A stretch of DNA of 64,000 nucleotides from Candidatus Saccharimonadota bacterium (GTDB taxonomy: Bacteria; Patescibacteriota; Saccharimonadia; Saccharimonadales; Saccharimonadaceae). Positions 1-64,000 of the stretch are shown one piece after another (positions within the stretch are counted from its first letter, which is position 1; each line of letters starts with the position of its first letter). The notes beneath the pieces were generated by a model. That model ran no database searches and was not told the origin of the DNA. It saw nothing but the letters and a program-made list of their open reading frames with translations. A program made the position numbers and the translations under genes. Location: assembly GCA_017404325.1 (NCBI GenBank), contig JAFRCO010000015.1, positions 1 to 64,000 on the forward strand. The letters are read 5' to 3'.

Positions 1-2
1 AT

Positions 3-974
3 GAAACTGGTGATGATATTAAATTTAAGATTGCAGCTAAAGCTTCAGATACTAAACCTTCTGGAGACTATAATAACGTCATTAACTTTACCGTAGTAGC
101 TGCTGTTGCTCCAGTATCAATCGCTAATGCCTTTGAAGCTGCTGGTAAAACCCAACTCTATGGTTACTACCAAATGCAAGATATGGATAGTACTATATGT
201 AGTTCGGTAGAAGTAGAAAATAGCGAGTTACAAGTCATAGATACTAGAGACAATAAAGTCTACTGGATTGCTAAACTGGCTGATGGCAACTGCTGGATGA
301 CACAAAACCTAGATCACGATATTAGGACTGATACAGACTTCTATACTTACTATAATACTGATATTGGTCATACTTCTACGCCTAATACTTCTGCGACGTG
401 GACGGCGAATAGAGCTACGTATGCGACTGGAGATTTCACTTGGTACACAACGAGCGGAAATAGTATAGAACAATCCTATGATCCTGGGGACGTATGTTGG
501 GATGGAGTGATTTCAAATGATGAAATTCAAAATAAGACCGTTCCTTGTACTACTAATATGCATTATCATACAGGAAACTATTATAACTGGGGAGCGGCCG
601 TAGCAATGAATAATCCTACTACTTACTTTACTAGTGCTGATACTGTAACACCATCGTCAATCTGCCCGGCTGGTTGGACTCTACCAAATCCTTCTGGTTC
701 TAAATCTTTTAGCTACATGATTAATAACTATACGTCTGGAAATACCGGAAATCTTCATCTAAGTCCCGTGTATTTCGTTTATACAGGAAGCTGGCTCACT
801 GAGGGTTGGTACGGCGATCACGCATTCTATCATACCTCAACCAGTGCACATGATGATATCATATATGCGAAAAGCTTTTACTTTGATACATTAACGGGAG
901 GTGCAAGTGGAGTTGTTGACATTACTGATGCGTCGTTTTGGATTGGTCAAGCGATTCGCTGTATCGCTAGATAA
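3..974 (+). CDS. Surface protein with C-terminal Fib_succ-type domain (5' end missing)
   Basis: The reading frame is open from base 3, so the true start lies left of the window; 323 residues are visible. From about residue 80 there is a pattern typical of the Fibrobacter succinogenes major paralogous domain: a 'YWIAKLADGNCWMTQNL' block, an 'ICPAGWTLP' block near residue 218 and a C-terminal 'IRCIAR'. The part before it is Ala/Thr/Val-rich and resembles the end of an extracellular repeat domain. Such domains are common in large secreted or cell-surface proteins of Saccharibacteria; the exact function is unknown. Cysteines at the block ends may form disulfides (inference). It could be an adhesin, but nothing in the visible part proves that. 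Confidence 0.7.
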   Translation, partial: ETGDDIKFKIAAKASDTKPSGDYNNVINFTVVAAVAPVSIANAFEAAGKTQLYGYYQMQDMDSTICSSVEVENSELQVIDTRDNKVYWIAKLADGNCWMTQNLDHDIRTDTDFYTYYNTDIGHTSTPNTSATWTANRATYATGDFTWYTTSGNSIEQSYDPGDVCWDGVISNDEIQNKTVPCTTNMHYHTGNYYNWGAAVAMNNPTTYFTSADTVTPSSICPAGWTLPNPSGSKSFSYMINNYTSGNTGNLHLSPVYFVYTGSWLTEGWYGDHAFYHTSTSAHDDIIYAKSFYFDTLTGGASGVVDITDASFWIGQAIRCIAR

Positions 975-985
975 GAGTTATCTGA

Positions 986-991
986 TATAAT
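986..991 (+). promoter_or_regulatory. -10 box of sbcB, leaderless position
   Basis: TATAAT lies 7 nt before the ATG at 999, so transcription would begin at about the start codon. No Shine-Dalgarno is present. Confidence 0.6.
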
Positions 992-998
992 ATACTAT

Positions 999-2342
999 AT
1001 GGACAAGACATTTTTCTTTTATGATTTAGAAACGTCGGGACTAAATCCGCGAGAAGATCGGATTATGCAATTTGCGGGGCAAAGGACGACGATGGATTTG
1101 GAACCAATCGGGGAACCGGTTAATATTTTAGTAAAAATGACTGAAGATGCTTTGCCAAGTCCGGGAGCAATTATGGTGACGAAAATTACGCCGCAGGATA
1201 CTTTAAGAGATGGAATTAGCGAAGCGGAGTTTTCGAAAAAAGTTTCGGAAGAAATTTTTACGCCGGGAACTATCGCGGTTGGGTTTAATACGGTAAGGTT
1301 TGATGATGAGTTTATGCGAGCAACCTTTTGGCGGAATTTCTATGATCCGTATGAATTTGAATGGAAAGATGAAAGATCGAGATGGGATATGCTGGATGTT
1401 GTAAGAATTACACGAGCTTTAAGGCCAGAAGGCATTAATTGGCCGGTAAATGAAAAAGGGAAAGCGACGAATCGACTTGAATTATTAACTAAATTAAATG
1501 GTCTTTCACACGAACATGCGCATGATGCTTTGTCGGATGTATTTGCGACGATTGCAGTAGCAAAATTAATTCGGGAGAAACAACCAAAACTATTTGACTT
1601 TCTATTAAAGCTTCGTAATAAAAACGAAGTAAAAAAGTTAGTGAATCTTGATAATAAACAGCCGTTCGTATACACGTCGGGTAGATATGAATCGGAGTTT
1701 AATAAAACAACGGTCGCATTTCCATTAACGAGTGGGAGAAACGGGAATGTGTTAGTTTTCGATCTTAGATATAGTTTGGAGGAGCTAGATCGAGAAAACG
1801 TGTTTCCGATTGTAAAGGAGCTTTGTTTTAATAAATGTCCGGCGGTAGCGCCACTTTCTGTTTTAGATGAAGGTGATGGTTGGAATAAGATTGGATTAAC
1901 ACGAGAAGTAGTCAATAAAAATTTAGAAATTTTGTTAAACCGTCCAGAATTTGCAGAAAAGATGCGAGAAGAGAATGAAAATCGTCCGGAATTTCCGCCG
2001 GCTCTAGAACCGGAGGCAGCACTTTACGATGGGTTTTTAGATGATGCGGATCGAGTAAAAGTGATGGCAGTAAGAAATGCATCGCCGGAAGAATTAGCAG
2101 ATTTTCATCCAGAATTTTTGGACGAAAGACTACCGGAACTACTACTACATTATAAAGGACGGAATTGTCCGGAAAGTCTATCGGAAGAAGAAACGAAAAA
2201 GTGGGAAGCATATAAAAAAGCAAGGCTAGAGCGTCTTGCGCCAAAGTTTTTGTCAGATTTAGAACAATTTTATAGTAAAGACGAATATGTTGGTGAGGAA
2301 CTTAAACTGTATTTTGAATCTTTGTTCGATACAAATTATTAA
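999..2342 (+). CDS. sbcB: Exodeoxyribonuclease I (DEDDh 3'-5' ssDNA exonuclease)
   Basis: 447 residues, close to the usual 475 of exonuclease I. The N-terminal exonuclease domain carries the DEDD motifs: 'YDLETSG' at residues 8-14, 'GFNTVRFDDEF' near residue 95 and the final 'HAHDALSDVFATI' around residue 173, with catalytic His and Asp. The C-terminal half matches the SH3-like and helical ExoI extension. The enzyme degrades single-stranded DNA 3' to 5' and serves in recombination and mismatch repair. The gene stands alone between a surface protein and ldh, with its own leaderless-type promoter. Start chosen at the ATG directly behind TATAAT; no alternative fits better. Confidence 0.93.
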   Translation: MDKTFFFYDLETSGLNPREDRIMQFAGQRTTMDLEPIGEPVNILVKMTEDALPSPGAIMVTKITPQDTLRDGISEAEFSKKVSEEIFTPGTIAVGFNTVRFDDEFMRATFWRNFYDPYEFEWKDERSRWDMLDVVRITRALRPEGINWPVNEKGKATNRLELLTKLNGLSHEHAHDALSDVFATIAVAKLIREKQPKLFDFLLKLRNKNEVKKLVNLDNKQPFVYTSGRYESEFNKTTVAFPLTSGRNGNVLVFDLRYSLEELDRENVFPIVKELCFNKCPAVAPLSVLDEGDGWNKIGLTREVVNKNLEILLNRPEFAEKMREENENRPEFPPALEPEAALYDGFLDDADRVKVMAVRNASPEELADFHPEFLDERLPELLLHYKGRNCPESLSEEETKKWEAYKKARLERLAPKFLSDLEQFYSKDEYVGEELKLYFESLFDTNY

Positions 2343-2375
2343 ACTTATGGTAAAATAAAGAAAAGAAAGGGTGGT

Positions 2376-3290
2376 ATGGATAATAATAAAGTAATGATTG
2401 TGGGGACGGGGAATGTTGGTGCGAGCATTGCATTCGCATTGATGAACCAACGAACCGCAGTTAATGAGATTGTTTTAACGGATATTATTGCGAAGGATGC
2501 GGAGGGGGAGGCAATGGACCTTCGGGATGCACTTTCGGTTGCACCGAGTTATATAAAAATTAGTAATGGAACTTATAAAGACGCTAGAGATTGTGATGTA
2601 GTAGTAATTACGGCGGGAGCGCCGCAAAAACCGGGCGAAACACGAATGGATCTTTTGAATAAAAACGTGAACATTCTTAAGGGGATGGTTGAACAGATTA
2701 TGGATTCCGGTTTTAACGGAATTTTCTTAGTAGTTACAAATCCGATGGATGTTCTCACATACTTTACGATGAAGTTTTCGGGTTTGCCAGCCGAGAAAGT
2801 AATCGGATCGGGAACGGTGCTAGATTCGGCGAGATTAAAAACACGAATTGCAAGCTATTTGAATATTAATCCGAAATCGGTACATGCTTATCAAATCGGT
2901 GAACATGGCGATACGGAGTTTACGATTTGGTCGAAAGCGGATGTTGGCGGTCAAAAAGTTGAAGAGTTATTATCCGCGGATATAAGAAAAGGTATTTCGG
3001 AATTTGTAAAAAATGAAGCCTATGACATTATTGAAAAGAAGGGCGCGACTTATTATGGGATTGCAACCTGCGTGGCGCAGATTCTGAATTGTATTTTGAA
3101 TGATGAAATGAGAGTGCTTCCAGTTTCGTCGTTTGATAATTATACGGGGACTTACTTCGGATTTCCAACGGTAGTTGGACGCGAAGGCGTAATTAGAAGA
3201 TTAGATGTTAAGCTGACCGAAAAAGAAGGAATTCAATTACAGAAATCGATTAATGCTTTGAAAAAAGCCATTAGTTCAGTTAAAATATAA
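2376..3290 (+). CDS. ldh: L-lactate dehydrogenase
   Basis: 304 residues. The Rossmann motif 'VGTGNVGASIA' (residues 9-19) binds NAD. The active-site loop reads 'APQKPGETRMDLL', with Gln at the specificity position that favours pyruvate over oxaloacetate, so lactate rather than malate dehydrogenase. 'VTNPMDVLTY' and the catalytic 'GEHGDTEF' histidine are present. It reduces pyruvate to lactate and regenerates NAD+, fitting a fermenting organism. A Shine-Dalgarno (AAGGGTGG) precedes the ATG and TAAAAT at 2351-2356 is the likely -10. The next gene begins 3 nt after the stop but has its own -10-like hexamer. Confidence 0.93.
   Translation: MDNNKVMIVGTGNVGASIAFALMNQRTAVNEIVLTDIIAKDAEGEAMDLRDALSVAPSYIKISNGTYKDARDCDVVVITAGAPQKPGETRMDLLNKNVNILKGMVEQIMDSGFNGIFLVVTNPMDVLTYFTMKFSGLPAEKVIGSGTVLDSARLKTRIASYLNINPKSVHAYQIGEHGDTEFTIWSKADVGGQKVEELLSADIRKGISEFVKNEAYDIIEKKGATYYGIATCVAQILNCILNDEMRVLPVSSFDNYTGTYFGFPTVVGREGVIRRLDVKLTEKEGIQLQKSINALKKAISSVKI
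3281..3286 (+). promoter_or_regulatory. -10 box, leaderless position, for the DUF2207 gene
   Basis: TAAAAT ends 6 nt before the ATG at 3293 and lies at the very end of ldh. No Shine-Dalgarno is visible. Confidence 0.4.
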
Positions 3291-3292
3291 GT

Positions 3293-5161
3293 ATGAAGAA
3301 GGTGTTTTTAATTTGTCAAATAGCGCTAGCGCTGGTCTTTTCGATGCCAGCGTTTGCTAATGATTTAAATAATTTTTACTTTAGCGATTTTACGGGAGAT
3401 TATTATTTATCTAAAGACGAAAATGGAGTTTCGCACTTAAAAGTAGTCGAAAGTGTGACTGCGGTATTCCCGGACTACAATCAAAATAAAGGAATTTGTC
3501 GACAAATTCCTTTTACAAATCAGAATGGTAAAAATATTACTCTACCGAGTTTATCGAGCAGCAACCTTACTTTAACAAGGAATGGTTCACCGGAACCAAT
3601 TTATAGCATTACAAAAGAAAATGGTTATTACAATGTTTGTACTGGGACGGAAGAATATATTTTAGGCGCACAGACTTACGTGTTTACGTATGAGTTTTCG
3701 AAAGTTGTGACTGAATTTACTGATGATGGGAAAGAATATCAAGAACTGTACTGGGATACGAATGGAAATGGAGCGGTGCAGAGATTTGAATCGGTAACCG
3801 CGAGAATTCATTTTTCGGATCCAGAAGTTTTTAGCGGAGAAAAATGGTGCTATGTAGGAAAATATAAAGAAAGTGGACAGGAGAGGTGTGAAATTTCGGA
3901 AATTGAAGATGGAATCCAATTTAAAGCAAAAGATTTAACTAAATATGAAAATTTAACTTTTGATGTCGAATTAAAAGCAGGAAGCTTTTATATTGCGGAA
4001 CCGGATAAAAACTATGCTTATGTGTGGATAATTACGGGGCTTGGAGTGGTATGTCTACTTAGTATAATTTATGCGTTGAAAAAGTTTTTGCGTTCGCGCG
4101 AGAAAGCAAATTATTATAAAGGAATTTTCGTAAAACCGGAGTATCAGCCGAGCAAAGAGTATAGTTTAGCGGAGATGTCAGAAATATATATCGGGAAGAA
4201 AAAAGACGTAAAGGTCGCAATGCTACTCGATTTGATAGTGAATAAAAAAATTACTTTGAAAAAAGGTGAGAAGAAGAAATGGAGTATTATCATAAATGAA
4301 AATTTGTTTGATGGAGAATATTCATATTTGGTTTCGATTTTGAATGGTGGAACTAAACCGGAAGTCGGAAGTGAAGTTGAAATTAAAAGGCGTACAGCGA
4401 CTAGTAAATTAGTGTCTTTAAAGAATCAGATGGAGAGAAAAATATTGGGAGATTTGAAAGAGGATGGATTAGTAGAAGCAAAGTATAAAATGGGCATGAA
4501 TGGTATCAATATTGGAGGATTAGCTAATACAATTATGACGACAATAATTATGACGCCAGTAGTAGTGATGATAGGTTTATTTGTGCTTGCAATTTTGAGC
4601 GATGCGTTAGGATTAGAAGGAAACTACGGTGGTGAATTGGTGTTTGCTGAATACTTTTTCCAAACTGCTTTAATAATGATAGTGGCAACGATAATGATAG
4701 TGGTGTTTTTGACTAATCGTGCTGCAAAATATGAAAAACATACACATAAAGGTTTAGAGGCGTCGCGTTATATGGACGGCTTAAAACTTTATATAAAGAT
4801 GGCGGAAGCGGATCGAATGAAAATGCTACAAAGTGTGATGGGGGTGGATACATCGGCGGAAGGGATTGTGAGGTTATATGAAAAATTGTTGCCGTACGCG
4901 GCGGTGTTCGGTTTAGAAGAAAGTTGGATGAACGAAATGAAGAAGTATTGTGAATTGGAAGAAATTGAGGAGCCGGATTATTTGATATCTGGATTTACGA
5001 CGTCAGAGATTTTGCGCGGATTAAATCACGCAGCTTCTTATGCAACGAATTCGACAGTAATGTCTAGTTCTGGCGGCGGTTCTTCGTCTGGATTTTCTGG
5101 CGGAGGGGGAGGAGGATTCTCCGGAGGTGGCGGAGGGGGAGGAGGATTCTCCGGAAGATAG
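3293..5161 (+). CDS. DUF2207-family membrane protein with Gly-rich tail
   Basis: 622 residues. An N-terminal signal peptide (residues 1-22, ending 'MPAFA') is followed by an extracellular beta-rich domain, a membrane helix near residues 243-263 ('WIITGLGVVCLLSIIYAL'), a cytoplasmic domain, two further helices near 415-475, and a C-terminal Ser/Gly tail of about 35 residues ('SGGGGGGFSGGGG'). This order matches DUF2207 predicted membrane proteins, whose tails are typically Gly-rich. Function is unknown across the family. The tail is encoded by two exact 27-bp copies and could vary in length by slippage. The gene follows ldh by 3 nt. Confidence 0.8.
   Translation: MKKVFLICQIALALVFSMPAFANDLNNFYFSDFTGDYYLSKDENGVSHLKVVESVTAVFPDYNQNKGICRQIPFTNQNGKNITLPSLSSSNLTLTRNGSPEPIYSITKENGYYNVCTGTEEYILGAQTYVFTYEFSKVVTEFTDDGKEYQELYWDTNGNGAVQRFESVTARIHFSDPEVFSGEKWCYVGKYKESGQERCEISEIEDGIQFKAKDLTKYENLTFDVELKAGSFYIAEPDKNYAYVWIITGLGVVCLLSIIYALKKFLRSREKANYYKGIFVKPEYQPSKEYSLAEMSEIYIGKKKDVKVAMLLDLIVNKKITLKKGEKKKWSIIINENLFDGEYSYLVSILNGGTKPEVGSEVEIKRRTATSKLVSLKNQMERKILGDLKEDGLVEAKYKMGMNGINIGGLANTIMTTIIMTPVVVMIGLFVLAILSDALGLEGNYGGELVFAEYFFQTALIMIVATIMIVVFLTNRAAKYEKHTHKGLEASRYMDGLKLYIKMAEADRMKMLQSVMGVDTSAEGIVRLYEKLLPYAAVFGLEESWMNEMKKYCELEEIEEPDYLISGFTTSEILRGLNHAASYATNSTVMSSSGGGSSSGFSGGGGGGFSGGGGGGGGFSGR
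5099..5155 (+). repeat. Tandem 27-bp repeat (30-bp period) in Gly-rich tail
   Basis: Two exact copies, at 5099-5125 and 5129-5155, encode the GGGGGGFSG units at the end of the DUF2207 protein. This is a likely slippage site. Confidence 0.85.
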
Positions 5162-5239
5162 GTGGGTTAGCTTGCAAAAATATATCATAAGCGTTAAAAT
5201 AAAGTAAAGATTTAGAACTTAATTATAAAGGAATATAAA

Positions 5240-6346
5240 ATGGATCCAATTAACAATCCGACACCAATACCAAATCCGATGCCGACGCCAACACCAACGC
5301 CAGACCCGGTATCTGACCCGGTTTCGACGCCGGAACCAATAATGCCAGAGCCGGTTGTATCGGAACCAGTTGTACCGGAACCGACTATGCCAGAGCCGAC
5401 TATGCCAGAGCCGACTATATCGCCGGTCCCAGAGCCGGTTTCGAATCCGACACCTCCTCCAGTTGTGCCTGCTCCAGTAACGACTCCTACTCCTGTCAAT
5501 CCAGTAATTAACCCGACCGGGAATACTAATTTTACTTCTAGTATGGCGGGAATTGCGGCGACTGATCCGATTATGAAACCGGAACCGGCGAAAGCACCAG
5601 ATCCGATTGAAGAAGAATTGAAGGCGCCGATGAAGGCGGCTGGTCCAGTTCCTGGTTCGATTGGTTCGGCAGTCTCAGGTCCGGCTAGTGAAAATGGCGG
5701 GATGGATGTTCCGATGGGCGGAAATCCGTTTGATAATATGCCAAAAGAACGTACTCAAAATGTTCCTTTCAATGATCCAGCAATGGAACCAAATAGTGCA
5801 CAAGGTGGTGTAATAGGATCCGGTTCGGGAAAGAAACCTCAGAATAAAAAAGTTTTGATTGCTTTAGTTGCGGTAGCAGCGGTTATAGTTGTTGCACTAG
5901 TGGTAGTTTTAGTGATGCAACTGACTGGAGGAAATAGTACTCCGACCAATAATACCCCAATTCCAGCTCCAGATTCTAGTTATGATGAAAACACGACTTC
6001 TGAAAATGTTTTAAATTGCAAGCGTGATATGACGGCTGAGGAATTAGTTGCATTTAAAAAAGCAGTTTCGGGAACAATAGAAATTAACGCTAAGTTTAGT
6101 AATGAAGATGTGCTCGTATCGGTTTCGCTATCAAAAACAGCGACTTATGATATTACGGAAGGTGAAATAGACGCTAATGATCCGGTAGAAGTAGAAAAGA
6201 AGGAAGCAGAAGCGGCGAATTTAACTAGTGAGAATGCAAGTACTTATTATCTGCTTAGCACGGACAAAACAACAGTAATGACAGATCTTAGCACGATTCG
6301 CGCGCACTACGAAGAAGACCTTGCCTTTATCTGTGACATATTGTAA
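5240..6346 (+). CDS. Proline-rich single-pass membrane protein
   Basis: 368 residues, family not recognised. Residues 1-105 are a Pro/Glu/Val repeat ('PEPVV', 'PEPTM' units). Residues 106-203 are Gly/Ala/Pro-rich linker. One hydrophobic helix lies near 205-228 after 'KKPQNKK', and a C-terminal domain of about 135 residues follows a Thr/Asn-rich stretch. The lysines before the helix and lack of a signal peptide suggest a cytoplasmic Pro-rich N-terminus and an exported C-terminus (inference). Its architecture is common in Saccharibacteria membrane proteins. AAAGG precedes the ATG. Its stop codon TAA forms part of the -10-like box of metG. Confidence 0.75.
   Translation: MDPINNPTPIPNPMPTPTPTPDPVSDPVSTPEPIMPEPVVSEPVVPEPTMPEPTMPEPTISPVPEPVSNPTPPPVVPAPVTTPTPVNPVINPTGNTNFTSSMAGIAATDPIMKPEPAKAPDPIEEELKAPMKAAGPVPGSIGSAVSGPASENGGMDVPMGGNPFDNMPKERTQNVPFNDPAMEPNSAQGGVIGSGSGKKPQNKKVLIALVAVAAVIVVALVVVLVMQLTGGNSTPTNNTPIPAPDSSYDENTTSENVLNCKRDMTAEELVAFKKAVSGTIEINAKFSNEDVLVSVSLSKTATYDITEGEIDANDPVEVEKKEAEAANLTSENASTYYLLSTDKTTVMTDLSTIRAHYEEDLAFICDIL
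5338..5425 (+). repeat. Pro-rich coding repeat
   Basis: Imperfect 15-bp units of the type CCGACTATGCCAGAG (exact at 5381-5395 and 5396-5410, partial after) encode PEPTM-like pentapeptides. Confidence 0.7.
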
Positions 6347-6349
6347 AAT
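6344..6349 (+). promoter_or_regulatory. -10 box of metG overlapping the upstream stop codon
   Basis: TAAAAT, whose first three bases are the stop codon of the Pro-rich gene, ends 6 nt before the metG ATG at 6356. Confidence 0.45.
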
Positions 6350-6355
6350 ATTTTT

Positions 6356-7771
6356 ATGAATAAAACCTATATTACGACGGCTATTCCGTATGTAAATGGT
6401 AGCCCGCATGTTGGGCATGCGATGGATTATTGTCTTGCAGATGTTTGTGCTAGATATCATCGATTGGTTGGTGATGAAGTTAAGTTCCAGGTTGGAACGG
6501 ACGAACACGGCGGTAAAATTTTTAAAAAAGCAGAAGATTTAGGTAAAAAAGTTGAAGATTATGTAGCCGAGAATGCGGAAAAGTTTAGAGATTTTATTAA
6601 AAAGTTGAATGTTTCTTATACGGATTTTATTCGAACAACTGATTCTAATCATGAACATCTTTGTCAAGAAATATGGAAAAAATTAGAACAACATATTTAT
6701 AAAGCTAAATATGAGGGGTGGTATTGTACAGGTTGTGAAAGATTTATTACAGACAAAGAATATGAAGAAAATCATGGAGTTTGCCCGGATCATCAAAAAC
6801 CATACGAAAAACTTGAAGAAGAAAATTATTATTTCCGAATAGCTGATTTTAAAGAACAAATTACTAAGGCAATTACGTCAGACGAATTGTTGATTTTACC
6901 AGATTTTAGAAAGAAAGAAATACTAAAATTAGTCGAAGATTCGCCGGATGTTTCGATTTCGAGACCGAGGGAACAATTGACTTGGGGAGTGCCGGTACCA
7001 AATGATGAGTCTCAGGTGATGTATGTATGGATTGATGCACTTTCTAATTACATTACGATTCTCGGGTATCCAGAAAAAGACATTTCAGAGTGGTGGCCAG
7101 CGACAGCTCAGTTTGTTGGGAAGGATATTTTAAGATTTCATGCAATTATTTGGCCGGCGATGTTATTCGGTTTAGGTTTGCCTTTACCTAAAACGATTTC
7201 TTCACACGGAATGATTTTGGTTGATGGTCAAAAAATGAGTAAGTCGGTCGGAAATGTAGTTGACCCAATTGAAGTGATTGAAAAACATGGGATTGATGCG
7301 TTTAGGTATTACTTCTTAAGACATGTTGATTCGTTTGCGGATTCGGATTTTACGTGGGAAAAATTTGAAAATGCATATAGTAATGAGCTTGCGAATGATT
7401 TAGGTAATTTAGTCCAAAGACTTGCGACTTTGGTTTCGAAAAACAAGATTGAAGTCAGAGAAAACGAAAGCTTTGAAACTCCCGAAGATTATAAGACCTT
7501 AATGGAAGGATTTGAATTTTCGAAAGCATTTGATTTGGTTTGGGAAAAGATTCAAGATTTAAATAAACGAATCGATAATGAAAAACCGTGGGAAATGGCA
7601 AAAAATGGTGAAGTTGAAAAGCTCGAGAACTGTCTTAAAGGTTTGGCGTCAGATTTATTAAAGGTCAGTGAGATGCTTAGTCCGTTCTTACCGGAGACGA
7701 CGGAAAAGATTCAGACAATTTTCAAAAATCCAGTAACTCCGCCGAAAGAACCGTTGTTCCCTAAGCAATAA
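6356..7771 (+). CDS. metG: Methionyl-tRNA synthetase
   Basis: 471 residues, class I synthetase that charges tRNA-Met. The HIGH motif appears as 'PHVGHAMD' (residues 17-24). A zinc knuckle follows ('CTGCERF' and 'CPDH' around residues 125-145). 'QKMSKSVGNV' is the KMSKS loop near residue 293. The helical anticodon-binding domain follows, and the protein stops there without the C-terminal tRNA-binding (EMAP) domain found in many bacteria. The gene appears monocistronic, with a leaderless-type start and a strong terminator just downstream shared with the convergent channel gene. Zinc ligands are kept here, unlike in RpoC, L36 and L32. Confidence 0.97.
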   Translation: MNKTYITTAIPYVNGSPHVGHAMDYCLADVCARYHRLVGDEVKFQVGTDEHGGKIFKKAEDLGKKVEDYVAENAEKFRDFIKKLNVSYTDFIRTTDSNHEHLCQEIWKKLEQHIYKAKYEGWYCTGCERFITDKEYEENHGVCPDHQKPYEKLEEENYYFRIADFKEQITKAITSDELLILPDFRKKEILKLVEDSPDVSISRPREQLTWGVPVPNDESQVMYVWIDALSNYITILGYPEKDISEWWPATAQFVGKDILRFHAIIWPAMLFGLGLPLPKTISSHGMILVDGQKMSKSVGNVVDPIEVIEKHGIDAFRYYFLRHVDSFADSDFTWEKFENAYSNELANDLGNLVQRLATLVSKNKIEVRENESFETPEDYKTLMEGFEFSKAFDLVWEKIQDLNKRIDNEKPWEMAKNGEVEKLENCLKGLASDLLKVSEMLSPFLPETTEKIQTIFKNPVTPPKEPLFPKQ

Positions 7772-7802
7772 AAAAATAACCCCCTGGAGGGGTTATTTTT
7801 TT
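7771..7802. terminator. Bidirectional intrinsic terminator
   Basis: AAAATAACCCC / GGGGTTATTTT stem with a CTGGA-type loop and T-runs on both strands, between convergent metG and the MIP channel gene. Confidence 0.9.
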
Positions 7803-7809
7803 ATTTAGG

Positions 7810-8748
7810 CTATTTTTCATCAGCTAAACGGCCGATGAAGTCGGAAAGATAGAATCCGATTACACCACCAATCATCGGGAAGATTGCGTAGATTGAAAGA
7901 GCTTGGCAGATACCACCAAGAATTCCACCAAAGCTTTCACCAGATGTCGGGAAGATTTGGAGCATCAAGGCAACCGCAGGATTCATAACTAAATTGTTAC
8001 TTAAGCTAAGATAAGCTGCTGAGACGATGAAGCCAACGATGTAAGCGAGCAAGATACCGCCAGTTGCGACTGCTGCGAAAGTAAAGACGCTGCGCTTAAA
8101 GTTCAAAGCGCGGGCGAAGAAGAAGCCGATAATAATAGCACCGACTAATTCTACCATTGTAACAATCCAGAAACCATTTTCACCAATTGCAGACATCGCT
8201 GGAACGTCCATTGCAGTTTCGCCACCAGCTAGGTGGAAGGCGTTAATAACGAGCCAACCGAACCAAGCACCGATGATTTCTGCAATGATGTACATAATTC
8301 CGCGAATAACTGACATACGTCTTGTCGACATCATACCGACGGTTACGAGCGGATTTAAGCAAGCACCAGAAAGTGCGTAAACTGAAGCGATGATCGCAAT
8401 TACAGCAATGGCATAAATTGCAATATTAGCATTCGAATATTGTCCCCAAGCAAGTCCAACTGGCCAGAGTGAGAAAATAAGGAGCGCGATTAACATCGTG
8501 CCAAAAATTTCACCAAGTAAAGCGCCGTAGAACTTTGGATTTTTGAAGACAGTAAGAATACTTTCTTTTTCTTCATATTTTCGTGCGAAGAAGCCTTTGA
8601 AGCAAGATTTTTTCGCATTGTTTTTCTCCACCTTTTCTGTTTTAGGAGCCTCGAGTTCTGGTTTTTTTGCAGTCTTCGCGGCAGATTTGGATTTTGTCGA
8701 AGTTGTCTTCGTAGACTTATTCGACGATTTCGACTTTTTGGTCGCCAT
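7810..8748 (-). CDS. MIP-family channel (aquaporin/glycerol facilitator-like)
   Basis: 312 residues on the minus strand. A Lys/Ala/Ser-rich N-terminal extension of about 55 residues precedes six hydrophobic helices. The two half-helix signatures are 'GACLNPLVTVG' and 'NLVMNPAVALML'; the first is NPL rather than NPA. 'GEIFGTMLIALLIF' matches the start of the MIP fold. It likely passes water or small neutral solutes through the cytoplasmic membrane; selectivity cannot be told from sequence. AAGGAGG precedes the ATG and a minus-strand TATAAT sits at 8776-8781. The basic N-terminal tail is unusual for the family. Confidence 0.85.
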   Translation of the reverse strand: MATKKSKSSNKSTKTTSTKSKSAAKTAKKPELEAPKTEKVEKNNAKKSCFKGFFARKYEEKESILTVFKNPKFYGALLGEIFGTMLIALLIFSLWPVGLAWGQYSNANIAIYAIAVIAIIASVYALSGACLNPLVTVGMMSTRRMSVIRGIMYIIAEIIGAWFGWLVINAFHLAGGETAMDVPAMSAIGENGFWIVTMVELVGAIIIGFFFARALNFKRSVFTFAAVATGGILLAYIVGFIVSAAYLSLSNNLVMNPAVALMLQIFPTSGESFGGILGGICQALSIYAIFPMIGGVIGFYLSDFIGRLADEK

Positions 8749-8775
8749 TTGTCCTCCTTAAATAATATTGTTATA

Positions 8776-8804
8776 ATTATAACATACTTTTCATATGATA
8801 TAAT
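8776..8804. promoter_or_regulatory. Divergent -10 boxes
   Basis: The minus-strand TATAAT (8776-8781, preceded by TGT) serves the MIP channel. The plus-strand TATAAT (8799-8804, preceded by TGA) serves the 78-residue protein. Confidence 0.6.
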
Positions 8805-8834
8805 AAAAAAATCAATAATTTATTTAGGAATAAA

Positions 8835-9071
8835 ATGGGTTTAATTATAAATAAAGAAAATAATAAAAATGATGATTTATCGCGAAGGATTGATGCGGAT
8901 TTGCGAGCAAAAATGAATGGAAGTGTGGATATAGTTGATGGCGAGACTCCGGATCTTGTTGATGAATCGGAATATGTAAAAGATTATAAAAAAACTGGTA
9001 AGTTTGGTTGGGTTTGGATTGTATTAATTGTGCTTGCAATTTTATCGTTGATTTCGATTTTTGCGTTTTAA
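8835..9071 (+). CDS. Small C-tail-anchored membrane protein, hypothetical
   Basis: 78 residues, not recognised. A charged hydrophilic N-terminal part of about 52 residues is followed by one hydrophobic helix at the very C-terminus ('WVWIVLIVLAILSLISIFAF'). This suggests a tail-anchored protein facing the cytoplasm. An AGGA sequence precedes the ATG and TATAAT lies at 8799-8804. It stands just before the 1029-residue membrane protein, which has a separate promoter-like box. Confidence 0.65.
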   Translation: MGLIINKENNKNDDLSRRIDADLRAKMNGSVDIVDGETPDLVDESEYVKDYKKTGKFGWVWIVLIVLAILSLISIFAF

Positions 9072-9101
9072 ATTTCTATGGATTTTTTAGCATAAGTACT
9101 A

Positions 9102-9107
9102 TATAAT
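9102..9107 (+). promoter_or_regulatory. -10 box before the 1029-residue protein gene
   Basis: TATAAT ends 9 nt before the ATG at 9117, leaving no room for a Shine-Dalgarno. Confidence 0.5.
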
Positions 9108-9116
9108 ATATGTTAT

Positions 9117-12100
9117 ATGGAACATAATCCGAATGAGGAAGGGTCTGACGGAGACGAGAGGCCGGGTGGTCTTGGTCTTGGTGGTAAGCTCAGTGGTTTA
9201 GGGGGATTGAGTGCTGCTGATAGTATTAAGCCTGGTTTTTTGAAGGGATTAGGGGGGAAGAAAGATAATGATTCAGAAAAAGGATCTTCGGAAAAAGCAC
9301 GAGATAGTTTGAAGGGGGCCGAAGAGGGAGCAGGAAAATCGCCACTGAATAAGATTGGTGAAGGCATAAAAGGAGCACGTTCTAGCGAGAAGGCTGGGGG
9401 TGGGTTTTTTTCTGGTAAAGGAAGAGAATTAATTAGTAAAGATGGACGAGGCATAAAAAATAGTTTCAAAAAAGGTGGACCAATCGCTGGGATTTTTGCA
9501 ATTTTAATTGCTCTTGGTATGGGGATGGCGGATGGTGCGTTATCACTAATGCCGGTTGCGATTGAAGAAATGATTATAGAAAAATTTAATTCAATCGGAA
9601 TTTCGTCAACTGTTTCAAGTGATAATCTTTTGAACACGCAATTAAACCAAGGGACTTTGAAAAAGTCTGAGAAACGTGGAGAATTAACAGGTGGTGTGGC
9701 AGTGAATCTTTTTGCTTTTTCGGAACACCAAGTTGAACAGCTTGCGAGTCAAGGAATAAAGACGATAGATAATGTTTCTTATGGCGGAGCGAAGATAACT
9801 GTGCTTTTATATAAGACCGAAGGGAAATATAAAGCGGTTGTTGGAAGCGATTATTTAGGAAAAGTTTCGAACGCGGAAATTATAAAAGCTGCTGGGATAG
9901 GTGAAAATGATTTTGGTGGGCAAATCTCAGTTGCCAATGCGTTTGCTGACCCGAATTTTAAAAATCCATATACGACAGCCTCGAAGAGTTGGCGTGGAGG
10001 AGCATCTGGCTGGTTTGATAATATAATGTCTGGTGTAACTGAAGTGAAACTTGGGGTTGGAAGAAATAGATGGGTAAGATATGCGACGAAGATGATGAAT
10101 GGTTTAAGTGACGATTTTAAGAAAGTAGCAAAAAGTGCTACGCTAGAAAAGACTACTGATGGTGGGGTGGTAGCAAGTGAGGAGTATAAAACTGGGGAAC
10201 ATACAGAAATAAGAAACGGCAAAGAAGAAACTGTACCGGATCTTGACCAGCAAAATATTGAGACAGTGAAGGTAGAGACGAAAGAGGGAGGCATTGAAGA
10301 GCTTGACGCTGATTCTGGAGCTCTAAGTAAATCTAGTACTACAGATCAAATTGAGAAAAGTCTAACTAGTAAAGCTGTAAAAGCAGCGGCAGCAATGGCG
10401 GATGCTGCGGATTATGTTTGTGCTGTGCTGGATGGTGTAATGGCGATTTATACAGCTGTTTCAGCTTATCAGAATTTACAATTCTTAAATTTAATATCTG
10501 GTTTTCTAGAAGCGGTTGATAAAGTGAAAGCTGGGGAAGGCGATAGTAGCCCAATTAATGAGTATGGGACAAATTTAACTACGACTGCACCGACGTATGG
10601 TAATGACGGAAAAGTAGTAGAAGGGAGAGAGAAAAAGACAGCCATAGAGTCGGCTGGGATAGCTTGGTTGTTTGGCAAAAATAGTTATATAAAACAAGAT
10701 GATCCTAGTGTTCAAAACGTCAATTTTGAATCAATTATGTCCAATCTTAGTAGTTTGACTAAAGACATAAGCTTCACTAGTGATGTGTATAATAAGTGTG
10801 GTTATGTAAGAGCCGGAGCGGCTGCTGTAAATCTAGTATCTACGATTATAAGTTTTATTCCGATAGTCGGGCAAGGTTTTAAGGCGATACAGCTATCTGT
10901 AAAGGCAGTGGCAAAAACCGCAATCAAAATTGCAGCCATGACGGCTTTGTATTTGATTATCCCGGTTGCAACAAAGAAGGTGACAAAATTATTAATAAAA
11001 GATGCTGCGACGGAGTGGCTTGGTGAGGATCTTGGAAACGCGGTTGTTGAGGGGGCGGGGAAATATTTAGGCGGAAATGGGACAAGTGGTGGGCAGAGTC
11101 CTGGTAGTACCGAGAAAGTCTTAGCTTATTTGAATGTTCAAAATACTGTGATTGCCGATGAGGCGAAATATCAACGTTCGGTTCGGAGTCCATTTGATAT
11201 AACATCACATTATACTTTCTTAGGGAGTTTGACCTATTCGCTACTTCCGATGGCGTATTCATCTGGCGGGTTAATGTCGGTTTTAAATAATGTCTCTAGC
11301 ACAGTTTCAAGTTCGGTGGTGGCGATGTTGCCGACGGCCAATGCGATTGATAATCAAAGTGTATTAACATCAAATGGTAATTGTACTTTGCTTGGAACTG
11401 TAGATGCGCAGGGTGATGCATTCTGTAACCCATATATTATTACCGATACATCTACTATAAATATGGCTGCAGAGGACATTGTACAAATTGTTATGAATAT
11501 GAATACAGGAGGAAATGAAATTGCTTCTTTAACTAGTCAAGTGAAGAGTTTAGGCAATAACTTTGATTCGGATGGTAAGATTAAGGAAGGATCACCGTTG
11601 GCAAAATATACATTGTTTTGTGGACAAAGGACATCGCAATACGGTATTCAGGATGCACAGATTGCTTCGGCTGTTTCCGGATCGGATACTACCGCAGTGA
11701 AAATTTTGAGTAAGGTTCCGATTATAAGCGATGTAACTACTATCGTGACTGGTCTTGCCGAAGAAGCTAATTTAGGGTGGTCGACCGGGAGTTCGTGTGT
11801 CGCATCTGATAAAAACCCACATTGGGAGAATGAATATAAATATTATCAGCGTTATGATGAGATTCAGCGTTTAGTAGAAAATATTGACCCGGGTTATAAA
11901 TCGACAGTCGGGGCATTCCTTGATGATTATTACGAGAAGAATCCACTTGATACTTCGTTCGAAGGGACTTTAGCGAGATTTTCAGGTATGACGAAAGAAA
12001 AAGTCGAAGACACGCTTGCTTTGATGGAATATTATGAATTCTTAAATGAGTATAATCCGTCGGAGCGATATGCTTTTGGTGCGCCAGTATTGGAGAACAA

Positions 12101-12206
12101 AAAGACGCTTAGATTTGACAATGAAAATGAGCTAGCGAATACATATATCGTGCTTCTAAATGAGATTAGCTTTGCGGATGTACGAAATCGCAGTTTTGCA
12201 GTATAA
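9117..12206 (+). CDS. Large polytopic membrane protein of unknown function
   Basis: 1029 residues, not recognised. Residues 1-115 are hydrophilic, Gly/Lys/Ser-rich and low complexity. A hydrophobic stretch follows near 120-150 ('GIFAILIALGMGMADGALSL'), then a long soluble region. Alanine-rich hydrophobic segments lie near 415-470, 560-640 ('VNLVSTIISFIPIVGQGF') and 700-745. The C-terminal 280 residues are soluble with several cysteines ('GNCTLLG', 'LFCGQRTS', 'SSCVASD'), suggesting an exported domain with disulfides. The cytoplasmic tail plus several membrane segments plus large exported domain recalls the organisation of VirB6/TrbL-type proteins, but no motif proves this. Its stop codon lies within the pheS -10 box. 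Confidence 0.7.
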   Translation: MEHNPNEEGSDGDERPGGLGLGGKLSGLGGLSAADSIKPGFLKGLGGKKDNDSEKGSSEKARDSLKGAEEGAGKSPLNKIGEGIKGARSSEKAGGGFFSGKGRELISKDGRGIKNSFKKGGPIAGIFAILIALGMGMADGALSLMPVAIEEMIIEKFNSIGISSTVSSDNLLNTQLNQGTLKKSEKRGELTGGVAVNLFAFSEHQVEQLASQGIKTIDNVSYGGAKITVLLYKTEGKYKAVVGSDYLGKVSNAEIIKAAGIGENDFGGQISVANAFADPNFKNPYTTASKSWRGGASGWFDNIMSGVTEVKLGVGRNRWVRYATKMMNGLSDDFKKVAKSATLEKTTDGGVVASEEYKTGEHTEIRNGKEETVPDLDQQNIETVKVETKEGGIEELDADSGALSKSSTTDQIEKSLTSKAVKAAAAMADAADYVCAVLDGVMAIYTAVSAYQNLQFLNLISGFLEAVDKVKAGEGDSSPINEYGTNLTTTAPTYGNDGKVVEGREKKTAIESAGIAWLFGKNSYIKQDDPSVQNVNFESIMSNLSSLTKDISFTSDVYNKCGYVRAGAAAVNLVSTIISFIPIVGQGFKAIQLSVKAVAKTAIKIAAMTALYLIIPVATKKVTKLLIKDAATEWLGEDLGNAVVEGAGKYLGGNGTSGGQSPGSTEKVLAYLNVQNTVIADEAKYQRSVRSPFDITSHYTFLGSLTYSLLPMAYSSGGLMSVLNNVSSTVSSSVVAMLPTANAIDNQSVLTSNGNCTLLGTVDAQGDAFCNPYIITDTSTINMAAEDIVQIVMNMNTGGNEIASLTSQVKSLGNNFDSDGKIKEGSPLAKYTLFCGQRTSQYGIQDAQIASAVSGSDTTAVKILSKVPIISDVTTIVTGLAEEANLGWSTGSSCVASDKNPHWENEYKYYQRYDEIQRLVENIDPGYKSTVGAFLDDYYEKNPLDTSFEGTLARFSGMTKEKVEDTLALMEYYEFLNEYNPSERYAFGAPVLENKKTLRFDNENELANTYIVLLNEISFADVRNRSFAV

Positions 12207-12207
12207 T
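12202..12207 (+). promoter_or_regulatory. -10 box of pheS overlapping the upstream stop codon
   Basis: TATAAT contains the TAA stop of the preceding gene and ends 7 nt before the pheS ATG at 12215. Confidence 0.6.
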
Positions 12208-12214
12208 ATATTGC

Positions 12215-13171
12215 ATGGATGAGATAGAAAAACTAAAAGCGAAATTGAAAGAGATTAATGCTCGAGCTGGAAAGATTCGGGAGTTGCCGGTTGAGGAAAA
12301 AGCAGAATTTGGACGGAAGATTAATGCAGAGCGTGAGGCGGTTTTGGCGGAAATAGCGGAAGCAGAACGAAAATCACTCGATACAGAAGTGGAACCGATT
12401 GATATTACGGCATGGTCGGGAGTGAATGAAAAAATGCCAGAATTCTATTCGGCAGAGATGGGTTCTAAACATCCTTTGATGACTGAGCTAGACCGAGTAA
12501 CGGATATTTATCAGATGATGGGTTTTGAAGTGATGGAGTCGCGACAGCTTGATGATGAATTTCATATGTTTGATTCTTTAAACTTTCCGAAAGAACATCC
12601 GGCGCGAGATGGGTATGATACTTTTCGAACGGAAGAAGGTTTAATTCCGCCGGCGCATACATCAACGATGCAACACCGAGTTTTGAAAAAATACAAATCG
12701 CGACTCGACGAGGGGAAGGCGATTGCAGTCGTAGTCCCGGGGCGAGTGTTTAGAAATGAAGATGTCGACGCGACCCACGAGCACACTTTTTATCAGTGTG
12801 AAGGCGTGTATGTTTCGAAGGATTGTACGATGGGAGATATGCTCGGAATATTACGTGAGTTTTTTGAAAAGTATTATAAACAAAAGCTCAACATTCGAAC
12901 ACAGCCTGGATATTTTCCGTTTACGGAGCCGAGTTTGGAGTTTTTAATTGAAAAACCAAAGTCGCTAGGCGGAAAGAAGGGTGACTATCTCGAAATGTTG
13001 GGTTGTGGAATGATTCATCCAAATGTTTTAAAAATGGCGGGGATTGATCCGACGAAATATCATGGTTTTGCGTGGGGTGGCGGAATTGATAGGCTAGTAA
13101 TGTTGAGATATGGATTAAACGATGTGCGTAATTTTGAATCGGGCAATTTAAATTTTTTGAGGGAGTTTTAA
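12215..13171 (+). CDS. pheS: Phenylalanyl-tRNA synthetase alpha subunit
   Basis: 318 residues, class II synthetase catalytic subunit that with PheT forms the alpha2beta2 enzyme. The N-terminal coiled coil is shortened (about 60 residues). The catalytic core is recognisable: 'HPLMTELDRVTDIYQMMGFE', motif 2 'FRNEDVDATHEHTFYQCEGV' and motif 3 'GFAWGGGIDRLVMLRYGLNDVR' near the C-terminus. The next gene pheT starts 2 nt after the stop, so the two are co-transcribed. Start chosen at the ATG immediately after the leaderless-type -10 box. Confidence 0.96.
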   Translation: MDEIEKLKAKLKEINARAGKIRELPVEEKAEFGRKINAEREAVLAEIAEAERKSLDTEVEPIDITAWSGVNEKMPEFYSAEMGSKHPLMTELDRVTDIYQMMGFEVMESRQLDDEFHMFDSLNFPKEHPARDGYDTFRTEEGLIPPAHTSTMQHRVLKKYKSRLDEGKAIAVVVPGRVFRNEDVDATHEHTFYQCEGVYVSKDCTMGDMLGILREFFEKYYKQKLNIRTQPGYFPFTEPSLEFLIEKPKSLGGKKGDYLEMLGCGMIHPNVLKMAGIDPTKYHGFAWGGGIDRLVMLRYGLNDVRNFESGNLNFLREF

Positions 13172-13172
13172 A

Positions 13173-15476
13173 ATGAAGATTAGTTTAAATTGGTTAAAAA
13201 AATATGTTGATATTAAAATTCCCAATGATGAGCTGGTTAGATTAATTGGTGCGAGGTTGGTCGAGGTTGAAGGTGTGATTGATGAGACGCATAAATATGA
13301 CAATATATATATAGTGCGAGTAGAGAAGGCGGAAAAGATTCCGGAAACACACCTTACTTTATGTCAAATTAATGATGGTGAGTCGGAACTTATTCAAGTA
13401 GTTTGTGGGGCGCCGAATGTGCGTGAGGGCATGCTTGCGGCCTGGATTAAACCGGGAGCGATTGTGCCTGCATCGGTAAAAGAGGATGCACCATTCGTAA
13501 TTGGCAAGCGCAAAATGTTGGGTAAATATGACTCGAATGGGATGTTAGCAGCTGCAGATGAACTTGATTTAGGAGAGGATCATGATGGGATTGTGGAAAT
13601 TGACCCGAAGATGGCAAAGCCAGGAGATTTACTTGCGAACGTATTTGAACTTAATGATTTAATACTAGAAATTGAGAATAAGTCCTTAACGCATCGACCG
13701 GATTGTTTTGGCATGATTGGATTTGCACGAGAAGTAGCGGGAATATTGAACGAGAAATTCGAATATAATGATGAAAAAAATGAATTGAGTAAAAATGATG
13801 ATAAAAGGATTGAAATAAAGGATGAAAATATTTGTAGCAGGTATAGCGCAATTATTTTAGAGAAACATGGAGAGTTGAAGAAAAAATATTTAACATGGGA
13901 AGATTGTGTTTTAAGCAAATCGGGAATGAAGCCGATTAACCCGATCGTTGATGCAACGAATTATTTAATGCTTTTAACTGGTCAACCGCTACATGCGTTC
14001 GACTATGATAAATTTATTAAGGTCGGAAAAACGGATGAGCCGAAAATTATCGTGCGTTTAGCGAAAAAGGGCGAAAAATTGACTTTGCTTGACGAAAAAG
14101 AAGTAGTTTTAACTGAAAATGATATTGTAATTACGAGCAATGATGTTCCGGTAGCGCTAGCAGGAGCGATGGGTGGCGAATCGACTATGATTGACGAAAA
14201 TACGAAGAATATCATTTTAGAATCGGCAACATTTAGTCTTTATAATTTGCGAAAAACTCAAATGGTGCATGGTATTTTTAGCGAGGCGATTACGCGCTTT
14301 ACGAAGGGACAGCCGCCGTATCAGACTTTAGTAGTTGCGGAAACTTGTGCGAAAATGCTAGAAGAAGGTTTTAAGGTTTCGGCAGTGATGGATGAATATC
14401 CGAAACCGGAGAAAGAAACTGTTGTAAAAATTACAACAACAGAAATTAATGCGTTGCTCGGTACAGATTACAGTAAAAGTTTGATTGTCAAAACTTTAGA
14501 AAATGTAGGGTTTTTGATTAATGATCAGAATGAATATTTGGAAATCATTGCTCCGGTATGGCGAACGGATATTCATATAAAAGAAGATGTAATTGAAGAA
14601 GTTGGGAGACTACTCGGTTATGACAATATAAAACCGACTTTGCCCATGCATGCAACTGCGGAGAAAAATGCGAATTTTGAATTGAAAAGAGAAATACGTG
14701 AATTGTTGTCGAAGTTCGGAGCAAATGAAGTTTTAACTTATAGTTTTGTAAGTGAAAAATTATTAGAAAAAGTTGGATTAAACAAGAATAATTCTCATAA
14801 AATCGTTAACTCGATTTCGCCGGAATTACAATATGTACGCCAATCGATTGTGCCAAGTTTATTAGAAAAAACATATTTAAATGAAAAATTGCCAGTTGAG
14901 AAGTTCGCGATTTTCGAAATGAACAAAGTGTATCAAAAAGATTGGGGGTTTGATTCGGAAAAGGTTCCAGTTGAGAAAAATGCGCTTGGGTTTGTTGTTG
15001 CGGAAAGAAAAAGTAAAGAGACTGCATTTTATAAGGCGAAGAAGTATGTCGAGAAGTTGTTAGAAGACTTAAATATTATGGTTGAGTTTTTGCCATTAAA
15101 TAATAATGAAGCGTTAGCGAAACCGTTTGAACCGAAACGAGCAGCAGAAATACGCTTGAAAGATGAGCCGAAAGTTTTAGTTGGAGTAGTTGGTGAGTTT
15201 AAGAATTCGGTAAGAAACGAGTTCAAATTGGCGCCATATCTAGCTGGGTTTGAGATTGATCTAGATTTGTTGCTAGAAAAACGTTCGCGTAAAAAAGAAT
15301 TAAAGTTTGGAATTAAAAAGAGTGAAGATTTGACGGTGACGACGACGAAAACCTATGCTGAGACTTTGACAGAAGTAGAAAAAAAGTATCCGGAAGCGAA
15401 AATTAGCCCACTTTCGGTTTACCAACCAGAAGGTCAAGAAGCGAAAAATATCTCCTTTAGGATTGAGAGTTTTTAA
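13173..15476 (+). CDS. pheT: Phenylalanyl-tRNA synthetase beta subunit
   Basis: 767 residues. The N-terminal 'MKISLNWLKKYVDI' is typical. A tRNA-binding (EMAP-like) domain spans about 40-160, the B3/B4 editing domain about 215-400 ('HRPDCFGMIGFAREVAGI' precedes it), the B5 domain about 405-480 and the catalytic-like core after that. The C-terminal anticodon-binding FDX-ACB domain looks reduced to about 70 residues and weakly conserved. GGGAG precedes the ATG, which lies right behind pheS. It supports Phe charging and editing of Tyr-tRNA-Phe in the family. Confidence 0.95.
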   Translation: MKISLNWLKKYVDIKIPNDELVRLIGARLVEVEGVIDETHKYDNIYIVRVEKAEKIPETHLTLCQINDGESELIQVVCGAPNVREGMLAAWIKPGAIVPASVKEDAPFVIGKRKMLGKYDSNGMLAAADELDLGEDHDGIVEIDPKMAKPGDLLANVFELNDLILEIENKSLTHRPDCFGMIGFAREVAGILNEKFEYNDEKNELSKNDDKRIEIKDENICSRYSAIILEKHGELKKKYLTWEDCVLSKSGMKPINPIVDATNYLMLLTGQPLHAFDYDKFIKVGKTDEPKIIVRLAKKGEKLTLLDEKEVVLTENDIVITSNDVPVALAGAMGGESTMIDENTKNIILESATFSLYNLRKTQMVHGIFSEAITRFTKGQPPYQTLVVAETCAKMLEEGFKVSAVMDEYPKPEKETVVKITTTEINALLGTDYSKSLIVKTLENVGFLINDQNEYLEIIAPVWRTDIHIKEDVIEEVGRLLGYDNIKPTLPMHATAEKNANFELKREIRELLSKFGANEVLTYSFVSEKLLEKVGLNKNNSHKIVNSISPELQYVRQSIVPSLLEKTYLNEKLPVEKFAIFEMNKVYQKDWGFDSEKVPVEKNALGFVVAERKSKETAFYKAKKYVEKLLEDLNIMVEFLPLNNNEALAKPFEPKRAAEIRLKDEPKVLVGVVGEFKNSVRNEFKLAPYLAGFEIDLDLLLEKRSRKKELKFGIKKSEDLTVTTTKTYAETLTEVEKKYPEAKISPLSVYQPEGQEAKNISFRIESF

Positions 15477-15499
15477 TTTGCGTTTTTTAAGGCTTATGC

Positions 15500-15505
15500 T
15501 ATACT
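15500..15505 (+). promoter_or_regulatory. Extended -10 box of ftsE, leaderless position
   Basis: TGC-TATACT ends 6 nt before the ATG at 15512. A weak TTTGCG lies 17 nt upstream of the box. Confidence 0.55.
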
Positions 15506-15511
15506 AAAGGC

Positions 15512-16282
15512 ATGATTTTATTTGATTCGGTTACAAAACAGTATCCCGGAGATTCGGCGCCAGCGCTCGATTCTGTTTCTTTACATATTGAACCGAACGA
15601 ATTTGTCTTTTTAGTCGGGAAATCTGGAGCTGGAAAGTCAACTTTGATGAAGATGATTACAAAGGAAGAGAGTCCAGATTCAGGTAAAATTATTATTGGT
15701 GGAATTGATTTAGACTATGTAAAAAAACGACACATTCCGGGCTATCGACGACGACTCGGAGTAGTTTTTCAGGATTTCAAATTATTACCTCGTCGAACAG
15801 TATATGAGAACGTAGCCTTTGCATTAGAAATTGCCGGAATGAGTGGAAAAGAAATTCGAAAAACAGTGCCGAAAGTTCTTGAGTTAGTTGATTTGTTAGA
15901 TCAAGCAAAAAAATTCCCAGATCAGTTGTCCGGTGGTCAACAGCAGCGCGTTTCGATTGCACGTTCAGTAGCGAGACAACCAAAGATTTTGATTGCAGAT
16001 GAGCCTACGGCAAATCTTGATAAGCTGACGACGAAGGAAATTATAGATTTGTTGAAGAAAATTAATGATTTTGGAACAACAATACTTGTTACGACCCATA
16101 ACGAAAACATTGTAAATAATTTACAAAAGCGCGTGATAACCCTAAAGGATGGAAAAATCGTAAACGACCAGAAGAACAATGGTATATATGAACTTGAAGA
16201 GACACCAATTCCGAAGGCGCCGAAACGAGTGATGCAAAAACCAGGGCATGCATTGAAACCAAGAAGGAGGGTAATTCAATGA
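15512..16282 (+). CDS. ftsE: Cell-division ABC transporter ATPase FtsE
   Basis: 256 residues. Walker A 'GKSGAGKSTL' (about residues 36-45), Q-loop 'VVFQDFKLLP', ABC signature 'LSGGQQQRVSIARS', Walker B 'ILIADEPTANLD' and the H-loop 'TTHNE' are all present. 'VTKQYPGDSAPALDSVSLHI' and 'FQDFKLLP' are FtsE-like. The C-terminal 40 residues are a basic Pro/Lys/Arg extension beyond the usual 220. The ATG of ftsX overlaps its stop by 4 nt, so the proteins are translationally coupled. FtsEX uses ATP hydrolysis to activate a periplasmic peptidoglycan hydrolase; the likely target is the CHAP protein encoded next. Confidence 0.95.
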   Translation: MILFDSVTKQYPGDSAPALDSVSLHIEPNEFVFLVGKSGAGKSTLMKMITKEESPDSGKIIIGGIDLDYVKKRHIPGYRRRLGVVFQDFKLLPRRTVYENVAFALEIAGMSGKEIRKTVPKVLELVDLLDQAKKFPDQLSGGQQQRVSIARSVARQPKILIADEPTANLDKLTTKEIIDLLKKINDFGTTILVTTHNENIVNNLQKRVITLKDGKIVNDQKNNGIYELEETPIPKAPKRVMQKPGHALKPRRRVIQ

Positions 16283-17304
16283 CACAGAATGAAAAAGAAA
16301 AGGTTTTGAAAAAGAGTTCGAAGAAAAACCTTCGGACGATGCAAAAAAATCGTAGTAAACATGTGATTCGTGAAAAAGCACGCATTGTTAAATATGGTAC
16401 TAAAGGTTTTGGGAGAAATATTTGGCTTTCGATGGCGGCGACGGTAGTAATGGCAGTAACTTTGATTATTCTATTTGTTACGGTAGTTGCGAGTGTGATT
16501 CTAACTAGCACGGCAGAAATGATGAAAGACAAGATTGATATTACGATTTACTTTAAACCAAATACATCAGAGGAAACTTTAGGTGAGTTGACGCAAATAA
16601 TTAGCGAAGATCCGAATATTAAAAGCGTTGAAACGTCAACTTCTGAAAAAGAATATGAGAAGTTTCTAGAAGAGAATGAAGAAAGCGAAGATATTATTAG
16701 TATTTTAGATGATGAGATGAAGGCTTTGATGGTGGCGAAAATGCAATCGACTATGCGTATAAAAGTGCATGATGTAGATAATTTAGATAGTATTAAAGAA
16801 ATCGTTAGTACTAATGAAGTATTTGTAAAAAATGTTGATCTAGAAATGGCACCGACATATGATGTGAACCGAGCGGAAATTGCGACAATTACATCTTGGG
16901 CGCGAATCGCACGAACTGGTGGGATTATTTTTGCGGGTGTTTTCTTGGTAATTTCTGTCTTAATTATTTTTTCAACAATTCGAATGGCGATATTCTCGCG
17001 ACGAGAAGAAATTTATATGATGAAATTGGTTGGTGCAGATAAGAGCTTTATTCGAGGGCCGTTTTTGGTTGAGGCAGAGATTAGTGGGATTGTTGCTGGT
17101 TTAACTGCAGCGACGATTTCATATTTTGGTTTTAGATTTCTCTCGCCGAGACTTGAAAATTACGGAATCAATATAGATCAAATAAACTCAATATTAGAGT
17201 CAAATAAACTAATATTAGTTTTCGTAGCGTTTGTAGCGATTGGAATTATAATCGGACGACTTTCAGCTCACCTTGCGGTTTCGAAATACTTGAAAAAAAT
17301 GTAA
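16279..17304 (+). CDS. ftsX: Cell-division protein FtsX (ABC permease)
   Basis: 341 residues. A basic N-terminal cytoplasmic segment of about 50 residues precedes a first membrane helix near 55-78 ('VVMAVTLIILFVTVVASVIL'). The extracytoplasmic loop of about 130 residues contains the FtsX pattern 'ITIYFKPNTSEETL' and 'STSEKEYEKFLEE'. Three further helices are grouped at about 205-340. AGGAGGG precedes the ATG. In Gram-positive bacteria the extracellular loop of FtsX binds the coiled coil of PcsB or CwlO-type hydrolases. Confidence 0.94.
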   Translation: MTQNEKEKVLKKSSKKNLRTMQKNRSKHVIREKARIVKYGTKGFGRNIWLSMAATVVMAVTLIILFVTVVASVILTSTAEMMKDKIDITIYFKPNTSEETLGELTQIISEDPNIKSVETSTSEKEYEKFLEENEESEDIISILDDEMKALMVAKMQSTMRIKVHDVDNLDSIKEIVSTNEVFVKNVDLEMAPTYDVNRAEIATITSWARIARTGGIIFAGVFLVISVLIIFSTIRMAIFSRREEIYMMKLVGADKSFIRGPFLVEAEISGIVAGLTAATISYFGFRFLSPRLENYGINIDQINSILESNKLILVFVAFVAIGIIIGRLSAHLAVSKYLKKM

Positions 17305-17308
17305 ATAG

Positions 17309-17337
17309 TTGATTTTATATGTTGTTTATGCTAACCT
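17309..17337 (+). promoter_or_regulatory. Promoter of the CHAP hydrolase gene
   Basis: TTGATT (17309-17314), 17-nt spacer ending in TGC, TAACCT (17332-17337). The gene follows with a normal Shine-Dalgarno (AGAGG). Confidence 0.65.
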
Positions 17338-17357
17338 AATATTTAGAGGTAGCTTTA

Positions 17358-18536
17358 ATGAAAAAACAAACTAAAACCAAAGAAAAAATCAATAAAGTAA
17401 TCGGTTATATAGTTTTGGTTTTTGTAGCTACGATTTTTACGGCTTCGATTTCTCCAGTTAATGCATATAATTGTGATCCTGGTGATACGGCGTGCGAAGA
17501 GGCTAAAGCAAACATGGAAGCGAAGCGTAATGAAGCGACGTTATTTTCTCAAAAAGCAAGTTCAGTGAGTGAGATAATTGAACAATTAAATACTGATATC
17601 GAAAATCTAGAGACTTCAATAGCTACTAATGAGAAAAAAATTAAAAAGTTAAATATCGAGATTAAAGAAACCGAAGAGAAACTTGAAGAAACCAAAGAAG
17701 CTTTGGCGGAAATATTGGTAAACATGCATTTTAGTGATGATTCGGAACCGATCCGGATTTTAGCTGGTAGTAAGTCGATTTCGGATTATGCGGAGAAGGC
17801 TGCGCGTGAAGAAGTTGCAAAACAAGAGATTGCGACGATGAGCGAAAAAGTGAAAAAAATAAAGAACGATTTGGACAACCAGAAAGCGGAGGTTGAGGAA
17901 GCACTAAGAATTAACGAAAATGAAAAATTAGCTGCAGCATCGAAGAGAGAAAGCCAAAAAGCCTTGAAAGCTACTTATGAGAAAAATGCGGATGATGCGG
18001 CTGCAGTTGCGAGCTATTGGGAAAGTGAAGTTAGAAGAATGACTTGGAAGCCGACAGCGGCTGGAACTGGTATTCGATCGGATGATGCGAGAAATACATA
18101 CCCTTATGGTGGAAATTGTGGGCCTGGATACGTTTATGAAGGAAGTAATATCCAGTATCCTTATGGTGGCTTAATATGTCAGTGTACTGATTATGTGAGT
18201 TGGAAAGCGTACGAAAAATGGGGTATTTGGAACAGTTGGGGTGGAGATGCTTGGCAATATATTTATGCTGGCGGAAATTATGTACCGAATAGTGGTAAAA
18301 CTACTTATGTAGATTCAACTCCGGCGCCTAACACGATTGCGATTTGGCCGATGACTTGTGATGCATTTGGATGTAATTATGGTCACGTCCAATGGGTGGA
18401 AAGTGTAAATCCGGACGGGACGATTAATGTGACTGAGTATAATGTGGATTGGCCAGCTGGTGGATGTTATGCAAAAGATTTCTGTGCGCGTGATTATCAT
18501 CCTTCGGCGGGTGCGTCGTTCTTGCATTTTGAGTAG
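17358..18536 (+). CDS. Secreted coiled-coil CHAP-domain peptidoglycan hydrolase (PcsB-like)
   Basis: 392 residues. A signal/anchor helix at about 15-36 ('IVLVFVATIFTASISPVNA') is followed by a long Glu/Lys-rich coiled coil (about 50-215). The C-terminal CHAP domain has the catalytic Cys in 'CQCTDYVSW' (near 275) and His in 'YGHVQWVE' (near 342). This layout is that of PcsB/RipC-type division hydrolases, where FtsX engages the coiled coil to relieve autoinhibition. Location directly behind ftsEX supports that role, though it has its own promoter. Several extra cysteines in the CHAP domain may form disulfides. The cut bond (amide or peptide) cannot be told. Confidence 0.9.
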   Translation: MKKQTKTKEKINKVIGYIVLVFVATIFTASISPVNAYNCDPGDTACEEAKANMEAKRNEATLFSQKASSVSEIIEQLNTDIENLETSIATNEKKIKKLNIEIKETEEKLEETKEALAEILVNMHFSDDSEPIRILAGSKSISDYAEKAAREEVAKQEIATMSEKVKKIKNDLDNQKAEVEEALRINENEKLAAASKRESQKALKATYEKNADDAAAVASYWESEVRRMTWKPTAAGTGIRSDDARNTYPYGGNCGPGYVYEGSNIQYPYGGLICQCTDYVSWKAYEKWGIWNSWGGDAWQYIYAGGNYVPNSGKTTYVDSTPAPNTIAIWPMTCDAFGCNYGHVQWVESVNPDGTINVTEYNVDWPAGGCYAKDFCARDYHPSAGASFLHFE

Positions 18537-18564
18537 TTTTTACGACTTTTTAATCCGATTATGC

Positions 18565-18570
18565 TATAAT
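18565..18570 (+). promoter_or_regulatory. Extended -10 box of the S41 protease gene, leaderless position
   Basis: TGC-TATAAT ends 6 nt before the ATG at 18577. Confidence 0.6.
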
Positions 18571-18576
18571 TAGTTA

Positions 18577-19767
18577 ATGGATAAAGAGTGGAATGAAAAA
18601 AAAGTTAGTTTAGGGGGAGCAATTGTAATCGGGGCAGTTTTGGCTGTGCTTGGTGGCGTAATTGGTGCGAATTATAATAGTTGGTTTTCGGGTTTTGCAC
18701 CATATTTAGGGTTTGGTACAAAAGTCAGTTCTGGAGTTGATTGGTCGGCGCTAGACGAAGTTTATAACCAATTAAACGCTTCTTATAATGGTGAAATATC
18801 GGTTAACGACGTGATTGAAGGAGCAAAAAAAGGTTTAACCGATTCTTTGGGTGACAAATATACGGTCTACATGGATAAAGAAGAGACAGCGGATTTTTAC
18901 GATGATTTACATGGAAATGTGGGCTCAGGAATTGGCGTTGAAATGGGGCTTCGAGATGGTTATGTAAGAGTCTTAAGAACCTTACCGGATAATCCGGCTA
19001 AAAAGGCGGGAATTTTAGCAGGTGATATTATTTACAAAGTTGATGGTGAAGAAGTCTATTCGCTTTCCACTGATGAAATCGCGAAAAAGGTGCGAGGTGA
19101 GGCTGGTACGGAAGTAACGATAACTGTCGTGCGTGATGGTAAAGAACATGAGTATACAATGAAGCGAGAAACGATAAATAACGTTTCAGCATATGTTGAG
19201 TACGACGGAAAGATAGCAATTATTACTGTGACAAGGTTCGATAATGATACTGGGACGATGGTGCAGGGGTTCGCAAAAGAGTTTAGTGATAAAGGGATTA
19301 AAAAAGTTATTTTGGATTTACGAGGGAATGGTGGCGGTTACGTTTCGGCAGCGCAAGATTTGTTGAGTTTATGGCTGGATGGTGAAGATGTTTTGATTCA
19401 AAAATCTAGACACTTCGGGAATACGACGAGTGCGTGTTCAAGCGGCAAGGCTATTTTGAAAGATATGAAGACGGTAGTTTTAGTAAACGGTTCATCGGCT
19501 TCGGCCTCGGAAATTGTCGCGGGCGCTCTTCAGGATTACAAGAAAGCAACGATTGTAGGTGAAACGACGTACGGAAAAGGCGTAGTGCAAAACTTATACG
19601 ATCTTTCCGGAAATACAGTACTAAAAGTCACAACAGCGGAATGGTATACGCCACTTGATCGTTCGATTAATGGAACTGGTATTGAACCGGACGTAGAGGT
19701 CGAGAGGACTTATGAGGATATTAACGCGATGCGTGATCCTCAAATGGATAAAGCAAAGGAGCTTTAA
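18577..19767 (+). CDS. S41-family carboxyl-terminal processing protease (CtpA-like)
   Basis: 396 residues. An N-terminal membrane anchor (about 12-30) is followed by a helical segment, a PDZ domain (about 110-195, 'GIGVEMGLRDGYVRVLRTLP') and the S41 catalytic domain. The nucleophile lies in 'NGSSASASEIVAGAL' (about 305-318) and the general-base Lys in 'TTYGKGVVQ' (about 330-338). The family cleaves exported proteins at their C-termini and often tunes cell-wall hydrolases. Its place behind the PcsB-like hydrolase suggests such a role (inference). The gene ends with an overlap onto the glycosyltransferase start. Confidence 0.93.
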   Translation: MDKEWNEKKVSLGGAIVIGAVLAVLGGVIGANYNSWFSGFAPYLGFGTKVSSGVDWSALDEVYNQLNASYNGEISVNDVIEGAKKGLTDSLGDKYTVYMDKEETADFYDDLHGNVGSGIGVEMGLRDGYVRVLRTLPDNPAKKAGILAGDIIYKVDGEEVYSLSTDEIAKKVRGEAGTEVTITVVRDGKEHEYTMKRETINNVSAYVEYDGKIAIITVTRFDNDTGTMVQGFAKEFSDKGIKKVILDLRGNGGGYVSAAQDLLSLWLDGEDVLIQKSRHFGNTTSACSSGKAILKDMKTVVLVNGSSASASEIVAGALQDYKKATIVGETTYGKGVVQNLYDLSGNTVLKVTTAEWYTPLDRSINGTGIEPDVEVERTYEDINAMRDPQMDKAKEL

Positions 19768-21017
19768 TGAAAATTGTAATAGCGACAGCAGTATATTACC
19801 CAATGACGAATGGGGTATCAGTATTTTCACATAATTTGGCAATGGGATTAGCGCAGAGGGGGCACGAAGTTTTAGTGCTTTGTCCATCTCAAACTAAGAA
19901 GAACTATGTAAGAATGGAAGACGGCGTGAAAGTACAAAGGTTAAGATCGATTGACGTAAAAATATATCCGGATCAGATCAATAATGTTCCGCCAAAGAAA
20001 CAATTTCTAGGAATTACTTGGCCACATTTGTTTTATAAAAAAGGTTTTAAAGTTTCAGTTTTTCCAAACCGAGAAATCAAGAGGGCGCTTGATAGCTTTA
20101 AGCCGGATGTAGTACATGTTCAGATTTCTGATCCGATTGGGCTTTCAGTAGTTTCCTATGCTAGAAAAAAGGGGATTCCGGTGGTAACGACTGAACATAA
20201 TCAGCCGGAAGTTTTAACTGAGCCTTTGAAGCTACCTGGAGTAGTTCGAAAACCGATGAATGCTTTGCTTTATACTTATTTTAGAAATCGTCAGAGCAAG
20301 AGTGATTTTGTGACAATGCCAACGAAACAGGCGATTGATAATTTGATTTTATCTTCAGGTAAAGAGTTCAACGTCCCGGTAGCGGCGGTATCGAATGGAG
20401 TTGACCTTTCGAACTTTAGACCGGGTAAGGTTCAAAAGGAGATTTATAAGAAGTATGGTATTTCTGAAGAAGGTTTGAAGGTCTTGTATGTAGGTAGAGT
20501 TGATCCTGAAAAGAAAGTTGGGGTAGTAATTGAAGCATTTATGAAGGCGCGTAAGGATTTGCCGAAAAAAACTGAAATGATTGTGGTCGGGGATGGGGTT
20601 GACCGGCTGAGGTTAGAAAAATTAGTTTCAGAAGCTGGGCTTTCAAACGAGATAAAATTCTTAGGAAGAGTTTTGCCGCCGGATTTGTATGAATTATATA
20701 AGGTCGGTGATGTTTTCTCTACGGCGAGTGAGATTGAAACGCAAGGGATTGTATTAATTGAGGCAGCGGCGACTGGTCTGCCGTTAATTGCGGTGAATAA
20801 AGGCGCGGTTTCGGAAGTGTGTTTGACTGGTAAAAATGGACATTTATGTGAACCGGGAAATGTTGAGGAAATATCTAAGGCGATGATTTCGATTTTGACA
20901 GATACAGATTTAAGGAAGAAATATTCGAAAGGATCGATTGAGGTTGCTAGTGAACATGATTTCGAAAAGACGCTAGATCGATTTACCAATATTTATAATA
21001 AGGTGATTAATGGATGA
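19767..21017 (+). CDS. GT4-family glycosyltransferase
   Basis: 416 residues with a two-Rossmann GT-B fold. The N-terminal part begins 'IVIATAVYYPMTNGVSVFSHNLA' and has 'PDVVHVQISDPIG'; the C-terminal part has the GT4 signature 'YVGRVDPEKKV' and the EX7E region 'SEIETQGIVLIEAAATGLP'. It resembles mannosyl- or diglucosyl-diacylglycerol-type transferases, so glycolipid or cell-surface glycan synthesis is the probable role; the substrate is unknown. The start codon overlaps the stop of the S41 protease gene and the stop overlaps the start of the next gene, which indicates an operon. Confidence 0.9.
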   Translation: MKIVIATAVYYPMTNGVSVFSHNLAMGLAQRGHEVLVLCPSQTKKNYVRMEDGVKVQRLRSIDVKIYPDQINNVPPKKQFLGITWPHLFYKKGFKVSVFPNREIKRALDSFKPDVVHVQISDPIGLSVVSYARKKGIPVVTTEHNQPEVLTEPLKLPGVVRKPMNALLYTYFRNRQSKSDFVTMPTKQAIDNLILSSGKEFNVPVAAVSNGVDLSNFRPGKVQKEIYKKYGISEEGLKVLYVGRVDPEKKVGVVIEAFMKARKDLPKKTEMIVVGDGVDRLRLEKLVSEAGLSNEIKFLGRVLPPDLYELYKVGDVFSTASEIETQGIVLIEAAATGLPLIAVNKGAVSEVCLTGKNGHLCEPGNVEEISKAMISILTDTDLRKKYSKGSIEVASEHDFEKTLDRFTNIYNKVING

Positions 21018-21586
21018 AAGTTCCTTTTGCTTTTCAGAACACGGAATATGATTGTTGTAGTACGTCATTTTTAAATGCGCTGAATTTCTTATTTGATAGA
21101 GAAGAAATTCCGGTGCAATTGATAAAAGCCATTAATCATTATTCGCTTGATGAGAAGAGCGAAAATGGAGTAGTGGGGGAGGGTGGAACTTCATATTCGG
21201 CAGTAGAAAGAATTGCTCGAGAATTTAATAAAAATGATGATTTGATTTGTTGTCAAGTTTTAAATGGTAAGGATGTTACTTTAGAAAAAATGCGTGAGTG
21301 CTTAGAGGATGGCGGGGTGGTAGTTGCAAGATGTTACCAGGAACAGGAACACTATGTACTAATTACTGATATAAATGATCAATTTACATACTTATTTGAT
21401 CCTTATTATCTCGAAGAAGATCATTATATAGATGATGATCAAGTCGCTATGGCGTTTGATGAAATGTTCACATATAATCGCATAGTGAAAAATGGTCGTT
21501 TGATGGGCGGATCTAAGTCTGATTTTTCGTTGATGGAACCGGAAAAACGTGAAGTTATTTTAATAAAGAAAAAAGGGGCTTCTTAG
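21014..21586 (+). CDS. C39-like cysteine peptidase
   Basis: 190 residues. The papain-like triad is visible: Gln and Cys in 'QNTEYDCCSTSF' (residues 8-19), His in 'EHYVLITDI' (near 115) and Asp in 'FDPYY' (near 128). There is no signal peptide or ABC-transporter fusion, so it is a free-standing cytoplasmic member of the C39-like family. Related domains cleave double-Gly leader peptides, but the target here is unknown. The ATG overlaps the glycosyltransferase stop by 4 nt. Its stop codon shares bases with the stop of the convergent gene. Confidence 0.75.
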   Translation: MKVPFAFQNTEYDCCSTSFLNALNFLFDREEIPVQLIKAINHYSLDEKSENGVVGEGGTSYSAVERIAREFNKNDDLICCQVLNGKDVTLEKMRECLEDGGVVVARCYQEQEHYVLITDINDQFTYLFDPYYLEEDHYIDDDQVAMAFDEMFTYNRIVKNGRLMGGSKSDFSLMEPEKREVILIKKKGAS

Positions 21587-21596
21587 TGAAGTCCCC
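21575..21596. terminator. Hairpin across two convergent stop codons
   Basis: GGGGCTTC / GAAG-T-CCCC stem with both stop codons (TAG plus, TAA minus, sharing TTAG) in the loop. An A-run to the left gives a U-run on the minus strand, so it can end the minus-strand gene. Confidence 0.6.
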
Positions 21597-22239
21597 GGAC
21601 TAAACGGGCTTTTTTTCGTTTAGTGTTACTTTGCTTAAGGTATTTTTCTACCTTAAGAGAGCTGATTTTTTTCTCAGAAATGATTTCTGCTAGCATTTCT
21701 TCGTTTTTATTAAGTAGGTTTTTGTATAGTCTAATGACTCTATTTATAATACTTTTTACTAACCGACTAATAATATAACAAAGTAATGCTCCAGAAATGA
21801 AGTAAAGAATAGCCGAAATAGTTGTACTAAGGATTGAAACGGTTGGACCGTGGAACCTCAGTACTTGCGAAATTGCTAAGACGATTCCTCCGATGAATCC
21901 AATAAAAGATAAGACGAATACAGTACAGGATCTAACTTGTCTCCAGAAGTCTATTTTCTTTTGGAAATATGCACTCCTTGATTCGAATCTCTTGATTCTA
22001 TCTTGACACTTTTCAACTTTGGTTGAATAATCATCAGCTTCATTCTCCCATAGTATGGCATCAAGCTCGCAGTCGTCAGCATAATTGCTTACTATACTAG
22101 AAAGTTTGCAATTCAGCGTGGCTACATCTTTAAAGGTTGGCTTGGCTTCTGAGGTTTTATTGTTATTCACAATGAAACTTTTACCAAGAATTCTTTTACC
22201 ATCAACTATAAAGATGGTTCTTCTTTCTTCCATTTTCAT
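21583..22239 (-). CDS. Two-helix membrane protein, hypothetical
   Basis: 218 residues, not recognised. The N-terminal 60 residues are soluble ('RRTIFIVDGKRILGKSFIVNN'), followed by a charged helical stretch to about 105. Two hydrophobic segments follow, near 110-130 ('SCTVFVLSFIGFIGGIVLAI') and 140-165. A basic helical C-terminus ends in 'KKARLVRGLH'. Both ends are predicted cytoplasmic. It has a good sigma70-type promoter of its own and GGGGGC before the ATG. It is convergent with the C39-like gene and their stop codons overlap. Confidence 0.7.
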   Translation of the reverse strand: MKMEERRTIFIVDGKRILGKSFIVNNNKTSEAKPTFKDVATLNCKLSSIVSNYADDCELDAILWENEADDYSTKVEKCQDRIKRFESRSAYFQKKIDFWRQVRSCTVFVLSFIGFIGGIVLAISQVLRFHGPTVSILSTTISAILYFISGALLCYIISRLVKSIINRVIRLYKNLLNKNEEMLAEIISEKKISSLKVEKYLKQSNTKRKKARLVRGLH

Positions 22240-22287
22240 GCCCCCTTGCTCTAAAAAATAAATAACGCTACATAGTAGAACCTTTTA

Positions 22288-22316
22288 ATTATATCATACT
22301 TATCTTTAAAAGTCAA
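22288..22316 (-). promoter_or_regulatory. Promoter of the two-helix membrane protein gene
   Basis: On the minus strand: TTGACT (22311-22316), 17-nt spacer ending TGA, TATAAT (22288-22293). The 5' leader is about 43 nt. Confidence 0.8.
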
Positions 22317-22369
22317 TTCATAACATGTTTTTAAAAGGGTGATAATAGATAGAACATTGATTATTATGG

Positions 22370-22375
22370 TATAAT
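22370..22375 (+). promoter_or_regulatory. Extended -10 box of leuS, leaderless position
   Basis: TGG-TATAAT ends 7 nt before the ATG at 22383. No -35 match or Shine-Dalgarno is seen. Confidence 0.6.
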
Positions 22376-22382
22376 ATGGTCT

Positions 22383-24665
22383 ATGGATAGATATGAACCG
22401 CTAAAAATAGAAGAAAAATGGCAAAAAAAGTGGGAAAAAGAGAAACCGTTTAAGGCTTCTGAAAAAGAGGGGGTGCCGAAGATGTTTCTTGCAGAAATGT
22501 TTCCGTATCCTTCTGGTGCGGGATTACATGTTGGGCATGTACGAAACTTTACGATAGTCGATGTTTTAACGCGGTTCTTTGAACAGCAGAGATTAAATGT
22601 CTTGCGTCCGTTTGGCTATGATACTTTTGGGCTACCGGCGGAAAACTATGCAATAAAAACTGGAACTGCGCCGCAAGAGGTGACGAAGACGAATATCGCG
22701 AATTTCCGGAAACAGGCGAAGCGGTTAGGCTATGCAATCGACTGGGATAGAGAGATTAATACTTCGGATCCAGAATATTATAGATGGACACAGTGGTGTT
22801 TCTTACAGCTTTATAAGAAAGGTTTGGCATATCAGAAAGAATCGTATCAGTGGTGGTGCCCAGAAGACCAAACGGTTTTAGCTAATGAGCAGGTTGAGGG
22901 TGGAAAATGTTGGCGCTGTGGGCATGAAGTTGAAAAGAAGAAAATGAAGCAATGGTTCTTCAAGATCACAGAGTATGCAGATGAACTTTTAGAGGATATT
23001 GATGCTTTAGAGTGGCCAGAAAAGATTAAGATAATGCAGAAGAATTGGATTGGACGATCGGTTGGAGCGGAGATTGACTTCGAAGTTGAATCGGGTGCGC
23101 CGAAAATTACGGTATTTACGACCCGTCCAGATACGATTTACGGTGCGACGTTCCTAGTCTTAGCGCCGGAATATGTAGGACTGGATAACATTGTCTCAGA
23201 TGATGCTAAAGAAGCGGTAGTGAAGTATAAATCGGATGCGTTGAAGAAATCGGAAATTGAGCGTCAGGAAAATAAAGAGAAAACTGGGGTATTTACGGGA
23301 ACTTACGCGATTAATCCGGCAACGAAGGAGAAAATTCCGATTTATGTGGCAGATTATGTTTTGTCAGGTTATGGTACGGGGGCGATTATGGCGGTACCGG
23401 CTTACGACGAGAGGGATCGAGAGTTTGCGGAAAAGTTTGATTTGCCGATTGTTGAGGCGGAATTATGCGATTTTGACCAATTCGGAACACCGAAGACGAC
23501 TTATCGTATGCGCGATTGGTTGATTAGCCGTCAAAGATATTGGGGATGTCCGATTCCGATCGCTTATGATAAAGAAGGTAATCCGCATCCAATTCCGGAA
23601 GATCAATTGCCGGTAATGATTCCGGAAGTAAAGGATTACAAACCTGATCATACGGGCCGTTCGGCTCTGGCGAAGGCAAAAGATTGGCTCGAGGTGGAAA
23701 TTCCGGTAAAGGATCCAAAGACTGGCAAGACACATATGGAAAAGATGACACGTGAGACGGACACCTTGGACGGATATGCCTGTTCTTCGTGGTATCTCTG
23801 GCGATACGCTTCACCACGTGATACTGAACATGCGTGGAACCCGGAAGCGACTAAGTATTGGGAGCCGATTGATTATTACTGCGGCGGTGATCATGCAGTG
23901 GCACATTTGTTATATATTAGATTCTGGTGTAAGTTTTTTGCGGATGAAGGATATTTGCCATTTAGAGAGCCGATTAAGAAGTTACTTTATAACGGATATA
24001 TTAACGCTCCGGATGGAAAAAAGATGTCTAAGTCGAAGGGCAATGTGATTGATCCTTTGGATGTAATTAATGATGGTTACGGAGCAGATACGCTTAGGAC
24101 TTATGAGATGTTTATCGGGCCGTATGATATGGATGCGGCGTGGGATCCGCGAAGCGTAGGGGGTGTTTACAGGTTCTTAAACAGATGTTTTAATCTGTTA
24201 GATAATACTAAGAAAGTTGATAACGTAGTGATTCGCAATAGAACAATTAAGAAAGTGACGGATGATATTTATCGTTATAACTTTAACACGGCGGTGGCAG
24301 CATTGATGGAATATGTGAATGAGCTTTATAAAGTCGGAGCGAGTAAAGAAGATTTAGTGACGCTTGCGAAGTTGTTAAAGCCGTTTGCGCCGCATCTTGC
24401 GAGCGAGATGTTAGAGAAGTTGAAGGCGGATGATGAATGGCCGAAGTGGGATGAAAAATATCTCGTAGACGAGACTATTGAAATTGTCGTTCAGATTAAT
24501 GGGAAGTTAAGAGCGAAGTTAGAAGTAAGTGTAGATGACTTAGAAGATGAAGAAAAGATTAAGAAAATGGCGTTTGAAGACGAAAAAGTGAAAAAATATA
24601 CTGATAAGGGCGTAAAAAAGACGATTTTTGTAAAGCGCGCAAAGCTTTTAAATATAGTCGTTTAA
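22383..24665 (+). CDS. leuS: Leucyl-tRNA synthetase
   Basis: 760 residues, shorter than the usual 800-870. HIGH motif 'PSGAGLHVGHVRN' near residue 42; zinc-binding 'WWCPEDQ' and 'CWRCGHEVE' near 158-185. The CP1 editing domain has 'TTRPDTIYGATF' and 'GTGAIMAVPAYDERD', so proofreading seems kept, though the stretch after it is short. 'RDWLISRQRYWGCPIP' and 'KKMSKSKGNVID' (near 545) complete the core, followed by the anticodon-binding and C-terminal domains. The 3' end overlaps the convergent YrdC-like gene by 18 nt. Confidence 0.97.
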   Translation: MDRYEPLKIEEKWQKKWEKEKPFKASEKEGVPKMFLAEMFPYPSGAGLHVGHVRNFTIVDVLTRFFEQQRLNVLRPFGYDTFGLPAENYAIKTGTAPQEVTKTNIANFRKQAKRLGYAIDWDREINTSDPEYYRWTQWCFLQLYKKGLAYQKESYQWWCPEDQTVLANEQVEGGKCWRCGHEVEKKKMKQWFFKITEYADELLEDIDALEWPEKIKIMQKNWIGRSVGAEIDFEVESGAPKITVFTTRPDTIYGATFLVLAPEYVGLDNIVSDDAKEAVVKYKSDALKKSEIERQENKEKTGVFTGTYAINPATKEKIPIYVADYVLSGYGTGAIMAVPAYDERDREFAEKFDLPIVEAELCDFDQFGTPKTTYRMRDWLISRQRYWGCPIPIAYDKEGNPHPIPEDQLPVMIPEVKDYKPDHTGRSALAKAKDWLEVEIPVKDPKTGKTHMEKMTRETDTLDGYACSSWYLWRYASPRDTEHAWNPEATKYWEPIDYYCGGDHAVAHLLYIRFWCKFFADEGYLPFREPIKKLLYNGYINAPDGKKMSKSKGNVIDPLDVINDGYGADTLRTYEMFIGPYDMDAAWDPRSVGGVYRFLNRCFNLLDNTKKVDNVVIRNRTIKKVTDDIYRYNFNTAVAALMEYVNELYKVGASKEDLVTLAKLLKPFAPHLASEMLEKLKADDEWPKWDEKYLVDETIEIVVQINGKLRAKLEVSVDDLEDEEKIKKMAFEDEKVKKYTDKGVKKTIFVKRAKLLNIVV

Positions 24666-25142
24666 GTTAATCTCTAGATTGCCTTGGCGGAGAATTTTTG
24701 GTTTTTTGCCGGTAAAATCGATAATAGTAGAAGGAAGGTGCCCAGTTAGAGATTTCGGGGTACCTCCTTTTTTGTTTGCAGAGGTAAGAATTAAGGGCCC
24801 AGTTTTAGAAAGAGTTTCTAAAAAAGGAGCGTAATCAGGGATGCGGATGCCGATAGTCTCGAAATGATCGTAATAAAAATGGTGGAAATTCGGGTTTTTC
24901 GGGAGGATTAAGGTTAATTCGCCAGGGATGAATTTTTCGATTAAAGGTTTAGCGGCGGGAGGAATGAGAGCGTAGTTTTCAATCTCAAATTTAGAGGATG
25001 GGACGAGGGTAAAAAATTTTCCAGAGTCAAAATCACGCTCTTTCAAGCGCATGAGTTCGCGAATCCCTTTGTCGTCGTCGAGTCTTACGGCGTAGCCTTC
25101 GACAGTTTCGGTCGGGATGGTGAGGATACTTTGACTTTTCAT
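24648..25142 (-). CDS. YrdC/Sua5-family protein (threonylcarbamoyl-AMP synthase-like)
   Basis: 164 residues, minus strand. The family signature is 'LTIPTETVEGYAVRLDD' near the N-terminus, followed by 'GIRELMRLKERDF', 'LIEKFIPGELTLILP' and 'GPLILTSANKKGG' (SAN motif). It is shorter than typical TsaC (about 190) and lacks a Sua5 C-terminal domain. The family makes threonylcarbamoyl-AMP for the t6A37 tRNA modification. The 5' end is divergent from the SpoU gene with only 24 nt between start codons, so promoters must overlap coding ends. The canonical 'PTDTVYG' is 'PTETVEG' here, which leaves some doubt about activity. Confidence 0.82.
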   Translation of the reverse strand: MKSQSILTIPTETVEGYAVRLDDDKGIRELMRLKERDFDSGKFFTLVPSSKFEIENYALIPPAAKPLIEKFIPGELTLILPKNPNFHHFYYDHFETIGIRIPDYAPFLETLSKTGPLILTSANKKGGTPKSLTGHLPSTIIDFTGKKPKILRQGNLEINLNDYI

Positions 25143-25153
25143 ATAAAATATTA

Positions 25154-25159
25154 TATCAT
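25154..25159 (+). promoter_or_regulatory. -10 box of the SpoU gene, leaderless position
   Basis: TATCAT ends 7 nt before the chosen ATG at 25167. Confidence 0.4.
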
Positions 25160-25166
25160 ATTTTTT

Positions 25167-25673
25167 ATGAAATTGATATTGGTTTTAGATAATATTCGGT
25201 CGACGTATAATGTCGGGGCGATTCTTCGGACGGCGGAAGGGCTGGGTGTTTCTAAAGTGATTTTGTCGGGTTATACGCCGCGAGTGCATGATAAAAATCT
25301 ATTACCACATCTTAGAGAGAAGCTGGATAAAGAAATCCATAAAACAGCATTAGGCGCGGAAGATATGCTAGATGTTTATTCATCTGGTGATATAATTTCA
25401 GACTTAAAAAAATTGAAAAAAGAGGGGTGGCAAATTATCGGGTTGGAAAATAATATTGATAAAGCGAACTTAATGAAGTTGAACGACACTGGATTAAAAT
25501 CGAAAATAACAGATAAGATAGTTTTGATTTTAGGTGAGGAAGTGAAGGGCATTAATTATTCACTTTATGATATGATTGATCTGTTTTTAGAAATACCAAT
25601 GAAAGGAAAAAAAGAATCGTTTAATGTTTCGGTTGCAGCCGGTATCGCTGTGTATGGTATAATGAACTTATGA
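25167..25673 (+). CDS. TrmH/SpoU-family RNA 2'-O-ribose methyltransferase
   Basis: 168 residues. SPOUT motif 1 is 'DNIRSTYNVGAILRTAEGLG' near the N-terminus, motif 2 'LILGEEVKGI' and motif 3 'EIPMKGKKESFNVSVAAGIA' form the deep trefoil knot that binds SAM. Substrate RNA (tRNA or 23S rRNA) is not clear; there is no N-terminal substrate-binding domain. The ATG at 25167 is preferred to an upstream in-frame start because the family begins exactly at 'LILVLDNIRS' and a -10-like box ends 7 nt before. Its stop overlaps the start of the glutaredoxin-like gene. Confidence 0.9.
   Translation: MKLILVLDNIRSTYNVGAILRTAEGLGVSKVILSGYTPRVHDKNLLPHLREKLDKEIHKTALGAEDMLDVYSSGDIISDLKKLKKEGWQIIGLENNIDKANLMKLNDTGLKSKITDKIVLILGEEVKGINYSLYDMIDLFLEIPMKGKKESFNVSVAAGIAVYGIMNL
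25658..25663 (+). promoter_or_regulatory. Extended -10 box of the glutaredoxin-like gene, leaderless position
   Basis: TGG-TATAAT lies inside the end of the SpoU gene and ends 6 nt before the ATG at 25670. Confidence 0.55.
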
Positions 25674-25876
25674 TAAAGATATATACAACGCCAACTTGTG
25701 CATATTGCCATGCTTTAATGGATTGGCTAGATGAAAAAGGAATTAAGTACGAGGAAATTGATGCGACACAAATGGATGATATTAGGGTGGTGCCGGTAAC
25801 TGTGATTGGTGATACGAGAATCGAGGGTTTTGATCGTCCGGCCATCAAAAGGGCTCTTGCGAAATTAGAAAAATAG
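25670..25876 (+). CDS. Glutaredoxin-like thiol-disulfide protein
   Basis: 68 residues, a minimal thioredoxin fold. The active site is 'TPTCAYCHALMDWL' (CxxC at residues 8-11), the cis-proline motif is 'VVPVTVIGDTRIEGFD', and it ends at the last helix. Size and motifs match the NrdH/YruB-like glutaredoxin group. It probably reduces protein disulfides; no ribonucleotide reductase is nearby in this window. The start codon overlaps the stop of the SpoU gene (ATGA), yet a -10 box ends 6 nt upstream, so it may be both co-transcribed and transcribed from a leaderless start. Confidence 0.88.
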   Translation: MIKIYTTPTCAYCHALMDWLDEKGIKYEEIDATQMDDIRVVPVTVIGDTRIEGFDRPAIKRALAKLEK

Positions 25877-25918
25877 TGGTAAAATGAATAAAATTATCTA
25901 TTAAATTTAAGGAGCAAA

Positions 25919-26077
25919 ATGCCTGAACCTAAGAAACAAAGTAGCCCACGTAAGACTGGGCTTCGTAGGAGTCATCTTAGGCTTGAACTTGCAAAAAGGG
26001 TAAATAAAGTTTCCCCGGTCAAAGCTTTCGAGACTAAGAAGAAGACCCCAAATTTAAAAGTTAAAACTAATAAATAA
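25919..26077 (+). CDS. rpmF: Ribosomal protein L32, cysteine-free
   Basis: 52 residues. The N-terminal 'PEPKKQSSPRKTGLRRSHL' fits L32 ('PKRRTSKSRKRKRRTH' in model bacteria), with a conserved basic run and His. The C-terminal zinc ribbon with four cysteines that most L32 proteins have is absent; the tail is a short Lys/Thr-rich extension. AAGGAG (25909-25914) precedes the ATG, and TAAAAT at 25870-25875 is a possible -10. The gene precedes nusB by 18 nt. Identification rests on the N-terminal pattern, size and position, so some doubt remains. Confidence 0.72.
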   Translation: MPEPKKQSSPRKTGLRRSHLRLELAKRVNKVSPVKAFETKKKTPNLKVKTNK

Positions 26078-26095
26078 AAGAGAAGATTTAAAAAT

Positions 26096-26626
26096 ATGGC
26101 AAGTAATCGACATTTAGGTAGAGTTATAGTTCTACAAAGTTTATATGAATATGAATTAAGAACTCTCGCAAAAGACCCAGAAGTCGATTTGGACATTATT
26201 GTTGCAAAAAATATTGAGCCATACGAGAAGGCGTTAGGAGATACGGAATTTGTATACAATTTAGCGCGAAATGTGGCTGAAAATTTTGAAATTTTAGATA
26301 CTGCGCTCGCCCCAATGGCGCCGGAATGGCCGATTGAGTCGATTGCAGCAATCGATCGAAATGTTCTACGGATGGGGCTTTATGAACTTTCGGAATGTGG
26401 GGATTCAATCCCGCCGAAAGTAGCCATTAACGAAGCGGTTGAGCTCGCTAAAGCGTTCGGAAGTGAGAATTCCTCGAAATTTGTGAACGGAGTTCTCGGA
26501 ACGGCGTACAAAAAGCTCGGAATTGTTGAAGAGAAAAAAGATGAATCAGGATCTAAGACCGTCGATGGAACCGACGGCGAGGAGAGCACTGAAGGTACCG
26601 GAAGCGCTGCCGACGGAAAGAGTTAA
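26096..26626 (+). CDS. nusB: Transcription antitermination factor NusB
   Basis: 176 residues. The all-helical NusB core is seen as 'RHLGRVIVLQSLYEYE' at the N-terminus, 'IAAIDRNVLRMGLYEL' and 'VAINEAVELAKAFGSENSSKFVNGVLG' toward the C-terminus. NusB with S10 binds boxA RNA in rRNA leader transcripts. The last 35 residues are an acidic Gly/Ser/Glu tail not found in model NusB; this tail is encoded in DNA that also encodes the start of the Nudix gene in another frame. Confidence 0.94.
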   Translation: MASNRHLGRVIVLQSLYEYELRTLAKDPEVDLDIIVAKNIEPYEKALGDTEFVYNLARNVAENFEILDTALAPMAPEWPIESIAAIDRNVLRMGLYELSECGDSIPPKVAINEAVELAKAFGSENSSKFVNGVLGTAYKKLGIVEEKKDESGSKTVDGTDGEESTEGTGSAADGKS

Positions 26627-27119
26627 AGAATCGGCCCTCGATAAAATTAAGTCCGCTGTCTTTCGCAAGAAGGCGGCGATTCAGGAGATTGTCCGTGAAC
26701 CGACCTCAGGCGGGATTGTTTTTCGATTTACGCCAGATAAGAAGGATATCGAAATTTTGTTGATTCAAGATTCAAAGGAGAGATGGACGATCCCGAAAGG
26801 GCATATCGAACCGGGAGAAACGGCGAAAGTGACAGCAAGGCGAGAAATTGAGGAAGAAACGGGTTTAAGAAACGTTTCGATTTTGACCTGGCTCGGGAAG
26901 ATTCACTTTAAATATCGTAGACTAGATAAGTTGGTTTTAATGACGACTCAGATATATCTTGTACAGGCATTAGACGAGCGAGAAAAACCGACGCCGGAGA
27001 AGTGGATGAAAGGGATTAAGTGGTTTTCGTTTACGGATGCACTCGAAGTAATTGAATATGAAGATATTGAAAAATTGATGCTGATTGCGAAGAAAAAAAT
27101 TCGTGTAGGCGATTATTAA
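26541..27119 (+). CDS. Nudix hydrolase
   Basis: 192 residues from the chosen ATG. The Nudix box 'GHIEPGETAKVTARREIEEE' followed by 'TG' is complete (GX5EX7REUXEEXGU) around residues 88-110. The fold starts with 'TSGGIVFRFTPDKKDIEILLI'. The N-terminal 55 residues are basic and of no known fold. The gene begins inside nusB and overlaps it by 86 nt in another frame; an upstream TTG at 26523 is possible. Substrate is unknown; this subgroup often hydrolyses dinucleoside polyphosphates or NDP-linked compounds. Confidence 0.87.
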   Translation: MNQDLRPSMEPTARRALKVPEALPTERVKESALDKIKSAVFRKKAAIQEIVREPTSGGIVFRFTPDKKDIEILLIQDSKERWTIPKGHIEPGETAKVTARREIEEETGLRNVSILTWLGKIHFKYRRLDKLVLMTTQIYLVQALDEREKPTPEKWMKGIKWFSFTDALEVIEYEDIEKLMLIAKKKIRVGDY

Positions 27120-27131
27120 ATAGGAGGATAA

Positions 27132-27845
27132 ATGGATATAAATGCATATCAAGAGTTTGCGAAAGAAAAACTCGGGTTTTCTTTTAAAGACATTAATTTA
27201 TTAGTAACAGCTTTGACTCATCGAAGTTATGTTAATGAACATAAGACGACACATGAACATAACGAAAGATTAGAGTTTTTAGGGGACGCTGTTCTAGAAT
27301 TAGTTTCTTCAGATTTTTTGTACCGGAATTACGACGAACCTGAGGGAATTATGACGGCGCTCCGGGCAGCCTTAGTTCGAACCGAGTCAATCGGTGCGGC
27401 GGGGAAAGAACTCGGATACGAGCCGTTAGTTAGGTTATCTAGAGGTGAGAAACAGGGTTCGGAACGGGCACATGAAGTAATCTTAGCGGATTGTTTTGAG
27501 GCGGTGATTGGGGCGATTTATCTAGATCAGGGTTATGAAGCGGCGAAGGAGTTTATCTCCAAGCACATTTTGGTGAAAATTGATGAAATTTTAGAGGAGG
27601 GGAGTTGGCGTGATCCGAAATCGTATGTACAGGAATTGGCGCAGAAAATTGATGGGGTAACGCCGGTTTATCGGACCTTAAAAGAGGAAGGCCCGGATCA
27701 TGATAAGAAGTTCACGGTGGGGGTTTACGTTGGCAATGATTTAAAGGGGACAGGAACTGGGCATTCAAAACAAGAGGCCCAAACGGCTGCGGCGCGTGAA
27801 GGGGTGAAAAAATACCGCGTTCTAGAGAATAAGCATAAGGCTTAA
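27132..27845 (+). CDS. rnc: Ribonuclease III
   Basis: 237 residues. The RNase III signature 'ERLEFLGDAVLELVSSDFLY' (about 43-62) carries the catalytic acidic residues; the second site is 'LADCFEAVIGAIYLD' with the conserved Asp and Glu. A C-terminal double-stranded RNA-binding domain spans about 155-232 ('DPKSYVQELAQ', 'GTGHSKQEAQTAAAREG'). It processes rRNA precursors and structured mRNAs. AGGAGG lies before the ATG, 12 nt behind the Nudix gene, so the nusB-Nudix-rnc genes look co-transcribed. Confidence 0.96.
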   Translation: MDINAYQEFAKEKLGFSFKDINLLVTALTHRSYVNEHKTTHEHNERLEFLGDAVLELVSSDFLYRNYDEPEGIMTALRAALVRTESIGAAGKELGYEPLVRLSRGEKQGSERAHEVILADCFEAVIGAIYLDQGYEAAKEFISKHILVKIDEILEEGSWRDPKSYVQELAQKIDGVTPVYRTLKEEGPDHDKKFTVGVYVGNDLKGTGTGHSKQEAQTAAAREGVKKYRVLENKHKA

Positions 27846-27846
27846 C

Positions 27847-27875
27847 TTGACTTTTTAGGGTAAGTATGCTATAAT
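27847..27875 (+). promoter_or_regulatory. Strong promoter upstream of a 9-codon ORF
   Basis: TTGACT (27847-27852), 17-nt spacer ending TGC, TATAAT (27870-27875), right behind the rnc stop codon. Confidence 0.85.
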
Positions 27876-27881
27876 TAAAGT

Positions 27882-27911
27882 ATGGTGTTTGTTGCTGCCA
27901 AAAAACACTAA
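27882..27911 (+). CDS. Possible 9-residue leader peptide
   Basis: ATG lies exactly 6 nt behind the -10 box and opens the frame MVFVAAKKH followed by TAA. The placement equals that of the leaderless genes in this window. It would be translated upstream of the 219-residue protein gene. It may be a regulatory leader peptide or chance; no family is known. Confidence 0.3.
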   Translation: MVFVAAKKH

Positions 27912-27937
27912 ATAATACCTAGAAGGGGGGAATAAAA

Positions 27938-28597
27938 ATGGCAGAGCAGGTTAGAAGCATTGAAGAAATTCTTCAGGAAATGTTTATTGGTGTTGAAAAA
28001 AACACCAGGAATGGAAAAAAGGTCAGAGAAAGATCGTCTCTGATGAAGTTGGCTGATTTGCAAGAAATAGCCGACGAGATGGATCTTCATTTGTGCCGTG
28101 GGTTACCTTTAGATTTGCTGAAGGGGAATGATTTGGTTTATTTCTCCAAGAGATTTATGGAGAAAGGAGTGAATGTTTACTATGCGTCACTTGAAGATAA
28201 ACAAAAGGCTCGGAAAAAACTCGGGTTTGCCATCCAGAGCTGTCTCGAAAGGAATGAAAGGCTCATCAATGAGCTGAATCAGGCTTTGAGAGAAAAAGGA
28301 CTCGATGAGATTAAAGAAGTTAGAAAATTTCTAGATTTTCTAACTTATAATCCTCAGCAAAGAAGAAATGGAGAGGGGAATCCTTTATTTGAAAAGCCTC
28401 CTTATAGTCATGTTCCGATTATTTATTATCAGAACAGAGAAGACTATAAAGCTTTTAAGGAAGAGATTAGAAGCCTTCTCAAGTCCGGAAAGATGGTTTC
28501 TATGCAAGATGTGTATAGAAATGTTTCTGACAAGCGCAAGATGAAGCAACTTAAAAACAATATTGCTCGTCGTGCGAGTAATGCAGTCATACTTTAA
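27938..28597 (+). CDS. Hypothetical helical protein
   Basis: 219 residues, not recognised. Predicted mostly helical, charged and soluble with no signal peptide or membrane segment. Features are 'LADLQEIADEMDLHL' near residue 38, a Lys/Arg-rich middle and a basic C-terminus ('KRKMKQLKNNIARRAS'), which could bind nucleic acid (inference). A strong Shine-Dalgarno (AGAAGGGGGG) precedes the ATG. The transcript starts at the promoter at 27847 and ends at the terminator at 28605, so this is a single-gene unit with a 5' leader of about 55 nt that holds the 9-codon ORF. Confidence 0.65.
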   Translation: MAEQVRSIEEILQEMFIGVEKNTRNGKKVRERSSLMKLADLQEIADEMDLHLCRGLPLDLLKGNDLVYFSKRFMEKGVNVYYASLEDKQKARKKLGFAIQSCLERNERLINELNQALREKGLDEIKEVRKFLDFLTYNPQQRRNGEGNPLFEKPPYSHVPIIYYQNREDYKAFKEEIRSLLKSGKMVSMQDVYRNVSDKRKMKQLKNNIARRASNAVIL

Positions 28598-28604
28598 CCT
28601 GTAA

Positions 28605-28637
28605 GGGTCCACGTAAATGTGGACCCCTTTTCTTTTT
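28605..28637 (+). terminator. Intrinsic terminator
   Basis: GGGTCCAC / GTGGACCC 8-bp stem with loop GTAAAT followed by a T-rich run. Confidence 0.9.
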
Positions 28638-28650
28638 TTAAAAAATATGC

Positions 28651-28656
28651 TAAAAT
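28651..28656 (+). promoter_or_regulatory. Extended -10 box of rpsP
   Basis: TGC-TAAAAT, with a 5' leader and AAGGAG before the rpsP ATG at 28687. Confidence 0.5.
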
Positions 28657-28686
28657 AGTTGAGATATTAATTTTTAAGGAGAAAAA

Positions 28687-29100
28687 ATGCTAGCGATTCG
28701 CATGCAACGTAATGGCCGGTCACATTATCCAACGTACCGGATAGTCGTCCAAGAAGCGCGGCGCCACCCACTTTCGGGTCGCATTGTAGCTGAGGTCGGC
28801 AAATTTAATCCTGCGACTAAAGCTCTTACTTTAGACAAGGAAGCGGTGGAAAAATATCTTAAGAATGGGGCTCAACCTTCAAGTCGGGTAGCTTTCATCT
28901 TAAAGAAAAATGGTGTTAAATTACCGAAATGGTACAAAGAAGTGCCAGCGAAGAAATCAGTAGCAAAGCATGCTGACAAACTTCGTAAGAATCAGCCGAA
29001 GGAAGAAGCTCCGGCTGAGACTCCAGTAGAAGAGCCGGCGGTAGAGGCTCCGGTCGAGGCGCCTATTGAAACACCTGCAGAAACACCAGAACAAGCATAA
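28687..29100 (+). CDS. rpsP: Ribosomal protein S16
   Basis: 137 residues. The S16 core occupies the first 85 residues ('LAIRMQRNGRSHYPTYRIVV', 'GRIVAEVGKFNPATK', 'GAQPSSRVAFILKKNGV'). The last 50 residues are a Lys-rich and then Ala/Pro/Glu repeat tail ('EAPAETPVEEPAVEAP') that is absent in model S16. It binds 16S rRNA in the 30S body. AAGGAG precedes the ATG and a terminator follows, though the neighbour khpA is the usual S16 partner. Confidence 0.96.
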   Translation: MLAIRMQRNGRSHYPTYRIVVQEARRHPLSGRIVAEVGKFNPATKALTLDKEAVEKYLKNGAQPSSRVAFILKKNGVKLPKWYKEVPAKKSVAKHADKLRKNQPKEEAPAETPVEEPAVEAPVEAPIETPAETPEQA

Positions 29101-29102
29101 GA

Positions 29103-29132
29103 AAAAATAGTCCCACAAATGGGACTATTTTT
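29103..29132 (+). terminator. Intrinsic terminator after rpsP
   Basis: AAAATAGTCCCA / TGGGACTATTTT stem with a CAAA-type loop and flanking A/T-runs, usable on both strands. Confidence 0.88.
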
Positions 29133-29136
29133 GTGC

Positions 29137-29142
29137 TATAAT
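29137..29142 (+). promoter_or_regulatory. Extended -10 box of khpA
   Basis: TGTGC-TATAAT just behind the rpsP terminator, 30 nt before the ATG at 29172. Confidence 0.6.
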
Positions 29143-29171
29143 TATGTTTGTAATAACTTCAAGGAGAAAAA

Positions 29172-29588
29172 ATGGCTACTATTGACCAACAATTCGTAGA
29201 ATACATCGTAAAAACTTTAGTCAACAATCCCGATAAGGTAGCAGTTGATCGAAAAATTGATGAAAAAGGTGTTTTACTTAGCTTGACCGTCGATCCAGAA
29301 GACGTTGGACGAGTCATCGGTAAAAGAGGTGTAACAGCGCAGGCTATTCGAGTCTTGTTAAGAGCTCTCGGTACTAAACAGGACGCAAGATTTAATCTTA
29401 AAATCGTAAATACAGACGAAGGTGGAGAGACGAAGCGAGAAGAAAAACCAGTAGAAGCGAAGCCGGCGAAAGAACCGGAAGAAGCTGAGGAAGAAGATGA
29501 AGTCGAAGAATCGGAAGAAGAAACTTCTTCGGAATTGGCGGAAAAAACTCGTGCAGAACTTGCCGATTTAGATGATTTAGATATCTAA
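29172..29588 (+). CDS. khpA: KH-domain RNA-binding protein KhpA (YlqC family)
   Basis: 138 residues. The N-terminal 77 residues are a single KH domain with the start 'QFVEYIVKTLVNNPDKVAVD' and GxxG loop 'GRVIGKRGVTAQAIRVLL'. The remaining 60 residues are a highly acidic Glu-rich tail not present in typical 80-residue KhpA. KhpA binds RNA, often with KhpB/EloR, and influences cell elongation in Gram-positives. rpsP-khpA adjacency is widely conserved. AAGGAG precedes the ATG; a terminator follows. Confidence 0.9.
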   Translation: MATIDQQFVEYIVKTLVNNPDKVAVDRKIDEKGVLLSLTVDPEDVGRVIGKRGVTAQAIRVLLRALGTKQDARFNLKIVNTDEGGETKREEKPVEAKPAKEPEEAEEEDEVEESEEETSSELAEKTRAELADLDDLDI

Positions 29589-29598
29589 TTAACAGAGG

Positions 29599-29627
29599 AA
29601 AATAGCCCCTTTAAGGGGCTATTTTTT
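29599..29627 (+). terminator. Intrinsic terminator after khpA
   Basis: AATAGCCCCTT / AAGGGGCTATT stem with a TTTTTT tail. Confidence 0.9.
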
Positions 29628-29639
29628 ATGAAAAAGTAC

Positions 29640-29667
29640 TTGATTTTTTTAGTCGCTTATGTATAAT
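29640..29667 (+). promoter_or_regulatory. Promoter P1 upstream of rpoB (drives a short transcript)
   Basis: TTGATT (29640-29645), 16-nt spacer, TATAAT (29662-29667). Start expected near 29673. Confidence 0.75.
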
Positions 29668-29671
29668 AGAG

Positions 29672-29763
29672 TATAAGCTAACTGCGAGTCGGCTTGTAAA
29701 ACACAATAAGAAGTTGAGAGCTTATCTATGTCTAGAAATCCGTCTTATTTTAGACGGTTTTTT
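29672..29763 (+). ncRNA. Candidate small structured RNA
   Basis: The segment has a promoter (29640-29667) and an intrinsic terminator (29740-29763) but no convincing ORF or Shine-Dalgarno. Its 5' part folds on paper into a helix ATAAGCT-AACT (29673-29683) with AGTT-gag-AGCTTAT (29712-29725), leaving an apical loop of about 28 nt. It does not show the conserved SRP RNA or tmRNA motifs. It could be an independent small RNA of about 90 nt or an attenuating leader of rpoB. No family is recognised. Confidence 0.5.
29740..29763 (+). terminator. Intrinsic terminator of the small RNA
   Basis: CCGTCT / AGACGG stem with loop TATTTT and a TTTTTT tail. Confidence 0.75.
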
Positions 29764-29775
29764 GGTTGTTTTGTA

Positions 29776-29804
29776 TTGATTTTATTTATGAGGTGTGCTA
29801 AACT
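29776..29804 (+). promoter_or_regulatory. Promoter P2 of rpoB
   Basis: TTGATT (29776-29781), 17-nt spacer ending TGTGC, TAAACT (29799-29804). The same TGTGC-TAAACT core is found at the infA promoter. The leader is about 115 nt. Confidence 0.75.
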
Positions 29805-29810
29805 TGGTTT

Positions 29811-29926
29811 TAAGAAGTAGTGTGCCTTATTTTTGTAATCTTATGGATGTGGCGAGTCTAGGGGAGGAATAGGGCAGTAATCTTCGGCGCTAAAGATTAT
29901 ACTAACACTAATAAAAAAGAGGTAGA
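29811..29926 (+). promoter_or_regulatory. rpoB leader with hairpin
   Basis: The leader contains TAATCTT (29878-29884) paired with AAGATTA (29893-29899) around loop CGGCGCTA, shortly before the rpoB ribosome-binding site (AGAGG). It may modulate rpoBC translation; it is not a recognised L10 leader. Confidence 0.35.
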
Positions 29927-32900
29927 ATGGTTACAAAACCGAAGGTAGGTGAGAGAGTATTTTTCACCGAAGGTGACCAAGCTTTGCCTATTCCGGATCT
30001 TACAGCACACCAAAAAGATTCGTGGGCAGACTTTGTCAAGAACGGACTTCGAGAGGTTTTTGCCGAGCTTAATCCAATTGACGATTACACTGGCCAAAAA
30101 TTATCACTCCGTTTTAAAGATTATTATTTTAAAGATCCAAAGGAGACAGAACAAGAGGCGAAATACAATCTTGCAACTTATGAAGCTCCTTTGCACGTCT
30201 TAGTCGAGCTTGAAAATAAGACGACTGGCGAGAAAAAAGAACAGGACATCTATTTTGGAGATTATCCATGGATGACCGAAAGAGCAACCTTTATTATTAA
30301 CGGCACGGAACGTGTGATTGTTTCGCAGTTGATTCGTTCGGCTGGGGTGTTCTTCAATTCGGAAACGATTGGATTGAAGCGTTATTATGGCGCTAAGGTA
30401 ATTCCGGGTAGAGGTGCTTGGCTCGAGTTCGAAACTGCGGCGAACGGAGCGATTTATGTAAAAATCGATCGTCGACGCAAAATTCCAGTCACGACTTTCC
30501 TAAGAGCTTTAGGTCTTTCGAAGTCGGATATTAAATCAAAATTCGAAAAAATCGATAATGGCGAAAAAAGCTATATTGATATAACTTTCGAAAAGGATAC
30601 GACTTCAAGTCAAGGTGAAGCGCTTCTCGAGGTTTATCGAAAACTTCGCCCAGGTGATCTTGCGACGGTTGAAAACGCAAAATCAATGATTGAGCGTACC
30701 TTCTTTGATCCGAAGCGTTACGACTATTCGAATGTAGGACGCTTTAAGATTAATCGTCGACTTCATTTCGACACGCCAAATAAGCCAGAGTTTAGAACTC
30801 TTCAGATGGATGATGTGGTTGCGATTGTGGCGGAAATTATTCGTCTTAATAACACTCAAGAACCAGCAGACGATATCGATTCTTTGTCGAATCGTCGCGT
30901 TAAGTTAGTCGGGGAACTTGTACAAAGACAATTTAGATTAGGTATGCTTCGTTTACAACGAAATATTCTTGATAGAATGTCAATGGCAAATCCGGAAGAT
31001 GTGACTCCGTCACAACTTCTTAATTCACGTCCAGTGGTGGCAGCCGTGAAAGAATTCTTTGCTACCTCACAACTTTCACAGCTCATGGATGAAGTAAACC
31101 CGTTCTCGGAGCTTGCACACAAGCGCCGTCTAAGCTCGATGGGTCCTGGTGGTCTTACTCGTGAACGTGCTGGATTTGATGTACGTGATGCGCACCCAAC
31201 GCACTATGGTCGTATTTGTACGGTCGAGACGCCGGAAGGTGGAAACGTCGGTTTGGTGCTTAACTTTGCAACTTATGCTCGCATTAATGAGTATGGCTTC
31301 ATCGAAGCTCCTTATCGTGTTGTTAAAAACGGTAAGGTAACCGACGAAGTTGTTTACATGGATGCAGATACCGAAAACGATATGATCATCGCGGACGCAT
31401 CAGTTAAAGTAGATAAAAATGGTAAATTTGTTGAAGAATGGGTTTCGGCTCGTGTACATGGAACCCCGTCTCAAGTAGAATCGAAGAATGTGACGCACAT
31501 TGATGCGGCGCACAAAGAGATTCTTGGTGTTTCGGCAAGCTTGATTCCGTTCGTTGAGAAAAACCGTGTTGATCGTTCTTTGATGGCCTGCGCAATGCAG
31601 AAACAGGCAGTTCCTCTGCTTAGGAACGATAATCCGGTAGTCGGAACTGGTATTGAGCGTGAAGTCGCTAAAAACACTTCACAGCTAGTGATGGCCACTG
31701 GAGCTGGTACGGTTAAGAAAGCTGATGGTGTTTCAGTAATCGTAACTTACGATAAGGGCGGAGATGTAGAATACAAGTTACAACACTTTGAGAAAACGAA
31801 TGATGACCGTTGTTATAATCAACGTGTTGTAGTTCGACGTGGACAGAAAGTGAAAAAAGGTGATGCCATTATTGAAGGAGCATCGATTAATGATGGCGAG
31901 TTAGCGCTTGGCCGAGATTTACTAGTTGCATTTATGCCATGGCGTGGTTACAACATGGATGACGCAATTGTGATTTCGAATCGATTAGTTGAAGATGATA
32001 CTTTGACTTCGATCAACATTAAAGATTTTGATGTTGAAGTACGCGAAACTAAACTCGGTCCGGAACAAGTGACTAGGGATATTCCGAATGTTTCGGAACA
32101 TTCTCTAAGACACCTTGGTGAAGACGGCATTGTTACAGTCGGTGCCGAAGTTAAGAATGGCGATATTTTAGTCGGCAAAATTACTCCGAAAGGTGAGCAG
32201 GAATTAAGCTCTGAAGAAAGATTACTTCGCGCAATCTTTGGTGAGAAAGCGAAAGATGTACGTGATACTTCAGTTCGCATGAACGGTTCTTCGACTGGTA
32301 AAGTAGTTGATGTTCGTGTTTACACGAGAGAACAAGGCCATGAACTTAAGGCTGGCGTCTTAATGCAAATTAAGATTTTCGTAGCAGAAATGCGTAAGAT
32401 TGGTGTTGGCGATAAGTTAGCCGGTCGTCACGGTAACAAAGGTGTGGTATCGAGAGTACTTCCAATTGAGGATATGCCATTTATGGCAGATGGTACGCCG
32501 ATTGACATCGTGCTTAGCCCGATGGGCGTTCCTTCGCGTATGAATCTTGGACAGTTGTTTGAAACTCACCTAGGTATGGCAGCGAAAGCCTTAGGTTATA
32601 AGGTTGCAACTCCGTCATTTAACGGTGTTCCGGATGAAAAGATTTCGGAAGAATTGAAGAAGGCTGGATTTGCAGAAGATGGTAGAGTACAACTTTACGA
32701 TGGTCTAACTGGTGAACCATTTAACGAAAGAACTTCGGTTGGCGTGATGCATATGTTGAAGCTTCACCACATGGTTGAAGATAAGATTCATGCTCGTTCA
32801 ACTGGTCCTTATACAATGGTTACCCAACAGCCGCTCGGTGGTAAGGCACAAAATGGTGGTCAGCGTTTCGGGGAAATGGAGGTCTGGGCACTTGAGGCTT

Positions 32901-33307
32901 ACGGTGCAGCAACTACTCTCCAGGAGATGCTCACGATTAAGTCAGATGATGTCTACGGACGTGCAAAAGCGTACGAAGCGATCATTAAACATGAACCGAT
33001 TGAAGGGCCGAAGCTTCCAGAAGGCTTTAACGTTCTCGTAAAAGAATTGCAAGGTCTCGGGCTTAAAGTCGACCTTCTTGACCATGGCGAATCGGCAGAC
33101 GCTGGTGATGTAATTGAAAAGACATCAAGAGAAATTGAAAAAAGTAAAGATGATCAGTCCATCTATGATCAACATAAAAAAGAGACTGAGCCGCAAATCT
33201 TAGACCTCGATGATGCAGAAGCCGAGGCAATGATGGCGGACGAGGGGATAGAAATAACGGAGATTGACGAAGAAGATGGCACAGTTGATCTCGGAGAGGA
33301 GTTCTAA
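29927..33307 (+). CDS. rpoB: RNA polymerase beta subunit
   Basis: 1126 residues. All main beta-subunit blocks are present, including 'ATFIINGTERVIVSQL' near residue 120, the rifampicin pocket 'SQLSQLMDEVNPFSELAHKR' (about 384-403) and 'GPGGLTRERAGFDVRDAHP', 'MPWRGYNMDDAIVIS', 'GRHGNKGVVSRVLPIEDMPF' and the C-terminal 'RFGEMEVWALEAYGAA'. The residues equal to E. coli Asp516, His526 and Ser531 are unchanged; Phe514 is Leu and Leu533 is Met. Large lineage-specific insertions are missing. An acidic tail of about 60 residues follows the core. It sits upstream of rpoC as usual but without rplJL. Confidence 0.98.
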   Translation: MVTKPKVGERVFFTEGDQALPIPDLTAHQKDSWADFVKNGLREVFAELNPIDDYTGQKLSLRFKDYYFKDPKETEQEAKYNLATYEAPLHVLVELENKTTGEKKEQDIYFGDYPWMTERATFIINGTERVIVSQLIRSAGVFFNSETIGLKRYYGAKVIPGRGAWLEFETAANGAIYVKIDRRRKIPVTTFLRALGLSKSDIKSKFEKIDNGEKSYIDITFEKDTTSSQGEALLEVYRKLRPGDLATVENAKSMIERTFFDPKRYDYSNVGRFKINRRLHFDTPNKPEFRTLQMDDVVAIVAEIIRLNNTQEPADDIDSLSNRRVKLVGELVQRQFRLGMLRLQRNILDRMSMANPEDVTPSQLLNSRPVVAAVKEFFATSQLSQLMDEVNPFSELAHKRRLSSMGPGGLTRERAGFDVRDAHPTHYGRICTVETPEGGNVGLVLNFATYARINEYGFIEAPYRVVKNGKVTDEVVYMDADTENDMIIADASVKVDKNGKFVEEWVSARVHGTPSQVESKNVTHIDAAHKEILGVSASLIPFVEKNRVDRSLMACAMQKQAVPLLRNDNPVVGTGIEREVAKNTSQLVMATGAGTVKKADGVSVIVTYDKGGDVEYKLQHFEKTNDDRCYNQRVVVRRGQKVKKGDAIIEGASINDGELALGRDLLVAFMPWRGYNMDDAIVISNRLVEDDTLTSINIKDFDVEVRETKLGPEQVTRDIPNVSEHSLRHLGEDGIVTVGAEVKNGDILVGKITPKGEQELSSEERLLRAIFGEKAKDVRDTSVRMNGSSTGKVVDVRVYTREQGHELKAGVLMQIKIFVAEMRKIGVGDKLAGRHGNKGVVSRVLPIEDMPFMADGTPIDIVLSPMGVPSRMNLGQLFETHLGMAAKALGYKVATPSFNGVPDEKISEELKKAGFAEDGRVQLYDGLTGEPFNERTSVGVMHMLKLHHMVEDKIHARSTGPYTMVTQQPLGGKAQNGGQRFGEMEVWALEAYGAATTLQEMLTIKSDDVYGRAKAYEAIIKHEPIEGPKLPEGFNVLVKELQGLGLKVDLLDHGESADAGDVIEKTSREIEKSKDDQSIYDQHKKETEPQILDLDDAEAEAMMADEGIEITEIDEEDGTVDLGEEF

Positions 33308-33308
33308 G

Positions 33309-36300
33309 ATGGCGTGGATGGACAATTTCATTTCAGCTTCGGACTTTGACTCAATTAGATTATCAGTTGCGAGTCGTGACGATATTCTTAATTGGAGTTA
33401 TGGTGAAGTTACGAAACCAGAAACGATTAATTATCGTACTCAGAAGCCGGAACGGGACGGTTTGTTCTGCGAAAGGATTTTCGGGCCAACGAAAGATATT
33501 AATCCACACGATTCAAAACTTAAAGGTGTGAGAAGCCGTGAAGCGGCAGTTGATAAGGAGGGTAATTTAGTCACTAAGTCAATTACTCGTCGTGAACGTA
33601 TGGGTCACATTTCGCTTGCTGCTCCGGTTGCGCATATTTGGTTTATGCGCGGTATTCCTTCTGCTCTTAGCTTACTTCTTGATATCACGGTTAAAAACAT
33701 TGAAAAAGTTGTTTATTTCGCAACTTACTTAATTATCGATGCAAAAACTGATGAAATTCAAAAAGCTTTAGAGAACTTAGAAGGACAAACTAATGCGGCG
33801 CGTGATGCGATTAAGATTCGTTACGAAAAAGAAGCAAAGGCAGAAGGTGCTGATATTAAAGCTCTTGCTGAAGCACAAACGAAAGAACTTGAAGAGCTTG
33901 AATCTGACTATGCATCGAGAAAAGCTACTTTGGAGTCGTTTAGAAAAGGCGGTGTAATTACTGAAGTTGATTACCGTAATTTGCCGGAAGAATACGAAGA
34001 GTTTATTACGGTAGAAATGGGCGCAACGGCAATCAAGAAAATGCTAGACGAGATTGATTTAGAAAAATTAATCAATGATCTAAAGAAAGAAGTAGCTGAA
34101 GCTAGAGGTCAAAAAGAAAAGAAGATTCAAAAGCGTTTGAAAGCGCTTGAGGGTATGTATGCGGCAGGAATTAAACCGGAAGATTTAATCTTGACGGTGA
34201 TCCCAGTAATCCCACCGGATTTGCGTCCGATGATTGCACTTCCTGGTGGTCGTTTTGCGACTTCAGATTTGAATGATTTATATCGACGTGTGATTAACCG
34301 TAATAATCGTTTGAAGAAATTAATGGATCTTAATGCACCGGAAGTAATTTGCCGTAACGAAATGCGAATGCTTCAGGAAGCAGTTGATGCTTTAATTGAT
34401 AATTCGGCAGCGCATGGTTCTAGGGGTGCGAATTCGACCAACGGTCGTCGTAAACTTAAATCGCTTTCTGATTTACTTAAAGGTAAGCAAGGGCGATTCC
34501 GCCAGAACCTTCTTGGTAAACGTGTTGACTACTCTGGGCGTTCAGTGATTGTTGTAGGTCCAGAATTAAAATTGAATGAATGTGGTTTACCGAAGCAAAT
34601 GGCACTCGAACTCTTTAAGCCGTTTGTAATTTCGTGGTTAATTTCGAATGAACATGCAAATAATATTCGTGCAGCTTCGAGATTAATTGAAGCCAAGGAA
34701 ACTGTAGTTTGGGATGCTTTGGACGAAGTAATTAAGGGTAAGTATGTACTTCTTAACCGTGCTCCGTCGTTACACCGTTTATCGGTACAAGCTTTCCAGC
34801 CACGACTTATTGATGGTAAAGCGATTAAACTTCATCCATTAGTGGCATCGGGCTTTAACGCAGACTATGATGGTGATCAGATGGCAGTCCATCTACCACT
34901 TTCGGAAGCTGCGCAGCTCGAAGCGAAAGAATTAATGTCTGCTTCGAAGAACTTACTCAAACCGGCAGATGGTTCTCCAGTGCTCGCAATTTACCAGGAT
35001 GTGGTATTAGGTGCTTATTACTTAACTTACGATAAACCAGGTACTGATACTGGCAAGGCGAAAGCTTTCTCTAGTGTTTATGAAGCAGAGATGGCATACG
35101 ACAAGGGAATTATTGCGCTCCAAACTCCAATCCGAGTTTTCGCAAAGAAAGAGATTAGAAATACTACCTTAGGTCGTGTCATTTTCAACGAGATTTTGCC
35201 GAAGGATTATCCTTACGATAACTCAGTCCAAACCAAAAAGCATCTTTCTAAGGTGATGGCAGACATCTTTGACTTATATGGGTCTGAGGTGATGGTCAAA
35301 ACCGCGGATGATCTTAAGGATTTGGCGTTCGAATATGAAACGATTGCTTCGATTTCGACAGCGAAGGATGATTATCCGACTTATGATGAAATTGATGATT
35401 TTATCGCCGAAGGTGATGCTAAGACCGCGTTAATTCAACAACAATTTAATGATGGTTTAGTCACTGAAGAGGAACGTCATAAACTTACGGTCGCTAACTG
35501 GCGAGATATCGATAAAAAGATCTCTGACTTCTTGCAAGATAAGTTGGCAGAAATGGATACCGATATCGCAGTGATGGTTAACTCTGGTGCTCGTGGTAAC
35601 ATTTCGAACATTAAGCTTGCGTCGGCGGAAATCGGTATCATGGTGGATATTAACAACAATGAAATCGAACTTCCGGTTAAGTCTTCGTACAAGAAGGGTC
35701 TTAATACGCTTGAATCATTTATCGCAACGCGAGGTGCTCGTCAAGGTCAGGTCTCTACCGCTCTACGTACAGCAGACTCTGGTTATCTAACTCGTCGTTT
35801 AGTAGATGTCTCTCAAGATGTCTTTACGACTGACGAAGTAGCAGATGATCCAGGCTTTACGGTTTATCGCAACGAGACTGAACTTTCGGGCATTGGATTT
35901 GCGATGAGACTTGCTGGTCGTTATACGGCCGAAGCGGTGCCAGGCTATCTCGAGGCTGACGAATTGATCACTAAAGAGATGGCGGAACAACTTGAGGCTG
36001 ATGAGAAGATTGAATCGGTTAAAATTCAATCCATCTTATCAACAACTGCAGTTGATGGTATCCCTAGGAAGGCTTATGGTGTTGACATGTCAACCCGTGA
36101 ACTCGTAGCGGCGAATGAACCGGTCGGGGTAATTGCGGCACAATCGCTTGGTGAGCCAGGTACTCAGCTAACGCTCGATACGAAACACGGTTCTGGTGTG
36201 GCAGGTTCTGGTGCAATCGCACGAGGTCTTCCACGTGTCGAGGAGCTTCTCGAAGCTCGTACGCCGAAAGGTCAAGCTTATGTCTCGCCGATTGATGGTG

Positions 36301-37142
36301 TGGTTGAAGTTTGGGAAGATAATAATCATTATGTTGTCCAAATTACGCCCCAGTCTGGTGCGATTGAAAGATTTGAGATTGGCGACAGAACTCCGATCGT
36401 GAAAGATGGAGAAAAGGTTAAAGCTGGGGCTACTCTCGTAAAAAAGAGTGGTAAAAATGCAGCAATTAAGGCTCCGTTTGATGGGATTATCGAAATCGTG
36501 AAAGATGCGATTATATTAGTCGCAGCAGCAACTTCGCCGGTTAGAATAGAGATTCCTGGTGATGCGGAGATTGTTGTAAAAGCCAACGATTCGGTAAAAG
36601 CCGGTGATAGATTAACGACTGGTTCGTTGAATCTACAAGATCTTTTGAAATACAAAGGCATTGAAGCGACTGAACGTTACATTATGAACGATGTTCTTAA
36701 TGTCTACGCGGCACAAGGTCATGAGATTTCGCCGAAACATCTTGAGATTTTAGTCCGACAGATGTTCTCGCGAGTTCAAATCAATGATCCGGGTGATTCG
36801 GAGTTTGTATCAGGAGATATTACTTCGAAAGCAGCGGTCTGCCTAGAAAATGATGAGCTTGAAAAAGCTGGCAAAAAACCGGCTACCTATACTACTTTAC
36901 TGCTTGGTATCACGAAGGTTTCGATCTTCTCGGATTCGTTCCTTTCAGCGGCTTCGTTCCAGGATACAACACGTGTACTTATCAACGCGTCGATTAATGG
37001 TCGTGTCGATAGATTACGTGGTCTCAAGGAGAACGTGATTATTGGTCGCAAGATTCCAGTAGGAACTGGTGTGGCGCCACTCGAAGATTTTGAGGTGCCA
37101 GAATCGAAAGTCCCAACGGAAGAGGACCTAGAGAACTTATAA
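33309..37142 (+). CDS. rpoC: RNA polymerase beta' subunit lacking both zinc sites
   Basis: 1277 residues from the ATG at 33309, chosen because GGAGAGGAG lies 6 nt upstream and the family starts there. The catalytic loop reads 'NADYDGDQMAVH' (Tyr replacing the usual Phe). The N-terminal zinc-binding region between 'GLFCERIFGPTKD' and 'RRERMGHI' aligns to E. coli without gaps but with Pro, Asp, Val and Glu in place of Cys70, 72, 85 and 88. The second zinc site has Pro, Thr, Pro and Ala in place of Cys814, 888, 895 and 898. The trigger loop is 'TQLTLDTKHGSG' instead of 'TQLTMRTFHIGG'. A helical segment of about 60 residues is inserted near residues 155-235. A bidirectional terminator follows directly. 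Confidence 0.97.
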   Translation: MAWMDNFISASDFDSIRLSVASRDDILNWSYGEVTKPETINYRTQKPERDGLFCERIFGPTKDINPHDSKLKGVRSREAAVDKEGNLVTKSITRRERMGHISLAAPVAHIWFMRGIPSALSLLLDITVKNIEKVVYFATYLIIDAKTDEIQKALENLEGQTNAARDAIKIRYEKEAKAEGADIKALAEAQTKELEELESDYASRKATLESFRKGGVITEVDYRNLPEEYEEFITVEMGATAIKKMLDEIDLEKLINDLKKEVAEARGQKEKKIQKRLKALEGMYAAGIKPEDLILTVIPVIPPDLRPMIALPGGRFATSDLNDLYRRVINRNNRLKKLMDLNAPEVICRNEMRMLQEAVDALIDNSAAHGSRGANSTNGRRKLKSLSDLLKGKQGRFRQNLLGKRVDYSGRSVIVVGPELKLNECGLPKQMALELFKPFVISWLISNEHANNIRAASRLIEAKETVVWDALDEVIKGKYVLLNRAPSLHRLSVQAFQPRLIDGKAIKLHPLVASGFNADYDGDQMAVHLPLSEAAQLEAKELMSASKNLLKPADGSPVLAIYQDVVLGAYYLTYDKPGTDTGKAKAFSSVYEAEMAYDKGIIALQTPIRVFAKKEIRNTTLGRVIFNEILPKDYPYDNSVQTKKHLSKVMADIFDLYGSEVMVKTADDLKDLAFEYETIASISTAKDDYPTYDEIDDFIAEGDAKTALIQQQFNDGLVTEEERHKLTVANWRDIDKKISDFLQDKLAEMDTDIAVMVNSGARGNISNIKLASAEIGIMVDINNNEIELPVKSSYKKGLNTLESFIATRGARQGQVSTALRTADSGYLTRRLVDVSQDVFTTDEVADDPGFTVYRNETELSGIGFAMRLAGRYTAEAVPGYLEADELITKEMAEQLEADEKIESVKIQSILSTTAVDGIPRKAYGVDMSTRELVAANEPVGVIAAQSLGEPGTQLTLDTKHGSGVAGSGAIARGLPRVEELLEARTPKGQAYVSPIDGVVEVWEDNNHYVVQITPQSGAIERFEIGDRTPIVKDGEKVKAGATLVKKSGKNAAIKAPFDGIIEIVKDAIILVAAATSPVRIEIPGDAEIVVKANDSVKAGDRLTTGSLNLQDLLKYKGIEATERYIMNDVLNVYAAQGHEISPKHLEILVRQMFSRVQINDPGDSEFVSGDITSKAAVCLENDELEKAGKKPATYTTLLLGITKVSIFSDSFLSAASFQDTTRVLINASINGRVDRLRGLKENVIIGRKIPVGTGVAPLEDFEVPESKVPTEEDLENL

Positions 37143-37169
37143 AATAAAGGGCTTTAAGCCCTTTATTTT
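37141..37169. terminator. Bidirectional terminator after rpoC
   Basis: AAAATAAAGGGC / GCCCTTTATTTT perfect 12-bp stem with loop TTTAA. Confidence 0.92.
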
Positions 37170-37184
37170 ATTTGGGACATATGC

Positions 37185-37190
37185 TATATT
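37185..37190 (+). promoter_or_regulatory. Extended -10 box of secY
   Basis: TGC-TATATT, 17 nt behind TTTATT, which overlaps the rpoC terminator. AGAGG lies before the secY ATG at 37215. Confidence 0.5.
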
Positions 37191-37214
37191 ATATATAGTC
37201 AGTAAGAGGTTTTT

Positions 37215-38651
37215 ATGCATTTTAAGACGATTTTCAAATCCCTAAAAAATAAAGATATGTTGAAACGAGTACTAGTAATACTCGGTATTGTGGTGGTGTA
37301 TCGCTTTTTGGCGCAGATTCCGGTACCAATGGGTGATGCTACGACTTTCAGGGAAGCAGTCGCCAATTTACTCGAAAAGTCTGATTTTTCTAATTTCTTG
37401 AATCTGATTTCTGGCGGTGGACTGGCGTCATTTAGTGTAATTCTAGTTGGTCTTTCGCCGTACATTACAAGTTCGATCGTAATTCAGCTTTTGACGAAGG
37501 CAATACCGTCTCTCGAAGAGCTTTCTAACGATGGGGAAACTGGACGTCGAAAAATTAATCAATGGACGAGATTATTAACAGTACCTCTAGCGATTATACA
37601 ATCAATTGCTTACATCTTTATTCTTTATCAATCGACTTTATCTGCGAATATCGCTTCGGAGTTTACTCCGACAATGGGCGATTGGGCTCTCTCCGTAACG
37701 GCGATGACGGCTGGTTCGGTAGTTTTGATGTGGTTTGGTGAATTAATCACAGAGCAAGGAATTGGTAATGGCATTTCAACTTTGATTTTTGCGTCGATTA
37801 TTTCTCAGCTACCGACAACAATGGCATCGCTTGGTGCAGCGTTATTTGATACTAGCGAAGGAACTTTAAATTTGTTTGGTTGGCTAAATCTTCCGGTGAA
37901 TCCGACGACTTTCTGGATTGTTTTAGGTTTTTCTATCGCAATGTTAATCGTAGTTTACTTCCTTGTGAAGTTAAACGAAGCACAGAGAATCATTACAATT
38001 AATTACGCAAAACGAGTACATGGTAATTCGTCTTATGGTGGAATTAAATCGATTTTGCCGATCAAGATGATTGCGGCGGGCGTAATTCCAGTCATTTTCG
38101 CGACGGCGTTCTTGTCATTACCGGCTTTAATTGGCCAAGTCATTACGAGTGTAAATCCGGGGAATGAATTTGGCGCGAGTCTAGTATCGATTTTTTCGGC
38201 TCCTTCGGCGAATAACTTCGCAACGATGTATCCGGACGGAATTACTGGGCGATGGTTTGTTTATCCGGCTCTATACTTCGTTTTGGTATTTATGTTTACT
38301 TATTTCTATACTTCGATTATCTTTAATACTAAAGAAATTGCAGATAATCTCCAAAAACAAGGTGGCTTTATCGAAGGAGTGAGACCGGGGATTTCGACAG
38401 CTAATTATCTTGGTAAGGTCGTGAATCGATTAGATTTATTCGGTGCTTTAGCCTTAGGTCTAGTCGCGATGTTGCCGTTTATTACCGATTATATCTTTAT
38501 TGCAATTACTGGTGCTCCAATTGGACTTTCGATTTCGGGTACTGGACTTCTGATCGTGGTGACGGTGGCGTTAGAGAATCTAAGGTCGGTGGATTCTAGG
38601 GCTCTAATGATAACTTACGATGATTTCGGCAATGAGCTTGAAGATAAATAG
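37215..38651 (+). CDS. secY: Protein translocase subunit SecY
   Basis: 478 residues with ten membrane helices. Conserved parts include 'VYRFLAQIPVPMGDATTF' in the first helix, 'GGGLASFSVILVGLSPYITSSI' (plug and second helix), 'NDGETGRRKINQWTRLLT', 'GNGISTLIFASII', 'RVHGNSSYGG' in the SecA-binding loop region and 'QGGFIEGVRPG'. It forms the channel for export of signal-peptide proteins such as the sortases and hydrolases of this window. In most bacteria secY sits in the spc operon followed by adk; here it lies between rpoC and a sortase gene. Confidence 0.97.
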   Translation: MHFKTIFKSLKNKDMLKRVLVILGIVVVYRFLAQIPVPMGDATTFREAVANLLEKSDFSNFLNLISGGGLASFSVILVGLSPYITSSIVIQLLTKAIPSLEELSNDGETGRRKINQWTRLLTVPLAIIQSIAYIFILYQSTLSANIASEFTPTMGDWALSVTAMTAGSVVLMWFGELITEQGIGNGISTLIFASIISQLPTTMASLGAALFDTSEGTLNLFGWLNLPVNPTTFWIVLGFSIAMLIVVYFLVKLNEAQRIITINYAKRVHGNSSYGGIKSILPIKMIAAGVIPVIFATAFLSLPALIGQVITSVNPGNEFGASLVSIFSAPSANNFATMYPDGITGRWFVYPALYFVLVFMFTYFYTSIIFNTKEIADNLQKQGGFIEGVRPGISTANYLGKVVNRLDLFGALALGLVAMLPFITDYIFIAITGAPIGLSISGTGLLIVVTVALENLRSVDSRALMITYDDFGNELEDK

Positions 38652-39318
38652 TTGGAGAAAAGTTGTAAAGGGCCTGGTTTGGGCGGTTCTGGCTATTTTG
38701 CTAGCGATCTTTATTATCAAGATAGCCGTGTTCGAACACAATTATTACAATGAAAAAGAAGGAAGTGAACGGGCTATTACTGTAGTCGAGACGGAAGAAG
38801 AGGAATTGATTGAAGTAAAACCAACAGAAACTGAGGTGACGGAGTATGTTGTAGCTCCGGATCGTCCACGGTACTTAACAATTGAGAAATTAGGAATTCA
38901 CAAAGCGAGAATTATACCTATGGGGGTAAACGTGAATGGTGAGCTCGCAACACCGAACAATATTTTTGATGTAGGTTGGTATGAAGCTTCAGGATTGCCT
39001 GGAATGGGCGGAACGATGATTATCGATGGACATAATGGTGGCCCGCACGTGCACGGAGTTTTTAAAGACCTGCCTCTTCTTTCGGAGGGAGATATAATCG
39101 TAGTTGAAAGAGGAGATGGAGTAGTATTTAAGTATCGCGTAGTCGAAAATAAATCGGTTCTGTTGTCTGAATCTGATGCTTATATGTCGACAGCGGCGCG
39201 TTCGCCGGAATACGGAAAAGAGTCGGTAACGTTGATTTCATGTACGGGGGAATGGTCACAGTCACAAGGGACTTATCTTTCTCGTGAATTTACAAGAGCG
39301 GTAATTGCAGAGGACTAA
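38620..39318 (+). CDS. Class-D/E-like sortase
   Basis: 232 residues. A basic start and one membrane helix (about 17-38, 'VWAVLAILLAIFIIKIA') anchor it. The sortase domain shows the catalytic His in 'IIDGHNGGPH' (residue 138), Cys in 'LISCTG' (residue 208) and Arg in 'LSREFTRA' (residue 222). It likely joins sorted surface proteins to the envelope; no sorting-signal substrate is obvious in the window. The gene overlaps the end of secY by 32 nt; an alternative ATG at 38632 would shorten it by four residues. Its stop codon lies in the left arm of a perfect 20-bp inverted repeat. Confidence 0.88.
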   Translation: MISAMSLKINSWRKVVKGLVWAVLAILLAIFIIKIAVFEHNYYNEKEGSERAITVVETEEEELIEVKPTETEVTEYVVAPDRPRYLTIEKLGIHKARIIPMGVNVNGELATPNNIFDVGWYEASGLPGMGGTMIIDGHNGGPHVHGVFKDLPLLSEGDIIVVERGDGVVFKYRVVENKSVLLSESDAYMSTAARSPEYGKESVTLISCTGEWSQSQGTYLSREFTRAVIAED

Positions 39319-39393
39319 AATAAATTTGATTTTCAGGAGCGCTCCGGGCCGCTAGGCCAAGTCTTACTCCCTCAAATCAAATTTATTTTAGTC
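39313..39393. repeat. Perfect 20-bp inverted repeat with GC-rich loop
   Basis: The left arm (39313-39332) and right arm (39374-39393) are exact reverse complements. The 41-nt loop is GC-rich and holds GGAGCGCTCC and GGCC-GCTA-GGCC. The left arm contains the sortase stop and the right arm touches the infA -35 box. It may act as a terminator or as a structured element. Confidence 0.85.
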
Positions 39394-39422
39394 TTTACAA
39401 ATTGTAGTATTTGTGCTAAACT
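39394..39422 (+). promoter_or_regulatory. Promoter of infA and the ribosomal alpha operon
   Basis: TTTACA (39394-39399), 17-nt spacer ending TGTGC, TAAACT (39417-39422). Confidence 0.85.
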
Positions 39423-39435
39423 AGGAAGGTAATTT

Positions 39436-39660
39436 ATGGCTAGTCAAAAGGAAGTGATTAAGCTCACAGGTAGTGTTGTTGAAGCACTGCCAAATACCCA
39501 GTTTCGGGTTGAACTCGAGAATGGTCATATTATTGTTGCCCACATGAGTGGACGAATGCGTAAAAACTACATTCGTCTAGTTCCGGGTGACAGAGTCGAA
39601 GTTGAGTTAACCCCTTACGATCTTACAAAGGGCAGAATCAGTTTCCGACTCAAAGATTAA
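39436..39660 (+). CDS. infA: Translation initiation factor IF-1
   Basis: 74 residues, an OB-fold. '[18 protein letters not shown]', '[20 protein letters not shown]' and '[14 protein letters not shown]' match IF-1 along its full length. It occupies the A site during initiation and stabilises IF-2/IF-3 action. AAGG precedes the ATG. It leads the cluster infA-rpmJ-rpsM-rpsK-rpsD-rpoA-rplQ-rplM-rpsI. A 146-nt spacer rich in hairpins separates it from rpmJ, larger than any other spacer in the cluster. Confidence 0.97.
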
Positions 39661-39661
39661 T

Positions 39662-39766
39662 ATTAAACTTTTTAAGTTTAATGTTATGATTTTAAACCTT
39701 GTTTTCTAACAGGGGTTAAATTCATAAAAACTTAATGTTGAGATTACGTAACTTAACATTAAGTTT
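39662..39766 (+). promoter_or_regulatory. Hairpin-rich leader between infA and rpmJ
   Basis: Three hairpins stand in tandem: ATTAAACTT/AAGTTTAAT (39662-39682), AACCTTG/CAGGGGTT with wobbles (about 39695-39717) and a 12-bp stem AAACTTAATGTT/AACATTAAGTTT (39728-39766). The AACTTAA motif recurs. It may be an autoregulatory leader or a processing site; no known class fits. Confidence 0.45.
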
Positions 39767-39806
39767 GAAAAACTTAAAAATAATAAGGAAAGGATATTTT
39801 GACACT

Positions 39807-39923
39807 ATGAAAGTACGCGCAAGTGTTAAAAAAATCTCACCTGATGACATTATAGTTCGCCGGAAGGGCGTCTTAAGGGTCATCAATAAGAAAAAACCTA
39901 AGAATAAGCAAAGGCAGGGTTAA
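39807..39923 (+). CDS. rpmJ: Ribosomal protein L36, zinc-free form
   Basis: 38 residues from the ATG at 39807, the only start that gives the family N-terminus '[10 protein letters not shown]'. The core 'VRRKGVLRV' and end 'NKQRQG' match L36. The zinc ligands of the usual CxxC...C...H form are replaced by Ser, Asp, Asn and Asn, so this is the non-zinc form. An AAGGAAAGG lies about 13 nt upstream, a long spacing. It binds 23S rRNA near the factor-binding site. The rpsM start follows by 5 nt. Confidence 0.93.
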
Positions 39924-39928
39924 AAAAT

Positions 39929-40315
39929 ATGGCTAGAATAGCTAGCGTTGTGATACCTTCCGAAAAACAAGTCTGGATTGCTTTGACTTACGTTTACGGG
40001 ATTGGTCGCACAACATCTAAGAAAATCCTTGCGGAGGCTAAAATCGAGCCTACCACTCGGGTGAAAGATCTCACCGAGGCTGAAGAACAAAAAATCAACG
40101 ACATTATTTCGTCGAAATATCATGTCGAAGGTGATTTAAAGCGTCTCGTGAGCAATAATATTAAACGATTAAAGGATATTAATTCCTACAAAGGTATTCG
40201 CCACAAGGCAAAATTGCCGGTTAACGGTCAACGTACTCGTACGAACGCGCGTACTCGTAAAGGTAAAGCGATCGCAGTGGGCGGAACACAACCTAAGGCA
40301 GCGAGTAAAACTTAA
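39929..40315 (+). CDS. rpsM: Ribosomal protein S13
   Basis: 128 residues. '[27 protein letters not shown]' at the start and '[29 protein letters not shown]' near the end are diagnostic (helix-two-turn-helix and basic tail that reaches the intersubunit bridge). It sits in the head of the 30S subunit. It lies in the usual order rpmJ-rpsM-rpsK-rpsD. No distinct Shine-Dalgarno is seen (AGGCAGGG overlaps the rpmJ end). Confidence 0.97.
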
Positions 40316-40324
40316 AGGAGTAAT

Positions 40325-40765
40325 ATGGCAGAAGAAGAAATTAAAAATGCAGCTGTCGTTGAGACTCCGGAAGTTGAAGCTAAAGCTGCTAAAAAAGCAA
40401 AGAAAATTAAACGTATTGTTAATGCTGGCGCAGTTCACATTCAATCAACGTTTAACAACACAATTATTAGTGTAACCGACAAAAATGGTGGCGTACTTGC
40501 TGCTTCGTCGGCGGGCGCAAATGGTTTTCGTGGTTCAAAGAAAGGAACGGCATTCGCAGCAGGTGTTGCAGCGGAGAAAGTTCTCGAAATTGCGAAGAAA
40601 AACAATGCCCTTAATTCGGTCGATGTATATGTATCTGGAATTGGTCTTGGTCGCGATGCAGCGATTCGAGCGATTTCGACGGTCGGAATTAAGATTGATA
40701 GTATTACTGACGTAACGCCAATCCAGCATGGTGGTGTACGTCCTAAGGGAGAAAGGAAACCATAA
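40325..40765 (+). CDS. rpsK: Ribosomal protein S11
   Basis: 146 residues, with an extra acidic/Lys-rich N-terminal stretch of about 25 residues before the core. The core shows 'GAVHIQSTFNNTIISVTDKNG', 'SAGANGFRGSKKGTAFAAG' and the C-terminal 'DVTPIQHGGVRPKGERKP'. It lies on the 30S platform next to the Shine-Dalgarno helix. AAAGGAG precedes the ATG. The final A of its stop codon (TAA) is the first base of the rpsD start ATG. Confidence 0.97.
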   Translation: MAEEEIKNAAVVETPEVEAKAAKKAKKIKRIVNAGAVHIQSTFNNTIISVTDKNGGVLAASSAGANGFRGSKKGTAFAAGVAAEKVLEIAKKNNALNSVDVYVSGIGLGRDAAIRAISTVGIKIDSITDVTPIQHGGVRPKGERKP

Positions 40766-41382
40766 TGGCGCGTGATTATACTCCAATAGTAAAACAAAGT
40801 CGCCGTGAAGGTGCCGCTTTAGCGCCAAAAGCGCATAAAGTGATGGCTAAAAAATCCGGAATTCCGGGTCAACATGGCGACAAAAGAGTCAGAGGTGGTA
40901 GCCTTTATCTTACACAGCTTCGCGAAAAGCAAAAAGTGCGTAGGATGTATGGACTCTTAGAGAAGCAATTTGCGAAGTTAATGCGAGAAGCACAAAAATC
41001 TGATGGTTTGACTGGTGAAAAGCTTCTTGAGTACTTAGAACGAAGAGCAGATAACGTAGTTTTCCGTTCTGGGTTTGCATTGACTCGTCGTCAAGCAAGA
41101 CAACTAGTTTCTCATGGACATTTTCTTTTAAACGGTCGAAAAATCGATATTCCGTCGATTAGATTAAACCCGGGTGATGTTTTAGAGGTTCGTCCAAGAT
41201 CAGCAAAAACTGAATACTTCAAGAATCTTGCGAATATTGTCGGAGCGGCTAACGTAGTCCCGCTTTCATGGTTGAAGGTCGACGCAAAAAAGATGAAAAT
41301 TGAAGTAACTGGACTTCCGAAACGCGAAGAAGCGGAAGCTGGTATTAATGAACAATTAATCGTTGAGTATTACTCACGCTAA
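40765..41382 (+). CDS. rpsD: Ribosomal protein S4
   Basis: 205 residues. 'MARDYTPIVKQSRREGAALA', 'IPGQHGDKR' and the S4 RNA-binding domain 'RRADNVVFRSGFALTRRQAR' plus 'QLVSHGHFLLNGRKIDIPS' are present. It has no cysteines, so it is the zinc-free form as in many bacteria. It nucleates 30S assembly and in E. coli represses the alpha operon by binding the rpsM leader; such control is possible here but unproven. Confidence 0.97.
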   Translation: MARDYTPIVKQSRREGAALAPKAHKVMAKKSGIPGQHGDKRVRGGSLYLTQLREKQKVRRMYGLLEKQFAKLMREAQKSDGLTGEKLLEYLERRADNVVFRSGFALTRRQARQLVSHGHFLLNGRKIDIPSIRLNPGDVLEVRPRSAKTEYFKNLANIVGAANVVPLSWLKVDAKKMKIEVTGLPKREEAEAGINEQLIVEYYSR

Positions 41383-41396
41383 GGAGAAAAATTAAC

Positions 41397-42347
41397 ATGA
41401 CGACTAAAAATATTCATGAAGCAGCACTTGCAAGTGTAAAAGAGCTTGGTGAAAATAGCGCAGAATTTGTGATTAAGCCGCTTTATTACGGGTATGGTAA
41501 TACTCTCGGTAACTCTTTGCGTAGAGTTTTACTTTCAAGCATAAAAGGTGCAGCAATCACTGCATTTGCGATTGAAGGTTCAAATCATGAATACGCTGCA
41601 ATTCCAGGCATTCGCGAGGATGTAGTTGATATCATGTTGAATCTTAAAAATATTCGTTTTAAGGTTCATACAGATGCGCCGATTGAACTCAATTTAGAGA
41701 TGAAAGGCGATAAACAATCAGAAAAGGATGGCGACAAAAGAGTAGTAGCTGGTGATATTAAATTACCGGCAGAAGTTGAAATTGCCAATCCAAACCAAGT
41801 AATTTGTCACATTGATGATCCGAAAAAAGTACTTAAGATGAACTTTATCGTTGAAGCGGGAAGAGGTTATCTTACGATTGACGAATCAAGTGAATCGAGA
41901 GTCCATTCGGATATGATTGCGATTGATGCAGTTTTCTCACCAGTACTTCGTGTACGCTATAAAGTTGAGAATACACGTGTTGGACAAGATACTAACTTAC
42001 AACAGCTTACTTTAACGATTGATACGGACGGGACAATCACCCCGAAGGAAGCATTTGAAGAAGCAGCTGCGATATTAGTAAATCAATATACTGCGCTTGC
42101 TGGATCGACAGTCGTAGAATCTACGCCAGCGCCGGGAACCCATAAGGAAGAGGACGACTCTGGCTTAATGCTCCCGATTGAAGAACTTGACTTATCAGCA
42201 CGAACGGCTAATGCCTTACTTAATAACGATATTAAGACGATTCGAGATCTCGTTATGCTTTCAGAGAGCGATCTCAAAGATTTGAAAGGTTTCGGAACCA
42301 AGGCGTTAGACGAAGTTAAAGAAAAGTTAATGGAGTTAAATATTTAA
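41397..42347 (+). CDS. rpoA: RNA polymerase alpha subunit
   Basis: 316 residues. The N-terminal assembly domain includes 'EFVIKPLYYGYGNTLGNSLR' and 'RVLLSSIKGAAITAF', and the C-terminal domain (about 245-316) has 'LPIEELDLSARTANALLNND' and 'DLVMLSESDLKDLKGFGTKA', so the UP-element and activator contact domain is kept. AAGGAG precedes the ATG. Position between rpsD and rplQ is the canonical one. Confidence 0.98.
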   Translation: MTTKNIHEAALASVKELGENSAEFVIKPLYYGYGNTLGNSLRRVLLSSIKGAAITAFAIEGSNHEYAAIPGIREDVVDIMLNLKNIRFKVHTDAPIELNLEMKGDKQSEKDGDKRVVAGDIKLPAEVEIANPNQVICHIDDPKKVLKMNFIVEAGRGYLTIDESSESRVHSDMIAIDAVFSPVLRVRYKVENTRVGQDTNLQQLTLTIDTDGTITPKEAFEEAAAILVNQYTALAGSTVVESTPAPGTHKEEDDSGLMLPIEELDLSARTANALLNNDIKTIRDLVMLSESDLKDLKGFGTKALDEVKEKLMELNI

Positions 42348-42348
42348 T

Positions 42349-42777
42349 ATGCATCGCCACGGATATAAAGGTCGAAAATTTGGCCGAGAAACAGATCAGA
42401 GAAGAGCGCTTACTCGTGGGTTGATGTGCTCCCTCATTAAGGAACAGTCGATTACGACTACCTTAGCGCGCGCGAAAGAAATTCGACGTGAAACTGAGAA
42501 GTTGATTACGCGTGCGAAAAAAGGTGGACTTTTCAACCGTAGGTTGATTATTGCGAGACTTAACGATCTCGAAACCGCGACTTTACTAATTGATGAAATT
42601 GCTCCACAAATCAAACGTGATTCTGGATATCTTCGAATTGAACGTGCCGGATTTAGGCGCGGAGATAATGCGGAGATGGGAACAATTAGTTTTGTGGATG
42701 AAATTTCGTTCGAGAAGAAAGAAGAGCCTAAGAAGCCGGCCACGAAAAAACCGGCTACGAAAAAGGAGGCTAAGTAA
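42349..42777 (+). CDS. rplQ: Ribosomal protein L17
   Basis: 142 residues. 'MHRHGYKGRKFGRETDQRRA', 'LTRGLMCSLIKEQSITTTLA' and 'RAKEIRRETEKLITRAKKG' match L17. The C-terminal 25 residues are a repeated Lys/Pro/Ala tail ('KKPATKKPATKKEAK'). It sits near the peptide exit tunnel. It is separated from rpoA by one base and its stop overlaps the rplM start region. Confidence 0.97.
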   Translation: MHRHGYKGRKFGRETDQRRALTRGLMCSLIKEQSITTTLARAKEIRRETEKLITRAKKGGLFNRRLIIARLNDLETATLLIDEIAPQIKRDSGYLRIERAGFRRGDNAEMGTISFVDEISFEKKEEPKKPATKKPATKKEAK

Positions 42778-43202
42778 TGAAAACTTACAGTCAAAAAGGT
42801 GCTGAGATTAAACGTGAATGGTGGACGATTGACGCGTCGAGTATGCCACTTGGAAAACTTGCGGTCGTAGTTGCGGATAAATTAATGGGTAAGTCAAAGG
42901 TGACTTACACTCCGCATATCGATAATGGTGATTATGTTATAGTTACCAATGCGAAGAATTTGGTGGTAACTGGCGAAAAAATGACGCAGAAGAAATATTA
43001 TCATCACAGTGGGTTCCCAGGTGGAATCAAGGGGCTTAAACTTGAGGAAGTAGTTGAGAAAGATCCATCAAGAGCGATCGTGGAAGCAGTTAAGGGAATG
43101 CTTCCGAAGAATAAATTGGCTGCTGATCGATTAAAGAGATTGCGTGTTTTTGCGGATGCGGAACATACGCATGCAGCGCAAAATCCAAAGGAGATTAAAT
43201 AA
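42777..43202 (+). CDS. rplM: Ribosomal protein L13
   Basis: 141 residues. 'WWTIDASSMPLGKLAVVVAD', 'YTPHIDNGDYVIVTNAKNLV', 'YYHHSGFPGGIKGLKLEEV' and 'AVKGMLPKNKLAADRLKRLR' cover the family. AGGAGG lies in the end of rplQ. The gene is linked to rpsI by shared stop/start bases, the conserved rplM-rpsI pair. Confidence 0.97.
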   Translation: MKTYSQKGAEIKREWWTIDASSMPLGKLAVVVADKLMGKSKVTYTPHIDNGDYVIVTNAKNLVVTGEKMTQKKYYHHSGFPGGIKGLKLEEVVEKDPSRAIVEAVKGMLPKNKLAADRLKRLRVFADAEHTHAAQNPKEIK

Positions 43203-43603
43203 TGGTAGCAACAAAGAAGTACACTTACGGTTTAGGCCGTCGCAAAGCGGCTACCGCGACCGCACGTCTTTATAAGGGAAAAGGTGAAATTACGATTAAT
43301 GATAAGCCGGCGCTAGAATATCTTTCTGGTAATAAGACTTATCTTGCGGAAATTACTGATCCGTTAGCGATTGCTGAAAAGCAAAAAGACTACGATGTTA
43401 CAATCGTAGTCAAAGGTGGTGGACTTGCTGGTCAAGTTGATGCAATTAAGCTTGCAATTTCGAAAGCTTTAGTTACGGAGGCAGCTGATCTTCGTCCAGT
43501 TCTTAAGAAGGCTGGAATGATGAAGCGCGATCCGCGCGAGAAAGAACGCAAGAAATATGGTCTTCGTTCGGCTCGTAAGAAAGAGCAATTCTCGAAGCGT
43601 TAG
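43202..43603 (+). CDS. rpsI: Ribosomal protein S9
   Basis: 133 residues. 'YTYGLGRRKAATATARLYKG', 'VKGGGLAGQVDAIKLAISKAL' and the C-terminal 'KYGLRSARKKEQFSKR', whose last basic residues reach the P-site tRNA, are all present. It is the last gene of the infA-rpsI cluster and is followed by a strong bidirectional terminator shared with the convergent hydrolase gene. Confidence 0.97.
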   Translation: MVATKKYTYGLGRRKAATATARLYKGKGEITINDKPALEYLSGNKTYLAEITDPLAIAEKQKDYDVTIVVKGGGLAGQVDAIKLAISKALVTEAADLRPVLKKAGMMKRDPREKERKKYGLRSARKKEQFSKR

Positions 43604-43621
43604 TTTGATAATTCAACTAGG

Positions 43622-43651
43622 AAAAAGCCACGCTTTAGGCGTGGCTTTTTT
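43622..43651. terminator. Bidirectional intrinsic terminator
   Basis: AAAAAGCCACGC / GCGTGGCTTTTTT stem with a TTTAG loop, between rpsI and the minus-strand SleB-like gene. Confidence 0.92.
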
Positions 43652-44385
43652 CAATAGGGATTTGAGGGGGGGTTATCCCTATCGAAATAGATTCGGTCTC
43701 CTGCGAGACCATTTGAATAACGGTAGAAGGCATTATGCCAACTACCATTCCCGGAATCGGAGTGAAAGAAGAAAATATTCGAGGGAAGAACTCTTCCGAC
43801 GTTTTCTTCACCCGCCTTTTCGCGAGCGTATCTCTCAACTACATCGTAGACGAGAGATAGATTCCTTTCTGTTACCGGATGATCGTAACTATATCCCGTA
43901 AACTGCATGGGTGCAGTGATGACGTCAGATATAGTATCTCCGAACCATTCTGAATCGTAGCGATTCAAAACGGTCCAGATGACCATGGCCCGTTCCGCTT
44001 TTTCTTCGACGCAGTTGGCTTCTCCGTAGAGAAGCTTCGCCATCATTACGATTTCTTCTTCAGAGAAGATATCGTAATGAGATGTAGGCACCGGATCTTC
44101 TTCGGCAATTTCTGCAAGTTCGGTATCCTCAAATTCTTCGATTTTTCTGACTTCGGTTAATGCTTCTTTGTCGCTGCTAACTGCCGCCATCATGCCGATT
44201 GTCTCGGTGACAGCTGCTGTAGCGACTGTTACTGGCTCTTTTTCGTGGTCTTCTTCTAAAAAGACTACTTCTTTTGATATTGTCGCGGCCTTCTCCTTTG
44301 CAGGAAGAATGACCTTAATTGAGGTAGCGATAGCCATGATAGCTATCAAGACTGCGGTGATAACCCTAATATACTTTTTGAGCAT
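43651..44385 (-). CDS. SleB-type cell-wall hydrolase (Hydrolase_2 domain), membrane-anchored
   Basis: 244 residues, minus strand. An N-terminal helix (about 7-28, 'VITAVLIAIMAIATSIKVIL') anchors or exports it, followed by an acidic linker of about 80 residues. The catalytic domain has 'MMAKLLYGEANCVEEKAERA' with the conserved Glu of the lytic transglycosylase fold and 'VIWTVLNRYDSEWFGDTISD', then 'VLPSNIFFFHSDSGNGSWHN'. The family cuts glycan strands of peptidoglycan. It has a strong promoter and a good Shine-Dalgarno (GGAGGGG). Confidence 0.9.
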   Translation of the reverse strand: MLKKYIRVITAVLIAIMAIATSIKVILPAKEKAATISKEVVFLEEDHEKEPVTVATAAVTETIGMMAAVSSDKEALTEVRKIEEFEDTELAEIAEEDPVPTSHYDIFSEEEIVMMAKLLYGEANCVEEKAERAMVIWTVLNRYDSEWFGDTISDVITAPMQFTGYSYDHPVTERNLSLVYDVVERYAREKAGEENVGRVLPSNIFFFHSDSGNGSWHNAFYRYSNGLAGDRIYFDRDNPPSNPY

Positions 44386-44428
44386 GAAAGTGCCCCTCCT
44401 TTTTAATAATGCGCCCCTCTATATCTCT

Positions 44429-44457
44429 ATTATATCATATATCACTTATTTTGTCAA
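44429..44457 (-). promoter_or_regulatory. Consensus promoter of the SleB-like gene
   Basis: On the minus strand: TTGACA (44452-44457), 17-nt spacer ending TGA, TATAAT (44429-44434). Confidence 0.88.
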
Positions 44458-44471
44458 TAATACTAGTGCTT

Positions 44472-44496
44472 AAAAAATCCAAGACGCAGCTTGGAT
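44472..44496 (-). terminator. Intrinsic terminator of tRNA-Ala(CGC)
   Basis: On the minus strand: ATCCAAG / CTTGGAT stem, loop CTGCGT, then TTTTTT. Confidence 0.88.
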
Positions 44497-44516
44497 CTCT
44501 TAATTTTTCTACTGTG

Positions 44517-44592
44517 TGGTGGAGTGTGGGGGATTCAAACCCCCGACCTCTACAATGCGAATGTAGCGCTCTATCAACTGAGCTAACACCCC
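44517..44592 (-). tRNA. tRNA-Ala (anticodon CGC)
   Basis: 76 nt with encoded CCA. Acceptor GGGGTGT pairs with ACACTCC and contains the G3-U70 pair that marks alanine tRNAs. The anticodon stem CTACA/TGTAG encloses loop TTCGCAT, giving CGC. T-loop TTTGAAT is normal. A minus-strand TATAAT lies upstream at 44602-44607. Confidence 0.97.
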
Positions 44593-44614
44593 GCTCACCT
44601 TATTATATCATATT

Positions 44615-45991
44615 TTAGATGCCTGGTACAGGGAATTTTAGCGAAAGGGTTTTGACTTCTTCTCTAAGAGTTTTGATTTCTTCAGCATGGTCTTTTTCAA
44701 AATCGCGGATTTTTTCATAGCCTTGGCATAATTTCGCGATTTTTTCCATCCACTCGGCAATTTTGACCATTTCTTTTTCGCCTAGGCCGCGCGTTGTGAT
44801 GGCCGGAGTGCCAAGACGTACGCCGTTAGGCTTAAAGGCGCCGCCTTTATCTCCTGGCAAAGCGTTTGCATTAAGAGTCAGGCCAATAAGATCAAGTGCT
44901 TTTTCGTAGATTTTGCCATTGATATTAAAACTTTTCTTCATGTCAGCCAGGATAAGGTGGTTTTCGGTGCCACCGCCTTGGAGAACAAAACCTCTTTTCT
45001 TGAGTTCTTCAGCTAGGGTTTTAGCATTCTTAACGATCTTTTTTGCGTAGGTCTTAAACTCAGGTTTTAAGGCTTCACCGAAGGCGACAGCTTTGGCTGC
45101 AATAATATGTTCTAACGGACCGCCTTGAGTACCAGGGAAGACAGCTTTGTCAACTAAGGTCGGAATATTGGCGAGAGTTTTTTCTTCAACTTTTTTGATT
45201 GGCGAACCGACGTTACCCATAGTTAAGATTAAGCCACCACGTGGACCGCGGAGGGTTTTATGGGTAGTAGTAGTCATCACGTTAAAGCCGAATTTAAGTG
45301 GATTATCATGGATACCAGCGGCGATGAGGCCAGCGACATGGGCCATATCAGCCATTAAGAGAATTTCATGTCCCCATTTCTTTTCGGCTTTATCACGAAT
45401 TTCAGCAACACGCTTAAAATTCGGGATTTTCATGAAGGCAGAGTAGCCGACTAAAAGGAGCTTAATATCGTTTTCTAGAGCTAGCCTTTCCATTTCGTCG
45501 TAATCGAGGTCGCCATTTTTATCCGTACCGTAAGGGATGAATTTGTAAATTTTGGCGCTACGGGTAACTGGCGAGCCGTGGGTCAAATGGCCGCCATGAC
45601 CGAGGTTCATTGCGAGTATTTGATCGCCAGGATTGAGCCAGGAATAATAGACCGCTTCGTTAGCATTGGCGCCTGAATGAGGTTGGGCGTTAGCGTGGTC
45701 AGCGTTGAAAAGCTTACAAGCGCGCGCGATAGCAAGTCGTTCAATACGGTCTACATTAGTTTGGCCACCGTAATAACGGTAATTTGAGAGTTTTTCTTCT
45801 GCGATTTTTTCTTCTGGCCAATCAGTAAGACCATCGAAATTTGGATAGCCTTCAGAGTATTTATTGGTTAGAACCGAGCCCATGGCCTCTAGAACGGGCT
45901 TAGAAACGTAGTTTTCGCTCGGAATGAGCTCTAATCCTTCGCTTTGGCGAACTTTTTCTTGATCAATTAGATCAAATACTAAATCTTTCAT
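44615..45991 (-). CDS. glyA: Serine hydroxymethyltransferase
   Basis: 458 residues, minus strand. PLP enzyme that turns serine and tetrahydrofolate into glycine and methylene-THF. 'LELIPSENYVSKPVLEAMGS', 'NKYSEGYPNFDG' and the PLP lysine motif 'TTTTHKTLRGPRGG' (near 245) are present. It is about 40 residues longer than the E. coli enzyme, with small insertions such as that after 'EGYPNFDGL' and a longer C-terminus. AAGGAG precedes the ATG. It is the last gene of thyA-folA-glyA, giving the methylene-THF cycle for dTMP synthesis. Confidence 0.96.
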   Translation of the reverse strand: MKDLVFDLIDQEKVRQSEGLELIPSENYVSKPVLEAMGSVLTNKYSEGYPNFDGLTDWPEEKIAEEKLSNYRYYGGQTNVDRIERLAIARACKLFNADHANAQPHSGANANEAVYYSWLNPGDQILAMNLGHGGHLTHGSPVTRSAKIYKFIPYGTDKNGDLDYDEMERLALENDIKLLLVGYSAFMKIPNFKRVAEIRDKAEKKWGHEILLMADMAHVAGLIAAGIHDNPLKFGFNVMTTTTHKTLRGPRGGLILTMGNVGSPIKKVEEKTLANIPTLVDKAVFPGTQGGPLEHIIAAKAVAFGEALKPEFKTYAKKIVKNAKTLAEELKKRGFVLQGGGTENHLILADMKKSFNINGKIYEKALDLIGLTLNANALPGDKGGAFKPNGVRLGTPAITTRGLGEKEMVKIAEWMEKIAKLCQGYEKIRDFEKDHAEEIKTLREEVKTLSLKFPVPGI

Positions 45992-46001
45992 GTTATTCTC
46001 C

Positions 46002-46475
46002 TTAAATTTTAGTGTATTTGGCGAAGGTATAACTTAGATCATCTTCGGAGCCTTTCTTGATTATTTCTTTTTTATAGTCGGATTTATCAAATTCAGGGAA
46101 AAATGTAGTTGCAGAAGAATCAGTCTTTTTTACTTCAGTTAGATAAAGGGTTTTTGCGTATGGTAGAAACTGGTGATAAACAGTTCCGCCGCCGATGACG
46201 AAGATTTCTTCATCAGAATCTTTATATTCATCAATGAACTGGTTAAAATCGTGGATAATGCGGTCGGGGCCAGGGAAATCATGGCGAGAAATGACGATAT
46301 TTTCACGATTTTTCAATTTCCCTGGTAAGGAATCCCAGGTTTTGTGACCCATGACGATTTTATGACCATCAGTTTTTTCACGGAAGAATTTCATGTCTTC
46401 TTTAAGATGGAAAATCAGTTCGTTATTTTTCCCGAGTTCGTTATTTTTTCCGATGGCAGCGATAATTGTGAACAT
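46002..46475 (-). CDS. folA: Dihydrofolate reductase
   Basis: 157 residues, minus strand. 'FTIIAAIGKNNELGKNNELI', 'LKEDMKFFREKTDGHKIVMG' with the substrate-binding acidic residue, 'TWDSLP', 'IVISR' and 'EIFVIGGGTVYHQFLP' match DHFR along its length. It regenerates THF from the DHF produced by ThyA using NADPH. GGAG precedes the ATG; it lies 2 nt behind thyA and 10 nt before glyA, so the three are one operon. Confidence 0.96.
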   Translation of the reverse strand: MFTIIAAIGKNNELGKNNELIFHLKEDMKFFREKTDGHKIVMGHKTWDSLPGKLKNRENIVISRHDFPGPDRIIHDFNQFIDEYKDSDEEIFVIGGGTVYHQFLPYAKTLYLTEVKKTDSSATTFFPEFDKSDYKKEIIKKGSEDDLSYTFAKYTKI

Positions 46476-46477
46476 AA

Positions 46478-47443
46478 TTACTCCGTTACTGGCATTTTAA
46501 TAGTGCCAAGGTCTTCATAGCCTTCTAATTTTATATCTTTTAGCGCACGGGAATTGTCGAAATCATAGAAATTTTTGATTTCTGGGTTAAGCCAAAGTTT
46601 CGGAGGTTTAGGTAGAGTTCCGTCTTTCACGGCGGCGTCATAACGAGCAATCTGTTCCTTTATACCGTCGATTTGGTTTTCGTAAATATGTGCATCGTTA
46701 GTGATAAAAGTCAGTTGACCGGGTTTAACTCCAACGGATTGGGCGATTAAATGACAGAGGACGGAATATTGAACTACATTGAAGGGGAGTCCAAGTGGAA
46801 CGTCGGACGAACGAGAGGTAACTAGAACGTTAAGGCGTCCGTTAATGAGATTCCATTGTGAATTCCAGACACAGGAAGGCAAAGCAGCGGTTTCTAGCCA
46901 TTCGTTTTGCCAGAGAGAAAGTACCATCCGACGGTTACCCGGGTTAGATTTTAAGGTTTCGATGAGGTTTTCGATTAAATGGTATTTTTTTACAATCCAA
47001 CCGTAGGCGGTGCCAATAGTATGAGCGAAGTTTTCGGCGGGTTCGTTAGGATGTTTTTTGGCGAAAACTTCGTTAATGTTGCGGCCTTGATATTCGCCAG
47101 ATTCCGAAATTTCCCATTCGTTCCAAATTTTTACTTTACGCTCTTGAAGCCATTTGACATCATTAGAAGCAACTTGGTAAATCCAGAGAATTTCAAGTAC
47201 GGCAGTTTTAAAGCCAACATGTTTAGAGGTCAAAATTGGGAATTCTTCTTCAAGGTCGAATTGTAAAACTTGATGGGGGAGGCGAATGGTTTTTGCTTCG
47301 GAGGTTGCTTGGGCAGTGTGATCCGGAATTGCAGAAGCAACAGAAGCGCTACGTTTGTCGATTTTTTGGTAGTTGGTAATTTTTTCGCCCTGTTTTAAAA
47401 TACGGCGACAAAGATCGATGTATTGATCGTCAAATTTGCTCAT
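46478..47443 (-). CDS. thyA: Thymidylate synthase (ThyA type)
   Basis: 321 residues, minus strand, first gene of the operon. The catalytic Cys lies in 'ALPSCVWNSQW' near residue 190 (PSC rather than the more usual PPC), with 'NRRMVLSLW' and 'SRSSDVPLGLPFNVVQYSVL' binding dUMP. An N-terminal stretch of about 60 residues is longer than in E. coli. It methylates dUMP to dTMP with methylene-THF, giving DHF. GGAGG precedes the ATG and a minus-strand TATAAT lies at 47464-47469. Confidence 0.95.
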   Translation of the reverse strand: MSKFDDQYIDLCRRILKQGEKITNYQKIDKRSASVASAIPDHTAQATSEAKTIRLPHQVLQFDLEEEFPILTSKHVGFKTAVLEILWIYQVASNDVKWLQERKVKIWNEWEISESGEYQGRNINEVFAKKHPNEPAENFAHTIGTAYGWIVKKYHLIENLIETLKSNPGNRRMVLSLWQNEWLETAALPSCVWNSQWNLINGRLNVLVTSRSSDVPLGLPFNVVQYSVLCHLIAQSVGVKPGQLTFITNDAHIYENQIDGIKEQIARYDAAVKDGTLPKPPKLWLNPEIKNFYDFDNSRALKDIKLEGYEDLGTIKMPVTE

Positions 47444-47463
47444 TTAACCTCCATTTTCACACT

Positions 47464-47469
47464 ATTATA
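47464..47469 (-). promoter_or_regulatory. -10 box of the thyA-folA-glyA operon
   Basis: Minus-strand TGA-TATAAT, about 20 nt before the thyA start with a Shine-Dalgarno in between. Confidence 0.6.
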
Positions 47470-47475
47470 TCACAA

Positions 47476-47507
47476 GAAAAAACCCCGAAGTAAAATTCGG
47501 GGTTTTA
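47476..47507 (-). terminator. Intrinsic terminator of the HD hydrolase gene
   Basis: Stem CCCCGAA/TTCGGGG with flanking A and T runs, between the HD gene and the thyA operon promoter. Confidence 0.9.
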
Positions 47508-47520
47508 AATAAAGGGAGGG

Positions 47521-48345
47521 TTAACGGTAGTCTTTTTCGCGCCAGTCGTACCAACGTCCGTTGACCTGGAGCGTTCGCATGATAATAATGCTAGTAAAGA
47601 AGCCATAGATATCGAAATCGATGAGCTTTCGTGCCTTAAACCAGTCGATAGTCCACATTTCGCTTGCGTAACAACGATTATGTTCTTTCTTGTCGCAAAT
47701 GAGCATTTCTTCAAGATCACGTTTTGTGTTAGTTTTGCGATTTGCTTTCAGAAGTGGGGGCGTTCCATTGTCGTCATATTGGAGAGTAATCAAAACTGCA
47801 GCAGCTTTGTCGGCGCAGTAAAGAAGTTTGCCAATATTGGAACTTTTTTCTTCCATTTCGTCGAGTAAACACCAGACTTTTTTTCTGAAGTCATAATCAC
47901 GTGGCATATATGTGTTTGAAATAGCTTCATAATAGAACTTTTCTTTATGCCTTTTTGCTTCCGTATCGCCAGAGTCGTTGTCTGGAATATCTCCAATGAG
48001 ATTTTCTGGGAGATCATGTAATCTAACAGTTTCCATGATCTCGCGATAAGTGTAACCTTCTTGAGCGATTAATTCTTCCTCTGTTTTGTAATAAAAGTTT
48101 AATGCACGATCGATAAGGACGGCCATCAAGTTAGTATGCGCACCTACTGATTCGTAGGCATCAGTATCTTTAGTTAATCCGTAAATATTGTTGTAAGAAC
48201 GGAGAACTAATGATGATTTGGCGACTTCTGTGACCTGGTGAGTAATCCCGATCATTTCGTTCGCACTGGGGATGTTCCATGGGTTTTTGGTGAGTTTTGC
48301 TTCGCTGAAAATGATCCTGATGAATTCTTTTGCGATGTCTTGCAT
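47521..48345 (-). CDS. HD-domain phosphohydrolase
   Basis: 274 residues, minus strand. The metal-binding HD motifs are His in 'SVGAHTNLMAVLI' (near 70), the His-Asp pair in 'VRLHDLPENLIGDIPDN' (near 108) and Asp in 'YCADKAAAVL' (near 177). The arrangement resembles YfbR-like and HD_3 nucleotidases, which hydrolyse deoxynucleoside monophosphates; the neighbouring thymidylate operon fits a nucleotide role but this is inference. AAGGAGG precedes the ATG; an overlapping ATG four bases earlier is out of frame. Confidence 0.82.
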   Translation of the reverse strand: MQDIAKEFIRIIFSEAKLTKNPWNIPSANEMIGITHQVTEVAKSSLVLRSYNNIYGLTKDTDAYESVGAHTNLMAVLIDRALNFYYKTEEELIAQEGYTYREIMETVRLHDLPENLIGDIPDNDSGDTEAKRHKEKFYYEAISNTYMPRDYDFRKKVWCLLDEMEEKSSNIGKLLYCADKAAAVLITLQYDDNGTPPLLKANRKTNTKRDLEEMLICDKKEHNRCYASEMWTIDWFKARKLIDFDIYGFFTSIIIMRTLQVNGRWYDWREKDYR

Positions 48346-48388
48346 CCATATTCCTCCTTTTGGAAAGGTTCTCCTCCCTATCTGTTAA

Positions 48389-48417
48389 ATCATAGCATTA
48401 GTTGACATTTTCGTCAA
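48389..48417 (-). promoter_or_regulatory. Promoter of the HD hydrolase gene
   Basis: On the minus strand: TTGACG (48412-48417), 17-nt spacer ending TGC, TATGAT (48389-48394). It overlaps the plus-strand promoter. Confidence 0.75.
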
Positions 48418-48430
48418 AGTATGCTATAAT
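48402..48430 (+). promoter_or_regulatory. Consensus promoter of the sortase-like gene
   Basis: TTGACA (48402-48407), 17-nt spacer ending TGC, TATAAT (48425-48430). Its -35 box forms an inverted repeat (TTGAC-n6-GTCAA) with that of the opposite promoter. Confidence 0.88.
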
Positions 48431-48462
48431 GGTAGTATAAATTGGTCATAAATGGAGTTATC

Positions 48463-49038
48463 ATGGCGAAGCGCCTTTTTTTGTTACTAATTTCAAGTTT
48501 AATCGAGGTGACTTTAGGAGTTAATTTTTTGTCAGCAACAGATACAGTTGTGACAAAAACGCCTGGGTTTGAGGCTGTTGAGACAGTTTTGGAGCCCGAA
48601 ATAGAAGAAAATATTGTTGAAGAAACGTCAAGTGAGGCGGTTTATACTTATGTTGCCCCAGCCCCTGCTCCGATTAATTATACAGTAACTAGTGTCACCA
48701 GTGAGATTGTCGAATATCCTAGTTATTATGACATTTACCGCACTGGAAAGTTTCTTTATGCCCATAATTCATCTAATCTATTCGGATCAATCGGTTATCT
48801 AAATAGAGGTGATGTCTTTACGATTACTGAATGTGGTGTAGCTAGATCTTATAGAGTAATGGATAAAATTGTCTATGAAAAAGCGGCTAATGGACTACTG
48901 AATGGTAGTAAAGCCGTTACAAAGGCGGTTGAATTTGAAGCGAACGGCTACGATATTTCAATGATGACTTGTTATGGAACGATGTATGGGAATGGGGACG
49001 CTTCACATCGACTAGTTTTGTTTGCGAACGCGATTTAA
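48463..49038 (+). CDS. Secreted sortase-like transpeptidase
   Basis: 191 residues from the ATG at 48463 (GGAG 5 nt upstream; an upstream in-frame TTG at 48442 is less likely). A signal peptide at residues 1-24 ('LFLLLISSLIEVTLGVNFLSA') is followed by a Glu/Val/Pro-rich linker to about 75. The C-terminal domain carries a sortase-like triad: His in 'YAHNSSNLFG' (101), Cys in 'SMMTCYG' (170) and Arg in 'ASHRLVLFA' (183). The domain is compact and differs from the sortase at 38620. It lies before a CotH-domain gene. Confidence 0.72.
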   Translation: MAKRLFLLLISSLIEVTLGVNFLSATDTVVTKTPGFEAVETVLEPEIEENIVEETSSEAVYTYVAPAPAPINYTVTSVTSEIVEYPSYYDIYRTGKFLYAHNSSNLFGSIGYLNRGDVFTITECGVARSYRVMDKIVYEKAANGLLNGSKAVTKAVEFEANGYDISMMTCYGTMYGNGDASHRLVLFANAI

Positions 49039-49045
49039 GACGTGA

Positions 49046-49051
49046 TAAAAT
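49046..49051 (+). promoter_or_regulatory. -10 box of the CotH gene, leaderless position
   Basis: TAAAAT ends 6 nt before the ATG at 49058. Confidence 0.45.
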
Positions 49052-49057
49052 AGAAAT

Positions 49058-50365
49058 ATGAAAAAACGAAAATGGCTGTTTTTGGTCATTCCTTTAGTGT
49101 TGATATTTTTAGTTGCAGAGTGGTTTTTGTTGGGACTTGATTTAAAAAAAATAGACGAAATAGCTAGTGAGACGAGCAAATTGCCGGTACTCAAGATTAG
49201 TTTAAATGGGACGACTCTAGATGAGATTCGTTCGAATAGTAAAGATGTAAAATACGAAGATAATAGTTTGGAATTAAGTTTCAATGGTGAAGTTTTTGAT
49301 TTTTCTGACGTACAGATTAAGGGGCGAGGAAATTCAACTTGGAGCGGAGAGAAACGTCCGTTCCAGATTAAATTTAGTAGTAAAGTGGATTTACTAGGAT
49401 TCGGTCTGCGGAAAAAGTACATTCTTTTAGCTAATGCGGTTGATGATTCTTTTGTGCGAAACGCAGCGATGTTTAAGATGGCAGAAATGATTGACGAAAA
49501 ATATCGTTGTGTGGGTGAATCTGTTGAATTATATATTGATGATGATTATCAAGGGTTGTATTATATGACGACTAAGGTAGAGATAGGAAAAGCGGCGGTT
49601 GATTTAAGGGATAAATATGGGATTATTATGGAGAACGATACTTTACACAGGGAAACAGAAGATTGTATTTATACCGATTTTAAAGAGTGTTTGCTGGTTA
49701 AGGAAGCGGTTTTTGAAGATGACGAAGTGATTCTTGCGGATGCAGTGGAGGATTTTATGAAGGATTATAATCGTTTGGAAGTAGCGGCGAAGAAAGGAGA
49801 TTTTAAAAAAGTTAATGAATTAATTGATGTTCGTTCTTTCGCGGAATACTTTATAGTTTCAGAGTTTGCAGTGAATCCAGATGCTTATAATTCTAGTTTT
49901 AATTTTTACAAAGATGGAAAGGATGATAAGATCCATGCTGGTCCTTTATGGGACTATGATTATGCGTTCGGAAATCGGAATTGGTCCTGGACTAGTAATG
50001 AAAACTTTTATTCTCCGACTGAGACAATGATTAGGCGAGAAGTGACACTTGGAAAAAGTAGGGAAAAGGTCGAAACTGGAAAACTGATCTATTATTTGAT
50101 AGAAATTCCGGAGTTTAAAGCGGAAGTTGAACGAGTATTCCGAGATAAATTATCTGGTCGAAAAACTGAATTTTTGATGAAAGTCTTAAATGAGGCGGCG
50201 AAAGTTAGGGTTGCCGCGGAGAAAGATGCCGAAAGATGGGAAAAAGACAAGGAAACTTTCTATAAAGAAGTGAAGTATCTTTTGAATTGGATTAATGAAC
50301 GATATGATTATTTTGAGAAGGAATATGGTAAAAAAGAGTGGGATTTTAAATCTGGTGTGATATAA
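49058..50365 (+). CDS. CotH-family kinase-like protein, secreted or anchored
   Basis: 435 residues. One hydrophobic helix at about 5-24 ('WLFLVIPLVLIFLVAEWFLL') is followed by the CotH domain: 'IKGRGNSTWSGEKRPFQIKF' (about 88-107), 'KKYILLANAVDDSFVRNAA', 'YQGLYYMTTKVEIG' and 'AGPLWDYDYAFGN' near 288. CotH proteins are atypical kinases; in Bacillus CotH phosphorylates spore-coat proteins, and related extracellular domains occur in many surface proteins. The substrate here is unknown. The stop codon is inside the -10 box of the tRNA-Ala(GGC) gene. Confidence 0.88.
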   Translation: MKKRKWLFLVIPLVLIFLVAEWFLLGLDLKKIDEIASETSKLPVLKISLNGTTLDEIRSNSKDVKYEDNSLELSFNGEVFDFSDVQIKGRGNSTWSGEKRPFQIKFSSKVDLLGFGLRKKYILLANAVDDSFVRNAAMFKMAEMIDEKYRCVGESVELYIDDDYQGLYYMTTKVEIGKAAVDLRDKYGIIMENDTLHRETEDCIYTDFKECLLVKEAVFEDDEVILADAVEDFMKDYNRLEVAAKKGDFKKVNELIDVRSFAEYFIVSEFAVNPDAYNSSFNFYKDGKDDKIHAGPLWDYDYAFGNRNWSWTSNENFYSPTETMIRREVTLGKSREKVETGKLIYYLIEIPEFKAEVERVFRDKLSGRKTEFLMKVLNEAAKVRVAAEKDAERWEKDKETFYKEVKYLLNWINERYDYFEKEYGKKEWDFKSGVI

Positions 50366-50366
50366 T
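50361..50366 (+). promoter_or_regulatory. -10 box of tRNA-Ala(GGC)
   Basis: TGA-TATAAT overlaps the stop codon of the CotH gene and ends 8 nt before the tRNA. Confidence 0.6.
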
Positions 50367-50374
50367 GAGGGCAC

Positions 50375-50451
50375 GGGGCGTTAGCTCAGTTGATTAGAGC
50401 GCTACTATGGCATAGTAGAGGTCATGAGTTTGAATCTCATACGCTCCACCA
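50375..50451 (+). tRNA. tRNA-Ala (anticodon GGC)
   Basis: 77 nt with encoded CCA. Acceptor GGGGCGT/ACGCTCC contains G3-U70. Anticodon stem CTACT/AGTAG encloses ATGGCAT, giving GGC. The last A of the CCA begins the trpS Shine-Dalgarno (AGGAG), so tRNA and trpS are probably co-transcribed and separated by RNase processing. Confidence 0.97.
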
Positions 50452-50460
50452 GGAGATTTT

Positions 50461-51471
50461 ATGAAGACTATTTTAACTGGAATTAGGTCGAACTCGGTAC
50501 TGACGCTTGGGAATTATCTTGGGGCGCTTTTGCCGATGGTAAGACTTGCAAACGAACATTCAAAAGATTTTAAGGTGAATATTTTTGTACCGGATTTACA
50601 TTCGATCATTTCGGAAGTGGATGGAGATTTACGCGAAAATACGATTAGAACATTGAAATATTGGTTGGCGGCGGGGTTGAACCTGAACGAAAATGTGCAT
50701 ATTTATCGTCAGAGTTATGTGCCGGCACATTCGGAACTTTGTTGGATTTTGAATTGTACGGCTACAATGGGCGAAACTTCGCGGATGATCCAGTATAAGG
50801 AGAAGTCAAAGGGTCAGGAATCTTGCAATGTGGGGATTTTTGACTATCCGATTTTGATGGCGGCGGATATTTTATTGTATGATGCGGAATATATTCCGCT
50901 TGGTGAAGATCAGTTCCAGCATATTGAATTAACACGCAATATTGCGATGCGATTTAATAATAAATTTGGCGAAGTGTTTACGGTGCCAGTAAAAACGAGC
51001 GATCAGGTTAAATTTATGGAAGTTGATACTGCGATTCGGATTCGTGATTTACTAAATCCGGAGAAGAAAATGTCGAAATCAACTGTGGCCGAAGGATCGA
51101 AGATTATGCTTGATGATACCCCGGAAAAAGCTGCAAAAAAGATTATGTCAGCAACGACTGATTCGCTTGGAAAAGTTAAATTTGACATGTTTAATCAACC
51201 AGGAATTTCAAACTTGTTACAGATTGAAGCATTAGTTACTGATGTACCACTAAGTGAGGTGACGGCGAAATGGAATGGCGAAACTAGGTATGGAGAATTA
51301 AAAAAGAAAGTAGCAGAGAGTGTTTCTTCTATGCTTAAAGATTTCCAAACTCGGTTGGCTGAGATTTCAGACGACGAGGTTTATAAATTGCTTGAAGAGG
51401 GCGAAAAGTATGCAAATGAGCTTGCGAATGCGAAATTACTAGAGGTACAAAAAGCAGTTGGTTTGCGTTAA
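50461..51471 (+). CDS. trpS: Tryptophanyl-tRNA synthetase
   Basis: 336 residues, class I synthetase. 'ILTGIRSNSVLTLGNYLGAL' at the start holds the HIGH-equivalent, 'ADILLYDAEYIPLGEDQFQH' binds the substrate and 'KKMSKS' lies near residue 202. AGGAG overlapping the tRNA 3' end lies 4 nt before the ATG, so the start is firm. The gene is followed by an RNA pseudouridine synthase 9 nt later, in the same orientation. Confidence 0.97.
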   Translation: MKTILTGIRSNSVLTLGNYLGALLPMVRLANEHSKDFKVNIFVPDLHSIISEVDGDLRENTIRTLKYWLAAGLNLNENVHIYRQSYVPAHSELCWILNCTATMGETSRMIQYKEKSKGQESCNVGIFDYPILMAADILLYDAEYIPLGEDQFQHIELTRNIAMRFNNKFGEVFTVPVKTSDQVKFMEVDTAIRIRDLLNPEKKMSKSTVAEGSKIMLDDTPEKAAKKIMSATTDSLGKVKFDMFNQPGISNLLQIEALVTDVPLSEVTAKWNGETRYGELKKKVAESVSSMLKDFQTRLAEISDDEVYKLLEEGEKYANELANAKLLEVQKAVGLR

Positions 51472-51480
51472 AGGGATTGT

Positions 51481-52362
51481 ATGATTCGAACGGGAAAAAA
51501 GTTTAGTAAACCGGAAATGTCCCGGGTGATTAATGGGGATACTGTTTTGCCAGTTGAAGAAGAGAAGCCTGAAAAAGTGCGACTCGATATTTTGATGACT
51601 GAAATATTTAAGAGTTATAATCGTTCAACAATCCAGAAGTTTATTGAATATGGATTCGTAACAGTTGATGGAGTTTTGATAAAAAAAGCGAACGCGAAGT
51701 TTGAAAGAGGAGTAAAAATCGATTTAAAAACTCCGAAGGTTATGAAAAATTCAGATTTAGAACCAGAAGTAATATATGAAGACAAAGATGTAATTGTTTT
51801 TAACAAGCCGGCAGGACTTTTATCGATGGGTAGAGGGCAGCAATATTGTCCAGAGAATACATTAGAAAGATATGGATTATTAGTGCATAGACTCGACCGT
51901 GACACTTCGGGGGTGGTGATTGTAGCTAAAAACGAAGAAGTTCAGGATTTTTTGAAGAAACAATTTCAAGCTCGAACAACGAAGAAGACTTATTATGCTG
52001 TCATTAGTGGGCGACCGAAATTAGATGAGGCAAGAATTGATTTACCTCTTGCACGAAATTTAAAAAGACCGACAACGTTTTTAGTCGATCCGAATGGAAA
52101 GGAAGCGGAAACTTTCTATAAAGTGATAAAAACCAATGGTGAATACTCTTTAGTTGAATTAAAACCGACGACTGGGCGAACACACCAACTGAGGGTGCAT
52201 TTAAAATATTTAGGTCATCCGATTTTAGGTGATGAGGTTTATGGTGGGGAAAAGGCGAAACGGTTGTTTCTCCACGCAAATAAGTTAGAAATAACTTTGC
52301 CGGATGGAGAACGAAAAGTTTTCGAAGCAAAAATACCGGTGGAGTTTTCTGATGTATTTTGA
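51481..52362 (+). CDS. RluA-family RNA pseudouridine synthase
   Basis: 293 residues. An S4-like RNA-binding domain (about 30-85, 'RLDILMTEIFKSYNRSTIQK') precedes the catalytic domain with 'IVFNKPAGLLSMGRG', the catalytic Asp motif 'LVHRLDRDTSGVVIVAKN' (near 137), 'KTYYAVISG' and 'TGRTHQLRVHLKYLGHPILG'. It converts uridines in rRNA or tRNA to pseudouridine; substrate not determined. The N-terminal 30 residues are extra. Its end overlaps the next gene by 11 nt. Confidence 0.93.
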   Translation: MIRTGKKFSKPEMSRVINGDTVLPVEEEKPEKVRLDILMTEIFKSYNRSTIQKFIEYGFVTVDGVLIKKANAKFERGVKIDLKTPKVMKNSDLEPEVIYEDKDVIVFNKPAGLLSMGRGQQYCPENTLERYGLLVHRLDRDTSGVVIVAKNEEVQDFLKKQFQARTTKKTYYAVISGRPKLDEARIDLPLARNLKRPTTFLVDPNGKEAETFYKVIKTNGEYSLVELKPTTGRTHQLRVHLKYLGHPILGDEVYGGEKAKRLFLHANKLEITLPDGERKVFEAKIPVEFSDVF

Positions 52363-53008
52363 AGATTTTAAAAAAATTCCGGAGATTAGCAAAAAAACGA
52401 ATTGTGTGATTTTTGTGTTGCCGAAAGAATTAGAGGTTACAATTCCGCGGGCGCTAGTTTTAAGACCGGAAGAAAAATCTGTGATTACAGTCGAGCAAGT
52501 GCGAGGAATTTTAAGCAAAGTTTCAACTAAACAACTATCAGATCAATTTATTGTAATTCGACCAGCAGAAAAACTAAGTGAGGTGGCAACAAACGCTTTT
52601 CTAAAAAACCTTGAAGAGCCAAATGATAAAATTCATTATGTTTTAATTACAGATAGCCCGTCGAAACTATTACCTACCGTCCTAAGCCGGGCACGAATCT
52701 ATTTTCTTAGGAAAAAAGAGGAGGATGGGGTTGTTGGCACCGAGAAAGATAAGAATTTAGCGAAGCGATTAATGGTTGCAAAACCAAAAGATTTAATTCT
52801 AATTGCGGAAGAAATATCGAAGAAAAAAAGTGGAGCAAGAGCGGAAGCTTTAAAGATTATTGGGCTTACGATTGAAATGCTTTATAAATCGTATTTTATT
52901 ACCGAAAAAGATGTTTTTATTAAGAAATTACCGAAATTCTTGAAGCTTTACGAGAGTCTAGAACAAAATGGACATATTAAGCTACATTTTGTAGCGGATT
53001 TGTGTTAA
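52352..53008 (+). CDS. DNA polymerase III delta'-like clamp-loader protein, shortened
   Basis: 218 residues from the ATG at 52352 (GGTGGAG 6 nt upstream). The segment 'NAFLKNLEEPNDKIHYVLIT' followed by 'LLPTVLSRARIYFL' is the sensor and arginine-finger region of DnaX/HolB-type clamp-loader subunits (SRC motif present as SRA). The N-terminal P-loop part is missing, and the C-terminal helical part is short, so the protein is about two thirds of HolB. It may be a reduced delta' subunit. No zinc-binding cysteines are seen. Confidence 0.72.
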   Translation: MYFEDFKKIPEISKKTNCVIFVLPKELEVTIPRALVLRPEEKSVITVEQVRGILSKVSTKQLSDQFIVIRPAEKLSEVATNAFLKNLEEPNDKIHYVLITDSPSKLLPTVLSRARIYFLRKKEEDGVVGTEKDKNLAKRLMVAKPKDLILIAEEISKKKSGARAEALKIIGLTIEMLYKSYFITEKDVFIKKLPKFLKLYESLEQNGHIKLHFVADLC

Positions 53009-53011
53009 GAT
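53006..53011 (+). promoter_or_regulatory. -10 box of the TPR gene overlapping the upstream stop codon
   Basis: TAAGAT contains the TAA stop of the delta'-like gene and ends 6 nt before the ATG at 53018. Confidence 0.4.
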
Positions 53012-53017
53012 AGAGTT

Positions 53018-53818
53018 ATGATTGCGATTTTGGCTATTTTGACCCTTACGATTTATCTGGTTTTCTTCTTTCCGTTAGAAGCAAGGGTGAAAAAGGAGGA
53101 AGAAAAATCGCCGAAATATACGGCGCAGATGAAGAAATTGTGGCAAATTGCGCAGACTTCGATGAAAGAGAGGAAGCCTTTCCGCGCGGAAAAGGCACTT
53201 TTGACAATTTTGAAGTTTGATGAAAAAAATGCGGCGGCATATAACCGCTTGGGTATTTTATATGCGAAAGGCCAAAAATATGATGAAGCGGTTGAGTGTT
53301 TCGAAATAGCGCAATCTCTCGATAATAATCCAGCCTCGATTCATAATGTTGGTCTAATCTATTTAGAAACTGGGGCATATGAAAAAGCTGCCATGGCTTT
53401 TAACCAGGCAATTGAACTTGAAGGCGATGTGCCGGCCCGATTTTTAGCACTCGCAAAAGCGGAGGAGAAATTGGGGAATTATAAGAAAGCGATTGATGCG
53501 CTTGAGAATGCTTATGAGTTAGATCCGAAAATTACAATTTTAAGACAAATTTTGTCTATCCATGAGGAAGTTGGTGATACAGAAGCTGCTACCGCGACGG
53601 CGGCTAGAATCGAAGAGCAAATCGCAAGAGATGATGAAATGAAAAAGAAGCGTAAGATTGCAAATATGCGACGTAGTATGATGAATAGAAGTTTGACTAG
53701 TAGAAAAGCTAAAAACCCGGTTAAAGCCGTGCCAAAAGAAAAAAAGGCGTTGAGTAAGAAAGAAACGAAAGTTCCAGCAAAAGTCTTAAAGACACATGTG
53801 GGACGAAAAAGAATCTAG
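53018..53818 (+). CDS. TPR-repeat protein with N-terminal membrane anchor
   Basis: 266 residues. A hydrophobic helix at 1-18 ('MIAILAILTLTIYLVFFFP') is followed by about four tetratricopeptide repeats (about 45-200), e.g. 'AAAYNRLGILYAKGQKYDEA', 'PASIHNVGLIYLETGAYEKA' and 'FLALAKAEEKLGNYKKAIDA'. The last 60 residues are strongly basic. With no cleavage site and a basic tail it is probably a membrane-bound cytoplasmic scaffold (inference). Partner unknown. Confidence 0.85.
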   Translation: MIAILAILTLTIYLVFFFPLEARVKKEEEKSPKYTAQMKKLWQIAQTSMKERKPFRAEKALLTILKFDEKNAAAYNRLGILYAKGQKYDEAVECFEIAQSLDNNPASIHNVGLIYLETGAYEKAAMAFNQAIELEGDVPARFLALAKAEEKLGNYKKAIDALENAYELDPKITILRQILSIHEEVGDTEAATATAARIEEQIARDDEMKKKRKIANMRRSMMNRSLTSRKAKNPVKAVPKEKKALSKKETKVPAKVLKTHVGRKRI

Positions 53819-53819
53819 G

Positions 53820-53847
53820 TTGATTTTTAGGTCAATTTTGTTATAAT
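53820..53847 (+). promoter_or_regulatory. Promoter of tRNA-Tyr
   Basis: TTGATT (53820-53825), 16-nt spacer, TATAAT (53842-53847), 10 nt before the tRNA. Confidence 0.75.
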
Positions 53848-53857
53848 AATTATGCGT

Positions 53858-53942
53858 GCTGGAATCGTCTAGTGGCAATGACAAGAGACTGTAAATCTCT
53901 CGCCTTCGGGCTTCGTAGGTTCGAGTCCTACTTCCAGCACCA
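53858..53942 (+). tRNA. tRNA-Tyr (anticodon GTA)
   Basis: 85 nt with encoded CCA. Acceptor GCTGGAA/TTCCAGC; anticodon stem AGAGA/TCTCT around CTGTAAA gives GTA; long variable arm (GCC-TTCG-GGC type) as expected of tyrosine tRNAs; T-arm GTAGG/CCTAC. The 3' end is repeated at 54000-54026. Confidence 0.95.
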
Positions 53943-53947
53943 TTTTT
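53921..53947 (+). repeat. tRNA-Tyr 3'-end direct repeat, copy 1 (att-like)
   Basis: 27-bp sequence identical to 54000-54026, lying within the T-arm, acceptor and CCA of tRNA-Tyr. Confidence 0.85.
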
Positions 53948-53963
53948 GTTCTTCGAACAAAAA
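53943..53963 (+). terminator. Hairpin just behind tRNA-Tyr
   Basis: TTTTTGTTC / GAACAAAAA perfect 9-bp stem with loop TTC. The U-run is on the 5' side, so it is not a textbook terminator for the tRNA. Confidence 0.4.
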
Positions 53964-53999
53964 CTCAAAAATAAGGACATCGTTCTCGCTTCGTTCGAA

Positions 54000-54026
54000 T
54001 CGAGTCCTACTTCCAGCACCATTTTT
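54000..54026 (+). repeat. tRNA-Tyr 3'-end direct repeat, copy 2 (att-like scar)
   Basis: Exact 27-bp copy of the tRNA-Tyr 3' end plus its T-run, 79 bp downstream. The lack of a matching tRNA 5' half points to a recombination scar. Confidence 0.8.
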
Positions 54027-54050
54027 TGTTCAAAGCATAAATATTTAGTA

Positions 54051-54056
54051 TATAAT
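54051..54056 (+). promoter_or_regulatory. -10 box upstream of the 863-residue protein gene
   Basis: TATAAT about 36 nt before the ATG at 54093. No clear Shine-Dalgarno is seen. Confidence 0.4.
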
Positions 54057-54092
54057 TGAATTATTAATAGTTAAATTTTTGTGTCGAAATAG

Positions 54093-56684
54093 ATGAATCC
54101 TAATTTATATTTAAGTGCTTCTGGAAATGTTGGTAATAACGCCTGGGACAATATGGGGGATGTTGAGTTCCATAGTGATCATGATTCTGCTGAAAAACTA
54201 AAAAAGGATAAGTTTTCTGGAATAAAAAAATTTTTAGGAAACATTTTCCATTTTTCGGTCATAAAAGATGTTTCGAGAAAAATTGATTCTTTCCAGCCCG
54301 TCGAGAACGAGGACAATGTAGCTAATTTAAAAAAAGTTAGTGATAGACTTGGGTCTAATGAGGGCGGATGGTATGAAAGACCCAATGGCGAAAGACTTTA
54401 TGTTAAATTTTACGAAAATCCTAGTCAAGGGAAAGTTGAATTTATTGCCAATGCTATTTATGCCAAACTTGGGATAAAGGCCGTTCGTTCTGAAATAATC
54501 AATTTAGATAATCGTGAAGCCATTGCTTCGCCTGAGATACCGGGGGCTATACCGACCGATAGGTACTCTCAGAATGTAAGTCGGGATGTTCAAGAGGGAT
54601 TCGTGGCTGATGCTTTTCTGGCGAACTGGGACGTAGCAGGTCTTGTTTACGACAATATCGTCCAAGGGAAAGACGGTTTTTATCGGGTAGATAATGGTGG
54701 CTCTTTAATATTTAGAGCGAGGGGAGGAGATAAAGATTTCTCTCCGGATTCAATCCCAGAACTTACGACCATGCGACAACCTGGTCGTCAAAGTGGTGAG
54801 GTTTTCGCCAATATAACTGACGAGGAAATAAAGAGACAGGCACGTGAGTTGATAAGTAAAATTAATGCTGAAGATATAAAGACCATTGTTGATGCGTCGG
54901 GTCTAGAAGGGGAAGAGCGGGATAGAGTATTAACTGGATTGTTAGGTCGACTTAATTACTTAACTACGACGTATGGAGAATCTAAAACCGATGAAAGACG
55001 CACGAGGCAAGATTTGAAGGATGCAATTAGAAGGGTGAGCGAACAAGAAGTTGAACCGGTTGGCGAGAGAATTATTTGTCCTAAGACCGAGATTGTGTGC
55101 GACCATGATCATATTGAGGGGCAGAAAATTGATGTTATAAATAAAAAGAAGCAAGGAACGATTGAACTTAGTTTCAAATTAAGAACTCAAACTAAAACTA
55201 TAAATGATATGATTAGACTGTTAGAAAATGGGGAAGGAGAACAGTTTAATATTACGACTCCAAGCGGGGCTTTGCTAAGACGTGAGAAGATTACCTATGA
55301 GGACTCGTCTCTAGATAATAAATTTGATTTATGTGATGCAGTTCTTTTTGAGAAGGAAGGAATTAAAGTTTTTATTGCTGATTCTACGTCGCGAGGCGAA
55401 ACAGCAAACACAATTTCATTTCAAAGTAATAGTAGCCATGTTGTGCGGACGGCCATAGGTTTAATTAAGATTGAAATCGCAGCCGACGCAGATCCTCAAT
55501 CGGTTGAGCAAACCTTAGAAGATATTTTTGAATTAGATTTAGGAATTCCGGATGCTTTTGAAGATGTTTCGGAAGAAGCAGAAAGAGAATATAAAAAGGC
55601 TCGTTATAAATGGCAGTATGCAATTTCTGGTGAGTTGACTCCTGAACAAGCAGAACGGGCGGAGATGTTGGAACGTGCAGAAGTATTTCCTGGTTATAGT
55701 ACTTTTGTAGAAAAAGGTAAGCATAAAGAATATCTCAAAAAATATGGTGAGGATATTCGTGCGGCACATGAGTTATATTATGCAGATGCAAAGATGATAA
55801 TCATGATATTGACTCAAGGGTTAATGAGTACGACTGAAAGATTTTCTAGGGGTTTCGTAAGAAATGGGATGTCGTCTAAATTAGATTTGGATTCGGGTGG
55901 AGGAGATAATGTCTTTACTAGAATTACTAATGAAAAAAGTAGGCGAGAAGGGCAATTTGATAGTGATATGATGGTCGTATTTAAGCCCGAGTTATTTGAT
56001 CGTACAGATTGGTTTTCTTATGAAGAAGACAATTATGGTTCGACTGATGAAGAATTGTTTTCTAAGCGATTGTCGCCAGATGCTCTATTTGCCAAAATCT
56101 TGGAGTATAATTTTACGGATCATAAGAATGAGCAAATGTTTAGAACTGGTATTGGTCCTAACTACATAGAATCAATAATGATAGATCCAGAAAAGTATGA
56201 TGCAACTATCTCGGAGTTGAAATCTTTAGGTTTTGAAGAAATAGATGGTAAACCAATTGAAGAAATTGTAATACCGCGAAAATTATCTGAAGAAGAGAAG
56301 CGTGCTCAATTTGAACTAGAGCAACAAGAAAAACAATCTAAAATAAAAGCTTTGATTAATGGAGAAGAATCATATGCTTCTTTTGAAGAGTTGGTTGATC
56401 TTGCTAATGCTGCGGAAGATGGCAATATTAATGGTTCTATTATGATGATGATGGATTCTTTAATCGCACGAGGTAAAAAAGAACAACTCAAAAAAGATAC
56501 GATGGATTATTTTATAGAGAATTTTACTATTGATGAATTAAAAGCGCTTGCTTCGCATGAAAAGATTAGCACTTTTACGGATGATGATTGGCAATTTTTC
56601 GAATATTGTAAGGATGTGTTGGGATTAGACTATGTTGCAATGTTTCAAAACCTAAAAGAGGAGGCGACTGATGGGTATTTTTAA
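54093..56684 (+). CDS. Large effector-like protein with kinase-like and possible ART-like regions
   Basis: 863 residues. No signal peptide. Residues about 90-260 resemble a HipA/PI3K-like kinase fold: Lys105 in 'ERLYVKFYENPS', Glu117 in 'KVEFIANAIYAKLGI', a catalytic-loop-like 'FLANWDVAGLVYDNIV' (176-190) and a metal-loop-like 'YRVDNGGSLIFRA' (197-209). A middle region (about 320-480) is unrecognised. Residues about 575-690 carry 'GLMSTTERFSRGFVRNGMSS', 'GGGDNVFTR' and 'NEQMFRTGI', a spacing that recalls ADP-ribosyltransferase folds (weaker). The C-terminal 130 residues are helical and acidic. The next gene starts within its last codons. The position between two tRNA genes suggests a mobile cassette. 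Activity and target are unknown. Confidence 0.6.
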   Translation: MNPNLYLSASGNVGNNAWDNMGDVEFHSDHDSAEKLKKDKFSGIKKFLGNIFHFSVIKDVSRKIDSFQPVENEDNVANLKKVSDRLGSNEGGWYERPNGERLYVKFYENPSQGKVEFIANAIYAKLGIKAVRSEIINLDNREAIASPEIPGAIPTDRYSQNVSRDVQEGFVADAFLANWDVAGLVYDNIVQGKDGFYRVDNGGSLIFRARGGDKDFSPDSIPELTTMRQPGRQSGEVFANITDEEIKRQARELISKINAEDIKTIVDASGLEGEERDRVLTGLLGRLNYLTTTYGESKTDERRTRQDLKDAIRRVSEQEVEPVGERIICPKTEIVCDHDHIEGQKIDVINKKKQGTIELSFKLRTQTKTINDMIRLLENGEGEQFNITTPSGALLRREKITYEDSSLDNKFDLCDAVLFEKEGIKVFIADSTSRGETANTISFQSNSSHVVRTAIGLIKIEIAADADPQSVEQTLEDIFELDLGIPDAFEDVSEEAEREYKKARYKWQYAISGELTPEQAERAEMLERAEVFPGYSTFVEKGKHKEYLKKYGEDIRAAHELYYADAKMIIMILTQGLMSTTERFSRGFVRNGMSSKLDLDSGGGDNVFTRITNEKSRREGQFDSDMMVVFKPELFDRTDWFSYEEDNYGSTDEELFSKRLSPDALFAKILEYNFTDHKNEQMFRTGIGPNYIESIMIDPEKYDATISELKSLGFEEIDGKPIEEIVIPRKLSEEEKRAQFELEQQEKQSKIKALINGEESYASFEELVDLANAAEDGNINGSIMMMMDSLIARGKKEQLKKDTMDYFIENFTIDELKALASHEKISTFTDDDWQFFEYCKDVLGLDYVAMFQNLKEEATDGYF

Positions 56685-57051
56685 AAAAGATCATTCGATA
56701 GAAAAATTACCAAAACCTGTATATTATGTTGAGTCGTCTGATGATACTTCGGTTTTAGTTGGAATAGATGTGACAATAAATTATCTTAATAATGGCAAGC
56801 AGCGTGCTGTTATCAAGTGGTTTGATACCGTAAAAGAACGAATAATGTCTGCGTCCGAAATCAAAATCCAGGACAATTGTCTTGTTTTTAGGCGGACTGA
56901 AGAAGAAGGGGGAGGCGTATATTCTTTTATGCCAATGAATTTAGATATTTACAATAATAAAATAAAGCAATATTTGATTGCTGGTTCAAATTATGATAAT
57001 GAGGAAGAATTAATAAGCGCCTTTCTTTCTACGACAAAAGAAGGGGTTTAA
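56671..57051 (+). CDS. Small protein coupled to the effector-like gene
   Basis: 126 residues, not recognised. Predicted mainly beta-strand with a charged N-terminus ('MGIFKKDHSIEKLPKP') and no signal or membrane segment. Its ATG overlaps the end of the 863-residue gene by 14 nt, with AGAGGAGG just upstream, so the two are translationally coupled. By context it could be a chaperone, immunity partner or regulator of the large protein; sequence alone does not tell. Confidence 0.6.
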   Translation: MGIFKKDHSIEKLPKPVYYVESSDDTSVLVGIDVTINYLNNGKQRAVIKWFDTVKERIMSASEIKIQDNCLVFRRTEEEGGGVYSFMPMNLDIYNNKIKQYLIAGSNYDNEEELISAFLSTTKEGV

Positions 57052-57068
57052 CATATTTAAAATTCATG

Positions 57069-57074
57069 CTATAA
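57069..57074 (+). promoter_or_regulatory. Extended -10 box of tRNA-Thr
   Basis: TGC-TATAAT with TTTAAC 17 nt upstream. Confidence 0.6.
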
Positions 57075-57090
57075 TGATTGAAAATTAAGT

Positions 57091-57166
57091 GCCGCGATAG
57101 CTCAGTTGGTAGAGCGCATCCATGGTAAGGATGAGGTCACCGGTTCAAACCCGGTTCGCGGCTCCA
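57091..57166 (+). tRNA. tRNA-Thr (anticodon GGT)
   Basis: 76 nt with encoded CCA. Acceptor GCCGCGA/TCGCGGC; anticodon stem CATCC/GGATG around ATGGTAA gives GGT; T-arm CCGG-type with TTCAAAC loop. It marks the left border of the phage-like region. Confidence 0.97.
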
Positions 57167-57185
57167 TTTTATTATAGTTATACGC

Positions 57186-57213
57186 AAGAGTTGCTTTAGG
57201 CAGCTCTTTTTTT
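57186..57213 (+). terminator. Intrinsic terminator after tRNA-Thr
   Basis: AGAGTTGC / GCAGCTCT stem (one G-T wobble) followed by seven T. Confidence 0.88.
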
Positions 57214-57552
57214 ATGATTAGCTCGGCAGATATAGATTGCGAGCAACAAAAAAAGAACTAGAAATGCTTAAAAATTCTTTTCAACAGAGTCGGGTTTTAA
57301 CATGCCTATTTAAAGCCAGAACTTTAACAAAGAATTGTTTACACCTTTTAGGGTATTGCAACCTTAGTGCAGAGGTTTCTAGCAAGCTCTTTTTAATAAG
57401 GATCATAAGTGATTAAGATGTCTTTTATAGGCTAAGCTTTTACAAAAAAGTTGTTTTCGTTGTAATGTTCACTATCTTTTTAGACATTTGCCTCCTAAAT
57501 AATAGCAAATGTTGTCTTAAATAAGTTATCCGCAATTAGCAATACCTTAAAC

Positions 57553-57572
57553 CGTGTAAATAATTTTACACG
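57553..57572. promoter_or_regulatory. Operator-like palindrome
   Basis: CGTGTAAA and TTTACACG arms with a TAAT centre. It sits about 100 bp before the first phage ORF. Confidence 0.45.
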
Positions 57573-57592
57573 CTCCTTCGATTGGGATGTCG

Positions 57593-57645
57593 GGTGGCGG
57601 CCGCTCTGGCTACTTCGCTTAAACATTGTTGGACTGACCGCCACC
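57593..57645 (+). other. GC-rich hairpin upstream of the first phage ORF
   Basis: GGTGGCGG (57593-57600) pairs with CCGCCACC (57638-57645) around 37 nt, directly before AAGGAG and the first small ORF. Confidence 0.5.
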
Positions 57646-57673
57646 AAGGAGAAAGCTAAAAGAAAGGAAACGC

Positions 57674-57832
57674 ATGGAAGAACAAAATGTACTTGATGCG
57701 CTAGACGCGATCAGAAGCGAAGCTGTTAAGAACGCTGTCAACGCATTTAATGAAGGCTATTTGCTGGGGGCGCAATATGCCAAGCAACTTTACAAAGAGA
57801 ATAAATCTAAAAGGAAGAGTGGTGCCAAGTAA
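57674..57832 (+). CDS. Small phage protein, hypothetical
   Basis: 52 residues, too short for many gene finders. 'MEEQNVLDALDAIRSEAVKN' then an amphipathic helix and a basic end ('KSKRKSGAK'). AGAAAGGA precedes the ATG. It is the first gene of the phage-like region and lies between two GC-rich hairpins. No family recognised. Confidence 0.55.
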   Translation: MEEQNVLDALDAIRSEAVKNAVNAFNEGYLLGAQYAKQLYKENKSKRKSGAK

Positions 57833-57892
57833 AGACTTGGTTAAACGGGCTAACGCCACCGAACCGAGGCCACGATGTTCTTCCACACTTAA

Positions 57893-57924
57893 GCTCCGGC
57901 GGTGATCCACCTACACCGCCGAGC
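57893..57924 (+). other. GC-rich hairpin upstream of the second phage ORF
   Basis: GCTC-C-GGCGGTG pairs with CACCGCC-GAGC (one bulged C) around a 9-nt loop, followed by AAAGGAG and the next ATG. There is no T-run, so it is not a simple terminator. Confidence 0.6.
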
Positions 57925-57946
57925 CAAGGGAAATAAAGGAGTTTAA

Positions 57947-58060
57947 ATGAAAATAAAGGTTGAATACAACCCATGGGATCAAACGCAATGGCTCTGTGGA
58001 AATTTCGTATTTATTAAAGACGATAATGGGACAATTAGAAATTTGGAGGCGAGATGGTAA
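57947..58060 (+). CDS. Very small phage protein, hypothetical
   Basis: 37 residues ('MKIKVEYNPWDQTQWLCGNF' at the start). AAAGGAG precedes the ATG. Its end overlaps the Erf gene start by 7 nt, which supports real translation and coupling. No known family; the Trp-rich centre is distinctive. Confidence 0.5.
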   Translation: MKIKVEYNPWDQTQWLCGNFVFIKDDNGTIRNLEARW

Positions 58061-58569
58061 GTACGATTAAAAAAATGTCACAAGGCTATGGCTATAAATA
58101 CGCCGAGCTTTCGACCATACATGAAGAATTAGAAAAACAAGGCATTTCATACTATCAATACATAGCTTATGATAGTGACGCAGATGCCGATTATATTTAT
58201 ACAGTCATTAATAATGGCGAAGAAGAATTAGCACCGCGCAGAGGTTGCCGAGTAATTTCTGGCGGCGACTCTATGAAATCGGCCGCGCAAGCTCAAGGCA
58301 GTGCGATCACTTATGCAAGACGCTATTCGCTTTTAATGGCGCTAGGTTGGGCGACTGAAGATGATGACGGCAATACTGCCGGAAACCCAACGCCGAATCA
58401 ACGCAAAAGCAAGGTTGACTTTGACGAGGTACGCGCGAGAATTGCGACAATTGATAGCGTTGAAGAATTAAACAAATATTGGGTTAGTTTGAAACTATCT
58501 GAAAAGCAAGCTGCTATTTTAAAGTCAGCTTTTGCCGAGCGCAAACTTGATATCGAAGGGGACGATTAA
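58054..58569 (+). CDS. ERF-family single-strand annealing protein
   Basis: 171 residues. 'GYGYKYAELSTIHEELEKQG' and 'QAQGSAITYARRYSLLMALG' followed by 'WATEDDDGN' are the ERF-family signatures. ERF proteins anneal complementary single strands during phage recombination and replication (as in P22 Erf). The C-terminal 50 residues are helical and may bind partners. GGAGG precedes the ATG. It opens a block of overlapping phage genes. No host RecT or SSB is next to it. Confidence 0.88.
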   Translation: MVSTIKKMSQGYGYKYAELSTIHEELEKQGISYYQYIAYDSDADADYIYTVINNGEEELAPRRGCRVISGGDSMKSAAQAQGSAITYARRYSLLMALGWATEDDDGNTAGNPTPNQRKSKVDFDEVRARIATIDSVEELNKYWVSLKLSEKQAAILKSAFAERKLDIEGDD

Positions 58570-58817
58570 TGAGCTGGCAAGACAAACCCACTAAAGCGCA
58601 AATAAATGTCTTGTGGCGTTGGTTTAAATGGAAAATGCCAACGGCCGAAGCTAGAGATGCGCTCACTTGGCTAGAAGAAAATGCAACAAAACGACAAGTT
58701 TTTGATGAAATAGGTCGCGTAAAGAAAATGTATGATACCGAAAAATTAACCCGCGAAGACTGCTTTAGCGGCAGTATTTGGCAAGGATATTTTAATTCAA
58801 AGGTTGGAAAGGAGTAA
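58569..58817 (+). CDS. Phage hypothetical protein (82 aa)
   Basis: 82 residues. Trp-rich start 'MSWQDKPTKAQINVLWRWFK' then a helical 'LEENATKRQVFDEIGRVKKM'. Soluble, no known family. The start overlaps the Erf stop by one base (TAATG), so it is coupled. Such small proteins next to Erf often aid recombination, but this is only position-based. Confidence 0.65.
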   Translation: MSWQDKPTKAQINVLWRWFKWKMPTAEARDALTWLEENATKRQVFDEIGRVKKMYDTEKLTREDCFSGSIWQGYFNSKVGKE

Positions 58818-58819
58818 AA

Positions 58820-59020
58820 ATGAACAACCAAAAAACAAAAACCAAAATAAAAAATGTACTTTTAACTATTATTGGCGTGCCTATGGCAATAGTCATGGCT
58901 TCCGAGGTGCAGAAGCCGGAATATTGGTGGGTGCAAGCGGTCGCGGCGATTCTAGTTTTCATTATTATAACAATTGCATTAGGAGGTAAAAATGAGTGGA
59001 ACCAAAGCCGGAGGGGCTAA
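58820..59020 (+). CDS. Small phage membrane protein (66 aa)
   Basis: 66 residues with two hydrophobic stretches (about 10-26 'IKNVLLTIIGVPMAIVMAS' and 36-54 'WVQAVAAILVFIIITIAL') and basic ends. AAGGAG precedes the ATG. The layout is like a holin or other small phage membrane protein, but it lies in the early block, so a holin role is doubtful. The end overlaps the next gene by 29 nt. Confidence 0.6.
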   Translation: MNNQKTKTKIKNVLLTIIGVPMAIVMASEVQKPEYWWVQAVAAILVFIIITIALGGKNEWNQSRRG

Positions 59021-59321
59021 AGCCGCTAAAACTAATAAAAAGCTTCATGGCGAAGATTTCTATGCCAGAATTGGCCGCAAAGGCGGCTTAGTATCAACAC
59101 CGACTGGGGGTTTTGGATCAGAAAAAGTTGGCAAAGATGGCTTAACCGGGCGCGAAAGAGCAAGACTTGTTGGCTCAACCGGCGGCTTAGTATCACGCCG
59201 CACGGGGGTTAAAAATGGCGAAGGTCATACTAAAAAACGCACGCCAAAACCTAAATATAAATCTTTAACCGAGCCTAAAAAGGTCGGTTTTTTGCGCCGC
59301 TTTTTAGGGGGTAAAAAGTGA
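58992..59321 (+). CDS. Phage Gly/Lys-rich conserved protein (109 aa)
   Basis: 109 residues, strongly basic, with 'MSGTKAGGAKAAKTNKKLHG' and repeated 'GRKGGLVSTPTGGF' / 'GSTGGLVSRRTGV' KGG-like units. Proteins of this pattern are frequent in phages of Gram-positive bacteria, with no assigned function. It may bind nucleic acid through its Lys/Arg content (inference). AGGAGG precedes the ATG. The stop overlaps the nuclease gene start. Confidence 0.65.
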   Translation: MSGTKAGGAKAAKTNKKLHGEDFYARIGRKGGLVSTPTGGFGSEKVGKDGLTGRERARLVGSTGGLVSRRTGVKNGEGHTKKRTPKPKYKSLTEPKKVGFLRRFLGGKK

Positions 59322-59734
59322 CAAGGGTAAGCAAAGTTGCCGGAGTCCCGTTAGAGGATGACGAGGCTATTGCATTTGCCGACTGGTTGCGCGCGCAGCA
59401 CATACCTCATACGCATATAGCTAATGAAATCGGAGGCTCAACAAAAACCGCCAAACTCCGAGCTTTAAAGGCTAAGCGTATGGGGCAAACTGCCGGCGTA
59501 TGGGACTATGAGATATTCTTGCCGATCATTAATGTTTTCGGCGATGTAGATGCCTATCAAGAGGTTCGCGTTGAATTAAAACGAACTAAAGGATCAACTA
59601 CCTCGCCAGCGCAAAAAGAGTGGGGTAAGGTTTATGAGCTAGCCGGTATCCCTTGTGCAGTCTGCAAAGGCGCAGAAGCTGCCATTAATTTTGTTAATAA
59701 AGTTAAAAGAGAAATTGAGGGACTAGATGACTGA
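59318..59734 (+). CDS. VRR-NUC domain nuclease
   Basis: 138 residues. The nuclease core shows 'THIANEIGG' with the first conserved Glu, 'GQTAGVWDYEIFLP' with the metal-binding Asp (PD-like position), 'RVELKRTKG' giving the ExK pair and 'SPAQKEW' with the Gln of the restriction-like fold. It is a stand-alone phage-type VRR-NUC protein, thought to act on branched or flap DNA in replication. It overlaps its neighbours on both sides, so it belongs to one operon. Confidence 0.85.
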   Translation: MTRVSKVAGVPLEDDEAIAFADWLRAQHIPHTHIANEIGGSTKTAKLRALKAKRMGQTAGVWDYEIFLPIINVFGDVDAYQEVRVELKRTKGSTTSPAQKEWGKVYELAGIPCAVCKGAEAAINFVNKVKREIEGLDD

Positions 59735-60017
59735 AACGATTAAAAAAATAATGCTGTTTAAAAGAATATCTAAAAAGAATCTGCATAAATTATTTTACGC
59801 TTTTCAAGGCCTCGGACTAGATGCATTATTAATTTCGGTATTGCCGGGCTGCAAAGACGGCCGCTTATTTTATATGGCTTCAAGTGACGAGCCGGAAGAT
59901 TTTGATGAGTTATATTTATCCACGCATAGGTTGCTTAACGCATTGAAGACTGAATTAGCTAGATATGATATAAAGCTGCAATTTGAGTTAGATGCAACAA
60001 GAGGGGGCGAAAAATGA
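59727..60017 (+). CDS. Phage hypothetical protein (96 aa)
   Basis: 96 residues, soluble, not recognised. 'LFKRISKKNLHKLFYAFQGL' and 'LSTHRLLNALKTELARYDIK' are helical; 'GLDALLISVLPGCKDGRLFY' looks like a beta hairpin. The start overlaps the VRR-NUC gene by 8 nt and the stop overlaps the next small ORF (ATGA). Confidence 0.65.
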   Translation: MTETIKKIMLFKRISKKNLHKLFYAFQGLGLDALLISVLPGCKDGRLFYMASSDEPEDFDELYLSTHRLLNALKTELARYDIKLQFELDATRGGEK

Positions 60018-60178
60018 AACGCGAGCGGCGAGTAATGAAGCGCGGGGAAATATATGAAATCGAAGAAAAAATATCGGACGGCGACTGGGCCGTGGTTTGC
60101 CAATGCGCGACTATAAACGAGGCCAAACAATTATTAAAAAATCTTAAAGTGTTAGACGGAGAGGAGAAAAATGACTGA
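60014..60178 (+). CDS. Small phage protein (54 aa)
   Basis: 54 residues ('MKRERRVMKRGEIYEIEEKI' at the start), basic then acidic. It starts by ATGA overlap with the upstream gene and ends 8 nt inside the next gene, so translation is well supported by coupling. No family recognised. Confidence 0.55.
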   Translation: MKRERRVMKRGEIYEIEEKISDGDWAVVCQCATINEAKQLLKNLKVLDGEEKND

Positions 60179-61244
60179 TATTAGCGAACTAAAGTTTGAC
60201 GATAAAAACTTTAATAAACATACCGCAAAAGGTATGGGCCTATTAGAAAATTCGCTTGGTAAGTTTGGCGCGGGGCGATTTATTTTAATTGATAAAGATA
60301 ATAATATTATTGCCGGGAACGGAATAGTAGAAGCCGCCGGATCGGTTGGACTGACTAAGCTAAAAATAATCGAAACGGACGGCACGGAACTTGTAGCCGT
60401 TAAACGCACGGACATAACATTAGACTCAGACCAAGGGCGTGAAATGGCGCTTGCCGATAATGCCACGGCGGCGGCAGACTTAGATTGGGATCGCGACAAT
60501 TTGGGCGAATTCTTTGAGCCTGAAGATTTAGAAAAGTGGGATATTGACCTAAATTGGGACAAGGGCGACTTTTATGAAGAAAACACGGGCGAAGCTGGCT
60601 CTATGGTAGACCGCTACGGCGTGCCGCAGAATAGAGAGAGAGTTTTTACTGTTAGTATTTTAGGTGATGCAGACTTTAACTTCCCACCGCGGCGGCCGTT
60701 GGCAAAAAGGCTAAAAAGCGTGCTTGAAGATAATGTTGACGAAAAGTATTATTTAGACGAAGATAGGCTGAAGCAGATAAAATTATGGGAAGATAGGCAA
60801 ATAGAAAACGGAAGGGGGTTTCGCTTTGAGGTAAAAGACGGCGAAAGCATAGGGCGCGCCGTCACAACTAGCGGCGACAGACCAAGTAGCACAAATTATG
60901 TTGCTATAAAAAATAATACAAAAAAAGGTTATTTAATGGCATATGACGGCGATGGGGTTGATTGCTCGTTCCTTGCATCTACTACAAGAAGGGGCCGTGT
61001 GCAACATGGTCTTTCTCAAACGCTACCAGCGTCTAGCCCTTGTATTGGTGTTTTAGATGGGGTTAGAATTCGCAAGCTGACGCCAAAAGAAAGCTATCGG
61101 CTTATGGGCTTTGACGATAGCAGTTTTGATCGTGCGAATAAGGTTATAACAAGCACACAGCTTTACAAGACGGCCGGCAATTCAATTGTTGTGCCGGTTT
61201 TAGAGGCAATATTAGTTAATTTATTGAAGGCCAAAAATGGATAA
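60171..61244 (+). CDS. ParB-domain protein fused to the C-terminal half of a C5-cytosine methylase
   Basis: 357 residues. Residues about 1-110 are a phage-type ParB-like domain ('FILIDKDNNIIAGNGIVEAA', 'LVAVKRTD', 'ALADNATAAADLDWD'). From about residue 145 the protein matches only the C-terminal half of a Dcm-type methylase: motif VIII 'YGVPQNRERVF', 'LEDNVDEKYYL', a target-recognition part, motif IX 'IRKLTPKESYRLMGFDD' and motif X 'YKTAGNSIVVPV'. The SAM-binding motif I, the catalytic PCQ motif IV and motif VI are absent, so alone it cannot methylate. In many phages ParB domains lead into complete methylases; this is probably an in-frame deletion fusion. GAGGAG precedes the ATG. Confidence 0.82.
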   Translation: MTDISELKFDDKNFNKHTAKGMGLLENSLGKFGAGRFILIDKDNNIIAGNGIVEAAGSVGLTKLKIIETDGTELVAVKRTDITLDSDQGREMALADNATAAADLDWDRDNLGEFFEPEDLEKWDIDLNWDKGDFYEENTGEAGSMVDRYGVPQNRERVFTVSILGDADFNFPPRRPLAKRLKSVLEDNVDEKYYLDEDRLKQIKLWEDRQIENGRGFRFEVKDGESIGRAVTTSGDRPSSTNYVAIKNNTKKGYLMAYDGDGVDCSFLASTTRRGRVQHGLSQTLPASSPCIGVLDGVRIRKLTPKESYRLMGFDDSSFDRANKVITSTQLYKTAGNSIVVPVLEAILVNLLKAKNG

Positions 61245-61371
61245 AGACGAAATTAGGACTAATGATCTAGCTAAAGCCATAAAAGCACATTTGAAATGCT
61301 CTGATAAAGAAGCTTTAGAGAAAGCACAAATAATAATTAATAGAAAGGAGAAAAGTGAAGTTAAGAAATAA
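61237..61371 (+). CDS. Small phage protein (44 aa)
   Basis: 44 residues, helical and Lys/Glu-rich ('LAKAIKAHLKCSDKEALEKA'). It overlaps the chimeric gene by 8 nt and the next gene by 17 nt, which fits coupled translation. No family recognised. Confidence 0.5.
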   Translation: MDKDEIRTNDLAKAIKAHLKCSDKEALEKAQIIINRKEKSEVKK

Positions 61372-61795
61372 AAAGACTGGAGAAATAGCAACCTTAACAC
61401 TAAGTACAAATGGTGAGGACATGATAATCATGGGCAACGATATGTATGCCCATATAACTAAACTTTCAGAGTTAAAGGACTATGAAGATTACGAAGAACC
61501 GAAAGAATATTGGTATATCAATTTCGATCTTGAATGTATTAAAACAACAGATGATGACACGGAAACTGATGGATACCATAAGTTAATCGGCAACTACTTT
61601 GAAACCAATGAAGAAGCCGAAAAAGCTGTGGAAAAGCTCAAGGCTTGGAAACGGTTGAAAGATAAAGGGTTTAGGTTTGAGAGATGGTGTTTTAGTAATT
61701 CAGAAGGAAAAGCAAAAATTATTATTAAAGGGAATTGTGTTCCTGATACTGTAGAAGAATTAGACTTGCTTTTCGGAGGTGAAGAAGATGCCTAA
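61355..61795 (+). CDS. Phage hypothetical protein (146 aa)
   Basis: 146 residues with a GTG start, supported by AAAGGAG 5 nt upstream. 'MKLRNKKTGEIATLTLSTNG' begins a beta-rich domain; 'EYWYINFDLECIKTTDDDTE' and 'KAVEKLKAWKRLKDKGFRFE' follow. Acidic overall, soluble, not recognised. Pattern is similar to small phage proteins of Firmicutes, but no function is assigned. Confidence 0.65.
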   Translation: MKLRNKKTGEIATLTLSTNGEDMIIMGNDMYAHITKLSELKDYEDYEEPKEYWYINFDLECIKTTDDDTETDGYHKLIGNYFETNEEAEKAVEKLKAWKRLKDKGFRFERWCFSNSEGKAKIIIKGNCVPDTVEELDLLFGGEEDA

Positions 61796-62177
61796 CCCCG
61801 AAAACTTGGTTCCATTAAATAACCGAACAAAGACCGAACAAAGAAAAATAACGCAAATGGGCGGAATAGCAAGCGGCGAAGCAAGGCGCAAAAAGAAGCA
61901 GCGCGGCGATATATTGCGCGAGATAGTTAATACCGAAATAACCAATGAAAAGATGCTGAATAATTTACGCGCGCTTGGTATTTTCAAAGAGCATCCAACG
62001 CTTGAAGATTATATTAATGCTACGGCAACTAAAGATATGACTAAAAAAGCATCGATGCAAGATTTGCAGCGCATGAACGAAGAAATCTATGGGCCGAATA
62101 AACAACAGGTCGAACTATCGGGCGAAGTCACCGGAATCACTATTAATGTAAAAAAATACGATAAGGAGGGCAAATGA
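61788..62177 (+). CDS. Phage DNA-packaging candidate (small terminase-like)
   Basis: 129 residues from the ATG at 61788, preferred over a GTG at 61779 because GGAGG (61775-61779) gives proper spacing. 'NLVPLNNRTKTEQRKITQMG' with 'GIASGEARRKKKQRGDIL' is a widespread phage N-terminal pattern; the remainder is helical with a 'NEEIYGPNKQQVELSGEVTG' end. Proteins with this start and with a 'YGK...' tail often precede the large terminase and are taken as small terminase subunits. Two genes lie between here and the terminase. Assignment is by pattern and position. Confidence 0.5.
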   Translation: MPNPENLVPLNNRTKTEQRKITQMGGIASGEARRKKKQRGDILREIVNTEITNEKMLNNLRALGIFKEHPTLEDYINATATKDMTKKASMQDLQRMNEEIYGPNKQQVELSGEVTGITINVKKYDKEGK

Positions 62178-62350
62178 CCGAAGAAGAATCTTATGAAGTG
62201 ATTGATCGTCTGCTAATGGCCGCTTTTGGTGATAAAAGAGTAATAGACAAGTTTTGCGCGATTATAGCAAAACAAATCAAAGACAGAGTTATACAGATGC
62301 TTATAGATGAGGGACTTAACGAGTTCAAACTCAAGGAGGGCGATGCTTAG
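62174..62350 (+). CDS. Small phage protein (58 aa)
   Basis: 58 residues, helical ('VIDRLLMAAFGDKRVIDKFC'). AAGGAGG precedes the ATG; it overlaps the upstream stop (ATGA) and the methylase start. No family recognised. Confidence 0.5.
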   Translation: MTEEESYEVIDRLLMAAFGDKRVIDKFCAIIAKQIKDRVIQMLIDEGLNEFKLKEGDA

Positions 62351-62996
62351 GGTTTTAGAACTATTTGCTGGAACTAGATGCATAAGTCGAGCTTTTGAAC
62401 GAAAAGGTCATAAAACATTTAGCGTCGAATGGAATAAAGAATTCGATAATATTGATTTATATGATGATGTGAATAATTTAACATATGATTCGATCATTGA
62501 ATTATGCGGTGGTAAACCGGATATTATATGGGCAAGCCCAGATTGCACGACTTATTCAGTAGCAGCTATAAGTCGGCATCGAAAAGTTAACCCAACTAAT
62601 GGCAACCTTGACCCGATTAGCGAATATGCGAAATTCTGCGATAAAACAAATCATCATGTAGTGAATTTGATAAAAGAAATTAATCCAAAGCTATTCTTTA
62701 TTGAAAATCCGAGAGGCGGATTGCGCAAAATGAGTTTCATGCAAGATATGCCAAGATATACTGTCACTTATTGCCAATATGGAGATAAGCGAATGAAACC
62801 AACAGATATATGGACAAATCATCCATTTCCACATTTTAAACCGGCATGCAAAAATGGCGATTCATGTCATGTTAGCGCGCCAAGAGGTTCTAAAACCGGC
62901 ACTCAAGGTTTAAAGAATTCTAAACAAAGAAGTCAAATACCCGATGCATTATGCGATTATATAGTAAAAATTAGTGAGGAGTTTTTATGCAAGTAG
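62343..62996 (+). CDS. Compact phage C5-cytosine DNA methyltransferase
   Basis: 217 residues from the ATG at 62343, chosen for AAGGAGGG upstream. SAM motif I 'VLELFAGTRCISRAFERKGH', motif IV 'WASPDCTTYS' with the catalytic Cys (PDC instead of PCQ) and motif VI 'FFIENPRGG' are present. The target-recognition part is very short ('YCQYGDKRMKPTDIWTNHPF'), and motifs IX-X are not evident. This short form is known from phages of Gram-positive bacteria and is thought to shield phage DNA from host restriction. No cognate restriction enzyme lies nearby. Confidence 0.85.
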   Translation: MLRVLELFAGTRCISRAFERKGHKTFSVEWNKEFDNIDLYDDVNNLTYDSIIELCGGKPDIIWASPDCTTYSVAAISRHRKVNPTNGNLDPISEYAKFCDKTNHHVVNLIKEINPKLFFIENPRGGLRKMSFMQDMPRYTVTYCQYGDKRMKPTDIWTNHPFPHFKPACKNGDSCHVSAPRGSKTGTQGLKNSKQRSQIPDALCDYIVKISEEFLCK

Positions 62997-64000
62997 AAAT
63001 TGATGTGCCGGCGCCATTTGTTGAACTATTTGAACCGAGCAAACATTGGCGACATATTCTATTCCATGGCGGTCGCTCTAGTGGCAAATCAACCACGGTA
63101 GCCATTTTTCTTGTATCTCTTGCAACAAGCAAACCTATTCGCGTTTTATGTTGCCGCGAGGTTCAGAATTCAATTGCTGAATCCGTGCATAAACTATTAG
63201 CTGATATGATCGCGAAATATAACTTGCCGGGTTGGGAAGTCACTCGTGAAACGATACGCAATGCAAATGGCTCAGAGTTTATTTTTAAAGGCTTGCGTGG
63301 CAATGCACAAAGTATTAAATCACTTGAAGGCATCGATATCTGCTGGGTTGAGGAAGCGCAGACTGTTTCTATGGAGTCAATTGATATCCTTATTCCGACT
63401 ATTAGAAAAGAAGGATCATATTTTATATGGACCTTTAATCGACTAACTGAGAACGACCCGGTATGGGAACGAATCGCAAGTCATCCGGATGATCGAACTT
63501 ATGTGCGTCAAATTAATAGCAATGAAGTCGAGAAATTATTATCGCCGGAAATAATTGCAGAGCGCGAAAAAATGCGCAAGGAAAACCCGGAATTATTTGA
63601 GCATATATGGCTAGGCAAACCGATGACGGTGGCAACTGGTTCAATCTATGGTAAACAATTAGCGCAAGCACGAGAAGATGGCCGCATTGGCAAAGTGCCT
63701 TATGATGGCTCGGCTCCGGTCTATGCCGCGCTAGACCTTGGTGTTGGCGATAGCACGGCTATTTGTTTCTTCCAAACAGTCGGGCAAGAAATTCACTTTA
63801 TAGATTATTATGAAAGCGCCGGCGAAGACTTAGCTCATTATATAAATGTACTAGCTAATAAGCCATGGGAATATCGACAAATATATCTTCCGCATGATGC
63901 ACGCGCAAGGGAATTGCAAACGGGCAAAACGCGTGAAGATTTCTTTAGAGAGCATGGCTATAATAATGTGACTATTCTAAGACCTTCGCGTATGGTTTTA
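62987..64000 (+). CDS. Phage terminase large subunit (3' end beyond window)
   Basis: 338 codons are visible and the frame is still open at the window end. The start overlaps the methylase gene by 10 nt, with GTGAGGA upstream. The ATPase part has the deviant Walker A 'HGGRSSGKSTTVAIFL' (near residue 28), Walker B 'IDICWVEEAQTV' (near 115) and the coupling motif 'YFIWTFNR'. The nuclease part begins with 'YAALDLGVGDSTAI' (RNase H-like first Asp) and 'LPHDARARE' (second Asp). It resembles the PBSX/Terminase_3 group. It packages phage DNA into proheads. Confidence 0.93.
   Translation, partial: MQVEIDVPAPFVELFEPSKHWRHILFHGGRSSGKSTTVAIFLVSLATSKPIRVLCCREVQNSIAESVHKLLADMIAKYNLPGWEVTRETIRNANGSEFIFKGLRGNAQSIKSLEGIDICWVEEAQTVSMESIDILIPTIRKEGSYFIWTFNRLTENDPVWERIASHPDDRTYVRQINSNEVEKLLSPEIIAEREKMRKENPELFEHIWLGKPMTVATGSIYGKQLAQAREDGRIGKVPYDGSAPVYAALDLGVGDSTAICFFQTVGQEIHFIDYYESAGEDLAHYINVLANKPWEYRQIYLPHDARARELQTGKTREDFFREHGYNNVTILRPSRMVL

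What the first reader, a model, noticed from the sequence alone, without database searches (positions are those of the whole stretch)
60171..61244. ParB domain fused to a methylase half that lacks the catalytic core
The protein joins a phage ParB-like domain to motif VIII-X and the recognition region of a Dcm-type C5-methylase; motifs I, IV and VI are gone and the frame is intact. Two readings exist: a deletion that removed the 3' part of a ParB-methylase and the 5' half of a Dcm gene, or a functional DNA-recognition subunit. The compact methylase at 62343 has motifs I, IV and VI but almost no recognition domain and no motifs IX-X, so the two could complement each other as a split methylase (speculative).
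Basis: partly seen in the sequence, partly recalled or inferred. Interest (0 to 1): 0.65.

Follow-up and report, generated by a model that had tools for sequence, protein, structure and literature searches.

The report
Hybrid phage gene, broken methylase half
A virus gene integrated in a tiny bacterium is a hybrid, probably joined by a chance DNA exchange where two methylase genes share a few letters; it has lost the part that does methylation, and the neighbouring small methylase does not appear to need it.

Summary
The ORF at 60171-61244 is 357 aa: a phage ParB-like domain (residues 1 to about 130) joined in frame to the C-terminal half of a C5-methylase (148-351, Pfam profile positions 146-322 of 324). 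Motifs I, IV and VI are absent. Comparison with relatives locates the join. Residues 140-152 (GEAGSMVDRYGVP) look like the linker of ParB/N4-N6-methylase fusions (SLVDRFGVP|PFSVLD). Residues from 149 on match C5-methylases (KDYGVPQNRERV). The two matches overlap at the codons for Y-G-V-P, window 60615-60626, so the ORF looks like a crossover at about 9-12 shared bases. Such a crossover keeps the frame by itself, so the open frame is not evidence of function. No other sequence examined has this fusion. The nearest relatives carry the parts intact: ParB with other partners, and full-length C5-methylases. The missing halves are not elsewhere in this genome. The split-methylase idea is unlikely: the compact methylase at 62343 belongs to a family with its own conserved C-terminus, predicted to fold alone, and is the only annotated DNA methylase in a complete 4.6-kb inovirus. 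Most likely this is a recombination relic without methylase activity, perhaps with a working ParB domain.

The parts
60171..60560 (+). ParB-like N-terminal domain (residues 1 to about 130) of the hybrid ORF
   Evidence: phrog_620 E 1.7e-16; 60-72% identity to ParB domains of many viral contigs
60561..60614 (+). Linker (residues 131-148), ending GEAGSMVDR, resembling the linker of ParB/N4-N6-methylase fusions
   Evidence: Same spacing and pattern as L008 GSLAKEFLAP|PFSVLD, L110 ASLVDRFGVP|PFSVLD and L183 FLTDRFGVP|PFSILD; none of the C5 relatives has it
60615..60626 (+). Inferred crossover: codons Y149-G150-V151-P152, shared by both parent gene types
   Evidence: DNA TAC GGC GTG CCG compared with L110 TTT GGC GTG CCG and L003 TAT GGC GTG CCA
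60615..61241 (+). C-terminal half of a C5-methylase: motif VIII (QNRER), recognition region, motifs IX and X
   Evidence: PF00145 positions 146-322/324; 55% identity to the full-length enzyme in L190
61779..62177 (+). Gene in the small-terminase position (phrog_2412, function unknown there), used as a synteny marker
   Evidence: phrog_2412; homologues upstream of TerL in L186-L191, L176 and L272
62343..62996 (+). Compact C5-type methylase (phrog_757 family), a separate and self-contained gene in the slot where relatives carry a full C5-methylase or other genes
   Evidence: phrog_757 E 6.9e-39; conserved family; AlphaFold2 model pLDDT 89, pTM 0.87
62987..64000 (+). Terminase large subunit (start of gene; runs past the window end), used as a synteny anchor
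   Evidence: PF04466 E 1.1e-31; 81-84% identity to rumen viral contigs

Best explanation
The ORF is a recombination product within a prophage. A crossover at about 9-12 bases shared by two different phage methylase genes (the codons for Y/F-G-V-P) joined the ParB domain and linker of a ParB/N4-N6-methylase to the second half of a C5-methylase. Both genes read these bases in the same phase, so the fusion is in frame without selection. The product lacks the AdoMet site and catalytic cysteine of a C5-methylase and the methylase domain of the left parent, so it should not methylate DNA. The ParB domain may still work, since proteins with this ParB domain and only a short tail are common in the same phages; the C5 half is probably an inert tail. 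Shown: the domain content, the exact break of homology on each side, the absence of the missing halves from the assembly, and intact relatives. Inferred: the crossover mechanism, the loss of methylase activity, and the surviving ParB role.
For: Domain limits. In 58 C5 matches the residues before YG.PQ are of the type VLNAKD; only the window has GSMVDR. ParB/N4-N6-methylases have GS/AS..VDRFGVP|PFSVLD at the same spacing; their methylase half matches PF01555. No relative joins ParB to C5: more than 30 ParB ORFs have other C-termini, and C5 C-halves otherwise have an N-half next to them unless the locus is cut. Sister prophage G297:C20 has ParB-DUF4417 and an intact 499-aa C5-methylase; L190 has an intact 445-aa C5 with the same recognition region. 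ParB/N6-methylase directly followed by C5-methylase exists (L059), and C5 directly followed by ParB exists (L006). The lost halves are nowhere else in the genome.
Against: The C5 half is not visibly decayed: 3 of 48 near-invariant positions differ, against 0-4 in 19 of 20 intact relatives scored the same way, so either the event is recent or something keeps it. The exact left parent was not found; the match of the linker is by pattern and spacing in more distant genes. A single genome carries the fusion, so the time and the order of events cannot be dated.
Confidence: 0.72

Rival explanations
1. A functional non-catalytic DNA-binding protein: the ParB domain gives nucleotide-dependent clamping or oligomerisation, and the C5 recognition region gives sequence specificity.
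For: Frame, motif VIII to X and the recognition region are intact and not decayed. ParB-fold fusions with many partner domains are common in phages (PMC12704722).
Against: Unique to one genome. Residues 131-295 have mostly very low predicted confidence in the hybrid model, although no full-length control was folded and the alignment was thin. The frame is explained without selection.
Confidence: 0.13
2. Assembly artefact: two phage variants in the sample were joined in silico.
For: The genome is a 17-contig assembly; no independent record with the join was found; reads are not available.
Against: The shared bases at the join (about 9-12) are shorter than the k-mers that usual assemblers use. 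Both flanks belong to one syntenic prophage. No leftover fragment of either parent gene is in the genome.
Confidence: 0.1
3. Split C5-methylase: the hybrid supplies motif VIII to X and the recognition region to the compact methylase at 62343.
For: Natural two-part C5-methylases (M.AquI, M.EcoHK31I) and fragment complementation exist (PMC3404938); the two genes are 1.1 kb apart.
Against: The compact family is complete by itself: 37 aligned sequences share C-terminal blocks of their own, the model is confident with a C-terminal helix, and it is the only annotated DNA methylase in a 4.6-kb inovirus and in the part of HFTV1 examined. In most of 51 viral loci no C5 half is nearby, and the few others carry both halves of a separate C5 gene. 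L133 has the compact gene next to TerL with no ParB or C5 half found.
Confidence: 0.03

Closest known systems
Phage ParB-fold fusion proteins (ParB domain with N6_N4_Mtase PF01555, DUF4417 PF14386, DUF3850), surveyed in PMC12704722
   Same: N-terminal ParB-like domain in a prophage protein with a swapped C-terminal module; close relatives here carry N6_N4_Mtase or DUF4417
   Different: The module here is half of a C5-methylase, a partner not mentioned in the passages of the paper that were read and not seen in any relative
C5-cytosine DNA methylases (PF00145, Dcm/M.HhaI type) next to the terminase in rumen phages, e.g. L190 and L003
   Same: Motif VIII, recognition region, motifs IX and X; 50-55% identity
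   Different: Motifs I, IV and VI, the AdoMet site and the catalytic cysteine are missing
Two-subunit C5-methylases M.AquI and M.EcoHK31I
   Same: A polypeptide with only the C-terminal part of a C5-methylase
   Different: In M.AquI the split lies inside the variable region, with motif VIII in the large subunit; here no partner with motifs I-VII of this type exists, and the N-terminus is a ParB domain
Compact phage C5-type methylases (phrog_757)
   Same: Neighbouring gene in the same prophage; distant sequence and fold similarity to C5-methylases
   Different: A separate family that is complete in about 215 residues; not a partner by any evidence here

Membership tests
Active C5-cytosine DNA methylase (PF00145) | Motifs I, IV (catalytic Cys) and VI present | tested here: not met
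   Only profile positions 146-322 of 324 are matched; the ORF begins with ParB
Active C5-cytosine DNA methylase (PF00145) | Motifs VIII, IX and X with recognition region | tested here: met
   45 of 48 near-invariant positions kept
Phage ParB-fold fusion protein | N-terminal ParB-like domain | tested here: met
   phrog_620 and phrog_498; 60-72% identity to ParB relatives; Pfam ParB_N does not fire on this protein
Phage ParB-fold fusion protein | Binds or hydrolyses a nucleotide | not testable with these tools
   Needs a binding assay
Two-subunit C5-methylase (M.AquI type) | Partner polypeptide with motifs I-VII(VIII) of the same methylase | tested here: not met
   No such N-half in the own genome
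Two-subunit C5-methylase (M.AquI type) | Pairing conserved across relatives | tested here: not met
   No relative pairs an orphan C-half with the compact methylase
Two-subunit C5-methylase (M.AquI type) | Activity only when both parts are present | not testable with these tools
   Needs co-expression and a methylation assay
Compact methylase phrog_757 (gene at 62343) | Family-specific C-terminal blocks (YCQYGDKRMKPTDIWTN, CKNG..CH..APRGS.TGTQG) | tested here: met
   Alignment of 37 sequences

The most novel reading that the evidence does not exclude
A phage has turned the recognition half of a C5-methylase into a sequence-specific DNA-binding module for a ParB-fold clamp, giving a new non-catalytic regulator or anti-restriction protein made by one microhomology crossover.
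Probability: 0.08. Interest if true: 0.6.

Novelty: new variant of a known kind. Interest (0 to 1): 0.23.

Why it matters
It gives a concrete case of how modular ParB-X proteins in prophages may exchange their C-terminal domains: short coding-sequence matches between unrelated methylase genes let a crossover stay in frame. It also shows that an open frame and intact motifs in a fusion gene are weak evidence of function when the join lies in shared codons. If the ParB part still works, the gene is a natural test of whether the partner domain matters.

Tried and rejected
(1) Split methylase with the gene at 62343: rejected on family completeness and genomic context. (2) Frameshift splitting as in L042/L043, where a (GA)n tract at motif VIII puts the two halves in different frames: not the case here, because the N-half is absent and only about 50 bases separate the ParB domain from motif VIII. 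(3) The lost halves sitting elsewhere in the assembly: none found. (4) The same fusion in other genomes: the exact 32-base junction and a degenerate V-D-R-Y/F-G-V/I-P-Q-N-R pattern gave no viral contig and only the own genome among 394 of the family. (5) Decay of the C5 half: with 46 intact C5 sequences (distant ones included) the window is ordinary; with 20 closer ones it has 3 mismatches against 0-4 in most, so no clear decay. A first count against 18 sequences (4-5 mismatches of 44 against 0-2) was not leave-one-out and is set aside. (6) A two-subunit C5-methylase annotated in Streptococcus phage MM1 is a 1158-base CDS with a second CDS annotated inside it, so not a useful parallel. (7) Structure of the hybrid: low confidence (pLDDT 57, pTM 0.35) from a thin mixed alignment, no control folded, so little weight is given.

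Full report
WHAT IS THERE. The ORF at 60171-61244 encodes 357 aa. Residues 1-127 match ParB-like phage families (phrog_620, phrog_498), and residues 148-351 match the C5-methylase profile from position 146 to 322 of 324. The half with motifs I, IV and VI is absent. The gene lies in an integrated prophage of a 766-kb genome assembled in 17 contigs. The window is the first 64 kb of an 89.8-kb contig. Beyond the window are further phage genes (portal and capsid are inferred from their order and similarity to the sister prophage in G297) and a tyrosine recombinase near the contig end. A relative of the ParB part sits in a Saccharibacteria assembly (L111); that the host is of this group is an inference from this hit and the genome size.

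RELATIVES OF THE TWO PARTS. In viral contigs the ParB part (60-72% identity in the nearest) is followed by different modules: N4/N6-methylases, DUF4417, or short tails without a Pfam match. The C5 part is found in full-length enzymes of about 350-500 aa. Profile searches for ParB, C5 N-half and C5 C-half over all loci found no other ORF that joins ParB to C5. The closest relatives by terminase (81-84% identity, or 73% for the sister prophage) show what surrounds the site. L186, L189 and L190 and the sister prophage G297:C20 carry a full C5-methylase between the small-terminase-position gene and TerL. L187, L188, G297:C21 and L191 do not. The window carries the compact methylase there. L190 has the same recognition region as the window hybrid (YYLSEDRL..WE.RQ.ENGRGFRFEVKDG).

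WHERE THE JOIN IS. In 58 C5 matches the residues before Y-G-[VI]-P-Q are of the type VLNAKD or DLIATD; only the window has GSMVDR. The ParB/N4-N6-methylases of L008, L010, L024 and L110, and the phage records L180 and L183, have at the corresponding place a stretch such as GSLAKEFLAP or ASLVDRFGVP, followed by P-x-S-[VI]-L-D. The window therefore follows the ParB/N4-N6-methylase pattern up to P152 and the C5 pattern from Y149. The overlap, Y-G-V-P, is TAC GGC GTG CCG at 60615-60626. L110 has TTT GGC GTG CCG and L003 has TAT GGC GTG CCA at the corresponding places. A crossover within 9-12 shared bases explains the gene, and because both parents read these bases in the same phase the product is automatically in frame. 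That the linker comes from this kind of parent is an inference from pattern and spacing; the exact parent was not found.

DELETION OR EXCHANGE. A single deletion would need a ParB/N-methylase gene upstream of a C5 gene. That order exists elsewhere: in L059 a ParB/N6-methylase ORF overlaps the start of a C5 ORF, and in L006 a C5 gene is directly followed by a ParB gene. In the sister prophage the C5 gene is downstream of the small-terminase-position gene, which the window keeps downstream of the hybrid, so a simple deletion from that order does not work. Exchange between two phages is equally possible. The lost halves are not elsewhere in the genome (PF00145; PF01555, where the single hit lies in another gene and matches only the end of the profile).

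DOES IT WORK. The hybrid cannot be a C5-methylase by itself, because the AdoMet-binding and catalytic parts are missing (established knowledge of the family; motif positions). The C5 half shows no clear decay, which fits either a recent event or some retained use. ParB-fold fusions in phages are common and several bind nucleotides (PMC12704722), so a surviving ParB function is plausible but untested. The AlphaFold2 model has a moderately confident ParB part, a confident motif IX-X end and low confidence over most of residues 131-295; without a full-length control this is weak.

THE COMPACT METHYLASE IS NOT THE MISSING HALF. Thirty-six relatives (42-75% identity) and the window gene share conserved C-terminal blocks that are their own and not found in standard C5-methylases. 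The model is confident (pLDDT 89, pTM 0.87), with a C-terminal helix, and aligns with DNMT3 and M.HhaI over about 180-190 columns at TM about 0.5-0.55. In viral contigs most of the 51 loci have no C5 half nearby; the few others carry both halves of a separate C5 gene. It is the only annotated DNA methylase in a complete 4.6-kb inovirus and in the 24 kb of HFTV1 examined. In Bacillus phage BM15 it sits between two other C5-methylase genes. In L133 it lies next to TerL with no ParB or C5 half found in the contig. Published complementation of M.SssI fragments also shows that success depends on where the break lies and often on overlap (PMC3404938).

VERDICT. The fusion is real in the assembly, unusual, and best explained as a recombination relic with an explicable in-frame join. 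It is a new combination within the known, modular ParB-X fusion proteins of phages. The weakest points are the lack of reads, the single occurrence, and the inferred left parent.

Noticed in passing
L042:5990-6025 and L043 (same sequence): A full C5-methylase gene next to TerL is split into two frames by an extra GA unit in a (GA)n tract exactly at motif VIII (CAGAACAGAGAGAGAGAGTC); the same allele is in two metagenomes, which suggests a phase-variable phage methylase.
   Followed up: partly
L075-L080, e.g. L080:3958-3990 and L076:4835-4870: C5-methylase gene with a long (GA)n tract of different length in different contigs, with the 3' part in another frame; possible on/off switching by repeat length.
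   Followed up: partly
L074:6800-6825: C5-methylase split around a run of G in the recognition region.
   Followed up: no
L054:5746-5748 and L068:5761-5763: C5-methylase ORFs interrupted by one in-frame stop codon with homology on both sides; may reflect stop-codon recoding in these phages.
   Followed up: no
L272 (G297:C21) and L176 (G297:C20): One genome of the same genus carries two related prophages with terminases 83% and 74% identical to the window's, i.e. possible polylysogeny that would allow exchange between related phages.
   Followed up: partly
L083/L100/L103 (G144:C22): Three C5-methylase genes in a row in one genome of the same family.
   Followed up: no
window 54093-56684: 863-aa ORF just upstream of the phage genes, not examined further.
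   Followed up: no
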